The translations under genes and the position numbers were made by a program. The notes under the pieces were generated by a model. It saw only the letters and a list, made by a program, of their open reading frames with translations. It was not told the DNA's origin and made no database searches. Positions 1 through 64,000 of a DNA stretch of 64,000 nucleotides are shown here, piece by piece (positions within the stretch are counted from its first letter, which is position 1; every line of letters starts with the position of its first letter). Source of the DNA: Actinacidiphila bryophytorum (GTDB taxonomy: Bacteria > Actinomycetota > Actinomycetes > Streptomycetales > Streptomycetaceae); contig NZ_JAFFIX010000018.1 in assembly GCF_016916835.1 (NCBI RefSeq), positions 1 to 64,000 of the forward strand. The letters run 5' to 3'.

Positions 1-211
1 AGTTCGTCGGCCGTTTCAAATCGGCCGGTTTGGCTTCTGCGCTCCCCGCATTCCGAAAACGCACAGGCGGACGGCACACGGCGAGGCCGTTGTCGTTCGT
101 CAGTTCGTTGCGGGATGGCCGTCCGGGAACCGACCAAGATCGGTGCTCACGTCGGACAGCTCGCAGTACGTTACGCACCTGGCCGATGTGTGTCAACTTC
201 GTGCCGGGACC
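1..211. other. Unassigned left-edge sequence
   Basis: I see no convincing gene here. The short open frames lack ribosome binding sites and actinomycete codon bias. The neighbouring gene to the left lies outside the window. Confidence 0.5.
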
Positions 212-239
212 TTCACAACCGCGGGTCACCCGTTAGTCT
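212..239 (+). promoter_or_regulatory. Probable sigma-70 (HrdB-type) promoter of the trpS leader
   Basis: A -35-like TTCACA at 212-217 is followed by a 16-nt spacer and a -10-like TAGTCT at 234-239. The leader-peptide ATG starts 7 nt further on, the spacing expected for a leaderless transcript starting at or next to the A of the ATG. The call rests on sequence resemblance only. Confidence 0.6.
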
Positions 240-246
240 TGCCTGC

Positions 247-291
247 ATGACGACGTATACGTGCCACAGCACCCAGTGGTGGGCCGCCTAG
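247..291 (+). CDS. Trp-rich leader peptide of the trpS attenuator
   Basis: This 14-codon open frame reads MTTYTCHSTQWWAA and has tandem Trp codons at 277-282, just before the stop. The stop codon falls in the loop of a perfect hairpin (281-300). Short leader peptides with adjacent Trp codons are the hallmark of ribosome-mediated attenuation. That mechanism has been described for the auxiliary, indolmycin-resistant tryptophanyl-tRNA synthetase gene of Streptomyces coelicolor, which has the same gene neighbourhood. No ribosome binding site precedes the ATG; the -10 element 7 nt upstream suggests leaderless translation. Confidence 0.8.
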   Translation: MTTYTCHSTQWWAA

Positions 292-364
292 AGGCGGCCC
301 GGACTCACGTATGCACCCCACGGCCGCCGCTCAGGCGGTCGTTCTGCGTTGTCGACGGCCGTGG
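281..364 (+). promoter_or_regulatory. Attenuator with mutually exclusive hairpins upstream of trpS
   Basis: The segment at 281-288 pairs perfectly with 293-300 around a TAGA loop. The 293-299 strand (GGCGGCC) can instead pair with an identical complement at 322-328. That second complement also lies in a larger hairpin, 318-326 with 356-364 (9 perfect pairs). A ribosome stalled on the Trp codons at 277-282 would mask the first strand and free 293-299 to pair with 322-328, breaking the downstream hairpin. The pairings are read directly; which hairpin terminates transcription is inference, since no clear U-tract follows. Confidence 0.65.
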
Positions 365-420
365 TGAGCGGTGGTCTCCCGACGAAGCCCCCGGTCCCGG
401 GGACGGAGGAGACGGCAGCG

Positions 421-1431
421 ATGACTCGTATTTTCAGCGGGGTCAAGCCCACAGGGCACCTGACACTCGGCAACTACCTGGGTGCTCTGCGGCGGTGGGC
501 CGAGGAGGACCAGCACCGGGCGGAGTCCCTGTTCTGCGTGGTGGACCTGCACGCCCTGACCGTCGAGCACGATCCGGCGCGGGTGCGGCGGCTGAGCCGG
601 CAGGCGGCGAGCCTGCTGCTCGCGGCGGGGCTCGACCCCGCCGTGTGCACGGTCTTCGTGCAGAGCCACGTGGACGAGCACGCACGGCTGTCGTACCTGC
701 TGGAGTGCGTCGCCACGGACGGCGAGATGCGGCGGATGATCCAGTACAAGGAGAAGTCGGCGCGCGCCCAGGCAGCGGGGCAGGGCGTACGGCTGTCGCT
801 GCTGACGTACCCCGTGCTGATGGCGGCGGACATCCTCGCGTACGGGGCCGACGAGGTGCCGGTCGGTGAGGACCAGACGCAGCACGTGGAGCTGACCCGG
901 GACCTGGCCGAGCGGTTCAACCAGCGGTACGGCGGGACGTTCGTGATCCCGCGGGCGACGCAGCCCGCGGTGGCGGCGCGGGTGATGGACCTGCAGGACC
1001 CGGCGTCGAAGATGGGCAAGTCGCACGAGGCGACCGCGGGGATCGTCTACCTGCTGGACGAGCCGGACGTGGTGGCGAAGAAGGTCATGCGGGCGGTGAC
1101 CGACAGCGAGCCCGGGGTCAGCTACGACCGGGAGGCCAGGCCCGGCCTCGCGAACCTGCTGGAGATCCTGGCGTCCTGCACGGGCAAGGAGCCGGCTGCG
1201 CTGGCGGCGGCGTACGACGCGGGCGGGCTCGGCTTCGGTGCGCTGAAGCGGGAGACCGCGGACGCGGTGGTGGAGCTGCTGCGGCCGTTGCAGGCGCGGC
1301 ACGCCGAGCTGAGTGCGGACCCCGGGTACATGGACGGGGTGCTGCGGGAGGGGGCGGCGCGGGCGCGGGCGATCGCCCGGCCGACCGTGGACGCGGCCTA
1401 CCGGGCGATGGGGCTGCTGCCGCCCGCCTGA
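421..1431 (+). CDS. trpS: Tryptophanyl-tRNA synthetase, auxiliary TrpRS1 type
   Basis: This cytoplasmic class I synthetase (336 aa) charges tRNA-Trp with tryptophan. The nucleotide-binding HIGH-like motif is degenerate, reading HLTLGNYLG near residues 13-21, and the KMSKS loop reads KMGKS at about 197-201. The start at 421 follows a GGAGGAG box and begins the family-typical MTRIFSG; an upstream in-frame start at 349 would add unconserved residues. Its Trp-Trp leader and its position next to proC match the S. coelicolor auxiliary synthetase, known to confer indolmycin resistance and to be induced when Trp-tRNA charging fails. A second, housekeeping trpS is expected elsewhere. Resistance is inferred from family. 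Confidence 0.93.
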   Translation: MTRIFSGVKPTGHLTLGNYLGALRRWAEEDQHRAESLFCVVDLHALTVEHDPARVRRLSRQAASLLLAAGLDPAVCTVFVQSHVDEHARLSYLLECVATDGEMRRMIQYKEKSARAQAAGQGVRLSLLTYPVLMAADILAYGADEVPVGEDQTQHVELTRDLAERFNQRYGGTFVIPRATQPAVAARVMDLQDPASKMGKSHEATAGIVYLLDEPDVVAKKVMRAVTDSEPGVSYDREARPGLANLLEILASCTGKEPAALAAAYDAGGLGFGALKRETADAVVELLRPLQARHAELSADPGYMDGVLREGAARARAIARPTVDAAYRAMGLLPPA

Positions 1432-1435
1432 ACCC

Positions 1436-1453
1436 CGGGCGGGCAGCCGCCCG
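1436..1453. terminator. Hairpin between convergent trpS and proC
   Basis: Seven-bp perfect GC arms surround a GCAG loop in the 40-bp gap between two convergent genes. It is a plausible bidirectional terminator without a U-tract, as is common in Streptomyces. Confidence 0.5.
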
Positions 1454-1471
1454 TGACCTGGGGGTGCCGGT

Positions 1472-2281
1472 TCAGGCGCCGGAGGCCAGCTCGCGGCTGC
1501 GGTCGCGGGCGGCCTCCAGCGCCGCCAGGAGGGCTGCGCGTACGCCGTGGTTCTCCAGCTCGCGGATGGCACTGATGGTCGTACCGGCAGGGGAGGTCAC
1601 GGCCTCGCGGAGCTTGACCGGGTGCTCGCCGCTGTCGCGGAGCATCACGGCGGCCCCGATCGCGGACTGCACGATGAGGTCGTGAGCCTGGGCGCGGGGC
1701 AGGCCGAGCAGGATGCCCGCGTCGGTCATGGCCTCGACCAGGTAGTAGAAGTAGGCGGGGCCCGAGCCGGACAGGGCGGTGGCCGCGTCCTGCTGCTTCT
1801 CGGGGACGCGCAGGGTCTTGCCGACCGGCTGGAAGATGGCTTCGGTGCGGGCGAGGTGGGTCTCGTCGGCGTGCCGGCCCGCCGAGATCACCGACATGCC
1901 CTCGTCGACGAGGACCGGGGTGTTGGGCATGACCCGCACGACGGGGGTGCCCTCGGCCAGGCGGTCCTCGAAGAAGGCGGTGGGGATGCCGGCGGCGGCG
2001 CTGATGACCAGGCGGTCGGCCGGTACGTGCGGGGCCAGCTCGTCCAGCAGGGCCGACATGTCCTGCGGTTTGACGGCGAGGATGAGGGTGTCGGCGGACT
2101 CGGCCGCCTCGGCGTTGTCGACGGGCTCGATGCCGTAGCGGGTGCGCAGCTCGTCGGCCCGGTCCTTGCGGCGGGCGGTGACGAGCAGGTCGGCGGGTGC
2201 CCATCCGGCCCTGATCATGCCGGAGAGCAGGGCCTCGCCGATCTTTCCTGTGCCGAGGACGGCGACTGTCTGCTGGGTCAT
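1472..2281 (-). CDS. proC: Pyrroline-5-carboxylate reductase
   Basis: This 269-aa enzyme reduces pyrroline-5-carboxylate to proline with NAD(P)H, the last step of proline synthesis. The N-terminal Rossmann motif GTGKIGEALL follows MTQQTVAVL directly, and the C-terminal half carries the helical dimerisation region with the conserved ALSGSGPAYF stretch. The ATG at 2281 is chosen because the family starts just before the glycine-rich loop; an open frame extends upstream to 2338 but is not conserved in character. A CATCAT -10-like hexamer lies 6 nt before the ATG, suggesting a leaderless message. It is convergent with trpS. Confidence 0.94.
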   Translation of the reverse strand: MTQQTVAVLGTGKIGEALLSGMIRAGWAPADLLVTARRKDRADELRTRYGIEPVDNAEAAESADTLILAVKPQDMSALLDELAPHVPADRLVISAAAGIPTAFFEDRLAEGTPVVRVMPNTPVLVDEGMSVISAGRHADETHLARTEAIFQPVGKTLRVPEKQQDAATALSGSGPAYFYYLVEAMTDAGILLGLPRAQAHDLIVQSAIGAAVMLRDSGEHPVKLREAVTSPAGTTISAIRELENHGVRAALLAALEAARDRSRELASGA

Positions 2282-2351
2282 GGGGCCATGATGCCGCGGC
2301 CGGGCCGCGGGCCGCGGCGCCGTCCACGTCGCGGTCACGCGGCCTCCCGGC

Positions 2352-3089
2352 TCAGGTGGTACGGCGGCGCAGGGTCGCGGCGCCCAGGGCCAGGGCGAGG
2401 ACGGCGCACCCGGCGACCACGGCGAGGTCGCGGACGAAGTCGCCGGTGACGCCCGTGTGGTGGACGACCTGGCTCATGCCGTCCACGGCGTACGACATCG
2501 GCAGCACGTCGGAGATCCCGGACAGCACCGGCTGCATGTCGCCGCGCGGCACGAACAGGCCGCACAGCAGCAGCTGCGGGAGCAGGACGGCCGGCAGGAA
2601 CTGCACCGCCTGGAACTCGCTCGCCGCGAAGGCGCTCACGAACAGGCCCAGCGCGGTGCCGAGGAAGGCGTCGGCGAGCGCGACGACCAGCAGCAGCCAG
2701 GCCGACCCCGTCACGTCGAGGCCGAGCGCCAGGAAGGTCAGGCCCGTGGCCAGCGCGGCCTGGACGACCGCGACGGCACCGAAGGCGAGGGCGTACCCCA
2801 CGAGCAGGTCGGCCTTGCCCAGCGGCATCGTCAGCAGGCGCTCCAGGGTGCCCGAGGTGCGTTCCCGCAGCGTGGCGATCGACGTCACCAGGAACATTGT
2901 GACCAGCGGGAAGATGCCCAGCAGTGAGGCGCCCGCCGAGTCGAAGGTGCGCGGGTTGGCGTCGAAGACGTACTTGAGCAGCGTCAGCAGGACGCACGGC
3001 ACCACCAGCATCAGCGCGATGGTGCGCGGGTCGTGGCTGAGCTGGCGCAGGACCCGGCGGGCGGTGGCGAGGGTGCGGGACGGATTCAT
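2352..3089 (-). CDS. ABC-2 type transporter permease
   Basis: This 245-aa integral membrane protein has about six hydrophobic segments and the ABC-2 membrane-domain layout typical of drug or lipid exporters (for example the stretch ending ASEFQAVQFLPAVLLPQ). Its ATG overlaps the stop of the upstream ATPase gene (ATGA), so the two are translationally coupled and should form one exporter. The substrate cannot be read from sequence. ABC-2 permeases of this length usually work as dimers with two ATPases. Confidence 0.88.
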   Translation of the reverse strand: MNPSRTLATARRVLRQLSHDPRTIALMLVVPCVLLTLLKYVFDANPRTFDSAGASLLGIFPLVTMFLVTSIATLRERTSGTLERLLTMPLGKADLLVGYALAFGAVAVVQAALATGLTFLALGLDVTGSAWLLLVVALADAFLGTALGLFVSAFAASEFQAVQFLPAVLLPQLLLCGLFVPRGDMQPVLSGISDVLPMSYAVDGMSQVVHHTGVTGDFVRDLAVVAGCAVLALALGAATLRRRTT

Positions 3090-3880
3090 CGCGGGGTCGC
3101 CTCCGTGGGGGCTGCCGTTGAGGCTTCGGTACGGGACTCGTCGGCCTTCGCCTGGTCGACCAGGTGCAGGAAGGCCTCCTCCACGGTGTCGGCGCCGGTG
3201 CTGCTGCGCAGCGCCTCGGGGGTGTCGTCGGCCAGCAGCCGGCCGTCGCGCAGGAGCAGCAGGCGGTGGCAGCGCTCGGCTTCGTCCATGACGTGCGAGG
3301 AGACCAGGACGGTCGCGCCGCGCTCGTCGGCGAGGCGGTGGAAGAGCTTCCACAGGTCCCGGCGCAGGACCGGGTCGAGCCCGACCGTGGGCTCGTCAAG
3401 GACCAGCAGCTCCGGCTCGCCCAGCAGGGCGACGGCCAGCGAGACCCGGCCGCGCTGGCCGCCTGACATCGCCCCGGCCAGGGCGTCCGCGTGCGAGGTG
3501 AGGTCGACGTCGTGCAGTGCGCGCTCCACCTGGGCCGCGCGGTCGCGGCGGTGGATGCCGAGGACGGCGGCGTAGTAGTCGAGGTTCTGCCGCGCGGTCA
3601 GGTCCGTGTACACGGACGGGGCCTGCGTCACGTAGCCGACCCTCGGCCGCAGGTCGCGGTGGCCCGCGGGCCTGCCCAGGACCGTCAGGGTGCCCGTAAC
3701 GTGGGCCTGCGAGCCCACCAGGGCCCGCATCAGGGTGGACTTTCCGCAGCCGCTCGGGCCGAGCAGACCGGTGATCTTGCCGTGCGGGATCGTGAATCCC
3801 AGGCCGTCCAGTACGGTGCGGCCACCCCGGGTGACCTTGAGCCCCTCCGCCTCGACGGCCGCCGGGTGTTTATTCATCAT
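3086..3880 (-). CDS. ABC transporter ATP-binding protein
   Basis: This 264-aa ATPase carries Walker A (GPSGCGKST), the signature MSGGQRGR and Walker B (LLVLDEPTVGLDP). It energises the ABC-2 permease encoded downstream with a 4-bp overlap. Two adjacent ATG codons (3880 and 3877) are possible starts; both lie inside a 21-bp-arm inverted repeat, and no good Shine-Dalgarno sequence is evident. A longer frame reaches 4162 but runs through the intergenic repeat element and is rejected. The substrate is unknown; a TetR- or PadR-like regulator encoded elsewhere may bind the repeat. Confidence 0.88.
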   Translation of the reverse strand: MMNKHPAAVEAEGLKVTRGGRTVLDGLGFTIPHGKITGLLGPSGCGKSTLMRALVGSQAHVTGTLTVLGRPAGHRDLRPRVGYVTQAPSVYTDLTARQNLDYYAAVLGIHRRDRAAQVERALHDVDLTSHADALAGAMSGGQRGRVSLAVALLGEPELLVLDEPTVGLDPVLRRDLWKLFHRLADERGATVLVSSHVMDEAERCHRLLLLRDGRLLADDTPEALRSSTGADTVEEAFLHLVDQAKADESRTEASTAAPTEATPR

Positions 3881-3903
3881 ACGATGAATAAACACCCGGC
3901 GGC
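3858..3903. promoter_or_regulatory. 46-bp inverted repeat covering the ABC transporter start codon
   Basis: Two 21-bp arms (3858-3878 and 3883-3903) are perfect complements around the 4-nt centre ATAC. The centre is AT-rich (TTTATTCATC facing GATGAATAAA), unlike the surroundings. The arrangement resembles a TetR-family operator and contains the first codons of the ATPase gene. Confidence 0.75.
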
Positions 3904-4253
3904 TGCCGCCGTCAACCCCCGGGGGTGCCCTTGCGCAGGGCGGCGAGCGTTTTGCAGGGGCGCGGGGAACTGCGCGACCAGCCCACCACCCGCCGGTGGT
4001 CCGTCTCCGACAGGAACAGCCCCTTTCGGTCGGTGACGACCCGCGCCCCGGCGGGGGCTGGTCGCGCAGTTCCCCGCGCCCCAGGGGGTTGTCCCCTTGC
4101 GGAAGGGGCACCGCCCAAGCCACGGGGAACCGTCCAAGCCACCGCGGCCGGCGGAAGCGCATCGCCCGCGCAGGGGGCGCGGCCCCGGGATGGGGGGTGG
4201 GTCAGGGTCATCCCCTATGGCCCTGGAGGGCGGAGTGGGGGGACCGTTGCGGT
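3904..4253. repeat. Intergenic region with an inside-out copy of the dispersed palindromic element
   Basis: No gene is supported. The 20-bp core GGGGCGCGGGGAACTGCGCG occurs at 3957-3976 and its reverse complement at 4063-4082. Here the order of the two cores is reversed relative to the fuller copies near 9.6, 47.3 and 51.0 kb. The flanking sequence is low-complexity GC. Confidence 0.6.
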
Positions 4254-4724
4254 ATGAGTCGTTCATCCCGCAACATCGCTGTGTCCAGCGCGGAGAAGCG
4301 GCAACTGGCCGTGGCCTCCGCCACCCTCGGCCCGTGGCGCCCCGCGGCCGTCGTCGGCGCGCTCGGCGGGGGCGTGTCATTGGCGCTGCACCTCGTACAG
4401 GGCCACTTCGGGCTCGGCATCCTGTCGGGCGCGATCTCCATCGCGGCCCTGCTCTTCTTCTGCGTCGGCGGCGCCGGCGCCGTCCTGGGCTACTCCTCGC
4501 GCGGCACCGGCCGCGACCGGCGCCTGCGGCGCTGGGCGCGTTCCCACCCGTGGCAGGTGGCGGCGGTTCCTGCCGGGCTGATGTTCCTCAGCGACATGAT
4601 CATCCGGCAGGTGCTGACCAGCCAGGGCTTCTTCAGCACGATATGGACCGGGCTGTGGCACGGTGCCGTGGTCGCCGCCGTGGTGGGCGGGGTCGGGGTG
4701 TTCGGGGCCGCGCGCCGGCAGTAG
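4254..4724 (+). CDS. Small multi-pass membrane protein of unknown function
   Basis: This 156-aa protein has four hydrophobic segments, roughly residues 32-46, 53-75, 98-112 and 133-152, separated by a basic loop (RGTGRDRRLRRWARSH). I do not recognise a family. The ATG at 4254 gives a compact protein with a polar N-terminus; longer upstream frames run into repeat DNA. Only 3 bp separate its stop from the convergent XRE regulator. It may sit in the cytoplasmic membrane; no function is inferred. Confidence 0.65.
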   Translation: MSRSSRNIAVSSAEKRQLAVASATLGPWRPAAVVGALGGGVSLALHLVQGHFGLGILSGAISIAALLFFCVGGAGAVLGYSSRGTGRDRRLRRWARSHPWQVAAVPAGLMFLSDMIIRQVLTSQGFFSTIWTGLWHGAVVAAVVGGVGVFGAARRQ

Positions 4725-4727
4725 CCG

Positions 4728-5582
4728 CTACCGCCGCGGCGGTGCCGCGGCGGGCTCGGGGTCCGGGGCCGGGCGGGCGAGCAGCTGGAGGCGTCCGTAC
4801 GAGGGCGAGCCCGGCTCGGCGTGGTAGGTGACGAGCATCTGCCCGGGAGCCGAGGGCAGGGCCAGCTTCTCGTAGTGCAGGTCGAGCGGGCCGACCTGCG
4901 GGTGCCGCAGCAGCGTGCGGCCGCTGGTCTTCTGCCGCACGTCCTGGCGGCCCCACAGCGTGCGGAAGCGCTCGCTGCGCAGGCTCAGCTCGCCGATCAG
5001 CTCGGCGAGGCGGGGGTCTTCCGCGGCGCCGACGAGCGAGCGCAGGTAGGCGACGGACTTGGCGGTCATGGCGTCCCAGTCGCGGTAGAAGTCGCGCATG
5101 GACGGTTCGAGGAAGGCCGCACGCAGCGTGTTGACGCCGGGTGCGAAGAAGGGGTTCAGGGCGACGGCCATGGCGTTGGCGGCCAGCGTGGTCATGTAGC
5201 GGCCGTGCACCAGGGCGGGGGTGGTGGTCCAGTTGTCGATGAGCGTCTGCACGTCGTGGCTGACGCGCTCGGGACCGGTCGGGCCGCGGCGGGCGGCGCC
5301 CGGCGCGGGGGCCGCGGCCAGCTGCGTCAGGTAGCGCTCGGCGTCGGTGTCGAGCTGCAGGGCGCGGGCGATGCTGGACAGCACCTGGTGCGAGGGGTGC
5401 TGGTCGCGGCCCTGTTCGAGCCGCAGGTAGTACTCGACGCTGATGCCCGCGAGCAGGGCGACCTCCTCCCGGCGCAGCCCCGGGACCCGGCGCCTGCCGC
5501 CCTCGGGGAGTCCGACGTCGGCGGGCCGGATGCGTTCGCGGCGGGCGCGCAGGTAGTCGCCCAGTCGGCTTGCGGTGGCCAC
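4728..5582 (-). CDS. XRE-family regulator with MmyB-like ligand-binding domain
   Basis: This 284-aa regulator has an N-terminal helix-turn-helix (about residues 10-70, including RREEVALLAGISVEYYLRLE) and a C-terminal MmyB-like domain typical of actinobacterial XRE regulators that usually control an adjacent SDR oxidoreductase. The GTG at 5582 is chosen because a TACGGT hexamer lies 6 nt upstream (5589-5594), a leaderless arrangement. The gene diverges from the SDR at 5695, so the 112-bp gap is the likely operator. The MmyB domain probably binds a fatty-acid-like ligand, by family analogy. Confidence 0.88.
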   Translation of the reverse strand: MATASRLGDYLRARRERIRPADVGLPEGGRRRVPGLRREEVALLAGISVEYYLRLEQGRDQHPSHQVLSSIARALQLDTDAERYLTQLAAAPAPGAARRGPTGPERVSHDVQTLIDNWTTTPALVHGRYMTTLAANAMAVALNPFFAPGVNTLRAAFLEPSMRDFYRDWDAMTAKSVAYLRSLVGAAEDPRLAELIGELSLRSERFRTLWGRQDVRQKTSGRTLLRHPQVGPLDLHYEKLALPSAPGQMLVTYHAEPGSPSYGRLQLLARPAPDPEPAAAPPRR

Positions 5583-5630
5583 CGTTCCACCGTAAGCCCG
5601 GCGTACGGCCGCGTCCCGCGCGCAGCCTGT

Positions 5631-5656
5631 CCCTGCGGGTACCGGTGTCAGCAGGG
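5631..5656. promoter_or_regulatory. Candidate operator between XRE regulator and SDR
   Basis: CCCTGC and GCAGGG form an inverted pair spaced by 14 bp in the divergent promoter gap. This fits a homodimer site for the adjacent XRE regulator but is short and unproven. Confidence 0.35.
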
Positions 5657-5694
5657 TCTTACCCGCTGTGACCGGCGCGCGCATGCTCGGCCGT

Positions 5695-6630
5695 ATGAAC
5701 GCACTCACCCCTTCGAAGACGCGGCTGACGACCCCGTTCGGTTTCGCCGCCACCACAGACCAGGTGCTGGCCGGGCTCGACCTCGGCGGCCGCCGCGCCC
5801 TGGTCACCGGTGCCACGTCCGGGCTCGGCACCGAGACCGCCAGGGCGCTGGCCGCGGCCGGCGCCGAGGTCGTCCTGGGCGTGCGGGACACCGGCGCCGG
5901 CCGCCGCACCGCCGCCGCGATCCGCGAGTCCACCGGCAATGCGCGGGTCACCGCAGGGCGGCTCGACCTCGCCGACCTCGGCTCGGTACGGGACTTCGCA
6001 GCCGGCTGGGAAGGCCCGCTGCACATGCTCGTCAACAACGCGGGAATCATGGCGACGCCGCAGCTGACCCGTACCCCGCAGGGCCGTGAACTGCAGTTCG
6101 CGGTCAACTTCCTCGGCCACTTCGCCCTCACCACCGCGCTGCACCCGGCGCTCGCCCGCGCCGGCGGCGCCCGCGTGGTCTCGCTCAGCTCCAACGCGCA
6201 CCTGTACGCACCCGTCGTCCTGGACGACCTCGACCACCGCTTCCGGCCCTACCAGCCGCTCGGCGCCTACGGGGAGTCCAAGACCGCCGACGTGCTGCTC
6301 GCCGTCGAGGCGACCCGGCGCTGGGCCGGCGACGGCATCCTGGCCAACGCGGTCAACCCCGGCGCCGTCGCCACCAACCTCCAGCAGCACACCGGCGGCC
6401 TGCGCACCCCGCCCGAGCGCCGCAAGACCGTCGCCCAGGGCGCCGCGACACCCGTGCTGCTGGCCGCGTCCCCGCTGCTCGACGGCATCGGCGGACGCTA
6501 CTTCGAACACGGCGAGGAGGCGGCGGTGCTCGACGCGGCGCCGCCGCTCTACGGGGGCGGGGTCGCGCCCTTCGCCCTCGACCCGGGCAATGCCGAGCGC
6601 TTGTGGGACACCGCACTTGCGCTGCTCTAG
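5695..6630 (+). CDS. SDR-family NAD(P)-dependent oxidoreductase
   Basis: This 311-aa short-chain dehydrogenase/reductase has the cofactor-binding TGATSGLG motif near residue 39, NNAG near 112 and the catalytic YxxxK as YGESK near 192. The length and C-terminal extension resemble WW-domain-oxidoreductase or retinol-dehydrogenase-like SDRs. The ATG at 5695 (MNALTP) is preferred; an upstream ATG at 5668 is in frame. A CATGCT hexamer lies 7 nt before the ATG. The gene is divergent from an MmyB-type regulator, a common arrangement in which the regulator represses the SDR. The substrate is unknown. Confidence 0.9.
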   Translation: MNALTPSKTRLTTPFGFAATTDQVLAGLDLGGRRALVTGATSGLGTETARALAAAGAEVVLGVRDTGAGRRTAAAIRESTGNARVTAGRLDLADLGSVRDFAAGWEGPLHMLVNNAGIMATPQLTRTPQGRELQFAVNFLGHFALTTALHPALARAGGARVVSLSSNAHLYAPVVLDDLDHRFRPYQPLGAYGESKTADVLLAVEATRRWAGDGILANAVNPGAVATNLQQHTGGLRTPPERRKTVAQGAATPVLLAASPLLDGIGGRYFEHGEEAAVLDAAPPLYGGGVAPFALDPGNAERLWDTALALL

Positions 6631-6640
6631 CATCGGGCGG

Positions 6641-7060
6641 GTGACCTCGACCCCCGGCTCGGACGCACCGGACACCTCGAACGCACTGGACGCACTGCGG
6701 CGCGGCAAGTACGTGAGCGTCACCACCTACCGGCGCAGCGGCGAAGGTGTGCCGACCCCCGTCTGGTACGCCGTCTCCGACCGCGAGCTGGTCTTCTGGA
6801 CCGGGGCGGGCACCGGAAAGGTCAAACGGATCGGCAACGACGCCCGCGTCCAGGTCGCGGTCTGCGACGTCCGCGGCCGGATCGCCCCCGGCGCCGCCGC
6901 GTACGACGGCACCGCACGCGTGCTGGACGACGCGGGCAAGGCCGCCACCCGGCGGCTACTGGCCCGCAAGTACCTGATGGTGCGGCTCACCGACGTGGCA
7001 CGGAAGCTGGCCGGCAGGAGCGCGCGGCCGGGGCAGGTGGCGGTGGCCGTCACCTTCTGA
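6641..7060 (+). CDS. PPOX-class F420-dependent oxidoreductase
   Basis: This 139-aa split-barrel flavin/deazaflavin protein contains ALRRGKYVSVTTYRRSG, PTPVWYAVSD and GKVKRIGND, typical of the actinobacterial F420-binding PPOX class. It probably uses reduced cofactor F420 to reduce a small organic substrate in the cytoplasm. The GTG at 6641 is chosen because TAGCAT (6628-6633) sits 7 nt upstream, overlapping the stop of the preceding SDR, so it likely has its own leaderless promoter. The substrate is unknown. Confidence 0.86.
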   Translation: MTSTPGSDAPDTSNALDALRRGKYVSVTTYRRSGEGVPTPVWYAVSDRELVFWTGAGTGKVKRIGNDARVQVAVCDVRGRIAPGAAAYDGTARVLDDAGKAATRRLLARKYLMVRLTDVARKLAGRSARPGQVAVAVTF

Positions 7061-7066
7061 GGTGTC

Positions 7067-7086
7067 GGCGCTGCGGTTTCAGCGCC
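7067..7086. terminator. Weak hairpin at the convergent stops near 7.07 kb
   Basis: GGCGCTG and CAGCGCC form a 7-bp perfect stem between and slightly into two convergent genes. Confidence 0.35.
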
Positions 7087-7573
7087 TGCGCTTCTTGGCT
7101 TTCGCGGGCTTCGCGGACTTCGCGGACTTCGGGCGGGCCGAGGCCTGGCGGGCGAGAGCCGCCTCGTACTCGCGGCGGCGCAGTGCCTCGCCGGGGGCCT
7201 CGGACAGGGAGCGCACGAAGTACGCGAGCAGTGCGCCGATGAAGCCGATCGCGTACAGGCCCTGGTTCTCGGCCGCCGCAGCCGGGCGGGCGGAGAAGCC
7301 CTTCCAGGTGCGCTGGAAGGCCAGCACGCTGCACACGGCGAAGCCGACGAAGGCGATGGCGGTGACAAAGCCGCCGATCTCGGCGTCGGAGAGCCCCTGG
7401 AAGCCGAGCCGCAGCACGAACGCGCCGGCCGCGGCCGCCGCCAGCGACCCGGCCGCCGCGGCGGCCCTGCGCCACCCGTAGCCCCGGTCGTGCTCCACCC
7501 ACGTGGTCCCGAACCACCGGATCGCCTCCGGCGCGGGGCCGGCCTCCGTCCGGGCCTTCGTCAGCTCGCTCAC
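7079..7573 (-). CDS. Three-pass membrane protein, unknown function
   Basis: This 164-aa protein has three hydrophobic stretches (AAAAAGSLAAAAAGAFVL, VTAIAFVGFAVCSVLAF and YAIGFIGALLAYFV) and a lysine/alanine-rich basic tail that would lie in the cytoplasm. The GTG at 7573 (VSELTKART) is chosen for the polar N-terminus and a CATACT hexamer 6 nt upstream; the frame stays open to 7858 through the neighbouring gene. No domain is recognised. The repeated Ala-Lys-Pro motifs of the tail resemble low-complexity nucleic-acid-binding tails, but this is only compositional. Confidence 0.65.
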   Translation of the reverse strand: MSELTKARTEAGPAPEAIRWFGTTWVEHDRGYGWRRAAAAAGSLAAAAAGAFVLRLGFQGLSDAEIGGFVTAIAFVGFAVCSVLAFQRTWKGFSARPAAAAENQGLYAIGFIGALLAYFVRSLSEAPGEALRRREYEAALARQASARPKSAKSAKPAKAKKRRR

Positions 7574-7628
7574 CGGTCCAGTATGGCCGGAAATGCGGGC
7601 GCACCCCCCGTGACCGCGGTCACCCCAC

Positions 7629-8870
7629 TCACGCCGTGAGGCGCTTCTCCAGCAGCGTGACGGCGTAGACGGCCTTCCGGGCGCCGGACTTCGCGGGCTG
7701 CTCGCCGACGACCTCGTAGCCCGCGGCCTGGTAGTAGGCGCGCAGCACCGGGTTGGTGGCGAGACAGTCCAGGCGGCACAGGTCGCGGCCCGACTCGGCG
7801 ACACGGCGTTCCGCCGCGGCGAGCATGCGCAGGCCGGTGCCGGGCGGGGCCGTCGCACGGTCGGTCATCAGGCGGTGCACATAGCCGGCGGCACCCGGGG
7901 CGTCGCCCCACGCCGCCGGGTCCTGCCACCACAGCTCCCACGCGCCCGCCACCGGGCCGTCGGGGCCGAGCGTCGCGATCCAGACCTCCCCGTCCGCGAG
8001 CCGGGCGCGGAAGTGGTCCTCGCCCAGCTCGCCCGGCTGCCACTGGTCGATGCCGCGGGCGATCTGCCAGCGGGCCGCCGCGTCCCGCAGCCCGACCAGC
8101 GCCGGGACGTCTGCCTCTGCGGCCCGGCGGAAGGTCAGCGCCGGTTCGAGCAGCGCCCGGCGCAGGGCGGCGACCTGATCGGCGTCCACGCCCAGCTGGT
8201 CGGCGGCATACGCCTGCACCGAGCCGTACGTGCGGGCCATCGCGCCCAGGAAGAGCCGCATCACGTCGGCGGGCGCGCGGCCGTACCCCGGCCAGCGCGG
8301 CGACGCACCGCCGTGCTCGGCACGCCAGTCCGCGAGCAGCCGCTCGGTGGCCAGCTCCGTGAGGGTGAAGTCCTCGACGATGACCTCCTCCGGCACGCCC
8401 AGCAACGCCAGGACCAGGGCCGCGAGTTGGCCCGTACGGTCCTTGCCCGAAGCGCAGTGGAAGACGACCGGGCCGGCGTCAGGGGCCGCGATGACGTCCA
8501 GCGCCTGGCGCAACTCCTTCACGCCGTCCTGCGCGACCTCCATGAACCGCTCGGCCAGGAAAGGCCCCGTCTCCACGGCCGGGTCCAACGACGGCTGGTC
8601 GTACGGACGGTGCTCGATGCTGAGGTTGTGATACGTGAGGGTCGGGTGCTCGGGCACCCTTCCCTTGGCGTCGATCTCCCACGGGTAGCGCAGGTCGATG
8701 ACCGTACCCACCCCCAGCGCGAGGAAGCGGTCCCAGTCGGACCCGGCGAGCTTCCCCAGGGAGTCCGAGCGGTACAGCCGCCCCCAGCGGACGACCTGGC
8801 CGTCGGCCGCGGGATACCCGCCGAGGTCCCGGAAATTGTGCAGCCGAGCAAAAGGTATGTGCCTGTGCAT
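7629..8870 (-). CDS. Tyrosine/lipid phosphatase fused to a GNAT acetyltransferase
   Basis: This 413-aa protein joins two enzymes. Residues 1-240 form a tyrosine-protein-phosphatase-like domain with HNFRDLGGYP at 11-20 and the P-loop HCASGKDRTG at 138-147 (catalytic Cys139, Arg145). Residues about 246-413 form a GNAT domain (LTFRRAAEADVPALVGLRDAA, then GTGLRMLAAAERR in the acetyl-CoA region). Both halves look intact and lie in one frame without a stop. The ATG at 8870 starts just before the phosphatase core and has TAGAGT (8878-8883) 7 nt upstream, a leaderless promoter. The substrates are unknown; the fusion could link dephosphorylation and acetylation of one small molecule or protein. Confidence 0.85.
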   Translation of the reverse strand: MHRHIPFARLHNFRDLGGYPAADGQVVRWGRLYRSDSLGKLAGSDWDRFLALGVGTVIDLRYPWEIDAKGRVPEHPTLTYHNLSIEHRPYDQPSLDPAVETGPFLAERFMEVAQDGVKELRQALDVIAAPDAGPVVFHCASGKDRTGQLAALVLALLGVPEEVIVEDFTLTELATERLLADWRAEHGGASPRWPGYGRAPADVMRLFLGAMARTYGSVQAYAADQLGVDADQVAALRRALLEPALTFRRAAEADVPALVGLRDAAARWQIARGIDQWQPGELGEDHFRARLADGEVWIATLGPDGPVAGAWELWWQDPAAWGDAPGAAGYVHRLMTDRATAPPGTGLRMLAAAERRVAESGRDLCRLDCLATNPVLRAYYQAAGYEVVGEQPAKSGARKAVYAVTLLEKRLTA

Positions 8871-8895
8871 GAGCCGCACTCTACGTGCCCGTTCG

Positions 8896-9310
8896 CTAGG
8901 CGAAGGCGAACACCGGGCCGGTGGCGGCGCGCAGGACGCAGGGGTTGGCGAACTTCTTCCGCCAGTCGACGGGACGACCGCGGAATTCACCCCGGGCGGT
9001 GACGGTGATCGGAGCGTACGGCTCCCGGCAGACGGCCGGCGGTGATCGGAGCGTACGGCTCCCGGCAGACGGCCGGTTGCCCCAGGAGGGCGTCGAAGTC
9101 GCCGTCGGCGGCGGACAGTGCGGTGCACGCCGGGAGAGGGAGGGGGTGCGTACCGTGCGCGATCCCGTCGCAGGACAGGGTCGCGCTGCGTGTGCCTGCC
9201 GTCAGGGCAAGGCCTTGGGCCTGGCCCTGGCCTGGGCTCGGTGGCGCCGCCGCCAGGCTCACTGCTGCGAGCAGGGCCGCGGTTGCGGCGGCCAGCACCA
9301 TGTCTCTCAC
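8896..9310 (-). pseudogene. Subtilisin-inhibitor-like (SSI) protein gene broken by a tandem duplication
   Basis: From GTG 9310 (or ATG 9301) the frame encodes a signal peptide and then SSI-family features: TLSCDGIAHGTHP-like spacing, PACTALSAADGDFDALL and AVCREPYAPIT. The frame then ends prematurely at 8987. A 37-bp exact tandem duplication (9004-9040 repeated from 9041) causes a shift. Reading through with one copy removed restores VTARGEFRGRPVDWR and then FANPCVLRAATGPVFAFA, the classical SSI C-terminus with its last conserved Cys, ending at 8896. Intact SSI proteins are secreted serine-protease inhibitors of about 110 aa. This copy would be inactive unless the duplication is a sequencing error. 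Confidence 0.85.
9004..9076. repeat. 37-bp exact tandem duplication inside the SSI-like gene
   Basis: Copy one spans 9004-9040 and copy two 9041-9076, identical over 36 bp. The unit is not a multiple of three and shifts the reading frame of the inhibitor gene. Confidence 0.93.
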
Positions 9311-9804
9311 AGCGCCCACTCCACGCCTGTCCAGGCCACTCCGGGGGTACGCCACGCCCCCCATACCCCCGAAGGGGGTACGCCCCCGCTGCCCGCCCCT
9401 TGCGGTGAGCTTCCGCCTTTCCCCCGGCGGGGGGGCAGGTGATTTCCACTTGCTGTGGGGCTCGCACCTTTCGGTGCGTGGTTGATCGGGCGCGCAGTTC
9501 CCCGCGCCCCTGGGTGGGTGCCACTTGCTGTGGCGTTGCTTTCTTCCATGCTCCTCGGGCTGGGCGCGCAGTTCCCCGCGCCCCCAAAAAACGCTCACCC
9601 TCTTGCGCAGAGGGCGCCGCATGAAAGCGTCGCCTCTGCGGGAGAGGGCAACCATCAGGGGCGCGGGGAACTGCGCGGCCAGCACGAACGGGCGGGAAGA
9701 AAGCGACGCCACAGCAGGTGGCAATCACCTAGGCACCCCCGGCGGGGGAAAGCGGACTGTCCCGCGCAAGGGGCGGGACTTCCGGGGTCGGGGCCGCTAC
9801 GGGC
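9311..9804. other. Non-coding gap upstream of the SSI-like pseudogene
   Basis: This gap holds the palindromic element listed separately and short GC hairpins such as TACCCCC facing GGGGGTA near 9370-9390. I see no supported gene. Confidence 0.6.
9446..9723. repeat. Dispersed palindromic intergenic element, copy 1
   Basis: Outer boxes related to TGCCACTTGCTGTGGCGTTGC occur at 9519-9539 and inverted at about 9704-9723, with a partial box at 9446-9458. Inner boxes CGCGCAGTTCCCCGCGCCCC occur at 9491-9510 and 9565-9584 and inverted at 9658-9677. The centre holds AACGCTCACCCT and GAGGGCGCC. The whole forms a long imperfect palindrome with no coding capacity. Confidence 0.8.
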
Positions 9805-10896
9805 TCAGGTCGGAGGGGCTAGGCGTTCGCCGGCGAAGAGGTGGAGGGCCGGGATGAGGGTGGCGGGGAAGGGGGTCAAAGGGGTGAGGGGGCAGGCGAG
9901 GTGGCCTGCGACGAGGTGGCGGGGGGTGGACGGGGGGAGGTCCGTGCCCGGGAGGGGCCAGACGGTGAGCCAGGTGTGGGCGTCGGGCGCCCCGGGGTGC
10001 GGTCCGACGGTGAGCGCGGCGACTTCCGGCCAGCTGAAGCGGACTTCGGGGCCGCCCGGGCGTGCCCGGGCGGAGAGCCCTTCGGGTCCGACGGCGAGCC
10101 GTCGCGGCCTGCGCCACCTGGCGTAGAGCCGCACCGTGCAGAACCACGCACCCGCGGCGACCGCGAAGTCCGGCCCGAGAAGCCCCAGCGGCACGGGTGC
10201 GCGCTGCCCGAGGAATGCGCCGGCGACGGGCTCGGTGCAGGCGAGTGCGAGGACGAGGCAGAGGACCCAGGGCAGGGCGCGCCCGGGCACGGTGAAGACC
10301 TGCCCGGGCCGGTGCCCGCCTTCCGGCCCTGAGACGGTGACGGGCACGGGCTCGCGCACGGACCGCGGCGCCGTCTCGAAGTGGGCGCCGCCGTACTCGG
10401 CGAGGGCGGCGCTGAGCGCGCCGAGCGGCTGGTCGAGGTCGCCCGTGTCGAGCAGGGTGTAGCGGACCCGGTGGTCCGCGAGGACGCCGAGCGCTTCGGC
10501 GAACCATGCGTCGTAGCGCCGGTCGGCGGGACGCGGCAGCCGCACCCCTGCCGCGGTCCACAGCACGAGCCGCGGTTTGGAGGGTTCGGAGTCCTCGCCG
10601 GTGTCGCGGTATTCGAGGGCGACGGCGTCGACCTGTTCCCAGCTCACTTCTGCGTCGTGCAGGGTCAGCCCGAAGGCGTCGATGCGCAGCCGGAAGGGTT
10701 TGCGGGCCCGCCGCAGGTCGGCGGTGCCGCGCAGGGCGGCGAGCAAGGCGAACGCGGCGGCGGCGAGCAGCCCTGCGGGGCTGCCCGGCATCCCGTGCAC
10801 GGCCAGCCATGCCACGAGCCCCGCGACGATCGCGCCGGATGCGCAGAGCATTCCGGCACCGCGCCGGCGCAGCCGCCCGCTGATGGTGAACTCCAC
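9805..10896 (-). CDS. Membrane protein with PH-like cytoplasmic parts, unknown function
   Basis: This 363-aa protein has two N-terminal hydrophobic segments (about residues 15-50) and a second pair near the middle (LPWVLCLVLALACTEPVAGAFL and LLGPDFAVAAGAWFCTVRLYA). Soluble stretches around FRLRIDAFGLTLHDAEVSWEQVDAVAL and RFSWPEVAALTVGP resemble the beta-rich membrane-associated PH-like domains of actinobacteria. The GTG at 10896 is preceded by an AAGGGGGTGGGG box; a longer frame to 11049 lacks one. No enzyme motif is seen. The family resemblance is weak. Confidence 0.7.
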   Translation of the reverse strand: MEFTISGRLRRRGAGMLCASGAIVAGLVAWLAVHGMPGSPAGLLAAAAFALLAALRGTADLRRARKPFRLRIDAFGLTLHDAEVSWEQVDAVALEYRDTGEDSEPSKPRLVLWTAAGVRLPRPADRRYDAWFAEALGVLADHRVRYTLLDTGDLDQPLGALSAALAEYGGAHFETAPRSVREPVPVTVSGPEGGHRPGQVFTVPGRALPWVLCLVLALACTEPVAGAFLGQRAPVPLGLLGPDFAVAAGAWFCTVRLYARWRRPRRLAVGPEGLSARARPGGPEVRFSWPEVAALTVGPHPGAPDAHTWLTVWPLPGTDLPPSTPRHLVAGHLACPLTPLTPFPATLIPALHLFAGERLAPPT

Positions 10897-11058
10897 TGCC
10901 CCACCCCCTTGTTGACGCCCGGGTTCCAGGATGCGGCGCGGCTGCCCGCCGCGGTGGGTGCCGTGCGCGGTCCGGTGCGACGGCGGGACCGGTGTGGGGC
11001 GAATCGGTGAAGAAGTGAACGGCGGGCGTCCGGCTCGTGCGCGGAGCATTGACCACCG

Positions 11059-11072
11059 ACTGACCAGTCAGT
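11059..11072. promoter_or_regulatory. TetR-like operator upstream of the SGNH hydrolase
   Basis: ACTGAC and GTCAGT form perfect 6-bp arms around CA, the form of many TetR-family half-sites. It lies about 90 bp before the hydrolase start. The regulator is unknown; the closest TetR gene is at 14120. Confidence 0.45.
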
Positions 11073-11161
11073 AACTTCTGCGGAGCAGCACCGACTTCAT
11101 CCGATCTCGGCTGATACCCGCACCAATCCCCCACGTGTTTGGCAGTGTCGAAGGAGACAGC

Positions 11162-12052
11162 ATGTCGATGCGCATCCTCGCCCGGGTAGCGGCGGCCGCC
11201 CTGGCCGCCGGCACACTGGCCGTACTCGGCCTGAGCGCCCCCACCGCCCAGGCCGCACCCCAGACCACAGGCACGTCGCAGACGTACGTGGCGATGGGCG
11301 ACAGCTACAGCGCGGGCTCCGGCATCCTGCCGCTCGACCCGGCGGCCTCGCTGCTGTGCGTGCGGTCCACCGCGAACTACCCGCACGTGCTGGCCGCCCG
11401 CACGGGCATGGCGCTGACCGACGTCACCTGCGGCGGCGCCCAGACCAAGGACTACGCCGGGTCCCAGTACCCGGGCGTGGCACCGCAGTCGGACGCGCTG
11501 GGCGCGAACACCGGCCTGGTCACGATGACCATCGGCGGCAACGACAACAGCACCTTCATCGACGCGATCCTCGCGTGCGGCTCCGCGGGAGTGGCGACCC
11601 TCGGCTTCGGGCACCCCTGCCAGAGCCTGTACGGCAGCACGTTCACCGACCAGGTGGACACCGGCACCTACCAGGCGGTGAAGTCGGCGCTCGCGGCCGT
11701 ACGCGCCAAGGCGCCGAACGCCCGGGTGGCGATCCTGGGCTACCCGTGGATCGTGCCGGCCGCGGCCGTGCCCGGCTGCTTCGCCAGGCTGCCGATCGCC
11801 TCGGGCGACGTGCCGTACCTGCGCGACCTGCAGACCCACCTGAACGCGGCGGTCAAGCGCGCGGCCGCCGAGACCGGCGCGACCTACGTGGACGTCTCCG
11901 GGGTGTCCGACGGGCACGACGCCTGCCAGCCGGCCGGCACCCGGTGGATCGAGCCGATCCTGTTCGGCACCAACTTCGTGCCCGTGCACCCCAACGCGCT
12001 GGGCGAGTCCCGGCTCGCCGACCGCACCGCCGCCGTCCTCGGCCTCGGCTGA
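11162..12052 (+). CDS. Secreted SGNH/GDSL-family hydrolase
   Basis: This 296-aa exported esterase/lipase-like enzyme has a signal peptide of about 31 residues ending TAQA-AP, block I GDSYSAGSG around residue 46 (nucleophile Ser), block III GGND around 125 and the catalytic His in VHPNALGE near the C-terminus. Several cysteines (LLCV, VTCGGA, LACG, HPCQ, PGCF, DACQ) probably form disulfides, as in Streptomyces lipases of this fold. The ATG at 11162 follows a GGAGAC box; an upstream in-frame ATG at 11135 would spoil the signal peptide. The substrate is unknown. Confidence 0.9.
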   Translation: MSMRILARVAAAALAAGTLAVLGLSAPTAQAAPQTTGTSQTYVAMGDSYSAGSGILPLDPAASLLCVRSTANYPHVLAARTGMALTDVTCGGAQTKDYAGSQYPGVAPQSDALGANTGLVTMTIGGNDNSTFIDAILACGSAGVATLGFGHPCQSLYGSTFTDQVDTGTYQAVKSALAAVRAKAPNARVAILGYPWIVPAAAVPGCFARLPIASGDVPYLRDLQTHLNAAVKRAAAETGATYVDVSGVSDGHDACQPAGTRWIEPILFGTNFVPVHPNALGESRLADRTAAVLGLG

Positions 12053-12086
12053 GCCGGGGCACACCCGAGAGCCCCCCACAGGAAAA

Positions 12087-12122
12087 GGAGCCGCCCCGGG
12101 GTCACGACCCCGGGGCGGCTCC
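12087..12122. terminator. Strong bidirectional terminator between SGNH hydrolase and ilvD
   Basis: Seventeen-bp perfect complementary arms (12087-12103 and 12106-12122) lie in the gap between convergent genes. The stem is very GC-rich. Confidence 0.85.
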
Positions 12123-12145
12123 CGTCAGCCGAGCGAAGTGGCCGG

Positions 12146-13999
12146 TCAGCCTTCGAGCTTGGAGATGTCCCGCACCGCACCGCGGTCCGCGCTGGTCGCC
12201 ATGGCCGCGTACGCCCGCAGCGACGCGGAGACCTTGCGCTCGCGGTCGCGCGGGGCGTACACACCGCCGAGCGCCTCCCGGCGGGCCGCCAACTCCTCGT
12301 CGGAGACCAGCAGTTCCATGGACCGCGCCGGGATGTCGATCCGGATGCGGTCGCCGTCCTCGACCAGCGCGATGGTGCCGCCGGAGGCCGCCTCGGGCGA
12401 GGCGTGGCCGATGGACAGGCCCGAAGTGCCGCCGGAGAAGCGGCCGTCGGTGATCAGCGCGCAGGACTTCCCCAGGCCCCGGCCCTTGAGGTACGAGGTC
12501 GGGTAGAGCATCTCCTGCATGCCGGGGCCGCCGCGCGGGCCCTCGTAGCGGATCACGATGACGTCGCCGGGGGTGATCTCCTTGCGGAGGATCTTCTCGA
12601 CGGCCTCCTCCTGCGACTCGCACACCACCGCGGGTCCCTCGAAGGTCCAGATCGACTCGTCGACGCCCGCGGTCTTCACCACGGCGCCGTCCACGGCGAG
12701 GTTGCCGCGCAGCACCGCGAGGCCGCCGTCCTTGGAGTAGGCGTGCTCGACGTCGCGGATGCAGCCGCCGGCCGCGTCGGTGTCCAGCGTCTCCCACCGC
12801 TCGGACTGGGAGAAGGCCTGGGCGGAGCGCACGCAGCCGGGGGCCGCGTGCCACAGCTCGACGGCCTGCTCCGACGGGGAGCCGCCGCGGACGTCCCAGG
12901 TGTCCAGCCACTCCTTGACCGAGCGCGAGTGGACGGTGTGCACGTCCTCGTTCAGCAGCCCGCCGCGGTACAGCTCGCCGAGGATCGCCGGGATGCCGCC
13001 GGCCCGGTGCACGTCCTCCATGTAGTACGTGCCGCCGGGCGCCACGTTCGGGGCGACCTTGGCCAGGCACGGCACCCGGCGCGAGACCGCGTCGATGTCG
13101 GTCAGGCCGTAGTCCAGCTCGGCCTCCTGGGCGGCGGCCAGCAGGTGCAGGATGGTGTTGGTGGAGCCGCCCATGGCGATGTCCAGGGCCATGGCGTTCT
13201 CGAACGCGGCCCGGGTGGCGATGGCCCGCGGCAGCACGGACGCGTCGTCCTGCTCGTAGTAGCGGCGGGTCAGCTCCACGACGGTGCGGCCCGCGTCCTC
13301 GTAGAGGGCCTTGCGTGCGGTGTGGGTGGCCAGCACCGAGCCGTTGCCGGGCAGGGCCAGGCCCATCGCCTCGGTCAGGCAGTTCATCGAGTTGGCGGTG
13401 AACATCCCGGAACACGACCCGCAGGTCGGGCAGGCGTTCTCCTCGATGCGCAGGATGTCGGCGTCCGAGACGTTCTCGTCGACGGCGTCGGCGATCGCGT
13501 TGATCAGGTCGAGCTTGCGGACCGTGCCGTCGACCAGGGTCGCGCGGCCGGCCTCCATGGGGCCGCCGGAGACGAAGACCGTGGGGATGTTCAGCCGCAG
13601 CGCGGCCATCAGCATGCCCGGGGTGATCTTGTCGCAGTTGGAGATGCAGATCAGCGCGTCGGCGCAGTGCGCCTCGACCATGTACTCGACGGAGTCGGCG
13701 ATCAGGTCGCGGGACGGCAGCGAGTACAGCATGCCGCCGTGGCCCATGGCGATGCCGTCGTCGACCGCGATGGTGTTGAACTCGCGCGGCACCGCGCCGG
13801 CCGCCTTGATCGCCTCGGAGACGATCCTGCCGACCGGCTGGAGGTGGGTGTGGCCGGGTACGAACTCGGTGAAGCTGTTGGCGACCGCGACGATCGGCTT
13901 GCCGATGTCGGCGTTGTCCACGCCGGACGCGCGCATCAGCGCACGCGCGCCTGCCATGTTGCGGCCGTGGGTGACCGTACGTGACCTCAGCTCGGGCAC
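12146..13999 (-). CDS. ilvD: Dihydroxy-acid dehydratase
   Basis: This 617-aa enzyme dehydrates dihydroxy acids in valine, leucine and isoleucine synthesis and binds an iron-sulfur cluster. The cluster and Mg region shows CISNCDK and [17 protein letters not shown]. The GTG at 13999 ([16 protein letters not shown]) matches the usual family N-terminus and sits 8 nt after an AAGGGAG box. A GTG at 14008 lies directly against that box and is less likely. It stands alone, convergent with the SGNH hydrolase. Confidence 0.95.
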
Positions 14000-14119
14000 G
14001 GTGTCCACTCCCTTGGTTTCACTCAGCTCGTACGACGGCCGCGGCGCGCGACCGTGCCGTCGAGGGTACGCCCGTCGCCCAGGATCCGGACACCTCGTCC
14101 GGATGACGGAACCCTTGCG

Positions 14120-14821
14120 CTAGTCCCGCTGCTGCTGCGCGGCCCCCGGGCGTACGTCCGGGTCGGTCAGGTAGCGCTGCAAGGTGGGCGCGACCACCGC
14201 GACCAGGTCCTCCGGCGACGCCGACGCGATCGGCTCCACCTTCACCACGTACCGCAGCATGATGATCCCGACCAGCTGCGCCGCCGCGAGCTGCACCCGG
14301 AACTCCGGGTCCGGCACCCGCAGCTCCCCCGCCACCCGCGCCAGCACCCGGCGGCCCACCAGGCCGCGGAAGACGGCGGCGGCCCGCTCGTTGGTCACCG
14401 CGGAGCGCACGATCGCCAGCAGCGGCCCGCGGGTCGCCCCGTTCTCCCACACGCCCAGCATGAAGCGGGCCACCCGCTCCCCCATGCCGTCGGGGCCGCC
14501 GGCCGCCATGGCCCCGGGCAGTTCCAGCGCAGGCCCGAAGGACAGCTCGATGGCCGCGGCGAAGACCTGGTCCTTGGTGCCGAAGTAGTGGTGGACCAGT
14601 GCCGCGTCCACGTCGGCGGCCTTGCCGATGGAGCGGACCGAGGTCTTGTCGTAGCCGTGCGCGGAGAACTCCTCGCGGGCGGCGGCGAGGATACGTTCCC
14701 GGGTCCCGGCGGCGGCTCCCGCCCGCTTCCCCGCGGGCCTGCCGCGGCGGCGGGGCGGGTCCGAGGGCGTACCGGAGGACGCACCCGCGCCCTTGCGCGT
14801 ACCGGACGGCGTACCGCTCAT
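14120..14821 (-). CDS. TetR-family transcriptional regulator
   Basis: This 233-aa regulator has a basic, low-complexity N-terminus (residues 1-40), a TetR helix-turn-helix ([48 protein letters not shown] split over about 40-85) and a helical ligand-binding domain. Its ATG overlaps the stop of the upstream sugar isomerase gene (ATGA), so the two are coupled. The ligand and targets are unknown. The hairpin-like site at 11059 is one possible target, but no direct link is visible. Confidence 0.88.
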
Positions 14822-15669
14822 GCGCGCACCGACGGGCGGGAGGGCGAGGGCAGCGCCAGGTGGCGGCGGGTGAAGGACAGCGCCTCCGCCAGGTCGCCCT
14901 CGCGCTCGGCCGACGACATGGCCCGCCGCGTGTTGACCTCGATCACCACATGCCCGCCGTAGCCGCCCGCCGCCAGCGACTCCAGCAGCGCCCCGCAGGG
15001 CTGGCTCCCCCGCCCCGGCACCAGGTGCTCGTCCTTCGCCGAGCCGCTGCCGTCCGCGAGGTGCACGTGTGCGAGCCGGTCGCCCATCCGCGCCACCATC
15101 TCCAGGGCCTCGGTGCGCGACGTCGCCGCGTGCGACAGGTCCACCGTGAAGTGCCGGTAGTCCTCCCGCGTCACGTCCCAGTCCGGCGCGTACGCCAGCA
15201 TCTCCCGGTCCCGGTAGCGCCACGGGTACATGTTCTCGACCGCGAAGCGCACGTCCGTCTCGTCGGCCATGCGCCAGATGCCGCGTACGAAGTCCCTGGC
15301 GTAGTTGCGCTGCCACCGGAAGGGCGGGTGCACCACGACCGTGGACGCGCCCAGCCGCTGCGCGGCCGTCCTGGCCCGCTGCAGCTTCACCCACGGGTCC
15401 GTCGACCACACCCGCTGGGTGATCAGCAGGCAGGGGGCGTGCACCGCGAGCACCGGCATCCGGTGGTAGTCCGACAGCCGCCGCAGCGCGTCCACGTCCT
15501 GGCTCACCGGGTCGGTCCACACCATGACCTCGACCCCGTCGTACCCCAGCCGGGCGGCGATCTCGAACGCGGTTGCCGTGGACTCCGGATACACCGACGC
15601 CGTGGACAGCGCGACCTTCACGCCGGACACGCCGCCGGTCCGCTTCCTGGGGTCCACTGGTTCAGCCAC
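14818..15669 (-). CDS. Sugar phosphate isomerase/epimerase (AP endonuclease family 2 TIM barrel)
   Basis: This 283-aa TIM-barrel protein shows [49 protein letters not shown] and [10 protein letters not shown], with the His, Glu and Asp metal ligands of the xylose-isomerase-like family. The GTG at 15669 is supported by TACGCT (15677-15682) 7 nt upstream, a leaderless promoter; GTG at about 15633 is an alternative. The substrate is not identifiable. It is coupled to the TetR gene and follows ppx on the same strand. Confidence 0.87.
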
Positions 15670-15709
15670 GGGAGCCAGCGTACGACCGGGTCCCGCCGGG
15701 ACGGCCGAC

Positions 15710-16744
15710 TCACCCCTCGCGGCGGGCCACCGTCGAGGCCCCGCCGCCTGTGGGCTTGGCCACACTGCCGTGCGTGTCACCCGCGAGACCACCGGCCGAC
15801 GCGGCCCCCGCGGTGTCCGCGGCCATCACGTCGAGCTTGCGAAGGATCACACCCTCGCGCAGCGCCCACGGGCAGATCTCCAGCTCGCTCACCCCGTACA
15901 GGTCCATCGCGCCCTCGGCCACCAGCGCGCCCGCCAGCAGCTGCCCGGCCCTCCCCTCCGAGACCCCTGGCAGCCCGGCCCGCCGCTGCGCGGTCATCCC
16001 CGCCAGCCGCGGCACCCACTCCTCCAGGGCGCTGCGCCGCAGCACCCGCTGCACGTACAGCCCGTCGGCGCTGCGGGCCGCCCCGGCGATCCTGGCCAGC
16101 TGCCGGAAGGTCTTCGACGTCCCCACCACATGGTCGGCAGGACCCAGCCGGGCGAACTCCGCCACCGTCTTCGCGATCTCCGCCCGCACATGGCGGCGCA
16201 GGCTGCGCACGTCCTGCGCCGACGGCGGGTCCCCCGGCAGCCACCCGCCGGTCAGCCGGCCCGCGCCCAGCGGCAGCGACACCGCAGCGTCCGGGTACTC
16301 GTCCATCCCGTAGCCGACCTCCAGCGACCCGCCGCCGATGTCCAGCACCAGCAGCTTGCCCGCCGACCAGCCGAACCAGCGCCGTACCGCCAGGAACGTC
16401 AGCCGCGACTCGTCCTCCCCCGACAGCACGGTCAGCCGCACCCCGGTCTCCTGCTCGACCCGCGCCAGCACCGCCTCGCCGTTCGCGGCCTCCCGCACCG
16501 CGGACGTCGCGAACGGCAGCACGTCCTCCGCGCCCTTGTCCTCCGCGACCCGCAGCGCCTCCGCGATCGTCGCGACCAGCCGGTCGACGCCGTCCGCGCT
16601 GATCGCCCCGCCCTCGTCGAGCAGCTCCGCGAGCCGCAGGTCCGCCTTGTGCGAATACGCCGGCAGCGGCCGCGCGCCAGGGTGCGCGTCCACCACCAAC
16701 AGGTGAACGGTGTTGGACCCCACGTCGAGCACTCCCAGTCGCAT
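15710..16744 (-). CDS. Ppx/GppA exopolyphosphatase family phosphatase
   Basis: This 344-aa member of the ASKHA phosphatase family has the N-terminal phosphate loop [27 protein letters not shown] and the second glycine loop [10 protein letters not shown]. It should hydrolyse polyphosphate or (p)ppGpp-type substrates in the cytoplasm; the length fits the short actinobacterial Ppx1/Ppx2 proteins, which lack the C-terminal HD domain. The ATG at 16744 has TAAAGT (16752-16757) 7 nt upstream, so a leaderless message is likely. The exact substrate is not deducible. Confidence 0.9.
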
Positions 16745-16862
16745 GGGCAGCACTTTAGGCCAGCGTCACAGACCGCCGTCCTCCCACCGCCCGCGGCCGC
16801 CGGCAGGTCCTTGTGCGGGCCGGTGGACGCATTCGGTGCATTACGGTCTTACGCTTGGCCGC

Positions 16863-17660
16863 GTGGCAAAGGTGAAGGCCCGCAAGGGCGTACAGCAGGT
16901 TGCGGCGGACGACGAGGCCGGTCTCGACTTCGCCCGTGCCTGGGTGGAGTTCGTCGACCCCGCGGACGAGGAGCAGGTCTTCCGCTGCGACCTCACGTGG
17001 CTGACCTCGCGCTGGACGTGCGTGTTCGGCAGCGGGTGCCAGGGGATCGTGGCCGGGCGGGCCGACGACGGCTGCTGCTCGCTGGGCGCGCACTTCTCCG
17101 ACGACGACGACGAGAAGCGGGTGGCGGGCCATGTCGCCCGCCTCACACCGGACACCTGGCAGTTCCACGGCCTGGGCACCGGCACCGGCGGCTTCTGGGC
17201 CGAGGAGAACGAGGACGGCGAACGGCAGACCCGCGTCGTGGACGGCGCCTGCATCTTCTCCAACCGGGCCGGCTTCGCCAGCGGCCAGGGCTGCGCCCTG
17301 CACGCCCTCGCCCTGCGGGAGAACCGCGAACCGCTGGAGACCAAGCCCGACGTGTGCTGGCAGCTGCCGATCCGCCGCACCTTCGAATGGGTCGACCGGC
17401 CCGACGACACCCGGGTCCTGGTCGTCTCGATCGGCGAGTACGACCGGCGCGGCTGGGGACCCGGCGGCCACGACCTGCACTGGTGGTGCACCTCCGCGAC
17501 CTCCGCACACGGCGGCGGCGAGCCCGTGTACGTCTCCTACCGCGCCGAGCTGACCGAGCTGATGGGCGAGGCCGGCTACGCGGAGCTGGCCGCGGCCTGC
17601 GAGGCCCGGCTGTCCACCGCCCTGCCCCTGCTGGCCCCGCACCCGGCCGACCCGGCCTGA
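16863..17660 (+). CDS. Conserved Cys-containing protein, unknown function
   Basis: This 265-aa soluble protein has an acidic core and a cysteine cluster: [26 protein letters not shown] and QGCALHAL. The pattern suggests a metal or iron-sulfur site, loosely resembling the Cys-rich DUF3109/YkgJ-type proteins, but I cannot assign it. The GTG at 16863 is chosen because TACGCT (16850-16855) lies 7 nt upstream. The gene is divergent from ppx. Its role is unknown. Confidence 0.75.
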
Positions 17661-17682
17661 CGGCGGAACCGCCCGCACCCCC

Positions 17683-17716
17683 GCGGTACTCCCTTCCGTA
17701 CGGGAGGGAGTACCGC
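17683..17716 (+). promoter_or_regulatory. Inverted repeat enclosing a Shine-Dalgarno sequence
   Basis: The arms CGGTACTCCCT (17684-17694) and AGGGAGTACCG (17705-17715) pair perfectly. A smaller inner palindrome (CCGTACGG) nearly completes the structure. The right arm includes the GGGAGGGAG box for the gene starting at 17718, so folding would hide the ribosome site; it could equally be an operator. Confidence 0.6.
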
Positions 17717-17717
17717 C

Positions 17718-18209
17718 ATGGACGCCAGCACCGTCACCGCAGTCGCCGCCACCGCGATAGCCAGCGCATCCTTCGCCGTGTCCATCAGCGAGGCCCGCGC
17801 CACCCGGCGGCACAACCGCCACTCCGTCAAACCTGCACTCGAACTGTGGATCCGCCGCCACAACGGCGGCGACGCGGGCCTGCGGGTGTGCAACTTCGGC
17901 CTCGGCCCCGCCGTCGTCACCAGCACCTCCGTCGCGCTCGACGGCGTCCACCTCGGCCAGTGGACCCGGCCCGTCGCCACCTCGCTGCGCGCCCAGCTGG
18001 CCGAGTGGCCGCACGCGACCACCGTGCGGCCCGACTCGATGCTGCCGCCCGGCATCGAACGCTCGCTGCTCTACGTCGACGACTACGACCCCGCACGCCA
18101 CGGCGACCTCTGGGAGATGCTCCAGCACCGGCTGGCCTTCGAGATCCGCTACGAGTCCCTCTACGGCGGCGAGGACTTCCTGGCCGTGCACCCCGCCGCC
18201 CCGATGTAA
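17718..18209 (+). CDS. Membrane-anchored protein, unknown function
   Basis: This 163-aa protein has one N-terminal hydrophobic segment (residues 4-23) followed by a basic stretch (EARATRRHNRH) and a soluble domain with KPALELWIRRHNGGDAGLRVCNFGLGPAVV. Such single-pass proteins with a beta-sandwich-like cytoplasmic domain are common in Streptomyces but undefined. The ATG at 17718 follows a strong GGGAGGGAG box located in an inverted repeat. It is convergent with the XRE gene. Confidence 0.72.
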   Translation: MDASTVTAVAATAIASASFAVSISEARATRRHNRHSVKPALELWIRRHNGGDAGLRVCNFGLGPAVVTSTSVALDGVHLGQWTRPVATSLRAQLAEWPHATTVRPDSMLPPGIERSLLYVDDYDPARHGDLWEMLQHRLAFEIRYESLYGGEDFLAVHPAAPM

Positions 18210-18216
18210 GGCCCGC

Positions 18217-18489
18217 TCACGCCGACAGCGCGTCCCGCTCCTCCGCGTCCTGCGCGCACGCGGCGACCAGCACGTCAAGCGACAGCCCGAGCGCCCCGGC
18301 CAGCGCCGCCACCGTGAAGAAGGCCGGCGTCGGGGCGCGGCCCGTCTCGATCTTGCGCAGCGTCTCGGCGGACACACCCGCCGCCGCCGCGACCTCCACC
18401 ATGCTGCGCTCACCGCGCGCCTCCCGCAGCAGCGCGCCGAAGCGCTCACCGCGCCTGCGCTCCCACGGGGTCAAAGGAGTCCTCACCAT
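18217..18489 (-). CDS. Small XRE-family repressor divergent from map
   Basis: This 90-aa protein is mostly one helix-turn-helix: RFGALLREARGERSMVEVAAAAGVSAETLRKIETGRAPTP (in parts, residues 17-57), then a short helical tail. The ATG at 18489 has TAGTAT (18497-18502) 7 nt upstream, a leaderless promoter. A perfect palindrome, ATACCGGTAT, lies between this gene and map, so the protein probably represses both itself and map. The inducer is unknown. Confidence 0.88.
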   Translation of the reverse strand: MVRTPLTPWERRRGERFGALLREARGERSMVEVAAAAGVSAETLRKIETGRAPTPAFFTVAALAGALGLSLDVLVAACAQDAEERDALSA

Positions 18490-18502
18490 GCCTGTGATAC
18501 TA

Positions 18503-18512
18503 ATACCGGTAT
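18503..18512. promoter_or_regulatory. ATACCGGTAT operator in the XRE/map divergent promoter
   Basis: A perfect 10-bp palindrome lies 14 nt from the repressor start and 22 nt before the map start. It overlaps where the two promoters should sit. Confidence 0.6.
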
Positions 18513-18533
18513 AAGAATTGGAGGAGGACCACC

Positions 18534-19301
18534 ATGGTGGAGATCAAGAACGACACGGCACTCGACGCGATGCGCGCGGCCGGCCGGGTCGTCGGCCAGG
18601 CACTGGCCGCCGTCCAGGAAGCCGCAGCCGTCGGGGTCTCGCTGCGCGAACTCGACGAAGCCGCCCGCGCCGTCCTCGACGAAGCCGGCGCCGGCTCGCC
18701 CTTCCTCGGCTACCGCCCGCCCTTCGCCCCCACGCCCTTCCCCGCGGTGCTCTGCACATCCGTCAACGACGCCATCGTCCACGGCATCCCCACCGACTAC
18801 CGGCTGCGCGACGGCGACCTCGTCAGCGTCGACTGCGGCGCCGAACTCGACGGCTGGACCGGGGACGCCGCCACCAGCTTCACCGTCGGCACCCCGCGGG
18901 CCGCCGACCTCGCCCTCATCGCGGCCACCCGCAAAGCACTCGACGCCGGCATCGCCGCCGCCGTCGCCGGAAACCGCATCGGGGACATCTCGCACGCCAT
19001 CGGGCAGGTCGCGCGTGCCGCGCGCTGCGGCATGCCCGCGGACTTCGGCGGGCACGGGATCGGGCGGCGCATGCACGAGGACCCGCACGTGCCGAACCGG
19101 GGGCGGCCGGGGAGGGGCTTCCCCCTCAGGCCGGGGCTGGCCCTCGCGATCGAGCCGATGCTCATGGCCGGCGGGCGGGACGAGTACGTCACCGCGGCCG
19201 ACGGGTGGACGCTGCGTACGGTCGACGGCAGCAGGGCTGCCCACATCGAGCACACCGTCGCCGTCACCGCGGACGGCCCGCGCATCCTCACCCTGCCGTG
19301 A
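18534..19301 (+). CDS. map: Type I methionine aminopeptidase, regulated orphan copy
   Basis: This 255-aa enzyme removes initiator Met from nascent proteins. The five metal ligands are visible: Asp in VDCGAELDGW, Asp in WTGDAATSF, His in FGGHGIG, Glu in AIEPMLMA and Glu in IEHTV. The ATG at 18534 follows a GGAGGAGG box. It is not in the secY-adk-map ribosomal context where the housekeeping actinobacterial copy is found. Instead it faces a small XRE repressor, suggesting an inducible extra copy, perhaps for drug resistance or a specialised substrate set. Confidence 0.92.
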   Translation: MVEIKNDTALDAMRAAGRVVGQALAAVQEAAAVGVSLRELDEAARAVLDEAGAGSPFLGYRPPFAPTPFPAVLCTSVNDAIVHGIPTDYRLRDGDLVSVDCGAELDGWTGDAATSFTVGTPRAADLALIAATRKALDAGIAAAVAGNRIGDISHAIGQVARAARCGMPADFGGHGIGRRMHEDPHVPNRGRPGRGFPLRPGLALAIEPMLMAGGRDEYVTAADGWTLRTVDGSRAAHIEHTVAVTADGPRILTLP

Positions 19302-19635
19302 GTCGCCCTTCCCGCGCCTGACGGCGCGGGTTGGTTTTCCCACCCTCCCCCACAGCTCCGCGTGGGGGTGCCCCCAGACCCGTGCAACTTTGACTTCGTC
19401 TGCGGGCCTCCCCGTACCCCGGCCCCACCATCGGCGACCGCACGTCCGTGCACACCGGCGAACCCCAGTAGTAGGAGCAACCGGCAGGGACGACTCACCG
19501 CAAGCCGCCAACGAACGCAAGGGGACGGTTCGGGGGTGTCCCCGCAGGCATGCGCGCTACTGCCGCCGCCTCGTTCGGGAAGGGCCGAGGCGCGCAGGCC
19601 GAGGAGATACCCCCGAAGCGGCGCCGGAGGCACGG
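19302..19635. other. Intergenic region with map terminator
   Basis: A hairpin (CCCGCGCC, TGAC, GGCGCGGG) near 19311-19330 followed by TTGGTTTT is a likely terminator for map. The remainder is low-information GC sequence; I see no supported gene. Confidence 0.55.
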
Positions 19636-21342
19636 TCAGGGGGTGGGCGCACCCGTCGTGGACGCGGGCGGGGATGTCGGGGGCTCGGACGTGGGGGGAG
19701 CGGACGTCGGCGGCTCCGATGTCGGCGGCGCGGACGTCGGAGGAGCAGACGACGGCGGGGAGGACGCCGGGGGCGACGAGGACCCCGGGGGCGGGAAGGA
19801 CCGGCGCGACGAACCGCGCAGAATCACCGTGGCGTTCGCCGGCGCGAACGCCACGGCCGCCGTCCACGACCCACCCGGCGCCAGCGCCCGCACCACCGTG
19901 ATCGTCAGCGTGACCGACTCCCCCGGGTGCAGCACCCCCGACGTCGCCGACAGCCGCAGCCACCCCGCCTGCGTCGACGCCGACCACCGCACGTCGGCGG
20001 AACCGCTCGCCGTGAGCGTGACGAGCGTGCGCCCCGCGGCAGGCACCGCGGCGACCCGCAGGTAGCCCGCCCCGGGCGCGACCGGGGACCCGGAGGGCGT
20101 GACCGTCACCGCCGTGACGTCGGCGTCGGTGCCCGCCGGCCCGGCGGAGGGCGCGGCCGGGGGGAAGGAAGCGGAAGGCCGGGGGCGCGAGGCCCCGGCC
20201 TTCTCGTACGGGAGCCCCACCCCGTCCGGCGCCCCGGCGGCAGCCCGCCCGCCGCCGTGCGCGTCGTCCCCGCCGAGCGGCGTCGCCCGGTACGCGGCCC
20301 AGATCGCCAGCACGGGCGCGGCGACGACGGCCGCGACGACCGTGGTCGTCACGGCACGGTGCCGCAGCTGCGCCCGCCGCGCCGCCCGGTCCTTGAGGTC
20401 GAGCGGGAAGCCGCGCCGGTCGAAGCGCGGCGTGCATTCGCGGCTGCGGCCCGCCCCGGTCTCCATGGCGTGCAGCAGCGCGGCGCAGGCGGCGGCGCGC
20501 GGCGCCTCGATGAGGGCGAGCACGGCGGTGGCGTCCGCGGCGGCGCCGGGCCACGGCCCGGCGGCGACGGCGCGCTCGGCGTCCCGCCGGCACAGGGTGC
20601 ACTCGTCGACGTGCCGCACGAGTTCGTCGCGCAGCGCGGGTCCGAGCAGGACCCGGGTGTCGCCGGCGAGTTGGGCGAGCGCGGCGCAGCGCCCGGTGTC
20701 GACGACGGCCAGCGCGGCCCTGGTCCGCTCGACCTCGCAGGCGGCGCGGGCCAGCAGCCCGCGGGCGGCGTCCGTCTCCAGCCCGAGCACGGCGGCGACC
20801 TCGTGCGGCGGGAGCTGGTGGCGTACGGCCAGCTCCAGGGCCTCGCGCTGCTCGGGGGTGGTGCCGGCGGCCTCGGGCCAGGCGAGGGCGGCGAGTTGGG
20901 CGGCGCGCTGGTCGGCGACGGAGGCGGCGGCGCGGACGGGCGCCAGCGGGGTGCCGGCGGCGAGCCGGCGCAGGCAGGACCAGCGGGCGAGGGCGTAGAG
21001 CCAGGGGCGGCGCAGGGCGGGGTCGCGCAGCCGGGAGCGCTGGCGTTCGGCGAGCGCGAGGACCTCGCCGAGGGCGCCGGAGGCGGCGTCGTGCTCGCAC
21101 AGGATGGACAGGCAGTACGTGAACAGGCCGTCGAGGTACGGCTCGTAGTGCGCGGGCGGCACCATCGGCAGGGTGCCCTGGGGGCGGCGGCGCGCGGGGG
21201 CGCCGTCCCGGCCGTCACCGGTGGTGCGCCCGGCCGAGCGCGCGGCGGCCCGCGCCGCGGAGCGCCCTGGCGTCGCCGTCCTGGGCCTGCGGTGCGCACC
21301 GGTCGGCTGCGAGGTGGGGGTGGTCTCCTGCCTGCTCATCAC
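19636..21342 (-). CDS. Membrane-anchored sigma-factor-like protein with BACON domain
   Basis: This 568-aa protein combines parts in an unusual order. Residues about 60-215 resemble ECF sigma regions 2 and 4 (YLDGLFTYCLSILCEHDAASGALGEVLALA, then ALELAVRHQLPPHEVAAVLGL). A Cys-His stretch (LVRHVDECTLCRRD) resembles an anti-sigma zinc site. One transmembrane segment follows (TTTVVAAVVAAPVLAIWAAY), then an extracytoplasmic BACON-like beta domain (WLRLSATSGVLHPGESVTLTITV) and a Pro/Ser/Thr tail of PPTSAPP/PPTSEPP repeats. The start is one of two adjacent ATG codons near 21342. It could be a sensor that couples outside signals to transcription; the fold assignment is by motif only. Confidence 0.75.
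   Translation of the reverse strand: MMSRQETTPTSQPTGAHRRPRTATPGRSAARAAARSAGRTTGDGRDGAPARRRPQGTLPMVPPAHYEPYLDGLFTYCLSILCEHDAASGALGEVLALAERQRSRLRDPALRRPWLYALARWSCLRRLAAGTPLAPVRAAASVADQRAAQLAALAWPEAAGTTPEQREALELAVRHQLPPHEVAAVLGLETDAARGLLARAACEVERTRAALAVVDTGRCAALAQLAGDTRVLLGPALRDELVRHVDECTLCRRDAERAVAAGPWPGAAADATAVLALIEAPRAAACAALLHAMETGAGRSRECTPRFDRRGFPLDLKDRAARRAQLRHRAVTTTVVAAVVAAPVLAIWAAYRATPLGGDDAHGGGRAAAGAPDGVGLPYEKAGASRPRPSASFPPAAPSAGPAGTDADVTAVTVTPSGSPVAPGAGYLRVAAVPAAGRTLVTLTASGSADVRWSASTQAGWLRLSATSGVLHPGESVTLTITVVRALAPGGSWTAAVAFAPANATVILRGSSRRSFPPPGSSSPPASSPPSSAPPTSAPPTSEPPTSAPPTSEPPTSPPASTTGAPTP
19676..19765. repeat. Short in-frame repeats encoding the PPTSxPPTS tail
   Basis: Units of about 15 bp related to GCGGACGTCGGCGGC recur through this stretch and encode the Pro-Thr-Ser tail of the BACON protein. 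Confidence 0.75.
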
Positions 21343-21515
21343 CGGGTGACGGTAGGCCCGTTACCGCCTCCGGCTCAGCCGTCCTCGCGGCCATTAACCC
21401 TTATGGGTGGCGATGCGCCCCGAAAGGGGACGGTTCCGCACTTCGTACGGGTGAATGTGCGCGCGCACGCTCGAAGTCCGCACCGCACGCCCCCCGGGTG
21501 CGCCCCCCGGGGCAA

Positions 21516-21548
21516 CCGGGACGGGGAAGGGCACCTTCCCCGTCCCGG
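21516..21548. terminator. Long hairpin upstream of radA
   Basis: Fifteen-bp perfect arms (21516-21530 and 21534-21548) surround a GCA loop. It lies between divergent genes, 23 bp before the radA -10-like hexamer, so a terminator for antisense or upstream transcription, or a supercoiling-sensitive site, are both possible. Confidence 0.5.
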
Positions 21549-21582
21549 CCGGGTTGTCGTACCCGCCCGCTACGGTGGCGCC

Positions 21583-22968
21583 ATGGCCACCCGCAAGCCC
21601 GCCCAGAAGGACCGCCCCTCCTACCGCTGCACCGAGTGCGGCTGGACCACCGTGAAGTGGCTCGGCCGGTGCGGCGAGTGCCAGGCGTGGGGGACGGTCG
21701 AGGAGTACGGCGGGGTGCCGGCGGTGCGCACCACCGCGCCCGGCAGGGTGAGTGCGCCGGCGCGGCCCATCGGCCAGGTGGACGGCCGGCAGGCGGCGGC
21801 GCGCTCGACGGGCGTGCCGGAGCTGGACCGGGTGCTCGGCGGCGGGCTGGTGCCCGGCGCGGTCGCGCTGCTGGCGGGCGAGCCGGGCGTGGGCAAGTCC
21901 ACGCTGCTGCTGGACGTGGCGGCGAAGGCGTCGAGCGCGCGGAGCCCGGTGCTCTATGTGACGGGCGAGGAGTCGGCGTCGCAGGTGCGGCTGCGCGCCG
22001 ACCGTATCGGCGCGCTCGCCGACCACCTGTACCTGGCGGCGGAGACCGACCTGTCGGCGGTGCTCGGGCACCTGGACGACGTCAAGCCGTCGCTGCTGGT
22101 GCTGGACTCGGTGCAGACGGTTGCCTCGCCGGAGATCGACGGCGCCCCGGGCGGCATGGCGCAGATCAGGGAGGTCGCGGGCGCCCTGATCAGGGCGTCC
22201 AAGGAGCGCGGTATGGCCACGCTGCTGGTCGGCCATGTGACCAAGGACGGCGCCATCGCCGGTCCGCGGCTGCTGGAGCACCTGGTCGACGTGGTGCTGA
22301 GCTTCGAGGGCGACCGGCACGCGCGGCTGCGGCTGATCCGCGGGGTGAAGAACCGGTACGGCGCCACCGACGAGGTCGGCTGCTTCGAGCTGCACGACGA
22401 GGGCATCACGGGCCTGGCCGACCCGTCGGGGCTGTTCCTGACCCGGCGCGACGAACCGGTGCCCGGCACGTGCCTGACGGTGACGCTGGAGGGCAAGCGG
22501 CCGCTGGTCGCGGAGGTGCAGGCGCTGACCGTGGACACCCAGATCCCCTCGCCGAGGCGTACGACGTCAGGCCTGGAGAACTCGCGGGTGTCGATGATGC
22601 TCGCAGTGCTCGAACAGCGCGGCCGGATCAAGGCGATCGGCAAGCAGGACATCTACACCGCCACCGTCGGCGGGGTGAAGCTCACCGAGCCGGCCGCCGA
22701 CCTGGCGGTCGCGCTGGCGCTGGCCAGCGCGGCGATCGACACCCCGCTGCCGAAGAACCTGGTGGCGATCGGCGAGGTGGGCCTGGCCGGTGAGGTGCGC
22801 CGGGTGACCGGGGTGCAGCGCCGGCTGTCGGAGGCGGCCAGGCTGGGCTTCACGCACGCGCTGGTGCCGACCGACCCGGGCAAGGTGCCGGCCGGGATGC
22901 GGGTGATCGAGGTGTCCGACATCGGTGACGCCCTGCGTGCGCTGCCCGCACGGCCCTCCCGGGGGTAG
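21583..22968 (+). CDS. radA: DNA repair protein RadA
   Basis: This 461-aa RecA-like ATPase helps branch migration of recombination intermediates. It has an N-terminal zinc finger ([18 protein letters not shown]), Walker [10 protein letters not shown], the RadA-specific KNRYG motif and a C-terminal Lon-like domain ([17 protein letters not shown]). The ATG at 21583 has TACGGT (21571-21576) 6 nt upstream, so a leaderless transcript is likely. disA follows 125 bp downstream; RadA and DisA are functionally linked in other bacteria. Confidence 0.96.
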
Positions 22969-23093
22969 CGGGCGGAGGCCGGTGTTCCGGGGGCGTGCGG
23001 GCGCCCGGTGGAGGGGGGCACATGCCGGCGATCGGCGGCCCGCGGCGCGGACGACGTAAACTCTGTCCAAACCGCACCGACCGGAGGAACGCA

Positions 23094-24245
23094 GTGGCAG
23101 CCAACGACCGGGCAGGCGCCGCCCCGGCCCGCAAGGCAGCGGCGGACTCCGCCAGCAGGTCCGGCACCGGCCAGGACGGCGGGCTGATGCGCGCCTCGCT
23201 GAGCGCCGTCGCGCCCGGCACGGCCCTGCGCGACGGCCTTGAGCGCATCCTGCGCGGCAACACCGGTGGCCTGATCGTGCTGGGCATGGACAAGACCGTC
23301 GAGTCGCTGTGCACCGGCGGCTTCGTCCTGGACGTGGAGTTCACCGCGACCCGGCTGCGCGAGCTGTGCAAGCTGGACGGCGCGCTGATCCTGGACAAGG
23401 ACATCACCAAGATCCTGCGGGCGGGCGTGCAGTTGGTGCCCGACCCGACGATCCCGACCGAGGAGACCGGCACCCGGCACCGCACCGCGGACCGGGTGAG
23501 CAAGCAGGTCAACTTCCCCGTGGTGTCGGTGAGTCAGTCGATGCGGCTGATCGCGCTGTACGTGGACGGGCAGCGCCGGGTGCTGGAGGACTCGGCGGCG
23601 ATCCTGTCCCGGGCCAACCAGGCGCTGGCGACCCTGGAGCGCTACAAGCTGCGGCTGGACGAGGTCGCGGGCACGTTGTCGGCGCTGGAGATCGAGGACC
23701 TGGTCACGGTCCGCGACGTCACGGCGGTGGCGCAGCGGCTGGAGATGGTGCGCCGGATCGCCACCGAGATCGCCGAGTATGTCGTGGAGTTGGGCACCGA
23801 CGGCCGGCTGCTGTCGCTGCAGCTCGACGAGTTGATCGCGGGCGTGGAGCCGGAACGCGAGCTGGTGGCCCGCGACTACGTGCCCGAGCCGACCGCCAAG
23901 CGCAGCCGCACCGTCGCCGAGGCGATGTCGGAGCTGGACGCGCTGCCGCAGAGCGAGCTGATCGAACTGACCACGGTGGCAAGGGCTCTGGGCTACACCG
24001 GCTCGCCCGAGTCGCTGGACTCCGCGGTGTCGCCGCGGGGTTACCGGCTGCTGGCCAAGGTGCCGCGGCTGCCGAACACCGTCATCGAGCGGCTGGTCGA
24101 GCACTTCGGCGGCCTGCAGAAGCTGCTGGCCGCCAGCGTGGACGACCTGCAGGCCGTCGACGGTGTCGGCGAGGCCCGCGCCCGGTCGGTCCGCGAGGGC
24201 CTGTCCCGCCTGGCGGAGTCCTCGATCCTCGAACGCTACGTGTAG
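23094..24245 (+). CDS. disA: Diadenylate cyclase and DNA-integrity scanning protein DisA
   Basis: This 383-aa protein makes c-di-AMP from two ATP and scans DNA for branched structures. The N-terminal cyclase domain shows the DGALILDKD and GTRHRTAD (RHR) signatures; the C-terminus has helix-hairpin-helix motifs ([21 protein letters not shown] and [15 protein letters not shown]). The GTG at 23094 follows GGAGGAAC. A TAAACT hexamer upstream gives a leadered promoter, unlike many genes here. It sits between radA and mutY, a DNA-repair neighbourhood conserved in Streptomyces. Confidence 0.96.
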
Positions 24246-24260
24246 CGCCCGCTGTTCAAC

Positions 24261-24292
24261 CCGGCGGGAGCCCGGCGGGAGCCCGGCGGGAG
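24261..24292. repeat. Three copies of an 11-bp tandem repeat downstream of disA
   Basis: CCGGCGGGAGC occurs three times in tandem in the gap between convergent disA and the next gene. Confidence 0.85.
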
Positions 24293-24296
24293 AACC

Positions 24297-25172
24297 TCAG
24301 TCCTGCGACAGGACGAACGGCACGCTCTTGGTGCCGTACCCCGGCAGTTGCGCCTGCGCAAGGTAGTTGCCCGGCGCGGCCTGTCCGCCCTTGGGGGTGG
24401 CGCAGTGCGGGGAGCTGGTCCTGCCGTTCCAGTGCAGCGTGTACGTCGTGCTGCCGTGCGCGGGCACCTGGAGCAGGTAGGACGCGGTGGACGCCGGGCA
24501 GTCGTCGGAGGCCCACACATGGCTGTCGTCGGGCGTCTTGGTGACGGTGAACACCGCGTTGCGCGGACCGAAGTCCACCTTGCAGGTGACAGTGCCGGAG
24601 TTGGTGGCGTGCAGCTGGAACACCGGGTCCTCGCCGGGTGCGTACGTGTTCTGCGCGCTGGTCAGCGACAGCGTGACCGTACCCGGCGAGCAGTCCGGCA
24701 GCGTCGAGCCGGCCGGTACCTGGTCGCCGCTCGCGCCGGTGCCCGCGCTCGCACCGCCGGTGCCGCCGCCCGGCGTGCCCGTGCCGCCGTCGGCACCCGC
24801 GGACGTACCGGCTGTCGTACCCGAGGTGGCGCCGGTGGTCCCGCCGCCGGAGTCGCCGGCCGTGGCGCCCGCCGAAGTCCCGTCGCCCGTACCGCCGTCG
24901 GCGCCTGTCCCGCCGTCGGAGGGGGCGGTCTCACGGCCGCCGGGGCGTCCGCTGATGTGGGTGCCGCTGGGCACCGGACCCGGTGTGATGCTCGCCGCCG
25001 GGGTGTGCGAACCGGTGGGCGCGGACGAGCTGTTGCCGCTTCCGCCGCCGCCCGACGTCACCGCCCAGATCACCAGTGCGGCGATCAGCGCGACGAGTGC
25101 GAACACCACGACTCGCCGCCGCCAGTAGATGGTCGACGGAAGAGGTCCGACGGGATTGCGCAACGAGCCCAC
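24297..25172 (-). CDS. Membrane-anchored Ser/Gly/Thr-rich extracytoplasmic protein
   Basis: This 291-aa protein has a single N-terminal transmembrane helix (VVVFALVALIAALVIWAV, about residues 21-38), a long Gly/Thr/Ser/Ala linker (40-155) and a C-terminal beta domain with four cysteines (LPDCSPG, VTCKVDF, DDCPAS, SPHCATP). The domain resembles Ig-like BsuPI-type modules found outside the membrane. The GTG at 25172 has TAGAGT (25179-25184) 6 nt upstream. The function is unknown; a wall-associated adhesin or sensor is possible. Confidence 0.75.
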   Translation of the reverse strand: MGSLRNPVGPLPSTIYWRRRVVVFALVALIAALVIWAVTSGGGGSGNSSSAPTGSHTPAASITPGPVPSGTHISGRPGGRETAPSDGGTGADGGTGDGTSAGATAGDSGGGTTGATSGTTAGTSAGADGGTGTPGGGTGGASAGTGASGDQVPAGSTLPDCSPGTVTLSLTSAQNTYAPGEDPVFQLHATNSGTVTCKVDFGPRNAVFTVTKTPDDSHVWASDDCPASTASYLLQVPAHGSTTYTLHWNGRTSSPHCATPKGGQAAPGNYLAQAQLPGYGTKSVPFVLSQD

Positions 25173-25302
25173 ACCCGAACTCTAGGGGAGATCACCCGTG
25201 TGCCGTCGCAACACCCGCCGCTCGGTGCCCGGTCTTTGCCGATGATCACGTTTACGTCGGCGGACGATCGCTGTCTGTGGCGTGTGCGAGGATCGCGAGG
25301 CG

Positions 25303-26229
25303 ATGAGCACAGACCTCCACCACACTCCCGAGTCCGCCCCCGCCACCACCCCGCCCCGCGCGGCGGCGCTGCACGAACCGGTCATCGGCTGGTTCGACGC
25401 CCACGCCCGCGACCTGCCCTGGCGCCGCCCCGACGCGGGCGCCTGGTCGGTGATGATCAGCGAGTTCATGCTGCAGCAGACCCCCGTGGTCCGGGTGCTG
25501 CCGGTCCACGAGCAGTGGCTGGCCCGCTGGCCCCGCCCCGCCGACCTGGCCGCCGAGTCGCCCGGCGAGGCCGTCAGGGCCTGGGGCCGGCTCGGCTACC
25601 CGCGGCGGGCGCTGCGGCTGCACGCGGCGGCCGGCGCGATAGCGCAGCGGCACGGCGGCGAGGTGCCGCACGACCACGCCGAACTGCTGGCGCTCCCCGG
25701 GGTCGGCGAGTACACGGCCGCGGCCGTCGCCTCCTTCGCCTACGGGCGGCGGCACATCGTGCTCGACACCAACGTGCGCCGGGTCTTCGCCCGCGTCGTG
25801 ACCGGTGTCGCCCACCCCCCGAACGCCACGACCGCCGCCGAGCGGCGCACCGCGGCAGGGCTGCTGCCCGCCGACGAGGCCACGGCCGCGCGCTGGGCGG
25901 CGGCGACCATGGAGCTGGGCGCCCTGGTCTGCACGGCCCGCTCCCCGCAGTGCGGCCAGTGCCCGGTCGCCGCGCTGTGCGCCTGGCGGCTGGCCGGCTC
26001 ACCCGCGCACGAGGGACCCCCGCGCCGCGGCCAGTCCTACGCCGGCACCGACCGCCAGGTCCGCGGCCGCCTCCTCGCCGTCCTGCGCGCCTCCCCCACC
26101 CCCGTCTCCCAGTCCGCCCTCGACTCCGTCTGGCACGACCCCGTCCAGCGCGCCCGCGCCCTCGACACCCTGGTCGAAGACGGCCTGGTGGAACCCCTGG
26201 CCGACGGCGTCTACCGCCTGCCGGTGTGA
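25303..26229 (+). CDS. mutY: A/G-specific adenine DNA glycosylase
   Basis: This 308-aa glycosylase removes adenine mispaired with 8-oxoguanine. It shows the catalytic Glu in SEFMLQQT, the helix-hairpin-helix LPGVGEYTAAAVASFA, the catalytic Asp in VLDTNVRRVF and the iron-sulfur cluster Cys-X6-Cys-X2-Cys-X5-Cys (CTARSPQCGQCPVAALC). The C-terminal NUDIX-like domain of E. coli MutY is absent and a short winged-helix-like end (ALDSVWHDPVQRARALDTLV) takes its place, as in other actinobacteria. The ATG at 25303 is chosen over 25282 to avoid an unconserved extension. Confidence 0.94.
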   Translation: MSTDLHHTPESAPATTPPRAAALHEPVIGWFDAHARDLPWRRPDAGAWSVMISEFMLQQTPVVRVLPVHEQWLARWPRPADLAAESPGEAVRAWGRLGYPRRALRLHAAAGAIAQRHGGEVPHDHAELLALPGVGEYTAAAVASFAYGRRHIVLDTNVRRVFARVVTGVAHPPNATTAAERRTAAGLLPADEATAARWAAATMELGALVCTARSPQCGQCPVAALCAWRLAGSPAHEGPPRRGQSYAGTDRQVRGRLLAVLRASPTPVSQSALDSVWHDPVQRARALDTLVEDGLVEPLADGVYRLPV

Positions 26230-26245
26230 GCGGGCTGCCCGCAGC

Positions 26246-26776
26246 TCACGTGGCGGGGACGGGCGGCCAGGCCGCCGGTTCCGCCGCGAAGACCGTCATC
26301 CAGTGCGGGTCGAGGCGGTAGTAGACGACCTCGGCCGACCAGTCGAAGGCGTCGGCGCCGTAGAAGTCCTTCAGGTACGCCAGCAGCGGTGGCCAGTCGG
26401 GGGAGGCGGGGGCGTCGAGCGGGTTGAGGGCCACCGCCGTGCCGTGGGTGAAGACGCCCAGGGACTCGCCGCGCATGTGGGCCGCGCTGGCCGCGGGGCG
26501 GGCGGCGAGGTGGCGGGCCTTGGCCGCGGTGCGGGCGGTGCCGAAATGCCACCTGCCGTGCAGGAAGTGGCCGTCGGCGCCGCTGATCCGGGGCTCGCCG
26601 GAGGCGGTCACCGTGGACAGGGCGAGCGTGCACATCCCGGTGAGGGTCGCGGTGAGCTGCGCCGCGGTCAGGGTGCGCTCGGGGCTGACGATGGAACGCA
26701 GGTGGCTGGTGGAGCGGGAAAGGGAGGCGTCGAGCAGGTCCTGCAGCTCGCGCGTTTCTTCTGGCGTCTCACGCAT
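26246..26776 (-). CDS. Pyridoxamine-5-phosphate-oxidase-family FMN-binding protein
   Basis: This 176-aa split-barrel protein contains GMCTLALSTVTASGEPRISGADGHFLHGRWHFG and an HMRGESLGVFTHG region typical of PNPOx-like flavin or F420 proteins. The substrate is unknown. The ATG at 26776 has TAGAGT (26783-26788) 6 nt upstream, a leaderless promoter within the short gap after cseC. Confidence 0.8.
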   Translation of the reverse strand: MRETPEETRELQDLLDASLSRSTSHLRSIVSPERTLTAAQLTATLTGMCTLALSTVTASGEPRISGADGHFLHGRWHFGTARTAAKARHLAARPAASAAHMRGESLGVFTHGTAVALNPLDAPASPDWPPLLAYLKDFYGADAFDWSAEVVYYRLDPHWMTVFAAEPAAWPPVPAT

Positions 26777-26812
26777 CGGCCCACTCTAGGCAGGCCGGTG
26801 CGGGCGCCGGCG

Positions 26813-28054
26813 TCATTGGCGCGGCAGGAGCAGTTGCGCGACGGCACCGCCGCCGTCGGAGGGCGGGGCGTTGCGGAAGGTGAGGCTGGCGCCGAGGACG
26901 CGGGCCTGCCCGGTGGCTATGGTCAGGCCGAGGCCGTGCCCCGCGCCCGCGCGGTCGGTGGAGCCGGTGCGGAAGCGGCTGGGGCCTTCGCGCAGCAGGT
27001 CGGCGGGGAAGCCCGGGCCGTGGTCGCGGACCCGCAGGTAGGGGCCGTCGACCAGGACGTCGATGGGGGCGCCGCCGTGCCGTGCCGCGTTGGCCAGCAG
27101 ATTGCCGAGGATGCGTTCCAGGCGGCGCGGGTCGGTCTGGACGACGGCGTCCTCGGCGACCGTGACGGTGGCCTCGGGCGCCAGCACCGGCACCCGGCGG
27201 CCGACGAACTCCGCGAGCGCGACCTCCTGCAGGTCGGCCTGCTCGGCGGCTCCGTCGAGGCGGGCGACCTCCAGGACGTCCTCGACCAGGGTGCGCAGCG
27301 CGTGGACCCGGTCCCGTACCAGCTCCGAGGGCCGCCCGGGCGGCAGCAGTTCCGCCGCGGTGACCAGGCCCGTCACCGGGGTGCGCAGCTCGTGCGCGAT
27401 GTCGGCGGTGACCCGCCGCTCGGCCTCCAGGCGCAATTGCAGGGCGTCGGCCATCGCGTCCACGGCCCTGGCCAGCTCGTCGGTCTCGTCGCGGCCCCGC
27501 CCGCCGATGGCCTCGCGCACCCGGACCTGCGTGTCGCCGTCGGCGACCTTGCGGGCGGCCGTCGCCGCCTTGCGCAGCCGCCGCGACATGCGCCCGCCGA
27601 CGAGCACACCGACGGCGGTGCCGCCGAGGACGACGGTGACCGAGCCGAGCACCAGGGTCTGGTCGAGGTCGACCAGCACCGAGTAGCGGTCGGTGAAACC
27701 GGTCTTGAGCGACAGCACCTTGCCGTTGCCCGCCGGGGTCTCGGCCCACACGACCAGGCCGGAGCGGGTCTGCTGGACGAACGTGGCGCGCTGGCCCTTG
27801 GCGGCGTAGTCCTTCAACTCGGGCGGCAGCGCCGGGTCGTTGAGGGTGGCGTAGAAGACGAGGCGGCCGTTGGTCTCGTAGATCCGCAGCGCGGACTGGA
27901 CGCGTTCGTCCTGGACGTCCCTGGCGCTGTTGATCATGCTGACCCTGGCGGCGTTGTGCACGACCAGGCTGAGCGCGACCACGACCAGCGCCGACACCAC
28001 GGCGATGGCGGCGCTCAGCTTCCAGCGCAGGGTGAGGGTGGGGCGGAAAGCCAT
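26813..28054 (-). CDS. cseC: Sensor histidine kinase CseC
   Basis: This 413-aa membrane kinase has two transmembrane segments (about residues 14-32 and 155-175) flanking an extracytoplasmic sensor, a HAMP linker, the phosphoacceptor box DIAHELRTPVTGL, the N box NLLANAARHG and glycine boxes DHGPGFP and GHGLGLTI. In S. coelicolor CseC senses cell-wall damage, for example from vancomycin, and phosphorylates CseB to raise sigE transcription. The gene is the last of sigE-cseA-cseB-cseC, 6 bp after cseB. Confidence 0.94.
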   Translation of the reverse strand: MAFRPTLTLRWKLSAAIAVVSALVVVALSLVVHNAARVSMINSARDVQDERVQSALRIYETNGRLVFYATLNDPALPPELKDYAAKGQRATFVQQTRSGLVVWAETPAGNGKVLSLKTGFTDRYSVLVDLDQTLVLGSVTVVLGGTAVGVLVGGRMSRRLRKAATAARKVADGDTQVRVREAIGGRGRDETDELARAVDAMADALQLRLEAERRVTADIAHELRTPVTGLVTAAELLPPGRPSELVRDRVHALRTLVEDVLEVARLDGAAEQADLQEVALAEFVGRRVPVLAPEATVTVAEDAVVQTDPRRLERILGNLLANAARHGGAPIDVLVDGPYLRVRDHGPGFPADLLREGPSRFRTGSTDRAGAGHGLGLTIATGQARVLGASLTFRNAPPSDGGGAVAQLLLPRQ

Positions 28055-28060
28055 GGGCTG

Positions 28061-28747
<687 letters not shown>

Positions 28748-28751
28748 GCCG

Positions 28752-29453
28752 CTAGCGCGCCGGGGCCGCCGACGCGGTCGGCGTCGGCTTCGGCGTCGGC
28801 AGGTCCGGGTCGAGCGGGTCGGAGTCGGGGCGCGGCGCCGGATCGGTCGACGTCGGCTCGGGGCGTACGGTCGGGGTGCTCGCGCCGAAGTCGGCGTAGC
28901 TGCGGGAGACCTGCACGAAGCGGCCGTCCCGCCACGCGTACAGCACCGACTCCTGGCCGGTCGGGTACGACACCGGGTCGTCCACCTTGTACACCTCGTG
29001 GATGATCTGCAGCTGCCCGTCCTCGACGCTGCCGTACACCGGGGGGCGCTCGTCGGCGAAGACGTTCTGGTATTTCCCGTTCACCATACGGTAGACGTAC
29101 GCGGCGACCCCCAGGCCGTCTCCGCAGGTCGTGACGTTCACCACCAGGTCGGGGCCGTCGCCCTCGGTCAGGTCGCCGGTGTCGGTGGCCATCGGGTAGT
29201 CGTCGCCCGCGCACGGCGTCAGGTCCTCGCGCACGCCCTGGCTGACGCTGCTGTCCCGGCGCACCATCGTGGCCAGCGCCCGCGGGTCGCGGGCGATCGC
29301 CGGGGCCGCCGCCGTGGACGACCGCCGGACGCTGGCACTCGGCGCCGGACCCTCCTTACGGGCACCCGTCTCCGTCGCACCGCAGCCCGTAGCCACGACG
29401 CACGCGCAGGTCAGCGCGCCCATCGCGGCACTACCGGGTCTTATGCGGCGCAC
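28752..29453 (-). CDS. cseA: Lipoprotein CseA, negative regulator of the envelope-stress response
   Basis: This 233-aa protein has a signal peptide with a lipobox-like end (VVATGC), a folded domain with two cysteines (LTPCAGDD and VTTCGDGLG) and a Pro/Thr/Asp-rich tail. In S. coelicolor CseA is an extracytoplasmic lipoprotein that damps SigE signalling. The GTG at 29453 overlaps the 3' end of sigE by 13 bp; an ATG at 29423 is a shorter alternative. Position in the operon supports the assignment strongly, while sequence identity to known CseA was not tested. Confidence 0.88.
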   Translation of the reverse strand: MRRIRPGSAAMGALTCACVVATGCGATETGARKEGPAPSASVRRSSTAAAPAIARDPRALATMVRRDSSVSQGVREDLTPCAGDDYPMATDTGDLTEGDGPDLVVNVTTCGDGLGVAAYVYRMVNGKYQNVFADERPPVYGSVEDGQLQIIHEVYKVDDPVSYPTGQESVLYAWRDGRFVQVSRSYADFGASTPTVRPEPTSTDPAPRPDSDPLDPDLPTPKPTPTASAAPAR

Positions 29454-30001
29454 ATCGCCTCCTCCGGCTCCCTCGCCTCGTCCGCCTCCGGCCGCGTGTA
29501 GCCGTAGCTGCCGTGCTCCAGCTCGTACCGCAGCCGGGCGAGCGCCCGGTGCAGTGTGCTCTTCACCGTACCCGTGGACATCCCCAGCACACGCGCGGTC
29601 TCCTCCGTCGTGAGCTGCCCGTAGTGCCGCAGCACCACCACCTGCCGCTGCTTTGGCGCCAGCACCGCCAGCACGTCCCGCAGCATCTCCCGGTCCGCCC
29701 GCTGCTCGGCCCCGTCGTCCACACTCGGCTCCGGCAGGTCCCCGGTCGGCACCTCCTCCAGCTTCCGGTTCCGCCACCACTCGGTCCTGGTGTTGATCAT
29801 CACCCGGCGCATGTACGCGTCCGCGAGCGTCTTGTCGGTGATGTCCTCCCACCGCGGGTACGTCCGCACCAGCGCCGTCTGCACGAGGTCCTGCGCGTCG
29901 ATCGGATCGGGGACGAGTCGGCGCGCGCTGCGCAGCAGGGCCTCCTGCCGGGTCCTGACGTACTCCTCGAACTCCAGCACCGCGCCGCTCGCCGCCACCA
30001 T
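29441..30001 (-). CDS. sigE: ECF RNA polymerase sigma factor SigE
   Basis: This 186-aa sigma factor directs the cell-envelope stress regulon. It carries region 2 (FEEYVRTRQEALLRSARRLVPDP, then TALVRTYPRWEDI) and region 4 (LAPKQRQVVVLRHYGQLTTEETARVLGMSTGTVKS in parts). The ATG at 30001 follows GGAGG closely and gives an N-terminus nearly matching S. coelicolor SigE (VLEFEEYVRTRQ); the frame opens at 30064. It is first in the operon with cseA, cseB and cseC. Confidence 0.95.
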   Translation of the reverse strand: MVAASGAVLEFEEYVRTRQEALLRSARRLVPDPIDAQDLVQTALVRTYPRWEDITDKTLADAYMRRVMINTRTEWWRNRKLEEVPTGDLPEPSVDDGAEQRADREMLRDVLAVLAPKQRQVVVLRHYGQLTTEETARVLGMSTGTVKSTLHRALARLRYELEHGSYGYTRPEADEAREPEEAMCAA

Positions 30002-30270
30002 GTCCTCCACCCCGTCCCTCCGCCCACCGGCCCCCGGCGGCAGGTCAGTCCGCCGTGGTCGCACCCGGGCCTTTCCCCTGGCTGCGCCGAAGCTACGGAC
30101 CGGATGTCAGGCTTCCGCGACCACGGACGCACAGCGGGCGCACAGCGACCCATCGGTTGTGTAACGGGGGCGGAGGAAGCGGGCGAATGCGGTCGAATGC
30201 CTGCTGTCGGCTGCCCGCCGGTCACGGCTGCCAGGGGTCGGTGAGGCCGTGGCAGTGGCCACCGGGGTGG
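30002..30270. other. sigE upstream region
   Basis: This gap should contain the CseB-dependent sigE promoter. I could not place its -10 and -35 elements with confidence, and no gene is visible. Confidence 0.5.
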
Positions 30271-31287
30271 TCAGGCCGGTGACCGCGCCGGGCGCGTACC
30301 GTACGGCGCCGGCGACGGGTCCCCCAGCGGGGGCGTTGATGCCGTGATCATGTCGAGGCCCAGTGCGGTGCAGTAGTGCGAGACGCTCTTGCCCTCGCGT
30401 TGCGTGGTGATCAGCCGGGCGTCACGCAGTGTTCTGGCCTGCATGGACGCCGCAGGGGGGCTGATGTCGAGCGCCCTGGCCAGACCCGAGGTGGTGTGCT
30501 GCGTCGTGAGGAGCCGCAGCATTGCCGCGCGGGTGGTGCCGAGCAGGGCGTTGAGGGGGTCGGGGGTGGCGGGGGCGTCCTGGAGGGGCAGCGGGGTGAC
30601 GGCCGGGTAGATCAGCAGCGCGGGGCCGCCGGGCTGCGGGGCGAGCAGCGGGTAGGCGGTCCAGAGCAGCGAGGGGAGCAGCACCACGCCCTGTCCTGTG
30701 AGCCGGATCTCGCGGTCGTACGCGGGCGGGTACTCGAGGGTCATGCCGTTCCACCGGGCCGAGGAGGACAGCCCGGTCAGCGTGGCGAGCAGCCCGTGCC
30801 GGGCCAGGTGCCGCGCACGCCACGCCACTTCGGCCTGGAACCCGGCCCGGACGCGCGGCCAGGCGTCGGCGAGGAGGCTCGTGTACGCGGCCGTCATCGA
30901 CCGCTCCAGGAGCTGCCAGGACTCGCGGTCGTCGTCGGCGAGCCCGCGGACCCAGCTCGCGCGCGGCCGCTCCAGGGCGCGCACTCTGAGGAGTTCGGAG
31001 CGGACCGACGCGCGCGGCGTCGAGCGCACGGTGTCCATGCCCTCGGCGAAGCCCGCCGTGGGCGGGTCGAGGAACAGCGGGCCCGTGCCGGTCGTCGACA
31101 GCAGGTCGAGCACGGGACGGGCCTGAGGCGGGAGGACCCGCTGGGCGCGGTGGCGCCACTGGCCGAACACCGGGTCCGACCGGCGCTTGAGCGTCATGAG
31201 GGCGAGACCCAGTTCCATCAGGGGCGCCGGCTCGTCGGCCATCCGGACCCGTAACAGGTCCTCCGCCGTGAAATGCACCCTCAGCAC
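30271..31287 (-). CDS. ArsR-like helix-turn-helix regulator with a large N-terminal domain
   Basis: This 338-aa protein has an uncharacterised N-terminal domain (residues 1-240) and a C-terminal ArsR-type winged helix (LLGTTRAAMLRLLTTQHTTSGLARALDIS, then RDARLITTQREGKSVSHYC). This domain order is found in many Streptomyces regulators often annotated as DUF5937/ArsR. The GTG at 31287 is the first possible start. Targets and ligand are unknown. The convergent side holds sigE, but no functional link is visible. Confidence 0.82.
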   Translation of the reverse strand: MLRVHFTAEDLLRVRMADEPAPLMELGLALMTLKRRSDPVFGQWRHRAQRVLPPQARPVLDLLSTTGTGPLFLDPPTAGFAEGMDTVRSTPRASVRSELLRVRALERPRASWVRGLADDDRESWQLLERSMTAAYTSLLADAWPRVRAGFQAEVAWRARHLARHGLLATLTGLSSSARWNGMTLEYPPAYDREIRLTGQGVVLLPSLLWTAYPLLAPQPGGPALLIYPAVTPLPLQDAPATPDPLNALLGTTRAAMLRLLTTQHTTSGLARALDISPPAASMQARTLRDARLITTQREGKSVSHYCTALGLDMITASTPPLGDPSPAPYGTRPARSPA

Positions 31288-31472
31288 ATGGTCCCCCCGG
31301 AGCCCGTCCCTGCGGCTGCGCCGCCCGACAGTTCAGCAGCAGCTGAATACATCGCGGCGAGCGGCGGCCGACGCGCACGCTGTCACGCGTCCCAATCAAG
31401 TCTCTGCCCCCGTGCGACGGGGGCGGCAGGCGTGAACCGGACATCACACCCGAACAAAGGGAGGGAACCCAC

Positions 31473-31853
31473 GTGCTGAAAAGGATGCACATCGGACTCA
31501 TGGCGGGAGCCGCCCTGCTCGGCGGCGGCCTGGTGCTCGCACCGTCGGCGTCGGCCGACGTCTCGCCAGACGTCGCCTGCAGCTTCTACCACCACAACGC
31601 CGACGCGGGCAGCGGCACGGTCACGGCCAGCAGCCTGGCCCGCCGCGAGGGCCCGTACACGTACTGCGACGCGTACGGCTACGCCGCCGGCGGCGCGAAG
31701 ATCTACTACTGGTGCTACGACTACGGCAGCTCGGTCACCGGCAACGGCATCACGATGGACACCTGGACCTACGGCCGGATCTCCGGTACGAGCCAGGAGG
31801 GCTGGTTCAGCGACGTCTACCTCAGCAACCACGGCGCCACGCACCAGTGCTGA
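31473..31853 (+). CDS. Small secreted cysteine-containing protein
   Basis: This 126-aa protein has a clear signal peptide (residues 1-29, ending PSASADVS) and a mature part of about 97 residues rich in Tyr, Gly and Ser with four cysteines (VACSF, TYCDA, YWCYD, HQC), probably two disulfides. The Tyr-rich beta pattern resembles small SH3-like or inhibitor-like secreted proteins. GTG 31473 follows GGGAGG with 7-nt spacing. No family is recognised; extracellular location is the only firm statement. Confidence 0.78.
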   Translation: MLKRMHIGLMAGAALLGGGLVLAPSASADVSPDVACSFYHHNADAGSGTVTASSLARREGPYTYCDAYGYAAGGAKIYYWCYDYGSSVTGNGITMDTWTYGRISGTSQEGWFSDVYLSNHGATHQC

Positions 31854-32011
31854 CGGCCCCGTACCGGTCCGGCCGCGCCCCGGGCTCGGCCCGGGCCAGG
31901 TAGCCGGGCCGCACTCTCGACGGATCCATGGCGGGGACACCGTCCGGCTGTTGCCGGGCGGCGTCCCTCGCTCATGCGCAGACCCTAGGCTTCGGCGAGG
32001 GAGGGATCACC

Positions 32012-32515
32012 ATGGAACAGCCGGGGACCGGCAGGCAGGAGCGGGCGCTGGCGCCTGCTGTGGGGGCCATGACCCTGCTGGCCGCCGCCGTCATCGTGCA
32101 TGACCTCGACCAGGATCGGGTCGTCGTGCTGCAGCGGGGGGCGGGGGCGAAGTACGGGGAGGGGATGTGGGATCTGCCGGTCGGGAAGGCGGATCCCGGG
32201 GAGGCGGTGACCGCGGCGGCCGTGCGGGAGCTGCGGGAGGAGACGGGGCTCGTCGTCAGGGGCGAGGACCTGGCGCTGGCGCATGTCGTGCACGGGTCCT
32301 GGGGCGTGGAGTCACCCAACGGGTTCCTGACCGTCGTGTTCGTGACGCACGCGTGGCAGGGCGAGCCGGAGAACCGGGAGCCGGGCAAGCACGACCAGGT
32401 GCGCTGGGCACGGACGGACGACCTGCCGGACGGCTTCGTCCCGTCGATCGGCATCGCCCTGCGGGCCTACCTGGACGGCGGACCGCCCCGCCTGACCCAG
32501 CGCGGCTGGGACTGA
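32012..32515 (+). CDS. NUDIX hydrolase
   Basis: This 167-aa enzyme has the full Nudix box, GKADPGEAVTAAAV followed by RELREETGLVV, and a preceding MWDLPVGKAD. It should hydrolyse a nucleoside diphosphate derivative; the substrate cannot be told. The ATG at 32012 follows GAGGGAGGGATC; the frame opens earlier at 31928 without a ribosome site. Confidence 0.9.
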   Translation: MEQPGTGRQERALAPAVGAMTLLAAAVIVHDLDQDRVVVLQRGAGAKYGEGMWDLPVGKADPGEAVTAAAVRELREETGLVVRGEDLALAHVVHGSWGVESPNGFLTVVFVTHAWQGEPENREPGKHDQVRWARTDDLPDGFVPSIGIALRAYLDGGPPRLTQRGWD

Positions 32516-32530
32516 CCCGGCAGCGACAGG

Positions 32531-32570
32531 CGCAGCCCCTCGCGTCCGGCGAAGGACGCGAGGGGCTGCG
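32531..32570. terminator. Strong hairpin between NUDIX and MFS genes
   Basis: Seventeen-bp arms pair perfectly around a 6-nt GGCGAA loop between two convergent genes, so it can serve both. Confidence 0.85.
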
Positions 32571-32597
32571 GTACGTACGCGGCTGCCCGACCGGAGG

Positions 32598-34193
32598 TCA
32601 GATGGCGTCGGCGAGCAGCGGCTCTTCCTCGACGGGAGCCTCCTGCTTGGACGCCGGGCCGCCGCGCAGCGGGGTCTCGACGATGAACCAGGCGGCCAGG
32701 AAGCCGAGCACCGAGATCACGGCGCCCCACAGGAAGACCGTGTGCGTGCCGGAGGCGACTGCGTGGAAGTACGCGTTCTTCACGTCCGGCGGGAACTTCG
32801 CGATGGTCGCCGGGTCGAGCTGGGCGCCGCCCTTCGTGGCGGCGGCACCGGCCGCGGAGGACTCCATGCCGTGCTGGACCTTGTGCGAGAACAGCGCACC
32901 GAAGAGGGAGACGCCGAAAGAGCCGCCGATGGTGCGGAAGAGCGTCGCGGACGACGAGCCGACGCCGATGTCCCGCATCTCGACGCTGTTCTGCGCGATG
33001 AGCATGGTGATCTGCATGATGAAGCCCATGCCCGCGCCCAGGACGGCCATGTAGATGCCGGAGGTGAGGCGGGTGGTGTGGACGTCCATCATCGACAGCA
33101 GGACCAGGCCGACGGTGATGAGCGCGCCGCCGACGATCGGGAAGATCTTGTAACGCCCGGTAGAGGTTGTCACCCGGCCCGCGACCATCGAGACGGCCAT
33201 CATCGCGAGCAGCATCGGCAGCAGCAGCAGGCCGGAGTTGGTCGCCGAGGCGCCCTGGACGGTCTGCTGGTAGAGCGGCAGGAAGGTCATCGCGCCGAAC
33301 ATCGTGAAGCCGACCAGGAAGCCGATGGCCGAGATCAGCGAGAAGTTCGCGTTGCGGAAGATCCGCAGCGGCATGATCGGCTCGGGCGCGCGGGTCTCGG
33401 CGTAGATGAACGCGGCCAGCGTGACCAGGCCCAGCACCAGCAGGCCGATGATCTGCACGGAGCCCCAGGCGTACTGCGTACCGCCCCAGGTGGTGAGCAG
33501 CACCAGCGAGGTGATCGCGACGGTCAGCAGCGAGGCGCCCCAGTAGTCGATACGGCCCTGGCTGCGCTTCTTGGGCAGGTGCAGCACGATGGTGACCATC
33601 GCGAGGGCGACGACGCCGATCGGCAGGTTGATGTAGAAGCTCCAGCGCCATCCCCAGTTGTCGGTGATGGAGCCGCCGACGAGCGGGCCGCCGATCATGG
33701 CGATGGCCATGACGCCGGCGATCAGGCCCTGGTACTTGCCGCGCTCGCGGGGCGGGATCATCTCGCCGATGATCGCCATCACGCCGACCATCAGACCGCC
33801 GGCGCCCAGGCCCTGGAAGGCCCGGAAGGCGATCAGCTGGTCCATGCTCTGCGCCATGCCGGAGGCCGCGGACCCGATCAGGAACATCACGATCGAGGTG
33901 AGGAAGATGCCCTTGCGGCCGTACATGTCGCCGAGCTTGCCCCAGATCGGGGTGGAGGCGGCGGTGGCCAGCGTGTAGGCGGTGACGACCCACGAGAGGT
34001 GGTCGAGTCCGCCGAGCTCGCCGACGATGGTGGGCATGGCGGTGCCGACGATCATGTTGTCGAGCATCGCGAGGAGCATGGCGATCAGCAGGCCGACCAT
34101 GACGACGCGCACGCTGCGTTGTCGCGGCCCGCCGTCGGTGCTCGCACCCGGTGCGCCCGGTGACACCGGCTCTACTGCTTCGGTCTGGGACAT
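32598..34193 (-). CDS. MFS drug transporter, DHA2 (14-TM) family
   Basis: This 531-aa efflux protein has about 14 hydrophobic helices and EmrB/QacA motifs: LDNMIVGTAMPTIVGELGG, WGKLGDMYGRKG (motif A) and GGPLVGGSITDNWGWRWSFYINLPIG (motif C). It should export drugs or other toxic compounds with the proton gradient. It is divergent from a TetR regulator; a long inverted repeat between them is the likely operator, so expression is probably drug-inducible. The substrate is unknown. Confidence 0.92.
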   Translation of the reverse strand: MSQTEAVEPVSPGAPGASTDGGPRQRSVRVVMVGLLIAMLLAMLDNMIVGTAMPTIVGELGGLDHLSWVVTAYTLATAASTPIWGKLGDMYGRKGIFLTSIVMFLIGSAASGMAQSMDQLIAFRAFQGLGAGGLMVGVMAIIGEMIPPRERGKYQGLIAGVMAIAMIGGPLVGGSITDNWGWRWSFYINLPIGVVALAMVTIVLHLPKKRSQGRIDYWGASLLTVAITSLVLLTTWGGTQYAWGSVQIIGLLVLGLVTLAAFIYAETRAPEPIMPLRIFRNANFSLISAIGFLVGFTMFGAMTFLPLYQQTVQGASATNSGLLLLPMLLAMMAVSMVAGRVTTSTGRYKIFPIVGGALITVGLVLLSMMDVHTTRLTSGIYMAVLGAGMGFIMQITMLIAQNSVEMRDIGVGSSSATLFRTIGGSFGVSLFGALFSHKVQHGMESSAAGAAATKGGAQLDPATIAKFPPDVKNAYFHAVASGTHTVFLWGAVISVLGFLAAWFIVETPLRGGPASKQEAPVEEEPLLADAI

Positions 34194-34235
34194 GACCGGT
34201 TCCTCCCCCGTCGTGAGGGCGGTGGTTTCAGGGGT

Positions 34236-34309
34236 ACTTACTTGCCGCCCGGCTAGCAGATTCGTGCATCAGCAAGGTACGTTGTTTACTAGCCGGGCGT
34301 CAAGTAAGT
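34236..34309. promoter_or_regulatory. Long inverted repeat between MFS and TetR genes
   Basis: ACTTACTTGCCGCCCGGCTAG-type arms at 34236-34256 and 34289-34309 pair at 20 of 21 positions, separated by 32 bp. The repeated TTACTTG/CAAGTAA half-sites suit binding of the adjacent TetR repressor to both promoters. Confidence 0.75.
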
Positions 34310-34407
34310 GCGTAGCCTCGGAAGCAGGGCCTACCGTGTGGGCTTATAGCCGGTCACACTCCCTGAAGTGGGACGTGACGTAGTGCAGCCAGGAGAGCGA
34401 CAAGGCA

Positions 34408-35013
34408 ATGGGCACACCGCAGCAGGAACCGCAGTCGCAGGCGCAGCCGCGCAGGAGCGACACGCGTCGGCGCATCCAGCAGGTCGCCCTTGAGCTGTTC
34501 GCCGAGCAGGGATACGAGAAGACCTCGCTGCGGGAGATCGCAGAACGGCTCGACGTCACGAAGGCCGCGCTGTACTACCACTTCAAGACCAAGGAAGACA
34601 TCCTCAGCAGCATCGCCGAGGACCTGGCCAGGCCGATGCGGGAGCTGATCGCCTGGGCCGAGGGCCAGCCGCACTCGCTGGCCACCAAGCAGGAGATCCT
34701 GCGCCGCTACAGCGACATCCTGTGGGGCTCGGTCGACCTCTTCCGCTTCATCCAGGAGAACCAGGCGACGGTGCGCGAGCTGACCGTCGGCGAGAACTTC
34801 CGCAGCAGCATGAAGGCGCTCGGCGAGCTGATCAAGGACCCGAGCGCACCGATCGCCGCCCAGGTACGCAGCGTCACCGCGCTCTTCTCGATGCACGCCG
34901 GCATGTTCGTGACGCAGAACGTCGAGGGCGACCCCGAGGAGAAGCGCGCGGCCATCCTCGAGGTCGCCCTCGATCTCGTCGCCCAGGCCGAGACGAGTGT
35001 CCTTACGGGTTGA
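34408..35013 (+). CDS. TetR-family regulator of the MFS transporter
   Basis: This 201-aa regulator has the TetR DNA-binding helices (TRRRIQQVALELFAEQGYEKTSLREIAERLDVTKAALYYHF in parts, residues 16-62) and a helical ligand pocket. The ATG at 34408 follows GAGAGCGACAAGG. Divergence from a DHA2 transporter and the intervening long inverted repeat argue that it represses that transporter and responds to its substrate. Confidence 0.9.
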   Translation: MGTPQQEPQSQAQPRRSDTRRRIQQVALELFAEQGYEKTSLREIAERLDVTKAALYYHFKTKEDILSSIAEDLARPMRELIAWAEGQPHSLATKQEILRRYSDILWGSVDLFRFIQENQATVRELTVGENFRSSMKALGELIKDPSAPIAAQVRSVTALFSMHAGMFVTQNVEGDPEEKRAAILEVALDLVAQAETSVLTG

Positions 35014-35064
35014 CTCGCCGGCGGCAGGTTGACGCTCTGTGCTGTTCTACCGACGCCGCTGGGC

Positions 35065-35121
35065 GCGCCGGGGGCTGCTGCTGGCGCCGGGGGCTGCTGC
35101 TGGCGCCGGGGGCTGCTGCTG
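35065..35121. repeat. Three perfect 19-bp tandem repeats
   Basis: GCGCCGGGGGCTGCTGCTG is repeated three times exactly, just past the 3' end of the M23 peptidase gene and between convergent genes. The number of copies could vary between strains. Confidence 0.92.
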
Positions 35122-35129
35122 AGCGCTGC

Positions 35130-35846
35130 TTACGGGTTCACGCCGTGGGCGCGCAGGAAGTGCAGCGGCTCGACGGAGGAGCCGTAGACCGGGGTGGTGC
35201 GGACCTCGAAGTGCAGGTGCGGGCCGGTCGAGTTGCCGGTGGAGCCGGACTTGCCGATCTCCTGGCCGGTGATCACGTGCTGGCCGACGTGCACGCCGAT
35301 CTTCGACAGGTGGCCGTACTGCGTGTAGAGGTGCGACCCGTGCTTGATCACGATGTTGTTGCCGTACGCGCCGCCCCAGCCCGCCGTCACGACGGTGCCG
35401 GTGTGCGCGGCCCGCACCGAGGTGCCGGACGGCACGACGAAGTCCTGGCCGGAGTGGGTGTGGATCCAGTGCGAGCCGACCTGGTGGTAGCCGGCGCCGA
35501 GCACGTAGTGGGCGGCCGGGGTCATCCAGCCGGCGATCCGCGCCTTGCGGTCGGCGGCGGCCTTGGCGGCCGCCCGCTTCTTCGCGTCCGCTGCGGCCTT
35601 CGCCTTGGCCTTGGCCTGGGCGGCGGCGTCCTTCTGCGCGGCCGCCTGCTTGGCGAGGACGTCGGAGACGCTGCTCGCGCTCGCGGTGGCGGCGGAGGCG
35701 GGAGCCGCCTCGTGCGCGCCGCTCGCGGCGAACGCTGCGGTCGAGCCCAGCGCGAGCGCCGCGACCATACCTCCGGTCACCACGGCGACCCGGCCACGGC
35801 TCATGGACTTAAGGGCGCGGTTCTTCATCGTCGAGTTCTTACGCAT
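35130..35846 (-). CDS. Secreted M23 (LytM-type) peptidoglycan endopeptidase
   Basis: This 238-aa protein has a signal peptide (VAVVTGGMVAALALGSTAAFAA), a long Ala/Lys-rich coiled coil (residues about 55-105) and a C-terminal LytM domain with the zinc ligands in HTHSGQD and HLHFEV and the intervening GNSTGPHLHF motif. It should cleave peptidoglycan cross-bridges outside the cell during growth. The ATG at 35846 gives a normal signal peptide and follows TGAGG. The Lys-rich coil may bind the wall. Confidence 0.92.
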   Translation of the reverse strand: MRKNSTMKNRALKSMSRGRVAVVTGGMVAALALGSTAAFAASGAHEAAPASAATASASSVSDVLAKQAAAQKDAAAQAKAKAKAAADAKKRAAAKAAADRKARIAGWMTPAAHYVLGAGYHQVGSHWIHTHSGQDFVVPSGTSVRAAHTGTVVTAGWGGAYGNNIVIKHGSHLYTQYGHLSKIGVHVGQHVITGQEIGKSGSTGNSTGPHLHFEVRTTPVYGSSVEPLHFLRAHGVNP

Positions 35847-36112
35847 GCAGAAAATAACCTCACTGGGTGGGGGTATCGGGCCGGTGCGGCCCGTCGCTCC
35901 ACCTTGGTAACCCGGCCCCGACCGGCCCGGCAAACACCCCCTCTCCTACCCGAGGTCGTAGGAAACGGGACAAAACGCCCCTATCGCCTGACAGTGGTGC
36001 ATGGGGCCACTAATCCCGGTAGTAAGTGGCGCGGGTCACGTGCGGCGCCTCACTCGGGAGCCCCCGGAGAGACCCTGCGGCGGGCCGCGCCAAGTCCCGG
36101 CGGCAGGCAGCG
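35847..36112. other. Leader region of the M23 peptidase gene
   Basis: About 270 bp without a gene. I looked for a c-di-AMP (ydaO) riboswitch, which precedes several Streptomyces wall-hydrolase genes, but the conserved GGGGUGAAUC core is not recognisable here. Confidence 0.5.
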
Positions 36113-36116
36113 AAAA

Positions 36117-36156
36117 GCCCCGGCCCCGGACCTCAGATGAGGTCCGGGGCCGGGGC
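36117..36156 (-). terminator. Terminator of clpC
   Basis: Nineteen-bp perfect arms (36117-36135 and 36138-36156) are followed, on the minus strand, by four T residues. It is one of the few intrinsic terminators with a U-tract here. Confidence 0.88.
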
Positions 36157-36183
36157 CGTGTCGCCTGGGTGCCGCCGGAGGGG

Positions 36184-38694
<2,511 letters not shown>

Positions 38695-39121
38695 CGTTAA
38701 TCGCTCCTCAGAGCGGTCGGGCAGTGAGGGGTCGGTCCCCTCCCTGTCCTTCCGCATGCTAGTCCCGCACAGCGGCGCCGCTCACGTATCCACCCCCGCT
38801 GCCGCGGGGAAAGCTGCGCTACCGGCTGACGTCACTCCCACAACCTCGATGGTGCGAGACGATGTTCCCGCAGGCCAGGCGAATACGTCTTTATCAACTA
38901 CGCCCATGGCGAACGCCTGCCGTGCCTGCCGTCACACCAGCCCTTCCCACTAGGTACTTCTTACCCTCAGCGACCGACACTCCACACCGGATGTCCGACA
39001 GGTGTGCGCTACGGGCGAACAACCTTGCGCCGGGGCGAACAGTTCAAGCCGGGCGCCGCTCCCCCGGAATCGTACATTCCGCACACCGTACGTGTTCCGT
39101 CGCGCACGATACGTAACCAGG
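38695..39121. other. clpC promoter region and gap to the SCO3374-like gene
   Basis: A palindrome AGCGGCGCCGCT (38771-38782) overlaps the expected -35 area of the clpC promoter. No clear ClgR box is recognised. The rest appears non-coding. Confidence 0.45.
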
Positions 39122-39730
39122 ATGCGACCCGGCAGTTGCACTGGCATGGGCTGGTACGAGCACGAGCTGGGGTGGCCGCTGTCCGGGGCGCTGCCGCCGG
39201 GGCTGGTCACCGGGGTGCGCTTCGACGCACTCGACGTGCCGGCCGCGGCCGGGTACGCGCTGCTGGCCCGCTTCCCGCGGCCGGGGGAGCTGGGCCCCGT
39301 GGCGCTGGACGGCCACCGGGTGCGGCTGCTGGTGGCGGCCGGGGCCGCGGAGGAGCTGCCGGGACTGCTGGAATGGCTGGAGTGGGGCGGCATCGCGCTG
39401 GACGTGGCCGCCCTGGGGGCCGGGCAGCAGATGCGGGCGCCGGCGCACCCCGAGTGGGGCCGCCGGGAGGCCGCATACGACCGGTCGGCACCGGTGTGGC
39501 TGCGGCCTCCCCGGCCGGGTGTCGAGGTGGAGACCACGCTGCCTGCGCTGCGGGTCACCGGAGGAGCCGATGGATCGGGGGTCCCCATCGGCCTTCCGAC
39601 GCTCGTCGCCGCGCTGGCGACGGCCTGCCACCGGATCGCGCTGCGGGCGCACACCCAGGATCAGCCGTGGGCCTTCTCGTACGCCTCGCGGATCGTGGCC
39701 GGCACGCGGCCGCGGTCGTTGACCTCGTAG
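39122..39730 (+). CDS. SCO3374-family protein
   Basis: This 202-aa protein (MRPGSCTGMGWYEHELGWPLSG onwards) resembles a Streptomyces-specific family named after SCO3374, found between clpC and lsr2. It is Ala/Leu-rich, with acidic patches and no membrane segment; function is unknown. ATG 39146 is an alternative start. Its last 70 bp overlap the 3' end of lsr2 on the other strand, so its C-terminus (FSYASRIVAGTRPRSLTS) is read antisense to the Lsr2 DNA-binding domain. Confidence 0.75.
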   Translation: MRPGSCTGMGWYEHELGWPLSGALPPGLVTGVRFDALDVPAAAGYALLARFPRPGELGPVALDGHRVRLLVAAGAAEELPGLLEWLEWGGIALDVAALGAGQQMRAPAHPEWGRREAAYDRSAPVWLRPPRPGVEVETTLPALRVTGGADGSGVPIGLPTLVAALATACHRIALRAHTQDQPWAFSYASRIVAGTRPRSLTS

Positions 39731-39999
39731 CCCTTCTCCTTGGCCCAGGCGCGGATCTTGGCGGTGTCGGGACCCGACGCGGCGCCGCCGCGTACGGCCT
39801 TCGTCCGCCCGCGGCCGACCCGGCCGCCCGTCCTGCGACCACTGTCCGTGTACGGGTTGAGCAGCCCGCGCAGCTTGTCGGCATTCGCCGTGGTGAGGTC
39901 GATCTCGTACGTCACACCGTCGAGTGCGAACGTCACGGTCTCGTCCGCCTCACCGCCGTCGAGGTCGTCAACGAGAAGGACCTGAACCTTCTGTGCCAC
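39661..39999 (-). CDS. lsr2: Nucleoid-associated silencer Lsr2
   Basis: This 112-aa xenogeneic silencer bridges AT-rich DNA. It has the N-terminal oligomerisation domain (VQVLLVDDLDGGEADETVTFALDGVTYEIDL in parts) and the C-terminal DNA-binding domain with the AT-hook-like RGR (VNDRGRVPATIREAYEKA). The GTG at 39999 follows AAGGGAAGCC; the frame opens at 40110 without support. Lsr2 represses horizontally acquired genes in actinobacteria. Confidence 0.96.
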   Translation of the reverse strand: MAQKVQVLLVDDLDGGEADETVTFALDGVTYEIDLTTANADKLRGLLNPYTDSGRRTGGRVGRGRTKAVRGGAASGPDTAKIRAWAKEKGYEVNDRGRVPATIREAYEKAHG

Positions 40000-40119
40000 C
40001 GGCTTCCCTTTCATCGAAAACGGATTAACAGTAAAAGCAAAGCGCCTTTGCGGGGAAAACACAAACCCCTTGCACGAAGCGGTCCGCCCGAGACAGTGCG
40101 ATCCGGACAAACCGGAACG

Positions 40120-40638
40120 TCACAGTTGCAGCAGCATGCGGCTGTTGCCCAAGGTGTTCGGTTTCACTCGCTCCAGGTCCAGGAACTCGGCGACTCCCTC
40201 GTCATTGGAACGGAGCAGCTCGCCGAACACATCGCGGTCCACGGGTGTGTCCCCGGTCTCGCGGAAGCCGTGCTTCGCGAAGAAGTCCACTTCGAACGTG
40301 AGGCAGAAAATGCGGCGCACTCCCAGCCAGCGGGCGGTCTGCAGCAACTTCGCCAGCAACTGGTGTCCGACTCCGGCGCCGCGCAGCAGCGGGTCCACAG
40401 CCAGCGTCCTGACCTCGGCCAGGTCCTCCCACATCACGTGCAGCGCCCCGCAGGCGACCACGGCGGCGTCCTCGTCCCGTTCGGCGACCCAGAACTCCTG
40501 GATGTCCTCATAAAGCGTCACCGTCGGCTTGTCGAGCAGGATGCGGTCGCGCACATACGAGTCCAGCAACCGCCTCACCGCCGGGACATCAGCGGTGCGG
40601 GCCCTGCGGATGGTGACGTCATTCGACACGAGGGGCAT
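40120..40638 (-). CDS. argA: Amino-acid N-acetyltransferase (N-acetylglutamate synthase)
   Basis: This 172-aa GNAT enzyme makes N-acetylglutamate, the first step of arginine synthesis. It contains VTLYEDIQEFWVAE, ACGALHVMWEDLAEVRTLAVDP, GAGVGHQLL and ends VKPNTLGNSRMLLQL, closely matching the short ArgA of mycobacteria (Rv2747 type), which lacks the kinase-like domain of E. coli ArgA. A TAGCGT hexamer (40645-40650) lies 6 nt before the ATG, suggesting a leaderless message. Confidence 0.92.
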   Translation of the reverse strand: MPLVSNDVTIRRARTADVPAVRRLLDSYVRDRILLDKPTVTLYEDIQEFWVAERDEDAAVVACGALHVMWEDLAEVRTLAVDPLLRGAGVGHQLLAKLLQTARWLGVRRIFCLTFEVDFFAKHGFRETGDTPVDRDVFGELLRSNDEGVAEFLDLERVKPNTLGNSRMLLQL

Positions 40639-40647
40639 GCACGGACG

Positions 40648-41043
40648 CTATCGTCCTTCGGCTTCCGTCGGACCCGAGGGGTCCACGGACTGGATGATGC
40701 GCATTGCGTCACGGACCGCTTCACGCTGTTCCGGCGACATCATGCCGAAGAAGTGCACGAGGGCCGCGGCGGGGTTGTCGCTCGCGGCCCAGGCTTCGTT
40801 CATCAGTGCGGCCGAGTATGCGGCTCTCGTCGAAACCGCCTCATAGCGATAAGCACGGCCATCGGCCTCCCTGCGCAGCCACCCCTTCTGGCGCAGGTTG
40901 TCCATTACGGTCATCACGGTGGTGTAGGCGATCGTCCGCTCCCGCGCCAGGTCCTCGAGAACCTCACGAACGGTGACCGGCCGGTTCCACTCCCACACCC
41001 GGGTCATGACAGCGTCTTCGAGGTCTCCCAATGGCCGGGGCAC
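40648..41043 (-). CDS. BlaI/MecI/CopY-family repressor
   Basis: This 131-aa winged-helix repressor contains PLGDLEDAVMTRVWEW, TVREVLEDLARERTIAYTTVMTVMDNLRQKGWL and a C-terminal dimerisation region (MMSPEQREAVRDAMRII), the family layout. The GTG at 41043 has TAGTAT (41051-41056) 7 nt upstream, a leaderless promoter. No beta-lactamase or M56 sensor is adjacent, so its inducer and targets are unknown. Confidence 0.9.
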   Translation of the reverse strand: MPRPLGDLEDAVMTRVWEWNRPVTVREVLEDLARERTIAYTTVMTVMDNLRQKGWLRREADGRAYRYEAVSTRAAYSAALMNEAWAASDNPAAALVHFFGMMSPEQREAVRDAMRIIQSVDPSGPTEAEGR

Positions 41044-41109
41044 ACTCGGAATACTAAGCGCTGGTAAGGCTAAATGCCCGGAATGCGAACCCGTCGGGGA
41101 TTCGGGGGC

Positions 41110-41286
41110 TCAGCTGTCCTTCGCTGCGGTCTGGCGCGCGGCCTCGGCCTGGGCGAACGCGGCGTCCACCGCCGCGTCCTCCCGGGCCTTGTTGGCGCCG
41201 CCCTGGTGCTTGATCATCGTGACGATCACACAGGTGAAGAAGATCGCCATCACCAGCGGCGGCACGATCGCGGAAACGTAGTCCAT
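41110..41286 (-). CDS. Small single-pass membrane protein
   Basis: This 58-aa protein has one transmembrane helix (VPPLVMAIFFTCVIVTMI, residues 8-25) and an Ala-rich charged C-terminus. The ATG at 41286 has TACGCT (41293-41298) 6 nt upstream, a leaderless arrangement, which supports a real gene despite its size. It follows the CoA/NAD operon direction but has its own promoter. No family is recognised. Confidence 0.65.
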   Translation of the reverse strand: MDYVSAIVPPLVMAIFFTCVIVTMIKHQGGANKAREDAAVDAAFAQAEAARQTAAKDS

Positions 41287-41315
41287 GCCGCCAGCGTAAC
41301 GACGCCTTCCCGGCG

Positions 41316-41615
41316 TCAGGCCGCAGGGGTCAGCACAGCGGCCACGGCTGCGGCCACCGCGGCGGCCGCCGAGGCGTCGTCGCCCTCGGGGCGGGGCGCG
41401 GGGCGGCGCCCGGGCGGCCAGATCTCGGCCGGGGTGGGCGTACGGCGGCCCGGCTCGGGCGCCGCGGGCTCGGGGGCGCCGGGCGCGGGCGGGGCAGCGG
41501 GGGCCGGCCTGGGCCTGGGCTTCGGGGCGGGCTCGGCGTCGGGTCCTTCGCCGGCCGAGGGGCCGGCGGGAGGCAGGGCGGGCGGGAGGGCGAGCAGGCG
41601 GCGGGACGCGGTCAC
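41316..41615 (-). CDS. Pro/Ala-rich protein, hypothetical
   Basis: This 99-aa open frame starts at GTG 41615 and encodes a low-complexity Pro/Ala/Gly/Arg protein (KPRPRPAPAAPPAPGAPEP and similar). It has good third-position GC but no domain or ribosome box. It may be a real disordered protein or a chance frame in the gap before coaX. Confidence 0.4.
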   Translation of the reverse strand: MTASRRLLALPPALPPAGPSAGEGPDAEPAPKPRPRPAPAAPPAPGAPEPAAPEPGRRTPTPAEIWPPGRRPAPRPEGDDASAAAAVAAAVAAVLTPAA

Positions 41616-41728
41616 AGGGGCCTCCAGACGCAGTCGACGTCGATGCCCTGGACCTTAAGTGGCAATCCGACAATTACGCCGCAATTGGTCACCCCCGGGT
41701 GTGTTTCCCCCCGGGGGTGACGCGGTGG

Positions 41729-42523
41729 TCACGTGGTGGACACGTTCCGCTCGTAGACCAGGCGCAGGCCGATCAGGGTCAGCCACGGCTCGTGCGTGTC
41801 GATGATCGACGCCTCGTTCAGCACCAGCGGCGCCAGGCCGCCGGTGGCGATCACCGTGACGTCGTCAGGGTCGTCGGCCAGCTCGCGCGCCATCCGCTCG
41901 GCGATGCCGTCGGCCTGGCCGGCGAAACCGTAGAGGATGCCGGACTGCATCGCCTCGATCGTGTTCTTGCCGATCACGCTGCGCGGCCTGGCCAGCTCGA
42001 TCTTGCGCAGCTGGGCGCCGCGCACCCCGAGCGCGTCCACCGAGATCTCGATGCCCGGCGCGATGGCGCCGCCGATGTACTCCCCGCGCGCCGAGACCGC
42101 GTCGAAGGTGGTGGCGGTGCCGAAGTCCACCACGATGCACGGGCCGCCGTAGAGGTGGACCGCGGCCAGCGAGTTGATGATCCGGTCGGAGCCCACCTCC
42201 TTGGGGTGGTCGACCAGGATCGGCACCCCGGTCTTGACGCCCGGCTCGACCAGCACCGCCGGCACGTCGCCGTAGTAGCGCCGGGTCACCTCGCGCAGCT
42301 CGTGCAGCACCGAGGGCACCGTCGAGCAGATCGCGATGCCGTCGATGCCGTCGCCGAGGTCGCCCAGCAGCGGGTGCATGCCCATCAGGCCCTGGAGCAG
42401 CACCGCCAGCTCGTCCGCGGTGCGGCGCGAGTCCGTGGAGATCCGCCAGTGCTCGACGATCTCCTCGCCGTCGAAGAGCCCGAGGACGGTGTGGGTGTTG
42501 CCGACGTCGATGGTGAGCAGCAT
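41729..42523 (-). CDS. coaX: Type III pantothenate kinase
   Basis: This 264-aa enzyme phosphorylates pantothenate, the first step of coenzyme A synthesis. It has the acidic phosphate loop LTIDVGNTHTVLGLFDGEE and a second loop VDFGTATTFDAV, both of the ASKHA fold. It is the last gene of the panC-nadB-nadC-coaX cluster, 6 bp after nadC. Confidence 0.95.
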   Translation of the reverse strand: MLLTIDVGNTHTVLGLFDGEEIVEHWRISTDSRRTADELAVLLQGLMGMHPLLGDLGDGIDGIAICSTVPSVLHELREVTRRYYGDVPAVLVEPGVKTGVPILVDHPKEVGSDRIINSLAAVHLYGGPCIVVDFGTATTFDAVSARGEYIGGAIAPGIEISVDALGVRGAQLRKIELARPRSVIGKNTIEAMQSGILYGFAGQADGIAERMARELADDPDDVTVIATGGLAPLVLNEASIIDTHEPWLTLIGLRLVYERNVSTT

Positions 42524-42529
42524 CCGCCT

Positions 42530-43561
42530 CTACGCTTCCGCTCGCAGGTCGAGGCCGATGTCCAGGATCGGGGAGGAGTGGGTCAGTCCGCCCACCGACA
42601 GGAAGTTCACGCCGGTCTCGGCGTAGGCGCGGGCCGTCTCCAGGGTGAGCCGGCCCGAGGACTCCAGGAAGGCCCGGCCGCCGACGATCGCGACGGCCTC
42701 CGCGGTCTCGGCCGGGGTGAAGTTGTCCAGCAGGATCAGGTCGGCGCCGGCGTCCAGCACCTCGCGCACCTGGTGCAGGGTGTCGACCTCGACCTCGATC
42801 GCCACGTCGGGGAACTCCTCGCGCACCAGCTTGAAGGCCTGCGCGACCCCGCCGGCGGCCACCACGTGGTTGTCCTTGACCAGAGCCGCGTCCGACAGCG
42901 ACATGCGGTGGTTGGTGCCGCCGCCGCAGCGGACCGCGTACTTCTCCAGCGCCCGCAGGCCCGGCGTGGTCTTGCGGGTGTCGCGCACCTGCGCCCTGGT
43001 GCCCTCCAGCAGGTCCGCCCAGGCGCGGGTCGCGGTCGCGATGCCGGACAGCCGGCACAGCAGGTTGAGCGCGCTGCGCTCGGCCGTGAGCAGGTCGCGG
43101 GTCCTGGTGCGCACGGTCAGCAGCTTCTGGCCCGCGGCGACCCGGTCACCGTCCTCCACATGCCGCTCGACCTCGAACTCGTCGGTGCACACCACCGACA
43201 GCACCGCCTCCGCGACCCGCAGGCCCGCGACCGTACCGGCCTCGCGGGCGGTGAAGTCGCCGACCGCCCGGGACTCCTCGGGGACGGTCGCCACCGTGGT
43301 GATGTCCACGCCCTGGTCGAGGTCCTCCTCGATCGCCATGTGCGCGATGTCCTCGACCTGGACCGGGTCGAGGCCCGCCTCGGCGATCAGCTCGGCCAGG
43401 TCGGGGTCGAGGCCGCACTCCAGCGGGTCGAGGCCGTACTCCTCGCCCTCCGCCCCGCAGCCGCAGCCGTCACCGCAGCCACCGCCGCCGCTCATCTCGT
43501 CCGGCGGGCCGATCTTCGGCAGCGGGAGGGCGACGGGCTGCGGGCGGTCGGGGCTGGTCAC
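42530..43561 (-). CDS. nadC: Nicotinate-nucleotide pyrophosphorylase with Cys-rich extension
   Basis: This 343-aa quinolinate phosphoribosyltransferase makes nicotinate mononucleotide for NAD synthesis. The core shows GDFTAREAGTVAGL, LTVRTRTRDLLTAERSALNLLCRLSGIAT in parts, TRKTTPGLRALEKYAV and VEVEVDTL. The N-terminus carries an unusual glycine/cysteine run (MSGGGGCGDGCGCGAEGEE at about residues 23-41) ahead of the normal start. GTG 43561 is the first codon. It is in one operon with nadB and coaX. Confidence 0.94.
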   Translation of the reverse strand: MTSPDRPQPVALPLPKIGPPDEMSGGGGCGDGCGCGAEGEEYGLDPLECGLDPDLAELIAEAGLDPVQVEDIAHMAIEEDLDQGVDITTVATVPEESRAVGDFTAREAGTVAGLRVAEAVLSVVCTDEFEVERHVEDGDRVAAGQKLLTVRTRTRDLLTAERSALNLLCRLSGIATATRAWADLLEGTRAQVRDTRKTTPGLRALEKYAVRCGGGTNHRMSLSDAALVKDNHVVAAGGVAQAFKLVREEFPDVAIEVEVDTLHQVREVLDAGADLILLDNFTPAETAEAVAIVGGRAFLESSGRLTLETARAYAETGVNFLSVGGLTHSSPILDIGLDLRAEA

Positions 43562-43637
43562 TGGTGCTCCTTGGTGAGGTGGTGCCTGGCGGCAGGGCTA
43601 CGGGGGGAGTGTGCCGCGGGCCGGCGGCGGGAGGGGG

Positions 43638-45428
43638 CTACGGGCGGGTGCCCCCGGCCCCATCATCCCCGACGACGCCCGCCGCCCGCGCGGCACGGAC
43701 CGGCGGGAAGTCCGGCCCCTGCGTCGTACGGACGTCGAGCGTGCGGTGCGGGGTGAGGCGTACGACGAGGTGGCGCCGCCAGTCGCGGTCGTCCCGCTCC
43801 GGCCGGTCCTCGCGCCAGTGGCAGCCGCGGGTCTCCTCGCGGCGCCGGGCGGCGGCGACCAGGACCCGGGCGACCAGACTCAGGTTGGTGGACTCCCACG
43901 TCTCCACGCAAGGCTCCGCGGTCTTGCCTTCCCTGTCGTACGCCTCCACGGCCGCGGTGTGCAGCCGCTCCAGGGCGCCCGCCGCCACCGTCAGGGACTC
44001 CGCGCTGCGCAGCACGCCCGCGCCCGCGGTCATGATGCGCTGCACCTCGAAGCGGGCCTCGGAGGCCAGCAGCGGGGCGCCGCCGGGCGCCGGGACCACC
44101 GGCTCCGCGGGCGGCGCCGAGGAGTCGGCGAGGATGTCGGCGGCGATCCGCTCGGCGAAGACCAGGCCCTCAAGCAGCGAGTTCGACGCCAGCCGGTTCG
44201 CGCCGTGCACACCGGTGCAGGCGACCTCGCCGCACGCGTACAGGCCCGGCACCGTCGTCCGCCCGTACAGGTCGGTGCGCACACCGCCCGAGGCGTAGTG
44301 CGCGGCAGGGGCCACCGGGATCAGCTCGGTCACCGGGTCGATGCCGTGCGAGCGGCAGGCGGCCAGGATCGTCGGGAAGCGCTCGGCCCACATGGCCGCG
44401 CCGAAGTGCCGGCCGTCGAGGAACATGTGGTCGGTGCCGGTCTCCTGCATCCGCCGCGTGATGCCCTTGGCGACGATGTCCCGCGGCGCCAGCTCGGCCA
44501 GCTCGTGCTGCCCGACCATGAAGCGCGTGCCGTCCGCGTCGACCAGGTAGGCGCCCTCGCCGCGCACCGCCTCCGACACCAGCGGCTGCTGGCCCTCGGC
44601 GTCCGGGCCGAGGAACAGCGGGGTCGGGTGGAACTGCACGAACTCGATGTCGCTGACCTCGGCGCCCGCACGCAGCGCCAGGGCCACGCCGTCGCCGGTC
44701 GACACCGCCGGGTTGGTGGTCGCCGAGAACACCTGCCCCATACCGCCGGTGGCCAGCACCACGGCCCGGGCGTGAACGGCGCCCACCCCGTCGCGGCGGC
44801 CCTGCCCCATCACGTGCAGGGTGACGCCCGCGGTACGGCCGGCGGCGTCGTTGAGCAGGTCGAGGACCAGCGCGTTCTCGATCAGCTCCAGACGTGGGCC
44901 TCCTGCCCGGGCGATTCCCGCGGCCCTTACCGCGCCGATCAGCGCGCGGGAGACCTCCGCACCCGTCGCGTCGCCGCCCGCGTGCGCGATACGCCGCCGG
45001 TGGTGGCCGCCCTCCCGGGTCAGCAGGATCTCCCCGCTGACCGGGTCGGTGTCGAACCGGGCGCCGGTCTCGATGAGCCGCCGCACCGCGCCGGGACCCT
45101 CGCTCACCAGGGTGCGGACCGCCGGCTCGTCGCACAGCCCCGCACCCGCGACCAGGGTGTCGTCCAGGTGCTGCTCGGGGGTGTCGCCCTCCCCCAGGGC
45201 CGCGGCGATACCGCCCTGCGCCCAGCGCGTCGACCCGTCGTCCAGGTGCGCCTTGGTCACCACGGTGACCTTCGCCCCCGCGGCGGCACACCGCAGCGCC
45301 ACGGTGAGCCCGGCGACCCCGGACCCCACCACGACCACGTCGGCGCTGATCGCCCACCCGGGCGCGGGGGCGTACAGGCGTATGCCGGTACTGCTGCCGG
45401 CGCTGCTGCCGGCTCCAGATGCGTTCAT
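43638..45428 (-). CDS. nadB: L-aspartate oxidase
   Basis: This 596-aa FAD enzyme oxidises aspartate to iminoaspartate, the first step of de novo NAD synthesis. It has the dinucleotide motif [52 protein letters not shown] and [25 protein letters not shown] (in parts). Its ATG overlaps the panC stop (ATGA). Quinolinate synthase (nadA) is not in the window. Confidence 0.95.
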
Positions 45429-46255
45429 TGCGCGGCTCCGAATTCCAGCGGGATGTTGTCGATCAGCCGGGTGGCGCCGACCTTCGCGGCCACCGCCAGG
45501 ACGGCGGGGCCTGTGTGGTCGGGGGCGGCCTCCGTGAAGTCGGCGGGGTCGACGAGGGCCAGGTAGTCGGGGCTCAGCCCCGTCGCGGCGGCCTCCGCAA
45601 GGGCTGCCGCCCGTACGGCCTGCGGCCCGTCCGCCGCCTTGTCGCGGCCGGCGAAGAGAGCCCGGGACAGGGCCAGCGCCTGCACGCGGTCCTGCGCGGT
45701 CAGGAAGCGGTTACGGCTGGACAGCGCCAGGCCGTCAGGCTCGCGCACGGTCGGGGCCGCGGCGATGCGCACGGGGAAGTTGAGATCCGTGGCCATACGG
45801 CGGATCAGCGCGAGCTGCTGGGCGTCCTTCTGGCCGAAGACGGCCGCCTCCGGCCGGGTCAGATGGAGCAGTTTGGCGACGACGGTGAGCATGCCGTCGA
45901 AGTGGCCCGGGCGGGCGGCGCCCTCGAAGCGCTCGCCCATCGGGCCCGCGCTGACACGGACCTGCGGCTGCCCGCCGGGGTAGACCTCGTCCACGTCGGG
46001 GGCGAAGACCACGTCGGCGCCCTCGCGGGCGGCGATCTCGACGTCCGCTTCGAGGGTGCGCGGGTAGCGGTCCAGGTCCTCGTTCGCCCCGAACTGCAGC
46101 GGGTTGACGAAGACGGTCACCGTGACGGTGCCCGTGCCCGCGAGCCTGCGGGCCTCGCGGATCAGCGAGGCGTGGCCCTCGTGGAGCGCGCCCATCGTCA
46201 TCACCACCGCACCGCAGGGCGCCAGGTCCCCGGCGTGGTGGACAAGCTCGGTCAT
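45425..46255 (-). CDS. panC: Pantothenate synthetase
   Basis: This 276-aa enzyme joins pantoate and beta-alanine using ATP. It has the HIGH-like [50 protein letters not shown] and SSRNRFL (a KMSKS-like SRN). Its start overlaps the stop of the DUF2520 gene (ATGA), and its stop overlaps nadB, so translation is coupled across the whole cluster. Confidence 0.95.
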
Positions 46256-47160
46256 GCGATGCCCCCGTCTCTCGGGCTGGGTTCGTCGGACAGGGCGCCG
46301 AGCAGCGCCTCGGCGAACTCGGCCTTGAGCATGCCGTTGGCCAGGGCGCGGTCCGCGGTCGCGCGGGCCATGGCCACGTAGGAGGGCACCGTGTCGGGGG
46401 CGTGCTCGCGCAGTTCGCGCAGGTGGGCCGCGACGGTGCCGGCGTCGCCCCGGGCGACGGGTCCCGTGAGGGCGCCGTCGCCCGACCGCAGGGCGTTGTC
46501 CAGGGCCGCGCCCAGCAGCGGGCCGAGCATCCGGCCCGGCTCCGTCACGCCCGCGAGGCCCAGCAGGTCCCTGGCCTGGGCCACCAGCGTCACCAGGTGG
46601 TTCGCGCCGATCGCCAGGGCCGCGTGGTAGAGCGGGCGGGCCGACTCCTCGACCCACTCCGGTTCGCCGCCCATCTCGATGACCAGGGCCTCGGCGGCCA
46701 GCCGCAGTTCGCCCGGTGCGGTCACCCCGAACGAGCACCCGGCCAGCCGCTGCACGTCCACCGGGGTGCCCGTGAAGGTCATCGCCGGGTGCAGCGCCAG
46801 CGGGAGCGCGCCCGCGCGCAATGCCGGGTCCAGCACGGCCGTGCCGTACCGGCCCGAGGTGTGGACCAGCAACTGGCCCGGGCGGACCGCGCCGGTCTCC
46901 GCCAGGCCTCTGACGAGGTCGGGGAGCGCGTCGTCAGGGACGGTCAGCAGCACGAGGTCGGCCGCGGCCATCACCTGGCCGGGCTCGACCATCGGCACGC
47001 CCGGCAGCAGGGCCTCGGCCCTGCGCCGCGACGCCTCGGACACGCCCGAGGCCGCGACGGGGCGGTGCCCCGCCAACCCCAGGGCCGCGGCCAGTGCGGG
47101 TCCCACCCGCCCGGCCCCCACGACGCCCACGGTCAGACGGCCGGGCCGTTCCTCCACCAT
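46252..47160 (-). CDS. Rossmann-like DUF2520 protein, possible ketopantoate-reductase-like enzyme
   Basis: This 302-aa protein has an N-terminal dinucleotide motif ([18 protein letters not shown]) and a helical C-terminal half ([29 protein letters not shown]) characteristic of the DUF2520 family, related to 6-phosphogluconate/ketopantoate reductases. It sits first in the panC operon, as its homologue does in mycobacteria, with a 4-bp overlap. A role in pantoate supply is inferred from context. ATG 47160 follows GGGAGGCG. Confidence 0.85.
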
Positions 47161-47567
47161 TTCGCCTCCCGCTGCGGGCTTCTCGTCAATCCTACGTTAA
47201 CCCCCTCGGCAGGGTCGCCCTCCAGGCAGGTGCCACTTGCTGTGGCGTTGCTTTCATTCCCGCTCCCCGGGCTGGGTGCGCAGTTCCCCGCGCCCCTGAA
47301 AGACGCTCACCCTGCGGGGAGAGGGCGCCCACCAGGGGCGCGGGGAACTGCGCGACAAGCCACGACGTAGCCGCAAGCAGGCAACGCACCGCAACGCACC
47401 GCAAGGGGCAGTCGCCCAGGCCGCCGCCGGCGGGGGAAAGTAACCAACGCCACAGCAAGTGGCACCGTCGGGAGCAGCCCCGCAGGGGGTTGTCCACCTT
47501 GGGGATTAGGGGGAGATCGCTCCCGGGGCTGACCCCGGAAGAAGAAGCGTTACCTACGCTGGCTTAT
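47161..47567. other. Gap upstream of the two-component genes, mostly palindromic element
   Basis: The gap contains copy 2 of the dispersed element (listed separately) and the promoter of the kinase gene (TACGCT at 47555-47560). No gene is supported. Confidence 0.7.
47231..47464. repeat. Dispersed palindromic intergenic element, copy 2
   Basis: Outer box TGCCACTTGCTGTGGCGTTGC at 47231-47251 and its inverse at 47446-47464. Inner box TGCGCAGTTCCCCGCGCCCC at 47277-47296 and its inverse at 47335-47354. The centre contains ACGCTCACCCTGCGG and GAGAGGGCGCC. This is the cleanest full copy in the window. Confidence 0.85.
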
Positions 47568-48776
47568 GTGCAGCGCGTCTACGAATTCCTCCGCAAACAC
47601 CCGACGTGGGTCGACAGCTTCTGGGCTGTCGTCCTGCTCGCGGCGTGCGCGGTGTGGATCGCCGCGGACCGCACGCCTTCCCCGGCGGCGCGAGCCGCCG
47701 CCGTGCCGTTGTCGCTGGCCCTGGCCGTGGTCGTGGCGCTGCGGCGCCGGTCGCCGGAGAAGATGCTGCTGCTCGCGATCGGCACGGGCGTGGCACAGCT
47801 GGTGCTGGACGTGCAGGCGCCGAACCCGGGCGACGCGGCGATGCTGGTGGTCATCTACACGTGCGCGTCGAACGGCGCGCGCTGGTCGTCGCGGCTGGCG
47901 CTGACCGCGGGCCTGCTGGCGACGCCGTTGTCGATGGTGCGCTGGCCGCCGCACGACGAGTACTCGACGATCTGGACGACGCTGATCCAGACGTTCTTCC
48001 TGACGGTGATCTTCGCGCTGTCGTGGGTGATCGGCGACCGGCTGCGGACCCGGCGGGCGTATTACGCGCAGTTGGAGGAGCGGGCCGAGCGGCTGCACCG
48101 GGAGCGGGAGGCGCAGTCGAAGGCGGCGGTGGCCGCCGAGCGGGCGCGGATCGCCCGGGAACTGCACGATGTGGTGGCGCACAACGTGTCGGTGATGGTG
48201 GTGCAGGCGGACGGCGCGGCCTATGTGCTGGACGTGGCGCCGGACCAGGCCAAGCAGGCGCTGAGCACGATCTCCAGCACGGGCCGCCAGGCGCTGGCGG
48301 AGATGCGCAGGCTGCTGGGGCTGCTGCGGGCGGGGGACGACGCGGGCGGGGAGTACGTGCCGCAGCCCGGGGTGGACCAGCTGGCGGATCTCATCGACCA
48401 GGTGCGCGGGGCGGGGCTGCCGGTGCGGTTCGAGGTGGCGGGGCAGGCCAGGCCGCTGTCGAGCGGGGTGGAGCTGACGGCCTACCGGATCGTGCAGGAG
48501 GCGCTGACCAACGTCCGCAAGCACGGCGGGGACGGGGCGAGCGCGAGTGTGCTGCTGGGGTTCGGGGACGCGGCGCTCGACCTGCTGATCGAGGACGACG
48601 GGCGCGGGGGCAGGGACGGCCTGTACGAGCAGGGCGGCAGGGACGGGCTCGGGCAGGGCCTGATCGGCATGCGGGAGCGGATCGGCATGGTCGGCGGCAC
48701 GCTCGACGCCGGGCCGCGTCCCGAGGGCGGTTTCCGCATCAGCGCGGTGCTGCCGCTGACCGCGGCGGGCAAGTGA
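47568..48776 (+). CDS. Sensor histidine kinase, NarL/LiaS-like
   Basis: This 402-aa kinase has four N-terminal hydrophobic segments (residues about 15-145), a coiled coil, the HisKA_3 box ARIARELHDVVAHNVSVMV and the ATP-binding C-terminus (VQEALTNVRKHGG, IEDDGRGG, QGLIGMRERIGMVGGTL). The GTG at 47568 has TACGCT (47555-47560) 7 nt upstream, a leaderless promoter. It overlaps the next gene's alternative start by 4 bp and should phosphorylate that regulator. Signal unknown. Confidence 0.92.
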   Translation: MQRVYEFLRKHPTWVDSFWAVVLLAACAVWIAADRTPSPAARAAAVPLSLALAVVVALRRRSPEKMLLLAIGTGVAQLVLDVQAPNPGDAAMLVVIYTCASNGARWSSRLALTAGLLATPLSMVRWPPHDEYSTIWTTLIQTFFLTVIFALSWVIGDRLRTRRAYYAQLEERAERLHREREAQSKAAVAAERARIARELHDVVAHNVSVMVVQADGAAYVLDVAPDQAKQALSTISSTGRQALAEMRRLLGLLRAGDDAGGEYVPQPGVDQLADLIDQVRGAGLPVRFEVAGQARPLSSGVELTAYRIVQEALTNVRKHGGDGASASVLLGFGDAALDLLIEDDGRGGRDGLYEQGGRDGLGQGLIGMRERIGMVGGTLDAGPRPEGGFRISAVLPLTAAGK

Positions 48777-48793
48777 GCGAGGAGAGGGATCTG

Positions 48794-49483
48794 ATGGCGA
48801 TCCGCGTCATGCTGGTGGACGACCAGGTGCTGCTGCGTACGGGCTTCCGTATGGTGCTGGCCGCGCAGCCGGACATGGAGGTCGTGGCCGAGGCGGGCGA
48901 CGGTGCCGAGGCGCTGGACGTGCTGCGGGCGACGGCGGTCGACGTGGTGCTGATGGACGTGCGGATGCCGCGGATGGACGGTGTGGAGGCGACGCGGCGG
49001 ATCTGCGGGGGCGAGCGGCAGCGGGGCGGCGACGGGCCGCGGGTGCTGATCCTGACGACCTTCGACCTGGACGAGTACGCGTTCGCCGCGCTCAAGGCGG
49101 GGGCTGCGGGCTTCATGCTCAAGGACGTGCCGCCGGACGAGCTGCTGGCGGCGATCCGCGCGGTGCACAGCGGTGACGCGGTGGTGGCGCCGAGTACGAC
49201 CCGGCGGCTGCTGGACCGCTTCACGCCGATGCTGCCGACGGCGGGCTCCGAGCCGCGGCACCAGGAGCTGGACAAGCTCACCGACCGGGAGCGCGAGGTG
49301 CTGCTGCTGGTGGCGCAGGGCCTGTCCAACGGTGAGATCGCCCGCAAGCTGGTGCTGTCGGAGGCGACGGTGAAGACGCATGTGGGCCGCATCCTGACGA
49401 AGCTGGATCTGCGCGACCGGGTGCAGGCGGTGGTGCTGGCCTACGAGTCGGGGCTGGTCAGGGCGGGCGGCGGCGCCCTGTGA
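48794..49483 (+). CDS. NarL-family response regulator
   Basis: This 229-aa regulator has a receiver domain (MLVDDQVLLRTGFR, phospho-Asp in VVLMDVRMPRMDG, Lys in FMLKDVPPDE) and a LuxR-type helix-turn-helix (LTDREREVLLLVAQGLSNGEIARKLVLSEATVKTH in parts). The ATG at 48794 follows GAGGAGAGGG; a GTG at 48773 overlapping the kinase stop (GTGA) is an alternative. It forms a two-component pair with the upstream kinase. Targets unknown. Confidence 0.93.
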   Translation: MAIRVMLVDDQVLLRTGFRMVLAAQPDMEVVAEAGDGAEALDVLRATAVDVVLMDVRMPRMDGVEATRRICGGERQRGGDGPRVLILTTFDLDEYAFAALKAGAAGFMLKDVPPDELLAAIRAVHSGDAVVAPSTTRRLLDRFTPMLPTAGSEPRHQELDKLTDREREVLLLVAQGLSNGEIARKLVLSEATVKTHVGRILTKLDLRDRVQAVVLAYESGLVRAGGGAL

Positions 49484-49492
49484 CGTACGCCG

Positions 49493-49834
49493 CTACGCCG
49501 GCTGCTGCGGGTCGGGGCGCAGGGCGAGGTCGAGCAGTCCGGGGAAGCGGGCGTCGAACTCGGCCCTGCGCAGCCGGTTGAGCCGTTTCGGCCCGGCGTC
49601 GCGCTGTTCGACCAGGCCCGCGGCCCGCAGCGTGGCGAAGTGGTGGCTGAGCGCGGCCTTGCCGACGGGTACGTCGAAGGAGCCGCAGGTGCGCTCCCAG
49701 TCGGCGCAGCCGTCCAGTTCGCGGACCAGCCGCAGACGTACGGGGTCGGCGAGAGCACTAAGTGCCGTCAGGAGGGGTACGTGGTCGGGGTGGGTGTGAT
49801 CCGGGGCGGCCCGGTGTGCCCGCGGTGCGGTCAT
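49493..49834 (-). CDS. ArsR-family regulator
   Basis: This 113-aa winged-helix protein contains LLTALSALADPVRLRLVRELDGC and PVGKAALSHHFATLRAAGLVEQRDAG. There are two cysteines but no obvious metal site. The ATG follows GGGAGGACGCC. It is divergent from the quinone oxidoreductase at 49938, which it probably represses; a GAGTGT/ACACTC inverted pair lies in the gap. Confidence 0.88.
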   Translation of the reverse strand: MTAPRAHRAAPDHTHPDHVPLLTALSALADPVRLRLVRELDGCADWERTCGSFDVPVGKAALSHHFATLRAAGLVEQRDAGPKRLNRLRRAEFDARFPGLLDLALRPDPQQPA

Positions 49835-49870
49835 GGCGTCCTCCCGGAGGTGGAATCAGACCGAGTTGCC

Positions 49871-49896
49871 GAGTGTTCGACCAGAATCATACACTC
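49871..49896. promoter_or_regulatory. Candidate ArsR operator
   Basis: GAGTGT (49871-49876) and ACACTC (49891-49896) are inverted with a 14-bp spacer, about 40 bp before the oxidoreductase start. Confidence 0.4.
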
Positions 49897-49937
49897 AACG
49901 GTGTTCGCTTTTCATTGAACAGCAAGGGGGAAGCGCC

Positions 49938-50909
49938 ATGCGCGCCATGATCTTCGAGGAGTTCGGCGGACCTGAGGTGCTGCACCAGGTGGACCTGCCG
50001 GAACCGACGCCGGGACCGGGCGAGATCACCGTCGACGTCGCCTACGCGGGCATCAACTTCGCCGACGTCCTCGCCAGATCCGAGGGCTACCGCGTCGACG
50101 CCCTCCCCTTCCGCCCGGGCCTCGAAGTCGCCGGACGGGTGCGCGCGGTCGGCGAAGGCGTCACCGCCTTCACCCCCGGACAGGAGGTCACCTCCTTCAT
50201 GCGCGGCGGCGGTTACTCCGAGATCGCCGTCGCACCCGCCGCCACCACCTTCCCCGTACCGCACGGGCTCGACCTGCGCGCCGCCGCGTCACTGCCCAGC
50301 GTGCTGCCCACGGCGTACGCCCTGCTGCACGACATCGCGCGGCTGCGCGAAGGCGACACGGTCCTCGTACACAGTGCCGCGGGCGGTGTCGGCACCGTCG
50401 CGGGACAGCTCGCCCGGCTGGGCGGGGCCAGTGCGGTCTACGGCGTCGTCTCCAGCTTCGACAAGGCGCCGCACGCACTCAAGTCCGGTTACGACCAGGT
50501 GTTCCTGACGCCGGACTTCGACACGGACGTGCTGGCCGCGACGGGAGGGCGGGGCGTCGACATCGCCCTCGACCCGATCGGCGGCGACACCTTCCGCCGC
50601 ACCCTCGCCGTGACCGCGCGCTTCGGGCGGCTCGTCTCCTTCGGCAACTCCGGCTCCGCGGAACCCTGGACTGTCGGCGCCGCCGACATCTACCCGGCCG
50701 CGCTCACCGTCTCCGGCTTCTCCCTCATGGGCCTGGCCGCCGCGGACCCCTCCCGCCTGCGGGAGCTGGCCGACGCGGCTTTCCGTGCGGTGACGGACGG
50801 TGGCGTGGAGCTTCCCGTCACCGCCGAGTTCGCCCTCGCGGACGCGGGCGCCGCCCACAGCCTGGTCGAGTCCCGCTCGACGACCGGCAAACTCCTGCTC
50901 CGCATCTAG
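49938..50909 (+). CDS. Zinc-independent quinone oxidoreductase (MDR family)
   Basis: This 323-aa NADPH-dependent reductase starts MRAMIFEEFGGPEVL and has the Rossmann motif VLVHSAAGGVGTVAGQLA and GGRGVDIALDPIGGDTF. Zinc-binding cysteines of alcohol dehydrogenases are absent, as in quinone oxidoreductases. The ATG at 49938 follows AAGGGGGAAG. Control by the divergent ArsR protein suggests induction by thiol-reactive or quinone compounds. Confidence 0.9.
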   Translation: MRAMIFEEFGGPEVLHQVDLPEPTPGPGEITVDVAYAGINFADVLARSEGYRVDALPFRPGLEVAGRVRAVGEGVTAFTPGQEVTSFMRGGGYSEIAVAPAATTFPVPHGLDLRAAASLPSVLPTAYALLHDIARLREGDTVLVHSAAGGVGTVAGQLARLGGASAVYGVVSSFDKAPHALKSGYDQVFLTPDFDTDVLAATGGRGVDIALDPIGGDTFRRTLAVTARFGRLVSFGNSGSAEPWTVGAADIYPAALTVSGFSLMGLAAADPSRLRELADAAFRAVTDGGVELPVTAEFALADAGAAHSLVESRSTTGKLLLRI

Positions 50910-50914
50910 GGGGT

Positions 50915-51193
50915 TGCCACTTCCTGTGGCGTTGCGTCTCCCCCGCCGCACTGGCTTGTCGCGCGGTTCCCCGCGCCCCTGAGGTCCTGCCCCTTGCGGC
51001 GAGCGATCGTCTTTCCCGCCGTCGTGGCTTGTCGCGCAGTTCCCCGCGCCCCTTTTGCTTGCCCCCTTCCCGCAGGGTGAGCGTTTTTCAGGCGGCGCCC
51101 TCTGCGGAAGAGGGTGAGCGTTTTTCAGGGGCGCGGGGAACTGCGCCACCAGCCCGGACCGGTGGGAAGACGCGTCGCCACCGCAAGTGGCAA
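50915..51193. repeat. Dispersed palindromic intergenic element, copy 3 (expanded)
   Basis: Outer boxes at 50915-50935 and inverted at 51175-51193. Three inner boxes: 50960-50979 (one mismatch), 51033-51052 and inverted 51128-51147. A nested inverted pair around 51077-51125 repeats GTGAGCGTTTTTCAGG twice. The gap to cdgB holds no gene. Confidence 0.8.
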
Positions 51194-51276
51194 CCCCCGA
51201 GGCGCCCCCGCCGGGGGAAAGCCGACCGCCCACCGCAAGGGGCACACCAGGCGACCAGGGCCGGGTGAGGCCAGGT

Positions 51277-52938
51277 TCAGCCGGCGCGGCGGTGGTTGGG
51301 GCGGGCGCCGGAAGAAGAGCGGGAGCGCTTCTCGACGTACATGCGCTGGTCCGCCGAGTGGAGCACCTCTTCCGCGGTCATGCCGCAGCCGGCCCAGCCG
51401 ATGCCGAAGCTGGCGCCGACGCGGACGGCGCGCCCGTCGACCCTGATGGGCGGGATGATCGCGTTGCGCAGCCGCACCGCGAGGTCCGCCGCGTCGGCCG
51501 GGGCGAGCCCGTCGGCGAGGACGACGAACTCGTCACCGCCGAGCCGTGCGACGGTGTCACCGTCGCGTACCGCGCCGGTGAGCCGGCGGGCGACCTCGAT
51601 GAGGACGGCGTCACCGGTGTGGTGGCCGAAGCGGTCGTTGATGGACTTGAAGCCGTCGAGGTCGCAGAACAGGACGGCGAGCCCCTTGGCGGGAGCCGGG
51701 TCGTTCTCGTCGGGCGCGACGGTGTGGACGTGCGAGTCGTAGCCGATGGCGCCGAGCGGCGCGGCCAGTTCGTCGGGTCCGTAGCCGTAGCTGAAGGCGA
51801 ACTCGTCGGGGCCTTCCGCCTCCGCGGCGAGGGCCGCGGCGTCCTTGTCCTGCGGGCGGGAGCAGAGCCGGGCGGAGAGCCGGGCGCGCAGTTCCGCGCT
51901 GTTGGGCAGGCCGGTGAGCGAGTCGTGGCTGGCCCGGTGGGCGAGCTGCAGTTCGCGGCCCTTGCGCTCCTCGATGTCCTCGACGTGGGTGAGCAGGAAG
52001 CGCGGCCCGTCGGCGGTGTCGGCGACGACGGAGTTGCGCAGCGAGACCCACACGTAGCTGCCGTCGCGGCGGGCGAGCCGCAGTTCTGCCCGGCCGCCTT
52101 CCGCCGAGGTGCGCAGCAGCAGGCCGACGTCCTCGGGGTGGACGAGGTCGGAGAAGGAGTAGCGGCGCATGACGGAGCTGCTGCGGCCGAGCAGCCGGCA
52201 CAGCGCGTCGTTGGCGCGCAGCAGCTTGCCGTGCTGGTCGCCGCCCATCTCGGCGATGGCCATGCCGCTGGGGGCGTACTCGAAGGCCTGCCGGAAGCCC
52301 TCCTCGCTGGCGCGCAGCGCCTGCTGGTCGCGTTCGAGCCGGACCAGGGCGCGCTGCATGTTGGCGCGCATACGGGCGTTGCTGATCGCGATGCCGGCCT
52401 GGAAGGCGTACATCTGGAGGGCTTCGCAGCCCCAGGGGCCGGGGTGGCGGCCGGTGGAGGGGCGGTCCACGGACAGGACGCCGATCAGCTCGCCCGCGCC
52501 GTTCTGCGAGGAGTGCATGGGGGCGTAGAGGCGGTCGCCGGGGTGCCATTCGTCGGCGAAGCGGGGCAGCGGGCCTTCGGTGTGCCACTGGGGCACGTCG
52601 TCGTCGGTGAGGACCCAGCCCTCGGTGTGCGGGATGAAGCGCAGCGAGCCCCAGCGCTGGCCCATGCTGAGCCGCCGCTCCCAGGACGCGCGCGGGCCGA
52701 CCTTGCCGGACAGCAGGGCCTCGCCCGCGGTGCTGCCGGCGAAGGCCGCGACGACGAGGTCGCCGTCGGGGCGTACCAGGTTGACGGCGGCCAGGTCGTA
52801 GCCCAGCCCTTTGACCACCCCGTCGGCCACGGCCTGCAGGGTGTCGGCAAGACTGCGTGCCGTGTTGAGGTCCGCCACGACCTGGTGCAGTTGACGCAAG
52901 GTCGCGAGGCGGACATACGGCTCCGACTCGGTATCCAT
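51277..52938 (-). CDS. cdgB: Diguanylate cyclase CdgB (GAF-PAS-GGDEF)
   Basis: This 553-aa cytoplasmic enzyme makes c-di-GMP. It has a GAF domain (residues about 20-195), a PAS domain (about 210-330) and a GGDEF domain with the intact active site RLGGDEF and an inhibitory RxxD site (RDGD) five residues before it. A stretch of about 65 residues rich in Asp/Ala/Glu separates HDSLTGLPN from the FCDLDGFKSIND core. Domain order and neighbours (flavin reductase, arfB, terD) match Streptomyces CdgB, which controls development under BldD. Confidence 0.93.
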   Translation of the reverse strand: MDTESEPYVRLATLRQLHQVVADLNTARSLADTLQAVADGVVKGLGYDLAAVNLVRPDGDLVVAAFAGSTAGEALLSGKVGPRASWERRLSMGQRWGSLRFIPHTEGWVLTDDDVPQWHTEGPLPRFADEWHPGDRLYAPMHSSQNGAGELIGVLSVDRPSTGRHPGPWGCEALQMYAFQAGIAISNARMRANMQRALVRLERDQQALRASEEGFRQAFEYAPSGMAIAEMGGDQHGKLLRANDALCRLLGRSSSVMRRYSFSDLVHPEDVGLLLRTSAEGGRAELRLARRDGSYVWVSLRNSVVADTADGPRFLLTHVEDIEERKGRELQLAHRASHDSLTGLPNSAELRARLSARLCSRPQDKDAAALAAEAEGPDEFAFSYGYGPDELAAPLGAIGYDSHVHTVAPDENDPAPAKGLAVLFCDLDGFKSINDRFGHHTGDAVLIEVARRLTGAVRDGDTVARLGGDEFVVLADGLAPADAADLAVRLRNAIIPPIRVDGRAVRVGASFGIGWAGCGMTAEEVLHSADQRMYVEKRSRSSSGARPNHRRAG

Positions 52939-53208
52939 GCCCCTCTCCGCGCCCTCGACAACAACTCCCGTGATCTCTGCGATACATCCGACGACACCGA
53001 TGGCACCGGTTTACACCGGCCACTGAATCACAGCGAGCTGTGCGGTCGGTACACAGGGTCAACAATTACTGCTTCTTGTGACTCAAGTCACATCATCGGG
53101 TGAGCGTACGGATACGGAGGGTGCAGGAGAGGTCCTAGGACCCGGCCGCGGTATGACTGCGACCACAGCCCGATCCGCATTCTCGTACCGACCCGTAACG
53201 TGAGGAAC
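52939..53208. other. Divergent promoter region of cdgB and the flavin reductase
   Basis: This region contains a TAACGT hexamer (53196-53201) for the reductase and a candidate operator TGTGACT-CA-AGTCACA (53077-53092) that may serve cdgB. No gene is seen. Confidence 0.6.
53077..53092. promoter_or_regulatory. TGTGACT/AGTCACA inverted repeat upstream of cdgB
   Basis: Seven-bp perfect arms surround CA. It resembles half-sites of the developmental repressor BldD (TnAC and GTnA) but is 1 bp shorter than its usual palindrome. Confidence 0.4.
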
Positions 53209-53760
53209 GTGCTTCACACTTCACCAGACCGGCATCCTGGGACCACCATGGCCCAGACCGTCGACACCGATGACTTCCGCGCCGCGATGACCCGCCTCAC
53301 GGCGGGCGTCGTCCTCATCACCGCGCACGACCCGGACGACGGGCCGCGCGGCGAGGACGTCGGCATGACCGCGACCGCCTTCATGTCCGTCTCCCTCGAA
53401 CCCCCGATGGTGCTGGTGAGCGTCCGGGTCGGGTCCCGGATGGACGAGCTGCTCGAACGGCAGCCACGCTGGGCCGCCTCCGTGCTCAGCGAGAGCCAGC
53501 GGCACATCGCCGGGCGCTTCGCGCTGCGCGGGCGGATCAGCGACCGGCTGCTCTTCGAGGACATCGCCTACTACCGCGGTGAGCACTCCGGCGCCCCGAT
53601 CCTGGGCGGCGCGCTGTCCATACTGGAGTGCGAGACGACCCAGCGCGTACCGGCGGGCGACCACACGCTCGTCGTCGCCCGCGTGCTTGCCGCCCGCACC
53701 CCGAGCGCCGACGGCGGGCCGCTGACGTACTTCCGCGGCCGCTACCGCTTCCTGCGGTAG
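53209..53760 (+). CDS. Flavin reductase-like protein
   Basis: This 183-aa flavin reductase domain protein contains DFRAAMTRLTAGVVLITAHD, TATAFMSVSLEPPMVLVSV and FEDIAYYRGEHSGAPILGGAL, a split-barrel FMN reductase pattern. It should reduce flavin for a partner oxygenase. The GTG at 53209 is chosen because TAACGT lies exactly 7 nt upstream; ATG 53248 would trim 13 residues without damaging the fold. The partner is unknown. Confidence 0.87.
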   Translation: MLHTSPDRHPGTTMAQTVDTDDFRAAMTRLTAGVVLITAHDPDDGPRGEDVGMTATAFMSVSLEPPMVLVSVRVGSRMDELLERQPRWAASVLSESQRHIAGRFALRGRISDRLLFEDIAYYRGEHSGAPILGGALSILECETTQRVPAGDHTLVVARVLAARTPSADGGPLTYFRGRYRFLR

Positions 53761-53825
53761 CCGGACGCCCCGGGCCACCGCCGGACCCCGCGTCACCGCA
53801 GGACCCCGGCACGGCCGGCCGCCGG

Positions 53826-54254
53826 TCACTCCCAGCCGCCGCCGCTGCGCCCGCGCTTGGTCTGGCTGCGCTGCTTCTTCACCCGCAGCCGCCGCTCGTT
53901 GATGCCGCGCGGGATCTTCGTCGCCCGCCGCGCCTTCGGCGGCGGCGCCGTCGCCTCGGCCAGCAGCGCCGCGAGCCGCGCGGAGGCGGTCTCCCGGTTG
54001 CGCCACTGCGAGCGGTGCTCGGAGGCGCGCACCGCGATCACCCCGCCGGTCAGCCGGCCCGCAAGGCGCTCCAGCGCCCTGCGCTTCCACACCTCGGGCA
54101 GCGCCTCGGTCGCGGCGAGGTCGAACCGCAGCTCGACCTGGCTGTCGGTGGTGTTGACGTGCTGGCCGCCGGGCCCCGAGGAGCGCGAGAAACGCCACTG
54201 GAGCTCCGCCTCCGGCACGGAGACGGAACCGCGGATGACAAGTGGCCCGGACAT
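53826..54254 (-). CDS. arfB: Class I peptide chain release factor-like ribosome rescue protein
   Basis: This 142-aa protein has the catalytic GGQ motif in [19 protein letters not shown] and a basic C-terminal tail ([20 protein letters not shown]) that enters the mRNA channel. It hydrolyses peptidyl-tRNA on stalled ribosomes (ArfB/YaeJ). The ATG at 54254 follows GGAGG at very short spacing; the frame extends to 54320. It is divergent from terD. Confidence 0.9.
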
Positions 54255-54394
54255 GCCTCCATGGTCCCCCGCCGACGCTCCGGCGTCACGGGATTTACCT
54301 GCGCAGCGGAACCAGCACATCCCCCGTCCGCGTTCAGTCCGATGAGGGTAGTTTCGACGGCAACACCTACGACCAAGACATAAGGGGACTTCCC

Positions 54395-54970
54395 ATGGCG
54401 GTAAGCCTGTCCAAGGGCGGCAACGTCTCGCTGACCAAAGAGGCGCCCGGACTGACGGCAGTGACGGTCGGCCTCGGCTGGGACGTCCGTACCACCACCG
54501 GCACGGACTTCGACCTCGACGCGAGCGCCATCGCGGTCAACGCGGGCGGCAAGGTCTACTCGGACGGACACTTCGTCTTCTTCAACAACAAGCAGACGCC
54601 CGACCAGACCATCGTGCACACCGGCGACAACCGCACCGGCGAGGGCGAGGGCGACGACGAGGCGATCAACGTCAACCTGGCAGGGCTGCCCGCCGACATC
54701 GAGAAGATCGTCTTCCCGGTGTCCATCTACGACGCCGAGACCCGCAGCCAGAACTTCGGCCAGGTGCGCAACGCCTACATCCGCATCATCAACCAGGCAG
54801 GCGGCGCCGAGATCGCCCGCTACGACCTGAGCGAGGACGCCGCCACCGAGACCGCCATGGTCTTCGGCGAGCTGTACCGCAACGGGGCGGAGTGGAAGTT
54901 CCGCGCCGTCGGCCAGGGCTACGCCTCCGGCCTGGTCGGCATCGCCACCGACTTCGGCGTCTCCCTCTGA
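54395..54970 (+). CDS. terD: TerD-family calcium-binding stress protein
   Basis: This 191-aa beta-sandwich protein starts [20 protein letters not shown] and has the family motifs [28 protein letters not shown] and GEGEGDDE, the acidic calcium sites. It belongs to the tellurite/stress (ter) group, which in Streptomyces influences development and Ca response. The ATG at 54395 follows AAGGGGACTTCCC. A terB-like gene lies 0.7 kb downstream. Confidence 0.94.
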
Positions 54971-55021
54971 CGAGCCGCGCACCGGGCGGCCGCCTCGCGC
55001 GCTGACCTGCGGGAGGCCGGT

Positions 55022-55051
55022 CACCCGGCGATCTGGGACGATCGCCGGGTG
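55022..55051. promoter_or_regulatory. Inverted repeat ending at a GTG start codon
   Basis: Arms CACCCGGCGAT and ATCGCCGGGTG (11 bp, perfect) flank an 8-nt centre. A GACGAT -10-like hexamer (55037-55042) lies 6 nt before the start codon GTG at 55049, inside the right arm. It would put the transcription start within the repeat. Confidence 0.65.
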
Positions 55052-55537
55052 ATCGACCTCGGCTACGCCCTCTCCCGCCGCTTCCCCGACCCGCCGCAGA
55101 CGGACTACCGCACGGCGGACGTACGGGCGCTGCGGCACGACCTCTTCTGCGGCGACGTCTACCTCGCCGAGGGCGAGCGGGAGCTGTCCACCGCGTGGGG
55201 GTGGGTGCCGGTGCTGGACTTCGCGTGGGCGCTGTGCGACATCGCGGAGCAGCTGGACCGCGACCCCGCGGGCAGCCGGGCGGCCCGCCCGCAACACGCC
55301 GAGTTCGACTTCACCGAGTCCACCGACCGGCTGCGTTTCGTACGCCGCTTCGGCCATGTCGACGTGACCGCCGACTGGCTCCCCGACGAGCCGCCGCTGC
55401 CCGTCCGGCACGCGGAACTGCGCCGCGAGGCACGGGACTTCCTGCACGACGTGGTCGCCGACCTCACCGACATGCACGAGGACCTGGCGGGCAATCCCGC
55501 GATGTGGGCGCTGCTGTCCCGCTTCCCCCGGGTGTGA
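55049..55537 (+). CDS. Conserved acidic protein, unknown function
   Basis: This 162-aa soluble protein is rich in Asp, Arg, Trp and Phe (ADVRALRHDLFCGDVYLAEG, GWVPVLDFAWALCDIAEQL, RFVRRFGHVDVTADWL). It has no membrane segment or known motif. The start GTG at 55049 lies in an inverted repeat without a ribosome box, which suggests a leaderless mRNA. The neighbours terD and terB suggest the stress/tellurite context but prove no function. Confidence 0.7.
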   Translation: MIDLGYALSRRFPDPPQTDYRTADVRALRHDLFCGDVYLAEGERELSTAWGWVPVLDFAWALCDIAEQLDRDPAGSRAARPQHAEFDFTESTDRLRFVRRFGHVDVTADWLPDEPPLPVRHAELRREARDFLHDVVADLTDMHEDLAGNPAMWALLSRFPRV

Positions 55538-55647
55538 GCCGCCTCCCGGGCCGCCGGGGTGGCGGGCGTTACCGTCGGCTTGGGAACTCCTTTACGCTCC
55601 GGAAGAGTTCTCAGACCATAACGACCGCCTGTGCGAGGAGACCCCAG

Positions 55648-56103
55648 ATGGCCCTGTGGGACCGTTTCAAAGAGTCCGCGAGCAACATGCAGAACCAGCT
55701 CAACGCGAAGAAGAACGACCTCAAGAGCGGCGCCTTCCGGGACGCCAGCATGGCGATGTGCGCGCTGGTGTCGGCCGCCGACGGCACCATCGACCCGGCG
55801 GAGCGGCAGCGGGTCGCCGCGCTGATCGGCACCAACGAGGTGCTGCAGAACTTCCCGGCGCTGGACCTGCAGCGCCGCTTCGAGGACTACCTGTCCAAGC
55901 TCACCGCCGACTTCGCCTTCGGCAAGGTGGCGATCCTGCAGGAGATCGCCAAGGTGCAGAAGAAGCCGACCGAGGCGCGTGCGGTGATCCAGATCGGCAT
56001 CGTCATCGGCGGTGCCGACGGCGACTTCGACAAGACCGAGCAGGCCGTGGTGCGCGAGGCGTGCTACGCGGTGGGGCTCAACCCGCAGGAGTTCGACCTC
56101 TGA
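55648..56103 (+). CDS. TerB-family tellurite-resistance-like protein
   Basis: This 151-aa helical protein contains AMCALVSAADGTIDPAERQRVAALI and GIVIGGADGDFDKTEQAVVREACYAVGL, repeated acidic helix-loop segments typical of TerB. It probably binds metal ions and works with TerD in stress resistance. The ATG at 55648 follows GCGAGGAGACCCC. Confidence 0.9.
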   Translation: MALWDRFKESASNMQNQLNAKKNDLKSGAFRDASMAMCALVSAADGTIDPAERQRVAALIGTNEVLQNFPALDLQRRFEDYLSKLTADFAFGKVAILQEIAKVQKKPTEARAVIQIGIVIGGADGDFDKTEQAVVREACYAVGLNPQEFDL

Positions 56104-56378
56104 CCGCCCGCCGGCCGCCCGGCCGGCCCGCACCGGCGGCAGGCATGCCCGGGACGCATCCGCGCGTCCCGGGCATCGGCATATGCCCAGAAAACGGCGC
56201 AGCCGCGGTCACAGGCCGGTCGCGCCTTGCGGATACCCGGTACGTTCGGCTCCGTTGGCGGGTAATACTTGCGTGACACTCTGTGGCAGGCACAGATACC
56301 TGAGGTTTCGGGGAACCTCGGGCGCGGGGGCGCCCTCCGGTATCCGCACGGCCCCGGATCACCAAGGGAGGAAGGTAC
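56104..56378. other. Terminator and promoter gap before the LuxR pair
   Basis: A 13-bp stem (56145-56157 with 56164-56176) is a likely terminator of the terB-like gene. Further inverted repeats, CTGTG/CACAG at 56281-56295 and GAGGTT/AACCTC near 56303-56320, precede the first LuxR-type gene. Confidence 0.6.
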
Positions 56379-57437
56379 ATGCTTCCCGTACCGAGTGAGG
56401 ACGCGTGCCCGAAAGGGTCGGCGGGCACGTCGGGCGGAGTCAGCACCCAGCGGGACGAGGACGCGGCGCTCGCCCTGTACGAGATGCTGCGCACCAGCGG
56501 CGGGGTCCCCGAGGACGGCCGCTACCCCGATCTCGACACCGGCGACCCGCACGGCCGCGGCTGGCGCCGGCTGCGCGAACTGGGCCTGGTCCAGGTGCGC
56601 GACGGTGTCGCCGAGGCGGTCGACCCCGACGCGGCGCTGGCCAGGGCCATGGACGACTACCAGGCCAACGCGGCGGAGCAGCTGCGCAGCGGGGTACGGT
56701 TGCAGCGCGTGACCGAGGCGCTGCTGTCGGTCTACCGGCCGTCGGTGCAGCGCGAGATCAGCCAGGTCGCGGTGGAGTTCATCACCGACCCGCGGCGCAA
56801 GCAGCGCACCAGGCTCGACCTGTCGGACGCCGCCCGCGAGTCGTGCAGCTCGATGCACCCCGGGCCGATGCCGCCGATCGAGGTGCTGGAGGCCTCCCTC
56901 GAACACGACCGCACGATCATCGCCCGCGGGGTGCGCAGCCGGGCGATCTACCCGATGTCCTGCCTGCACTCCCCCAAGTACGCCCGCTACCTGCACGACC
57001 TGGCCGACGCCGGGGTGGAGCTGCGGCTCGTCGACCACGCGCCCTTCGACATGCTCACCTTCGACGAGAACGCCGCGGTGCTCGCGGCCTTCCCCGACCG
57101 GCCGAGCGACGCGGTCATCGTCATCAGGGGCGCCGCGCTGATGCTCTCCTTCCAGGCGGTCTACGAGGACTGCTGGCTGCGCGGCCTGACCCTGGCGCGG
57201 GCGTCGGCGACCAGCGCGGACGACAGCGAGATCACCGCACAGGAGCGGGTGATCATCCGGCTGATGGCCTCCGGGCTGAGCGACGACCAGATCGCCCGCA
57301 AACTGGGGGTGCACCGGCGTACGGTCCAGCGGGCCATCTCCAAGCTGATGGAGCGGCTGAACGCGAGCAGCCGCTTCGAGGCCGGGCTGAAACTCGCGGG
57401 CGACGCGGAGTTCGCGAAGACCTTCGTGGTGCAGTGA
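56379..57437 (+). CDS. LuxR-type regulator, tandem copy A
   Basis: This 352-aa protein has an N-terminal winged-helix-like domain (EDAALALYEMLRTSGGV, RRLRELGLVQVRDG), a middle domain with MHPGPMPPIEVLEASLEHDRTIIARGVRSRAIYP in parts, a TrmB/PLD-like sensor pattern, and a C-terminal LuxR helix-turn-helix (ITAQERVIIRLMASGLSDDQIARKLGVHRRTVQRA in parts). The ATG at 56379 follows AAGGGAGGAAGG. The next gene is a paralogue that overlaps or nearly abuts it. The ligand and targets are unknown. Confidence 0.85.
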   Translation: MLPVPSEDACPKGSAGTSGGVSTQRDEDAALALYEMLRTSGGVPEDGRYPDLDTGDPHGRGWRRLRELGLVQVRDGVAEAVDPDAALARAMDDYQANAAEQLRSGVRLQRVTEALLSVYRPSVQREISQVAVEFITDPRRKQRTRLDLSDAARESCSSMHPGPMPPIEVLEASLEHDRTIIARGVRSRAIYPMSCLHSPKYARYLHDLADAGVELRLVDHAPFDMLTFDENAAVLAAFPDRPSDAVIVIRGAALMLSFQAVYEDCWLRGLTLARASATSADDSEITAQERVIIRLMASGLSDDQIARKLGVHRRTVQRAISKLMERLNASSRFEAGLKLAGDAEFAKTFVVQ

Positions 57438-57448
57438 AGGAGGCGGCA

Positions 57449-58471
57449 ATGGTGGTTGCCGACGCGGCCGGCAGGGACGAGGACGCCGCACTCGCCCTCT
57501 ACCGGGAGTTGCGCAAGAACGGCGAGGCGTCCGTGGAGGAGCTGCGGGTGTCCGCGGGCCTGGACGTGGCGCGGGCCGCGGCCGGCTGGGCCTGGCTGGA
57601 ACGGCTCGGCCTGGTGCGGGCCAAGGACGGCGGCCCCGCCAAACCCGTGGAGCCGCACGCGGCGATCCTCGGCGCGATGGAGTCGTACAGGACGGCGGCG
57701 ACCGAGCACGAGCGCAGCGCCCGCGAGATGCAGCGGGTGCTGGACTCGCTGATGACGGTCTACGAGCCCGCGGTGGCGCAGGACGACGCGGTGGGCGTCG
57801 CGGTGCGCTTCCTGGGCGGCGACGCGCACAAGAAGCAGATGATGATCGACCTCAACGAGTCGATGCGCATCAGCTGCGACTCGCTGCACCCCGGGCCGAT
57901 GCCGCCGATGGAGATCCTCAACTCGTCCCTGGAAAGGGACCGGACGATGCTCGCGCGAGGCGTGCGGGTGCGGGCCATCTACCCGCGCTCGATCCTGCAC
58001 ACCCCCCGGTACCTGCGCTACCTGCAGGACATGACGGCGCTGGGCGCCGAGGTGCGGCTGATCGACCACGCTCCCTACGACCTGCTGGTCTTCGACCGGC
58101 ACACCGCGCTGCTCGCGGCCGACCCGGAGGACCCGAGCCACTCGCTGGCGGTCGTGGTCGGGGCGGTCCTGGTCAAGTCCTACATCGCGCTCTTCGAGGA
58201 CTTCTGGCTGCGGGCCGCCAGGTTCGACGCCCCCCAGCCGACGGCAGGCGGCCACCTGCCAGAGGTGACCGCGCAGGAGCGGGCGGTCATCCGGCTGATG
58301 GCCGACGGGCTGAGCGACGACCAGATCGCCCGCAAGCTCAGCGTCCACCGGCGTACGGTCCAGCGGGCCATCTCCAAGCTGATGGAGCGGCTGGACGCGA
58401 CCAGCCGCTTCGAGGCGGGCCTGAAACTGGCGTGCGACGCGGAGTTCGCGGCGCTGCTGTCCGGCGCGTGA
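57449..58471 (+). CDS. LuxR-type regulator, tandem copy B
   Basis: This 340-aa paralogue of copy A has matching domains: winged helix (EDAALALYRELRKNGEASVEEL), middle (LHPGPMPPMEILNSSLERDRTMLARGVRVRAIYP in parts) and C-terminal helix-turn-helix (VTAQERAVIRLMADGLSDDQIARKLSVHRR in parts). The ATG at 57449 follows AAGGAGG; a GTG at 57434 overlaps the stop of copy A (GTGA). The two form a coupled operon that may act as a heterodimer or sense two related ligands. Confidence 0.85.
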   Translation: MVVADAAGRDEDAALALYRELRKNGEASVEELRVSAGLDVARAAAGWAWLERLGLVRAKDGGPAKPVEPHAAILGAMESYRTAATEHERSAREMQRVLDSLMTVYEPAVAQDDAVGVAVRFLGGDAHKKQMMIDLNESMRISCDSLHPGPMPPMEILNSSLERDRTMLARGVRVRAIYPRSILHTPRYLRYLQDMTALGAEVRLIDHAPYDLLVFDRHTALLAADPEDPSHSLAVVVGAVLVKSYIALFEDFWLRAARFDAPQPTAGGHLPEVTAQERAVIRLMADGLSDDQIARKLSVHRRTVQRAISKLMERLDATSRFEAGLKLACDAEFAALLSGA

Positions 58472-58553
58472 GACCGCCGCCTGGCCGGTGGCGCGGCCCG
58501 GTCCGGCCGGTGTGGTGACCTGGCCGGTGGCGTGGTGCGCCGGCCGGTGACGC

Positions 58554-59342
58554 TCAGCGTTCCGTGAAGCGCGCCCGGTCCGCGGCCGGGAGGTGGTCGG
58601 TCAGCCGGCGCAGCAGCGCCGCGATCGGCCCCGGCATCCCGGGAAAGGTCGAGATCAGCAGGTGCACCAGGGCGAAGCCGAGTGCCGACGACTGGTCCGG
58701 GCCGGTGCGCAGCCACGCCGAGACCGCGAGCCGCACCACCCGCTCGGCGTCGGGCGAGCCCAGGCCGTGCAGCCGGGCCGCGGCCACCGTGTGGAAGTGC
58801 GTGGCCGCCTCCCAGTCCCCGTCCAGGGCCGCGTCCTGCGCCGCCCGCATGACCGCGGCCGCCCCCTCGGGGCAGGCGCGGGCCGCGCACACCTCGTGCG
58901 GCATGCCCGCCGGGTCGCCCCAGCAGGGGTCGGGCGGGCACCTGCCGGGCACCGGCAGCAGAGCGCCGTCCACCGGGCTCGCGGTGCCGTCCTCGGCGAC
59001 CAGGCAGGTCTCGACGCGGCCGTCGGCGTGGCCGACGGCGACCCGGGTGGGCCGGCCGTTCTCGCGGGCCTGCCAGGCGGCGGCGGACCAGGCCGGGTGG
59101 GTGTCGTCGGTGAGGTCGCGGGCCTGCGACATGACGGTGCCCCAGGTGTGCACGGTGCCGCCGGGCAGCACCGCGATGCTCACCGGGGTGACGGCGCCCC
59201 GGTCCGCGCCGGGGCGCGGCGCGAACCAGTCGCCCGCCCAGTACGTGGTCGCCGGCGGGATGGCGGGCAGCTCGACCGGGACCAGCCACTCCGCCCCGGT
59301 GCCGTCCCTGCCGGGTAAGGCGCTCGCGTGCCGCCCGGCCAT
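58554..59342 (-). CDS. Unknown two-part protein coupled to a decarboxylase-like gene
   Basis: This 262-aa protein has no recognised family. Residues 1-140 look beta-rich (EWLVPVELPAIPPATTYWAGDWFAPRP, VSIAVLPGGTVHTWGTV), then a cysteine cluster (PGRCPPDPCWGDPAG, HEVCAARACPEG), then a helical C-terminus (WEAATHFHTVAAARLHGLG, RVVRLAVSAWLRTG). The ATG at 59342 comes one base after the stop of the decarboxylase-like gene (TGAGATG), so translation is coupled and the proteins probably act together. Confidence 0.75.
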   Translation of the reverse strand: MAGRHASALPGRDGTGAEWLVPVELPAIPPATTYWAGDWFAPRPGADRGAVTPVSIAVLPGGTVHTWGTVMSQARDLTDDTHPAWSAAAWQARENGRPTRVAVGHADGRVETCLVAEDGTASPVDGALLPVPGRCPPDPCWGDPAGMPHEVCAARACPEGAAAVMRAAQDAALDGDWEAATHFHTVAAARLHGLGSPDAERVVRLAVSAWLRTGPDQSSALGFALVHLLISTFPGMPGPIAALLRRLTDHLPAADRARFTER

Positions 59343-59343
59343 C

Positions 59344-60621
59344 TCAGCCGTCCCGCTGGGAAGCGGCCACGGCGGCGGTACGGCTCCCGCCGGGCACAGG
59401 ACGGTGCGAAGGGCCGGCCGGCGGCGCGGTCCCCGATCCCAGGTCGCGGCACAGGGCGTCGACCGTGGCACGGGTCAGCGGCGGCAGCACGGTGAGCCGG
59501 GCGTGCGGGCCGTCGGTGTCCAGCCGCCAGCGGGTGCACACCGCGGCGGCCGGGCGGGGGAAGCGCAGGGTCAGCCCGCGCCCGGCGCGGGTGGGCCGGT
59601 AGCCGGCCTCCGCGAGGTGGTCGGCGGCGTAGCCGGCGGTGTCGTAGCACTCGTGCACCAGGGCGCGCAGCCCGTCGTAGCCGCGGTCCCGCAGCGCCGC
59701 CCACAGCAGGGCGACGGCCAGCGGGTTGGGGGTGGTGCCGCGGCCCCTGGAGGCCTTGGTGCGGGCGGTGCCGACCAGGACCACCCCGCACGGCACCGGG
59801 AGGCCCAGCAGTCGGTGTGCGGTCAGCGACAGGCTGTCGGCGCCGTCCCGCAGGTCCCACGCCAGCGGGAGCGGGGAGAAGGGGGCGAGCAGTCCGGTGT
59901 CGCCGGCGTCGACGTGGACGTGGACGGGTCCCGCGGGGGCGGCCGCCGCCCGTATCGCCGCCAGGTCGTCGTCCGCGCCCTCGGCCGCGGCGCCCGCGAG
60001 GGTGGCCAGGACGACGGCGCCGCCCGGTCTTTCCGCGGTCAGCAGCCGCAGCGCCTCGGTGTCCATGGTCCCGTCGGCGCCGTGGGGGACCTCGACGACG
60101 TCCATGCCGAGCTGGTCGGCATGGCAGCGGGCGGCGTGGTGCACGGCGGCCGACACGTACAAGGGGGCGCCGGGCAGCGCGTCGCGGCCGGCCCGCAGCC
60201 CGACGAGCAGCCCCTCGGCGCCGCCCGCGGTGACATACCCCTGGGTGTGCCGGCGGTCGCCGAGTGCCAGGTCGGTGCAGAAGTCGGCGACGGCCTGCTC
60301 GAAGGCGAGCACGGCGCCGCCCGCGGTGACCGGGTCCGGGGCGGCAGGTGAGACGGCGTCGAGGTCGATGTCCGCGAGTGCGGCCAGCATCTCGGCGTAG
60401 TCGCCGTGGTAGGAGGCGGGGAAGTCGTCGAGCAGCTCCGTCGCGTGCATCTCCGCGGACCGCAGCGCGGCCACGAGTCCGGCGAGCTGCCGGCGGGTGT
60501 CGGCCGGGTCGGCGGCGGCGAACCCGATGAGCTGGCGCGGTTCTGGCGCGACGGCGAATCCCGCGGCGCCGCCGGGCGGCGGCGCCTGTACGGGCAGTGG
60601 GGCGAACGGCAGGTACGCCAT
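59344..60621 (-). CDS. PLP-decarboxylase-like pseudoenzyme (histidine-decarboxylase fold)
   Basis: This 425-aa protein has the group II/fold-type-I decarboxylase pattern: YHGDYAEMLAALADIDL, TQGYVTAGGAEGLLVGL, LYVSAAVHHAARCHADQLG (stacking His161), HVHVDAGDTG (Asp238) and SLTAHRLLGLPVPCGVV. In active enzymes the last motif is SGHKxxGxPxPCG with the Schiff-base Lys; here residue 270 is Arg (codon at 59812-59814). Thr residues that hold the PLP phosphate are also Ala. It therefore may not bind PLP covalently. ATG 60621 follows GGAGG; it is coupled to an unknown partner. Confidence 0.82.
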   Translation of the reverse strand: MAYLPFAPLPVQAPPPGGAAGFAVAPEPRQLIGFAAADPADTRRQLAGLVAALRSAEMHATELLDDFPASYHGDYAEMLAALADIDLDAVSPAAPDPVTAGGAVLAFEQAVADFCTDLALGDRRHTQGYVTAGGAEGLLVGLRAGRDALPGAPLYVSAAVHHAARCHADQLGMDVVEVPHGADGTMDTEALRLLTAERPGGAVVLATLAGAAAEGADDDLAAIRAAAAPAGPVHVHVDAGDTGLLAPFSPLPLAWDLRDGADSLSLTAHRLLGLPVPCGVVLVGTARTKASRGRGTTPNPLAVALLWAALRDRGYDGLRALVHECYDTAGYAADHLAEAGYRPTRAGRGLTLRFPRPAAAVCTRWRLDTDGPHARLTVLPPLTRATVDALCRDLGSGTAPPAGPSHRPVPGGSRTAAVAASQRDG

Positions 60622-61254
60622 GACGACCTCCGGAAACTTCAGCGCACGAGGTGGCGGGGAGTCGGCGGGCCAGGCCGACCCCCCGCTCACCGCCGAGGGC
60701 TCCCCCCCGGAACCGGGCGGAGCGGGCCGGTGGCCCTCGGCGGCCCCGGTCGCGGCGACTCGGGGGGCCGCGACCGGGAGCAGGGTGGTGTCCGGCACTC
60801 CCCCGGCGATGTTTTCGCCGCGGTCAGTGCCGACGCGAGAATTGGTACCTGACGCCAGGTGCCTCCCGCTACGAACCCAAAGGTGCGTAATCCGGTCCGC
60901 GAGCTGGTGTTCCGTCCTGCGTTCCCGCCCCTAGCTGGCACTTCGCAGGGGGGCCGGGGCCGTTGTCCAAAATGGGACACGTACCAATGTGGACAGACCC
61001 GTTTGCGGACGGTGGCGCAAGTACGCCAATTCGGCCCCGGTGGCGCATACTTCCTGGTCGGTGGCCCGGTGATGCGCCGCGAGCAGCCGCCGCTGCTTTC
61101 CCCATTGCTCAAACCACCCTCAAATCCGCAGGTCAAACGGGGGACATGGGCATTGGTTGACAGTCATCGGGGCAAGCCAAGACCATCGAATGGCCAGTAT
61201 CGGAACGGTGACGCACGCATGCATCACCTCGGCCGGATCTCGGGGGAGATGCCC
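60622..61254. other. Long gap between the decarboxylase-like gene and the XRE gene
   Basis: The gap holds no convincing gene. It contains an inverted pair GGTACCTG/CAGGTGCC (60844-60863) and repeated TGTCC/GGACA motifs near 60962-60998. These may be regulator sites for the flanking genes. Confidence 0.5.
60844..60863. promoter_or_regulatory. Candidate operator upstream of the decarboxylase-like gene
   Basis: GGTACCTG and CAGGTGCC are inverted arms with one mismatch and a 4-bp centre, located about 220 bp before the start. Confidence 0.35.
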
Positions 61255-62076
61255 ATGGCACCGCACCACGGGGATTCCCCGCCACTGATCCACGGCTTCC
61301 TCCGCCAGGCCCGCAAGCAGCACAGCGATGCCGCCGACCGCACCTCCCCCCTGGCGGCGGGAAAGCGCCGCAGCGGGCTGAGCCAGCAGGACGTGGCCCA
61401 GTACATGGGCGTGTCGACCCGGCTGTACCAGGACTGGGAGGGCGGCGTCCGGCCGATCCCGCAGCACCGGCTGGACTCGCTCGCCGAAGCGCTCGGCCTC
61501 GACTCCGCCCGCCGCGACGAGCTGTGGTTCGTCGCCAGCGGGGGCTTCCCGCCGCGCGGCCCCAGCCGGCCCGACCCCGAGGCCGTCAGCGGCTGGACGA
61601 GCTACCTGCGCGCCCTGCCCGTCCCCTCCCTCGCCGTCGACGCCGGCTGGCGCATCGAGGAGAGCAACACCGCCTGGCAGCGGCTCTTCCTGTCCGCCGG
61701 CGAGCCCGAGCCGGCCAACCTGCTGCGGTTCGTGCTGTTCAACCCCTACGCCCGCCGGCTGTGCGGCGAATGGGAGGACGGCTGGGCCACCTCGTACCTG
61801 CGGCAGCTGCGCCTTGAGGCGGAGACCACCCGCAGCGCGGAGCTGCGCCGCATCATCGACGAGCTGCAGGACCACCCGGAACTGGCCGAGCTGTGGCGGG
61901 CGGTGGACCGCTCCAGCCGCATCACCCTGCACAACGACGGCCAGGTCCGCATCATCGTCCCCCCCGTCGGCGGCCACCCCCAGCACGTCCGCACCCTCGT
62001 CTCCACCCCGGCCCACGACCCCCGCCGCCGCATGGTGACCTTCCTCCCGACCCAGGCCACCGCCCACGCCGCCTAG
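61255..62076 (+). CDS. XRE-family regulator with MmyB-like domain
   Basis: This 273-aa regulator has an N-terminal helix-turn-helix (GLSQQDVAQYMGVSTRLYQDWEGG, residues about 38-61) and a MmyB-like C-terminal domain (LPVPSLAVDAGWRIEESNTAWQRLF, LLRFVLFNPYARRL). The ATG at 61255 is 6 nt after GGGGGAG; ATG 61249 and 61219 are in-frame alternatives. No SDR is next door, unlike the copy at 4728, so its target is unclear. Confidence 0.85.
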   Translation: MAPHHGDSPPLIHGFLRQARKQHSDAADRTSPLAAGKRRSGLSQQDVAQYMGVSTRLYQDWEGGVRPIPQHRLDSLAEALGLDSARRDELWFVASGGFPPRGPSRPDPEAVSGWTSYLRALPVPSLAVDAGWRIEESNTAWQRLFLSAGEPEPANLLRFVLFNPYARRLCGEWEDGWATSYLRQLRLEAETTRSAELRRIIDELQDHPELAELWRAVDRSSRITLHNDGQVRIIVPPVGGHPQHVRTLVSTPAHDPRRRMVTFLPTQATAHAA

Positions 62077-62328
62077 GGCGGAGCCGGTCCCGTAACCTCA
62101 CGCCCTGACGCCCCGGGGGCGTTCGCGCCACGGCCTGTTGCGCTTCACCGCGCCGCCGCCTGCCGGTATCCGCAGGGAATTCCGCTGATTCCGGTAAATG
62201 AGCCGGGAAATGCCGCCTGCCCGTGCCCGTGCGCCTCCGGCCGAGGAACCGAGAAAGTGCTCCATGCGGCGGAAACCGCCGGCCGTAGGCTGAAGACGTG
62301 GGGGACGAGACCGCCAGAAGCTGAGCGG

Positions 62329-63671
62329 TATGGGCTTTGAGCGGTGGGTCCCGGCCAGTCGCCTGACACTCGTCATGGAACGCCGTGACGGCATGCTCGT
62401 GGATTTGGCGTGCCGCGCCCAGAGCGTCCTGAAGGCCGGAGTGGTCGCCGTCTACCTTCCGGTGCCGGCCGAAGCGATGCTGGGCACCGCGGTTGCCGCT
62501 GTCGAAAGCCTGGGCATCGGTCCACTGGAACGGCTGCCCCTGGCGGAGGACGTCTACGCCACGGTCCGCGCGTACACGACCGGCAAGACCGCCGTCGCCC
62601 ACTCGATCGACATCCTCGGCAACCACCCGGAATTCGCCACCGTCGCGCCCTATCCCCTCACCGTCGCCTCCGCGCCACTGGACGCGCCAGGCAGACGGTT
62701 CGGCGCAGTCAGCGCCTTCTGGCCCGGGATCTTCCGCGAGATCGGCCCGGCCGAGATCGAGCGCGGGGGCGTCGGTGGTGATGGGCCAACTGCTCAGCGC
62801 CGGGCGCGCCTACGGCACCGACGGGCTGGACCCCGGAGAACTGCTGCGCAGTACCAACCGGCTGCTCGTCGGCCTCAACACCGACCTGTTCGCCACCTGC
62901 TGCTGCGCACGGCTGGACCCCGAGACGGGGCTCATGCGCGTGGCGACGGCAGGACATCCGCCACCGTTGATCAGAGGCGCCGCCGGCGACTATGCCGATC
63001 TCCGCCTCGACGTGGGGCCGCCGCTCGGGGTCGACGCCGACTACGGCTACACCGACGTCGGTGTCCCGCTGGAGCCGGGGGCGCTCCTGGCCTTCTACAC
63101 CGACGGGTTCCTCGGCGGCGGTACCGGGCGCGAGCTGGACCCCGACGTCATCGACACCGCCGTCGCCACCTCTCACGGGCAGCTGGAGGAGATCGGCGAC
63201 CAGGTCGTGGAGCGTACGACCGGCGCCCCCTCGACCGCGGACGATGCCGCCCTGCTGCTTCTGCGCTACGAGGAGCCCGCCGCGACGGCGCGCCGCTACA
63301 TGCGCCGTCTGGAGATACCCCGCCGCGATCTGCTCGGCGTGGAGCGCGCACGCCATTTCCTGCACGGGTGGCTCACCGCCTGGAGTCTCGGCACGGTCGA
63401 CGACGAGGCCCAGCTCCTGCTGTCGGAGATCGTGACAAATGCCCTCGTCCACGCAGACAGCGACGTCGACCTGCGCCTGCGCCGCTACCCCGGCCACCTG
63501 CGGGTGAGGTCCGCGACAGCGAACCCCCACCCCGCCATCAACGTCGGGACACCCGGCGAGGACCAGGCCGAGAGCGGACGCGGGATGATGATCGTGTCGG
63601 CCCTCGCGTCCGCCTGGGGCAACTCGCCGAGCGGCCGCGGCAAGGCCGTCTGGTTCGAACTCCCGCTGTGA
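62329..63671 (+). pseudogene. Broken GAF-PP2C(SpoIIE)-ATPase signalling gene
   Basis: From ATG 62329 one frame encodes a GAF-like N-terminus (MGFERWVPASRLTLVMERRDG, then GVVAVYLPVPAEAMLGTAVAAV) up to about 62765. From there a different frame encodes the second half of a SpoIIE-type PP2C phosphatase (SVVMGQLLSAGRAYGTDGLDP, LVGLNTDLFATCCCARLDP, GALLAFYTDGFL) and an anti-sigma-like ATPase (LLLSEIVTNALVHADSDVDLR), ending at 63671. The metal-binding first half of the phosphatase (usual GGDWYD and GDVxGHG motifs) is missing, so an internal deletion plus frameshift is likely. It is probably non-functional. Confidence 0.72.
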
Positions 63672-63845
63672 CCCGAGCACCACGGGCCGGCCGGAAGCCG
63701 CAGCGCACGGCTGCACCCTCCAGCGGGCTCCTGCCAGGACGCCCGTCGGCCGAGCCCGGCATGTCGCGCGCGCCCACGTGCGCGCGCCGGTCTTGGCGCC
63801 GTGACGGAGAAGTTCCGGGAAGGCCTCGACCGGCTGGGCGAGGTC

Positions 63846-63889
63846 GCGTGCACCCCCGGGGGGACAGGGGTCCCGCCGGGGGTGCACGC
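63846..63889. terminator. Strong hairpin between the pseudogene and the right-edge gene
   Basis: Fourteen-bp perfect arms (63846-63859 and 63876-63889) enclose a smaller GGGA/TCCC stem. It can terminate the leftward gene at the window edge. Confidence 0.75.
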
Positions 63890-63901
63890 TCTCCGGCCCT
63901 G

Positions 63902-64000
63902 TCAGGTGGCCAGCGGCAGCGCGGTGCGCACCGGGACCGGGGTGAGCACGGAGGAGGGGACCACCTCCTCGGTCTCCTCGTCGATCAGCGAGACCCGCAC
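63902..64000 (-). CDS. Partial CDS, 3' end only
   Basis: A minus-strand frame open to the edge ends at the stop at 63902 with the sequence DEETEEVVPSSVLTPVPVRT in its last part. Only 32 codons are visible, with good codon usage. The family cannot be told. Confidence 0.55.
   Translation of the reverse strand: MRVSLIDEETEEVVPSSVLTPVPVRTALPLAT

Follow-up and report, generated by a model that had tools for sequence, protein, structure and literature searches.

Gene organisation of the locus

The window, that is the whole stretch of 64,000 nucleotides analysed here, comes from the 8.05 Mb genome of Actinacidiphila bryophytorum (contig NZ_JAFFIX010000018.1, positions 1 to 64,000). Two consecutive genes on its reverse strand, P0001 and P0002, are flanked by regulator genes on the forward strand (Table 1). 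The P0001 frame has no internal stop over its 425 aa, and GGAGG, which resembles a ribosome-binding site, lies 5' of its ATG. Homology to the catalytic domain of PLP-dependent decarboxylases is indicated by PF00282 (31.3 bits, cut-off 27), and PRK02769, the NCBI histidine-decarboxylase model, matches with E 1.2e-40 and 139 bits, well below its equivalog cut-off of 305. Solved histidine and serine decarboxylases were also matched, the best being PDB 7erv (E 1.2e-25). Residues 106-394 are homologous to the structures of the HDC and plant serine/alanine decarboxylase branch of group II (PRK02769; PDB 7eru/7erv, 8jg7, 8jij/8jik).

Among 35 Actinacidiphila genomes, ten match P0001 at E <= 1e-3; eight are clear orthologues at 62-100% identity, and the two remaining matches are distant (44% and 38%). 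In a scan of named genomes, relatives turned up in Actinacidiphila cocklensis (83%) and A. paucisporea (80%). Across 394 genomes of the family, the 12 matches at E <= 1e-60 consist of the same eight orthologues and four proteins at 40-45% identity. In the tree, the eight orthologues form one clade with 100/100 support and a long stem.

P0002 lies just downstream of P0001 in all eight orthologue loci, as expected of the coupled partner proposed in the first-pass annotation, with a gap of one base in six of them and of 249 and 298 bases in G005 and G014. By eye, the longer gaps (L038 and L039) share a G+C-rich inverted repeat near the end of P0001. In the family, P0002 was found in ten of 394 genomes, namely the eight with a P0001 orthologue, G003, and G054 with a frameshifted copy; of three matches in 345 class genomes, P0002 itself was credited and the others, with E about 1e-3, were not. 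With the G003 version as query, the whole plasmid collection yielded one record, a Streptomyces plasmid. No annotated decarboxylase lies within 6 kb of this plasmid relative, where a single 39-residue match is at chance level (E 0.007), and none was found on the 14-kb contig of the broken G054 copy, so that pairing with a decarboxylase is not universal for proteins of this type. P0002 as a hidden Nudix protein was rejected (profile comparison probability 0.2%), and the best of its matches among solved structures, covering a short segment of a surface protein (E 0.015), was not credited. AlphaFold2 models were poor, with a mean pLDDT of 40.0 for P0001 and two of its orthologues and of 48.7 for P0002 and two of its orthologues.

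A 37-bp block between P0001 and the divergent XRE gene is invariant in all eight loci, although the window protein and its orthologues share 62-85% identity. With 3 mismatches allowed, neither a second copy of the block in the window nor a second match to its 21-bp core in the genome was found. The block probably serves the divergent unit as an operator or promoter element, an operator being suggested by its TGTCCA/TGGACA arms. No Rfam family reached its gathering score in 56000-63000.

The neighbourhood of the adjacent TerB-like gene was inspected in a further 20 Actinacidiphila genomes (two stretches being short, 3.7 and 7.5 kb), and neither the P0001-P0002 pair nor an XRE orthologue was found there; one of the 20 encodes a protein related to the XRE regulator at 29%, and in 12 a distant relative of LuxR stands beside TerB. 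Seven further genus genomes without the pair lie outside this comparison. Given its absence from this position in 20 genomes, the XRE-P0001-P0002 unit would most simply have been gained once, in the ancestor of the eight-species clade.

A cluster of MetRS-like, FAD oxidase, MFS and ATP-grasp genes stands beside the XRE gene in four of the eight loci; at L034 it spans 9186-14001, the MFS and ATP-grasp-like labels being given by eye. It was rejected as part of the unit because of the distribution of its MetRS-like gene, which is missing from the matches in the window's genome; at E <= 1e-80, G000 and G014 gave no match. The gene lies apart from the pair in G005 and occurs in G008, which has no pair. 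G004 carries it on a different contig from the pair, but gene and pair are both at contig ends, so that they may adjoin. Further along the window, an open frame at 62330 seems by eye to run into another frame, in which 62775-63671 encode a phosphatase/ATPase-like protein; the stretch 62330-63671 thus has the look of a truncated or frameshifted multi-domain regulator.

Table 1. Coordinates of the features discussed (window positions unless another locus is named)
Feature	Coordinates	Strand	Basis or remark
LuxR-type HTH regulator 1, convergent, 8/8 loci	56379..57437	(+)	Pfam and orthologue loci
LuxR-type HTH regulator 2, paralogue of regulator 1, 4/8 loci	57449..58471	(+)	orthologue loci
P0002, partner, 262 aa, no Pfam/NCBIfam match, starting 1 base after the P0001 stop	58554..59342	(-)	ORF, family scans, orthologue loci
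P0001, predicted pseudo-decarboxylase, 425 aa; fold-type-I PLP protein resembling histidine/serine decarboxylases but lacking the PLP lysine	59344..60621	(-)	translation, profile and structure-database matches
Remnant of the catalytic loop, shortened to 18 residues (283-300), Tyr and Ser-Arg missing	59722..59775	(-)	alignment count
Arg270 codon CGA at the Schiff-base Lys position	59812..59814	(-)	codon read in window and orthologues
37-bp block, identical in all 8 loci	60963..60999	(-)	locus comparison
XRE-type regulator with MmyB-like ligand-binding domain, divergent, beside the pair in 8/8 loci	61219..62076	(+)	Pfam (scan run on the longer reading frame 60859-62073) and orthologue loci
Nudix gene, L134	8169-8876		box degenerate
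Nudix gene, L157	5867-6577		box degenerate
Nudix gene, L162	4122-4829		box degenerate
Nudix gene, L163	1990-2526		box degenerate
Nudix gene, L160	6143-6838		box not degenerate

Loss of catalytic residues in P0001 and its orthologues

Active-site positions were transferred from CsAlaDC to P0001 by reading the alignment to solved structures, and residue roles follow the accessible text of the CsAlaDC/AtSerDC structure paper (PMC11407765), in which Tyr336 of CsAlaDC is essential. Residue counts refer to the eight orthologues, five rows of a second lysine-less clade and 24 lysine-bearing rows. Compared with the HDC/SerDC branch, P0001 retains the stacking His, the HxD and the residues around the HK motif, and lacks the Schiff-base Lys, the loop Tyr and the equivalent of Thr247, with a loop about 10 residues shorter.

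The first-pass annotation had read Arg in place of the PLP lysine, and the codon confirms it; Arg270 sits within TAHRLLGLPVPCG. At this position the orthologues carry Arg in five cases (window, G004, G024, G030 and G005), His in two (G027 and G010) and Gly in one (G014), so that the Schiff-base Lys expected of an active group II decarboxylase (Lys309 of CsAlaDC) is present in none of the eight. The same annotation had named two circumstances that would overturn its reading, and neither holds: a single recent mutation against a background of lysine-bearing homologues is at odds with the absence of Lys throughout the orthologue group, and a sequencing error does not account for the codon, because two or three changes separate AAA/AAG from CGA and the orthologues use other non-Lys codons (CGG, CAC, CGC or GGG). 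The group thus behaves as the true pseudoenzyme family that had been envisaged; the conservation of Arg across species that had been expected with it was not observed.

The stacking His161 and the pyridine-binding Asp238, said to remain, are indeed present in the window protein, which therefore has both residues that an active decarboxylase needs at these sites. The former (His196 of CsAlaDC) is retained in all eight orthologues, and the latter (Asp277) is Asp in six and Glu in two. A replacement of phosphate-binding Thr residues by Ala had also been claimed; it stands for the O3-binding Thr (Thr247 of CsAlaDC), which is Ala in 7/8, and only partly for the phosphate-side Thr170 position, where Ala occurs in 3/8 and Ser in 5/8, Ser being found in 12 of the 24 lysine-bearing rows as well. 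Lys201 of CsAlaDC is lost in seven orthologues, the remaining row having Arg, as do 7/24 lysine-bearing rows, and the Ala279 position is Gly, Thr or Ala. Kept in 8/8 are the CsAlaDC positions Glu143, Glu171, His196, Asp253, His275, Ser302 and His308; in P0001 numbering, Glu108, Glu136, His161, His236, Ser263, His269 and the LGLPVP motif are identical in all eight.

A larger change than any of these, which the first-pass annotation had missed, concerns the former catalytic loop. It measures 16-20 residues in the eight orthologues versus 28-29 in the 24 lysine-bearing rows (31 in the partial G266). The position of the loop Tyr (Tyr336), required in active decarboxylases, is a gap in all eight, and in the lysine-bearing rows this alignment column holds Tyr in 19/24 and Ala in the other five. 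The loop Ser-Arg has become Thr-Pro in 8/8.

The loss of lysine extends beyond the active site. Seven of the eight orthologous proteins (411-454 aa) contain no lysine, so that no internal aldimine to lysine is possible in them, and the window P0001 has a single one, residue 289, inside the loop remnant; the lysine-bearing relatives compared have 1-8 each. Low lysine content is common in the GC-rich Actinacidiphila (median 1.45%). Among the 66 proteins with 400 aa or more in the genus stretches, a set without the window P0001, eight have at most one lysine, and seven of those eight are P0001 orthologues. In the window and 15 kb beyond, 3/53 proteins of at least 200 aa are lysine-free, P0002 among them.

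Judged by these residues, catalysis would have been lost across the whole orthologue group, as befits a pseudoenzyme family, and it is very probable that P0001 is without decarboxylase activity. Another PLP/PMP chemistry relying on a base other than lysine has to be considered, as in the ColD/E1/SpnQ sugar 3-dehydratases, which are likewise PLP/PMP proteins of the aminotransferase fold with the lysine replaced, in their case by His, and which stay cofactor-dependent according to the accessible text of PMC8987622. Such a chemistry would accord with the His found at the position in two orthologues, the invariant stacking His and the Asp kept in six. However, the His of the dehydratases is conserved and catalytic, whereas the P0001 position alternates between Arg, His and Gly, with His in only two of eight, so that no single conserved base is possible; the Asp-to-Glu exchange in 2/8, the loss of the O3-binding Thr in 7/8 and that of the loop residues in 8/8 point the same way. 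This variation disfavours a ColD-like His mechanism and makes an Arg-based chemistry unlikely, so that Arg as a new catalytic residue was rejected; on the whole, a non-lysine base seems improbable.

Maintenance of the gene

The frame of P0001 is free of stops in all eight orthologues, with a GC3 of 0.94-0.98. Pooled pN/pS across the orthologues is 0.60, with low values at residues 106-140 (0.31) and 246-280 (0.28) and high ones at 281-315, the old loop (1.09), 316-350 (0.84) and 386-420 (0.83). P0001 evolves faster than its neighbours, for which pN/pS is 0.50 (P0002), 0.35 (LuxR), 0.28 (XRE) and 0.13 (TerB-like). It could be supposed that a once-useful decarboxylase is decaying by drift in a small clade, and the raised pN/pS, overall and in the three stretches, would agree with this. 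However, in 60 simulated runs of neutral drift, approximate in that they used a similar distance, a star tree and one assumed base composition, a mean of 1.15 of eight lineages stayed stop-free and all eight were open in 0/60, while pN/pS never fell below 0.99 and GC3 never rose above 0.90; the neutral runs thus never matched the eight open frames, the GC3 or the pN/pS of 0.60. Decay is accordingly very improbable, in line with the earlier view that the gene is not a decaying pseudogene. Complete neutrality is excluded and partly relaxed constraint stands: P0001 is maintained by selection, with constraint relaxed along part of its length.

Synonymous divergence is also low in residues 281-315, where pN/pS reaches 1.09. 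Over residues 281-350 (about 59572-59781), pS is about 0.16 versus 0.21-0.35 in other 35-residue stretches, as if the DNA bore a second constraint there.

Relatives that keep the lysine and a second, independent loss

Wider relatives were sampled from 326 family genomes (21 matched), 384 class genomes (6 matched) and 19 plasmid records. The alignment comprises 41 rows: 22 from genome searches, 16 of the 19 plasmid matches (without H1, H2 and H7) and three from the class-genome search. The lysine is present in 26 rows, including the distant homologues at about 38-45% identity, and absent from 15, namely the eight orthologues, a second clade of six rows (a pair of near-duplicates among them) and H19. 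The tree and the residue counts omit the partial G266 and H13 (both with the lysine), the near-duplicate H17 (without it) and H19. On these rows, lysine loss appears confined to the P0001 clade, one independent clade and the cut-looking H19. The latter, an HDC-like row of 244 aa as annotated that reads GHP (L166 2890-3624, Streptomyces fungicidicus plasmid), could be a cut or decaying gene or a third loss.

The tree leaves several candidates for the nearest lysine-bearing relative of the P0001 clade, with a long-branch warning. In the same genus, the decarboxylase of G003 reads SAHKWPGHPLPTG and belongs to a tight run of ATP-grasp ligase, decarboxylase, DUF6875 and a P0002 relative; because of this operon, P0002-type proteins are seen to accompany a lysine-bearing enzyme as well, once. 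In three plasmid loci the lysine-bearing decarboxylase overlaps a DUF6875 gene by 4 nt. On the Streptomyces plasmid of L156 (4686-6506), an HDC-like decarboxylase is fused to DUF6875 (606 aa) and followed by an isopentenyl-transferase-like gene and egtD, probably a natural-product cluster. Since the accessible text of PMC13307353 presents DUF6875 proteins as heme-binding tryptophan oxidases, these arrangements hint that tryptophan-like amino acids may be the substrates of some lysine-bearing relatives in natural-product clusters. Several lysine-bearing relatives have no coupled partner gene.

Within the parent family that it shares with the P0001 clade, the second lysine-less HDC-like clade has likewise lost both the Lys and the loop Tyr. 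It comprises G216 (locus L134), from the same family of bacteria, and the Streptomyces plasmid loci L157/L171, L162, L163 and L164, with Ser at the lysine position in G216, L157/L171 and L162, Arg in L163 and Pro in L164. A single origin of all lysine loss was rejected: a tree built after removal of the alignment columns for the lysine and the loop has strongly supported branches that make two changes necessary, and the lysine was lost independently in the two clades. The neighbour also differs, being not P0002 but a degenerate Nudix gene in 5/6 loci, placed behind the decarboxylase with a 4-nt overlap in G216, L157, L171 and L162 and in front of it in L163; none was found beside the L164 decarboxylase. 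Coupling of the decarboxylase to a downstream partner therefore recurs in this family, with DUF6875 by 4-nt overlap or fusion and with Nudix by 4-nt overlap.

A live comparison is provided by L160 (strain NBC_01298), whose decarboxylase keeps the lysine and is coupled to a Nudix gene. Relative to the G216 Nudix protein, identity is 61% for L160, 73% for L157 and 74% for L162. The Pfam Nudix model scores 42.6 bits on L160 and 15.8 on G216 (cut-off 21.1), without a match in L157 and L162, although the L157 record names its neighbour a NUDIX hydrolase. The Nudix-box core reads KELQEE in L160 versus RHLKDQ, GQLKDL and GLLQDQ in the others and RQVHDQ in L163, so that the catalytic glutamates look lost outside L160. 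In this second lineage, the decarboxylase and its Nudix neighbour both seem to be catalytically dead, although the comparison has a single pair on its live side.

Proposed function and evolutionary implications

The first-pass annotation had pictured a binding or scaffolding protein, or one with another chemistry, working with its coupled partner; the pseudoenzyme, the argument against simple decay and the conserved adjacent gene have held, and the conservation of Arg has not. P0001 descends from an HDC/SerDC-like group II PLP decarboxylase and has lost the Lys, the loop Tyr with Ser-Arg and nearly all other lysines, most simply before the eight species split, while residues around the old pocket were kept. 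We propose that the protein may dimerise via its old fold and bind P0002, which would be translated from the same mRNA, and that the two together would act by binding, in the form of ligand sensing, sequestration or scaffolding, under the control of the divergent XRE regulator through the 37-bp site. This proposition is supported by the lysine absent in 8/8, the cut loop, the maintained frames, the adjacency of P0002 in 8/8, the G003 operon and the recurrent coupling of such decarboxylases to a downstream gene; it is weakened by the absence of the one-base junction in 2/8, the faster evolution of P0001 than its neighbours, the P0002 relatives that have no decarboxylase nearby, the lysine-bearing relatives that have no coupled gene and the poor AlphaFold models. 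A non-catalytic P0001-P0002 complex working by binding or regulation is, as a whole, the reading that we moderately favour.

P0001 could also act alone as a non-catalytic carrier or sensor of PLP, an amino acid or an amine that signals to the regulators, P0002 being incidental. The largely kept pocket His, Asp and Glu and the regulators flanking the pair in 8/8 are consistent with such a sensor, but P0002 accompanies P0001 in every locus, one base behind it in six, and the loss of the Ser-Arg and Thr contacts should make PLP binding weak. We regard a lone sensor as unlikely, if less so than the other alternatives.

A further role would be that of a helper subunit, the non-catalytic half of a heterodimer with a lysine-bearing paralogue. 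There is a precedent in LCB1/SPTLC1, the serine palmitoyltransferase subunit without the lysine that LCB2 carries (accessible text of PMC3794620), which is, like P0001, a lysine-less homologue of PLP enzymes kept by evolution. LCB1 pairs with its lysine-bearing paralogue, whereas each of the eight P0001 genomes holds exactly one match at E <= 1e-3, with no close paralogue found. Three more PF00282 proteins are encoded in the window's genome; they retain the HK motif but are distant, and tblastn of P0001 at 1e-5 found none of them. The single match per genome and this distance disfavour a helper role, to which we give little credence. The prozyme of trypanosomatid AdoMetDC is, as far as the consulted sources describe it, another catalytically dead decarboxylase relative kept by evolution; it differs from P0001 in fold and cofactor and in working with a live paralogue. 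The cofactor of AdoMetDC is a pyruvoyl group.

Pseudoenzymes, including the lysine-less PLP subunit LCB1, are already known (PMC3794620, accessible text), and P0001 would represent a variant of them not described before in the sources covered. In that literature, where subscription journals are little represented, we found no description of a lysine-less decarboxylase family in Streptomyces or its relatives, nor of the P0001 family, its near-total lysine loss or the partner coupling.

It can be surmised, tentatively and as a possibility rather than a probability, that one actinomycete decarboxylase family was turned, on at least two independent occasions, into a non-catalytic module of two genes, in which the Lys and the loop were lost and a neighbour was kept (a 262-aa protein without a family match or a Nudix protein without its catalytic glutamates), both proteins forming a dedicated sensor or regulatory complex that in one lineage became nearly lysine-free and has its own divergent regulator and a unique 37-bp site. 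Three lysine-less members of the second clade carry the public label 'pyridoxal-dependent decarboxylase', which bears on the annotation of this family. With two independent losses, one of which has a lysine-bearing sister pair (L160), the purpose of a dead decarboxylase becomes directly testable.
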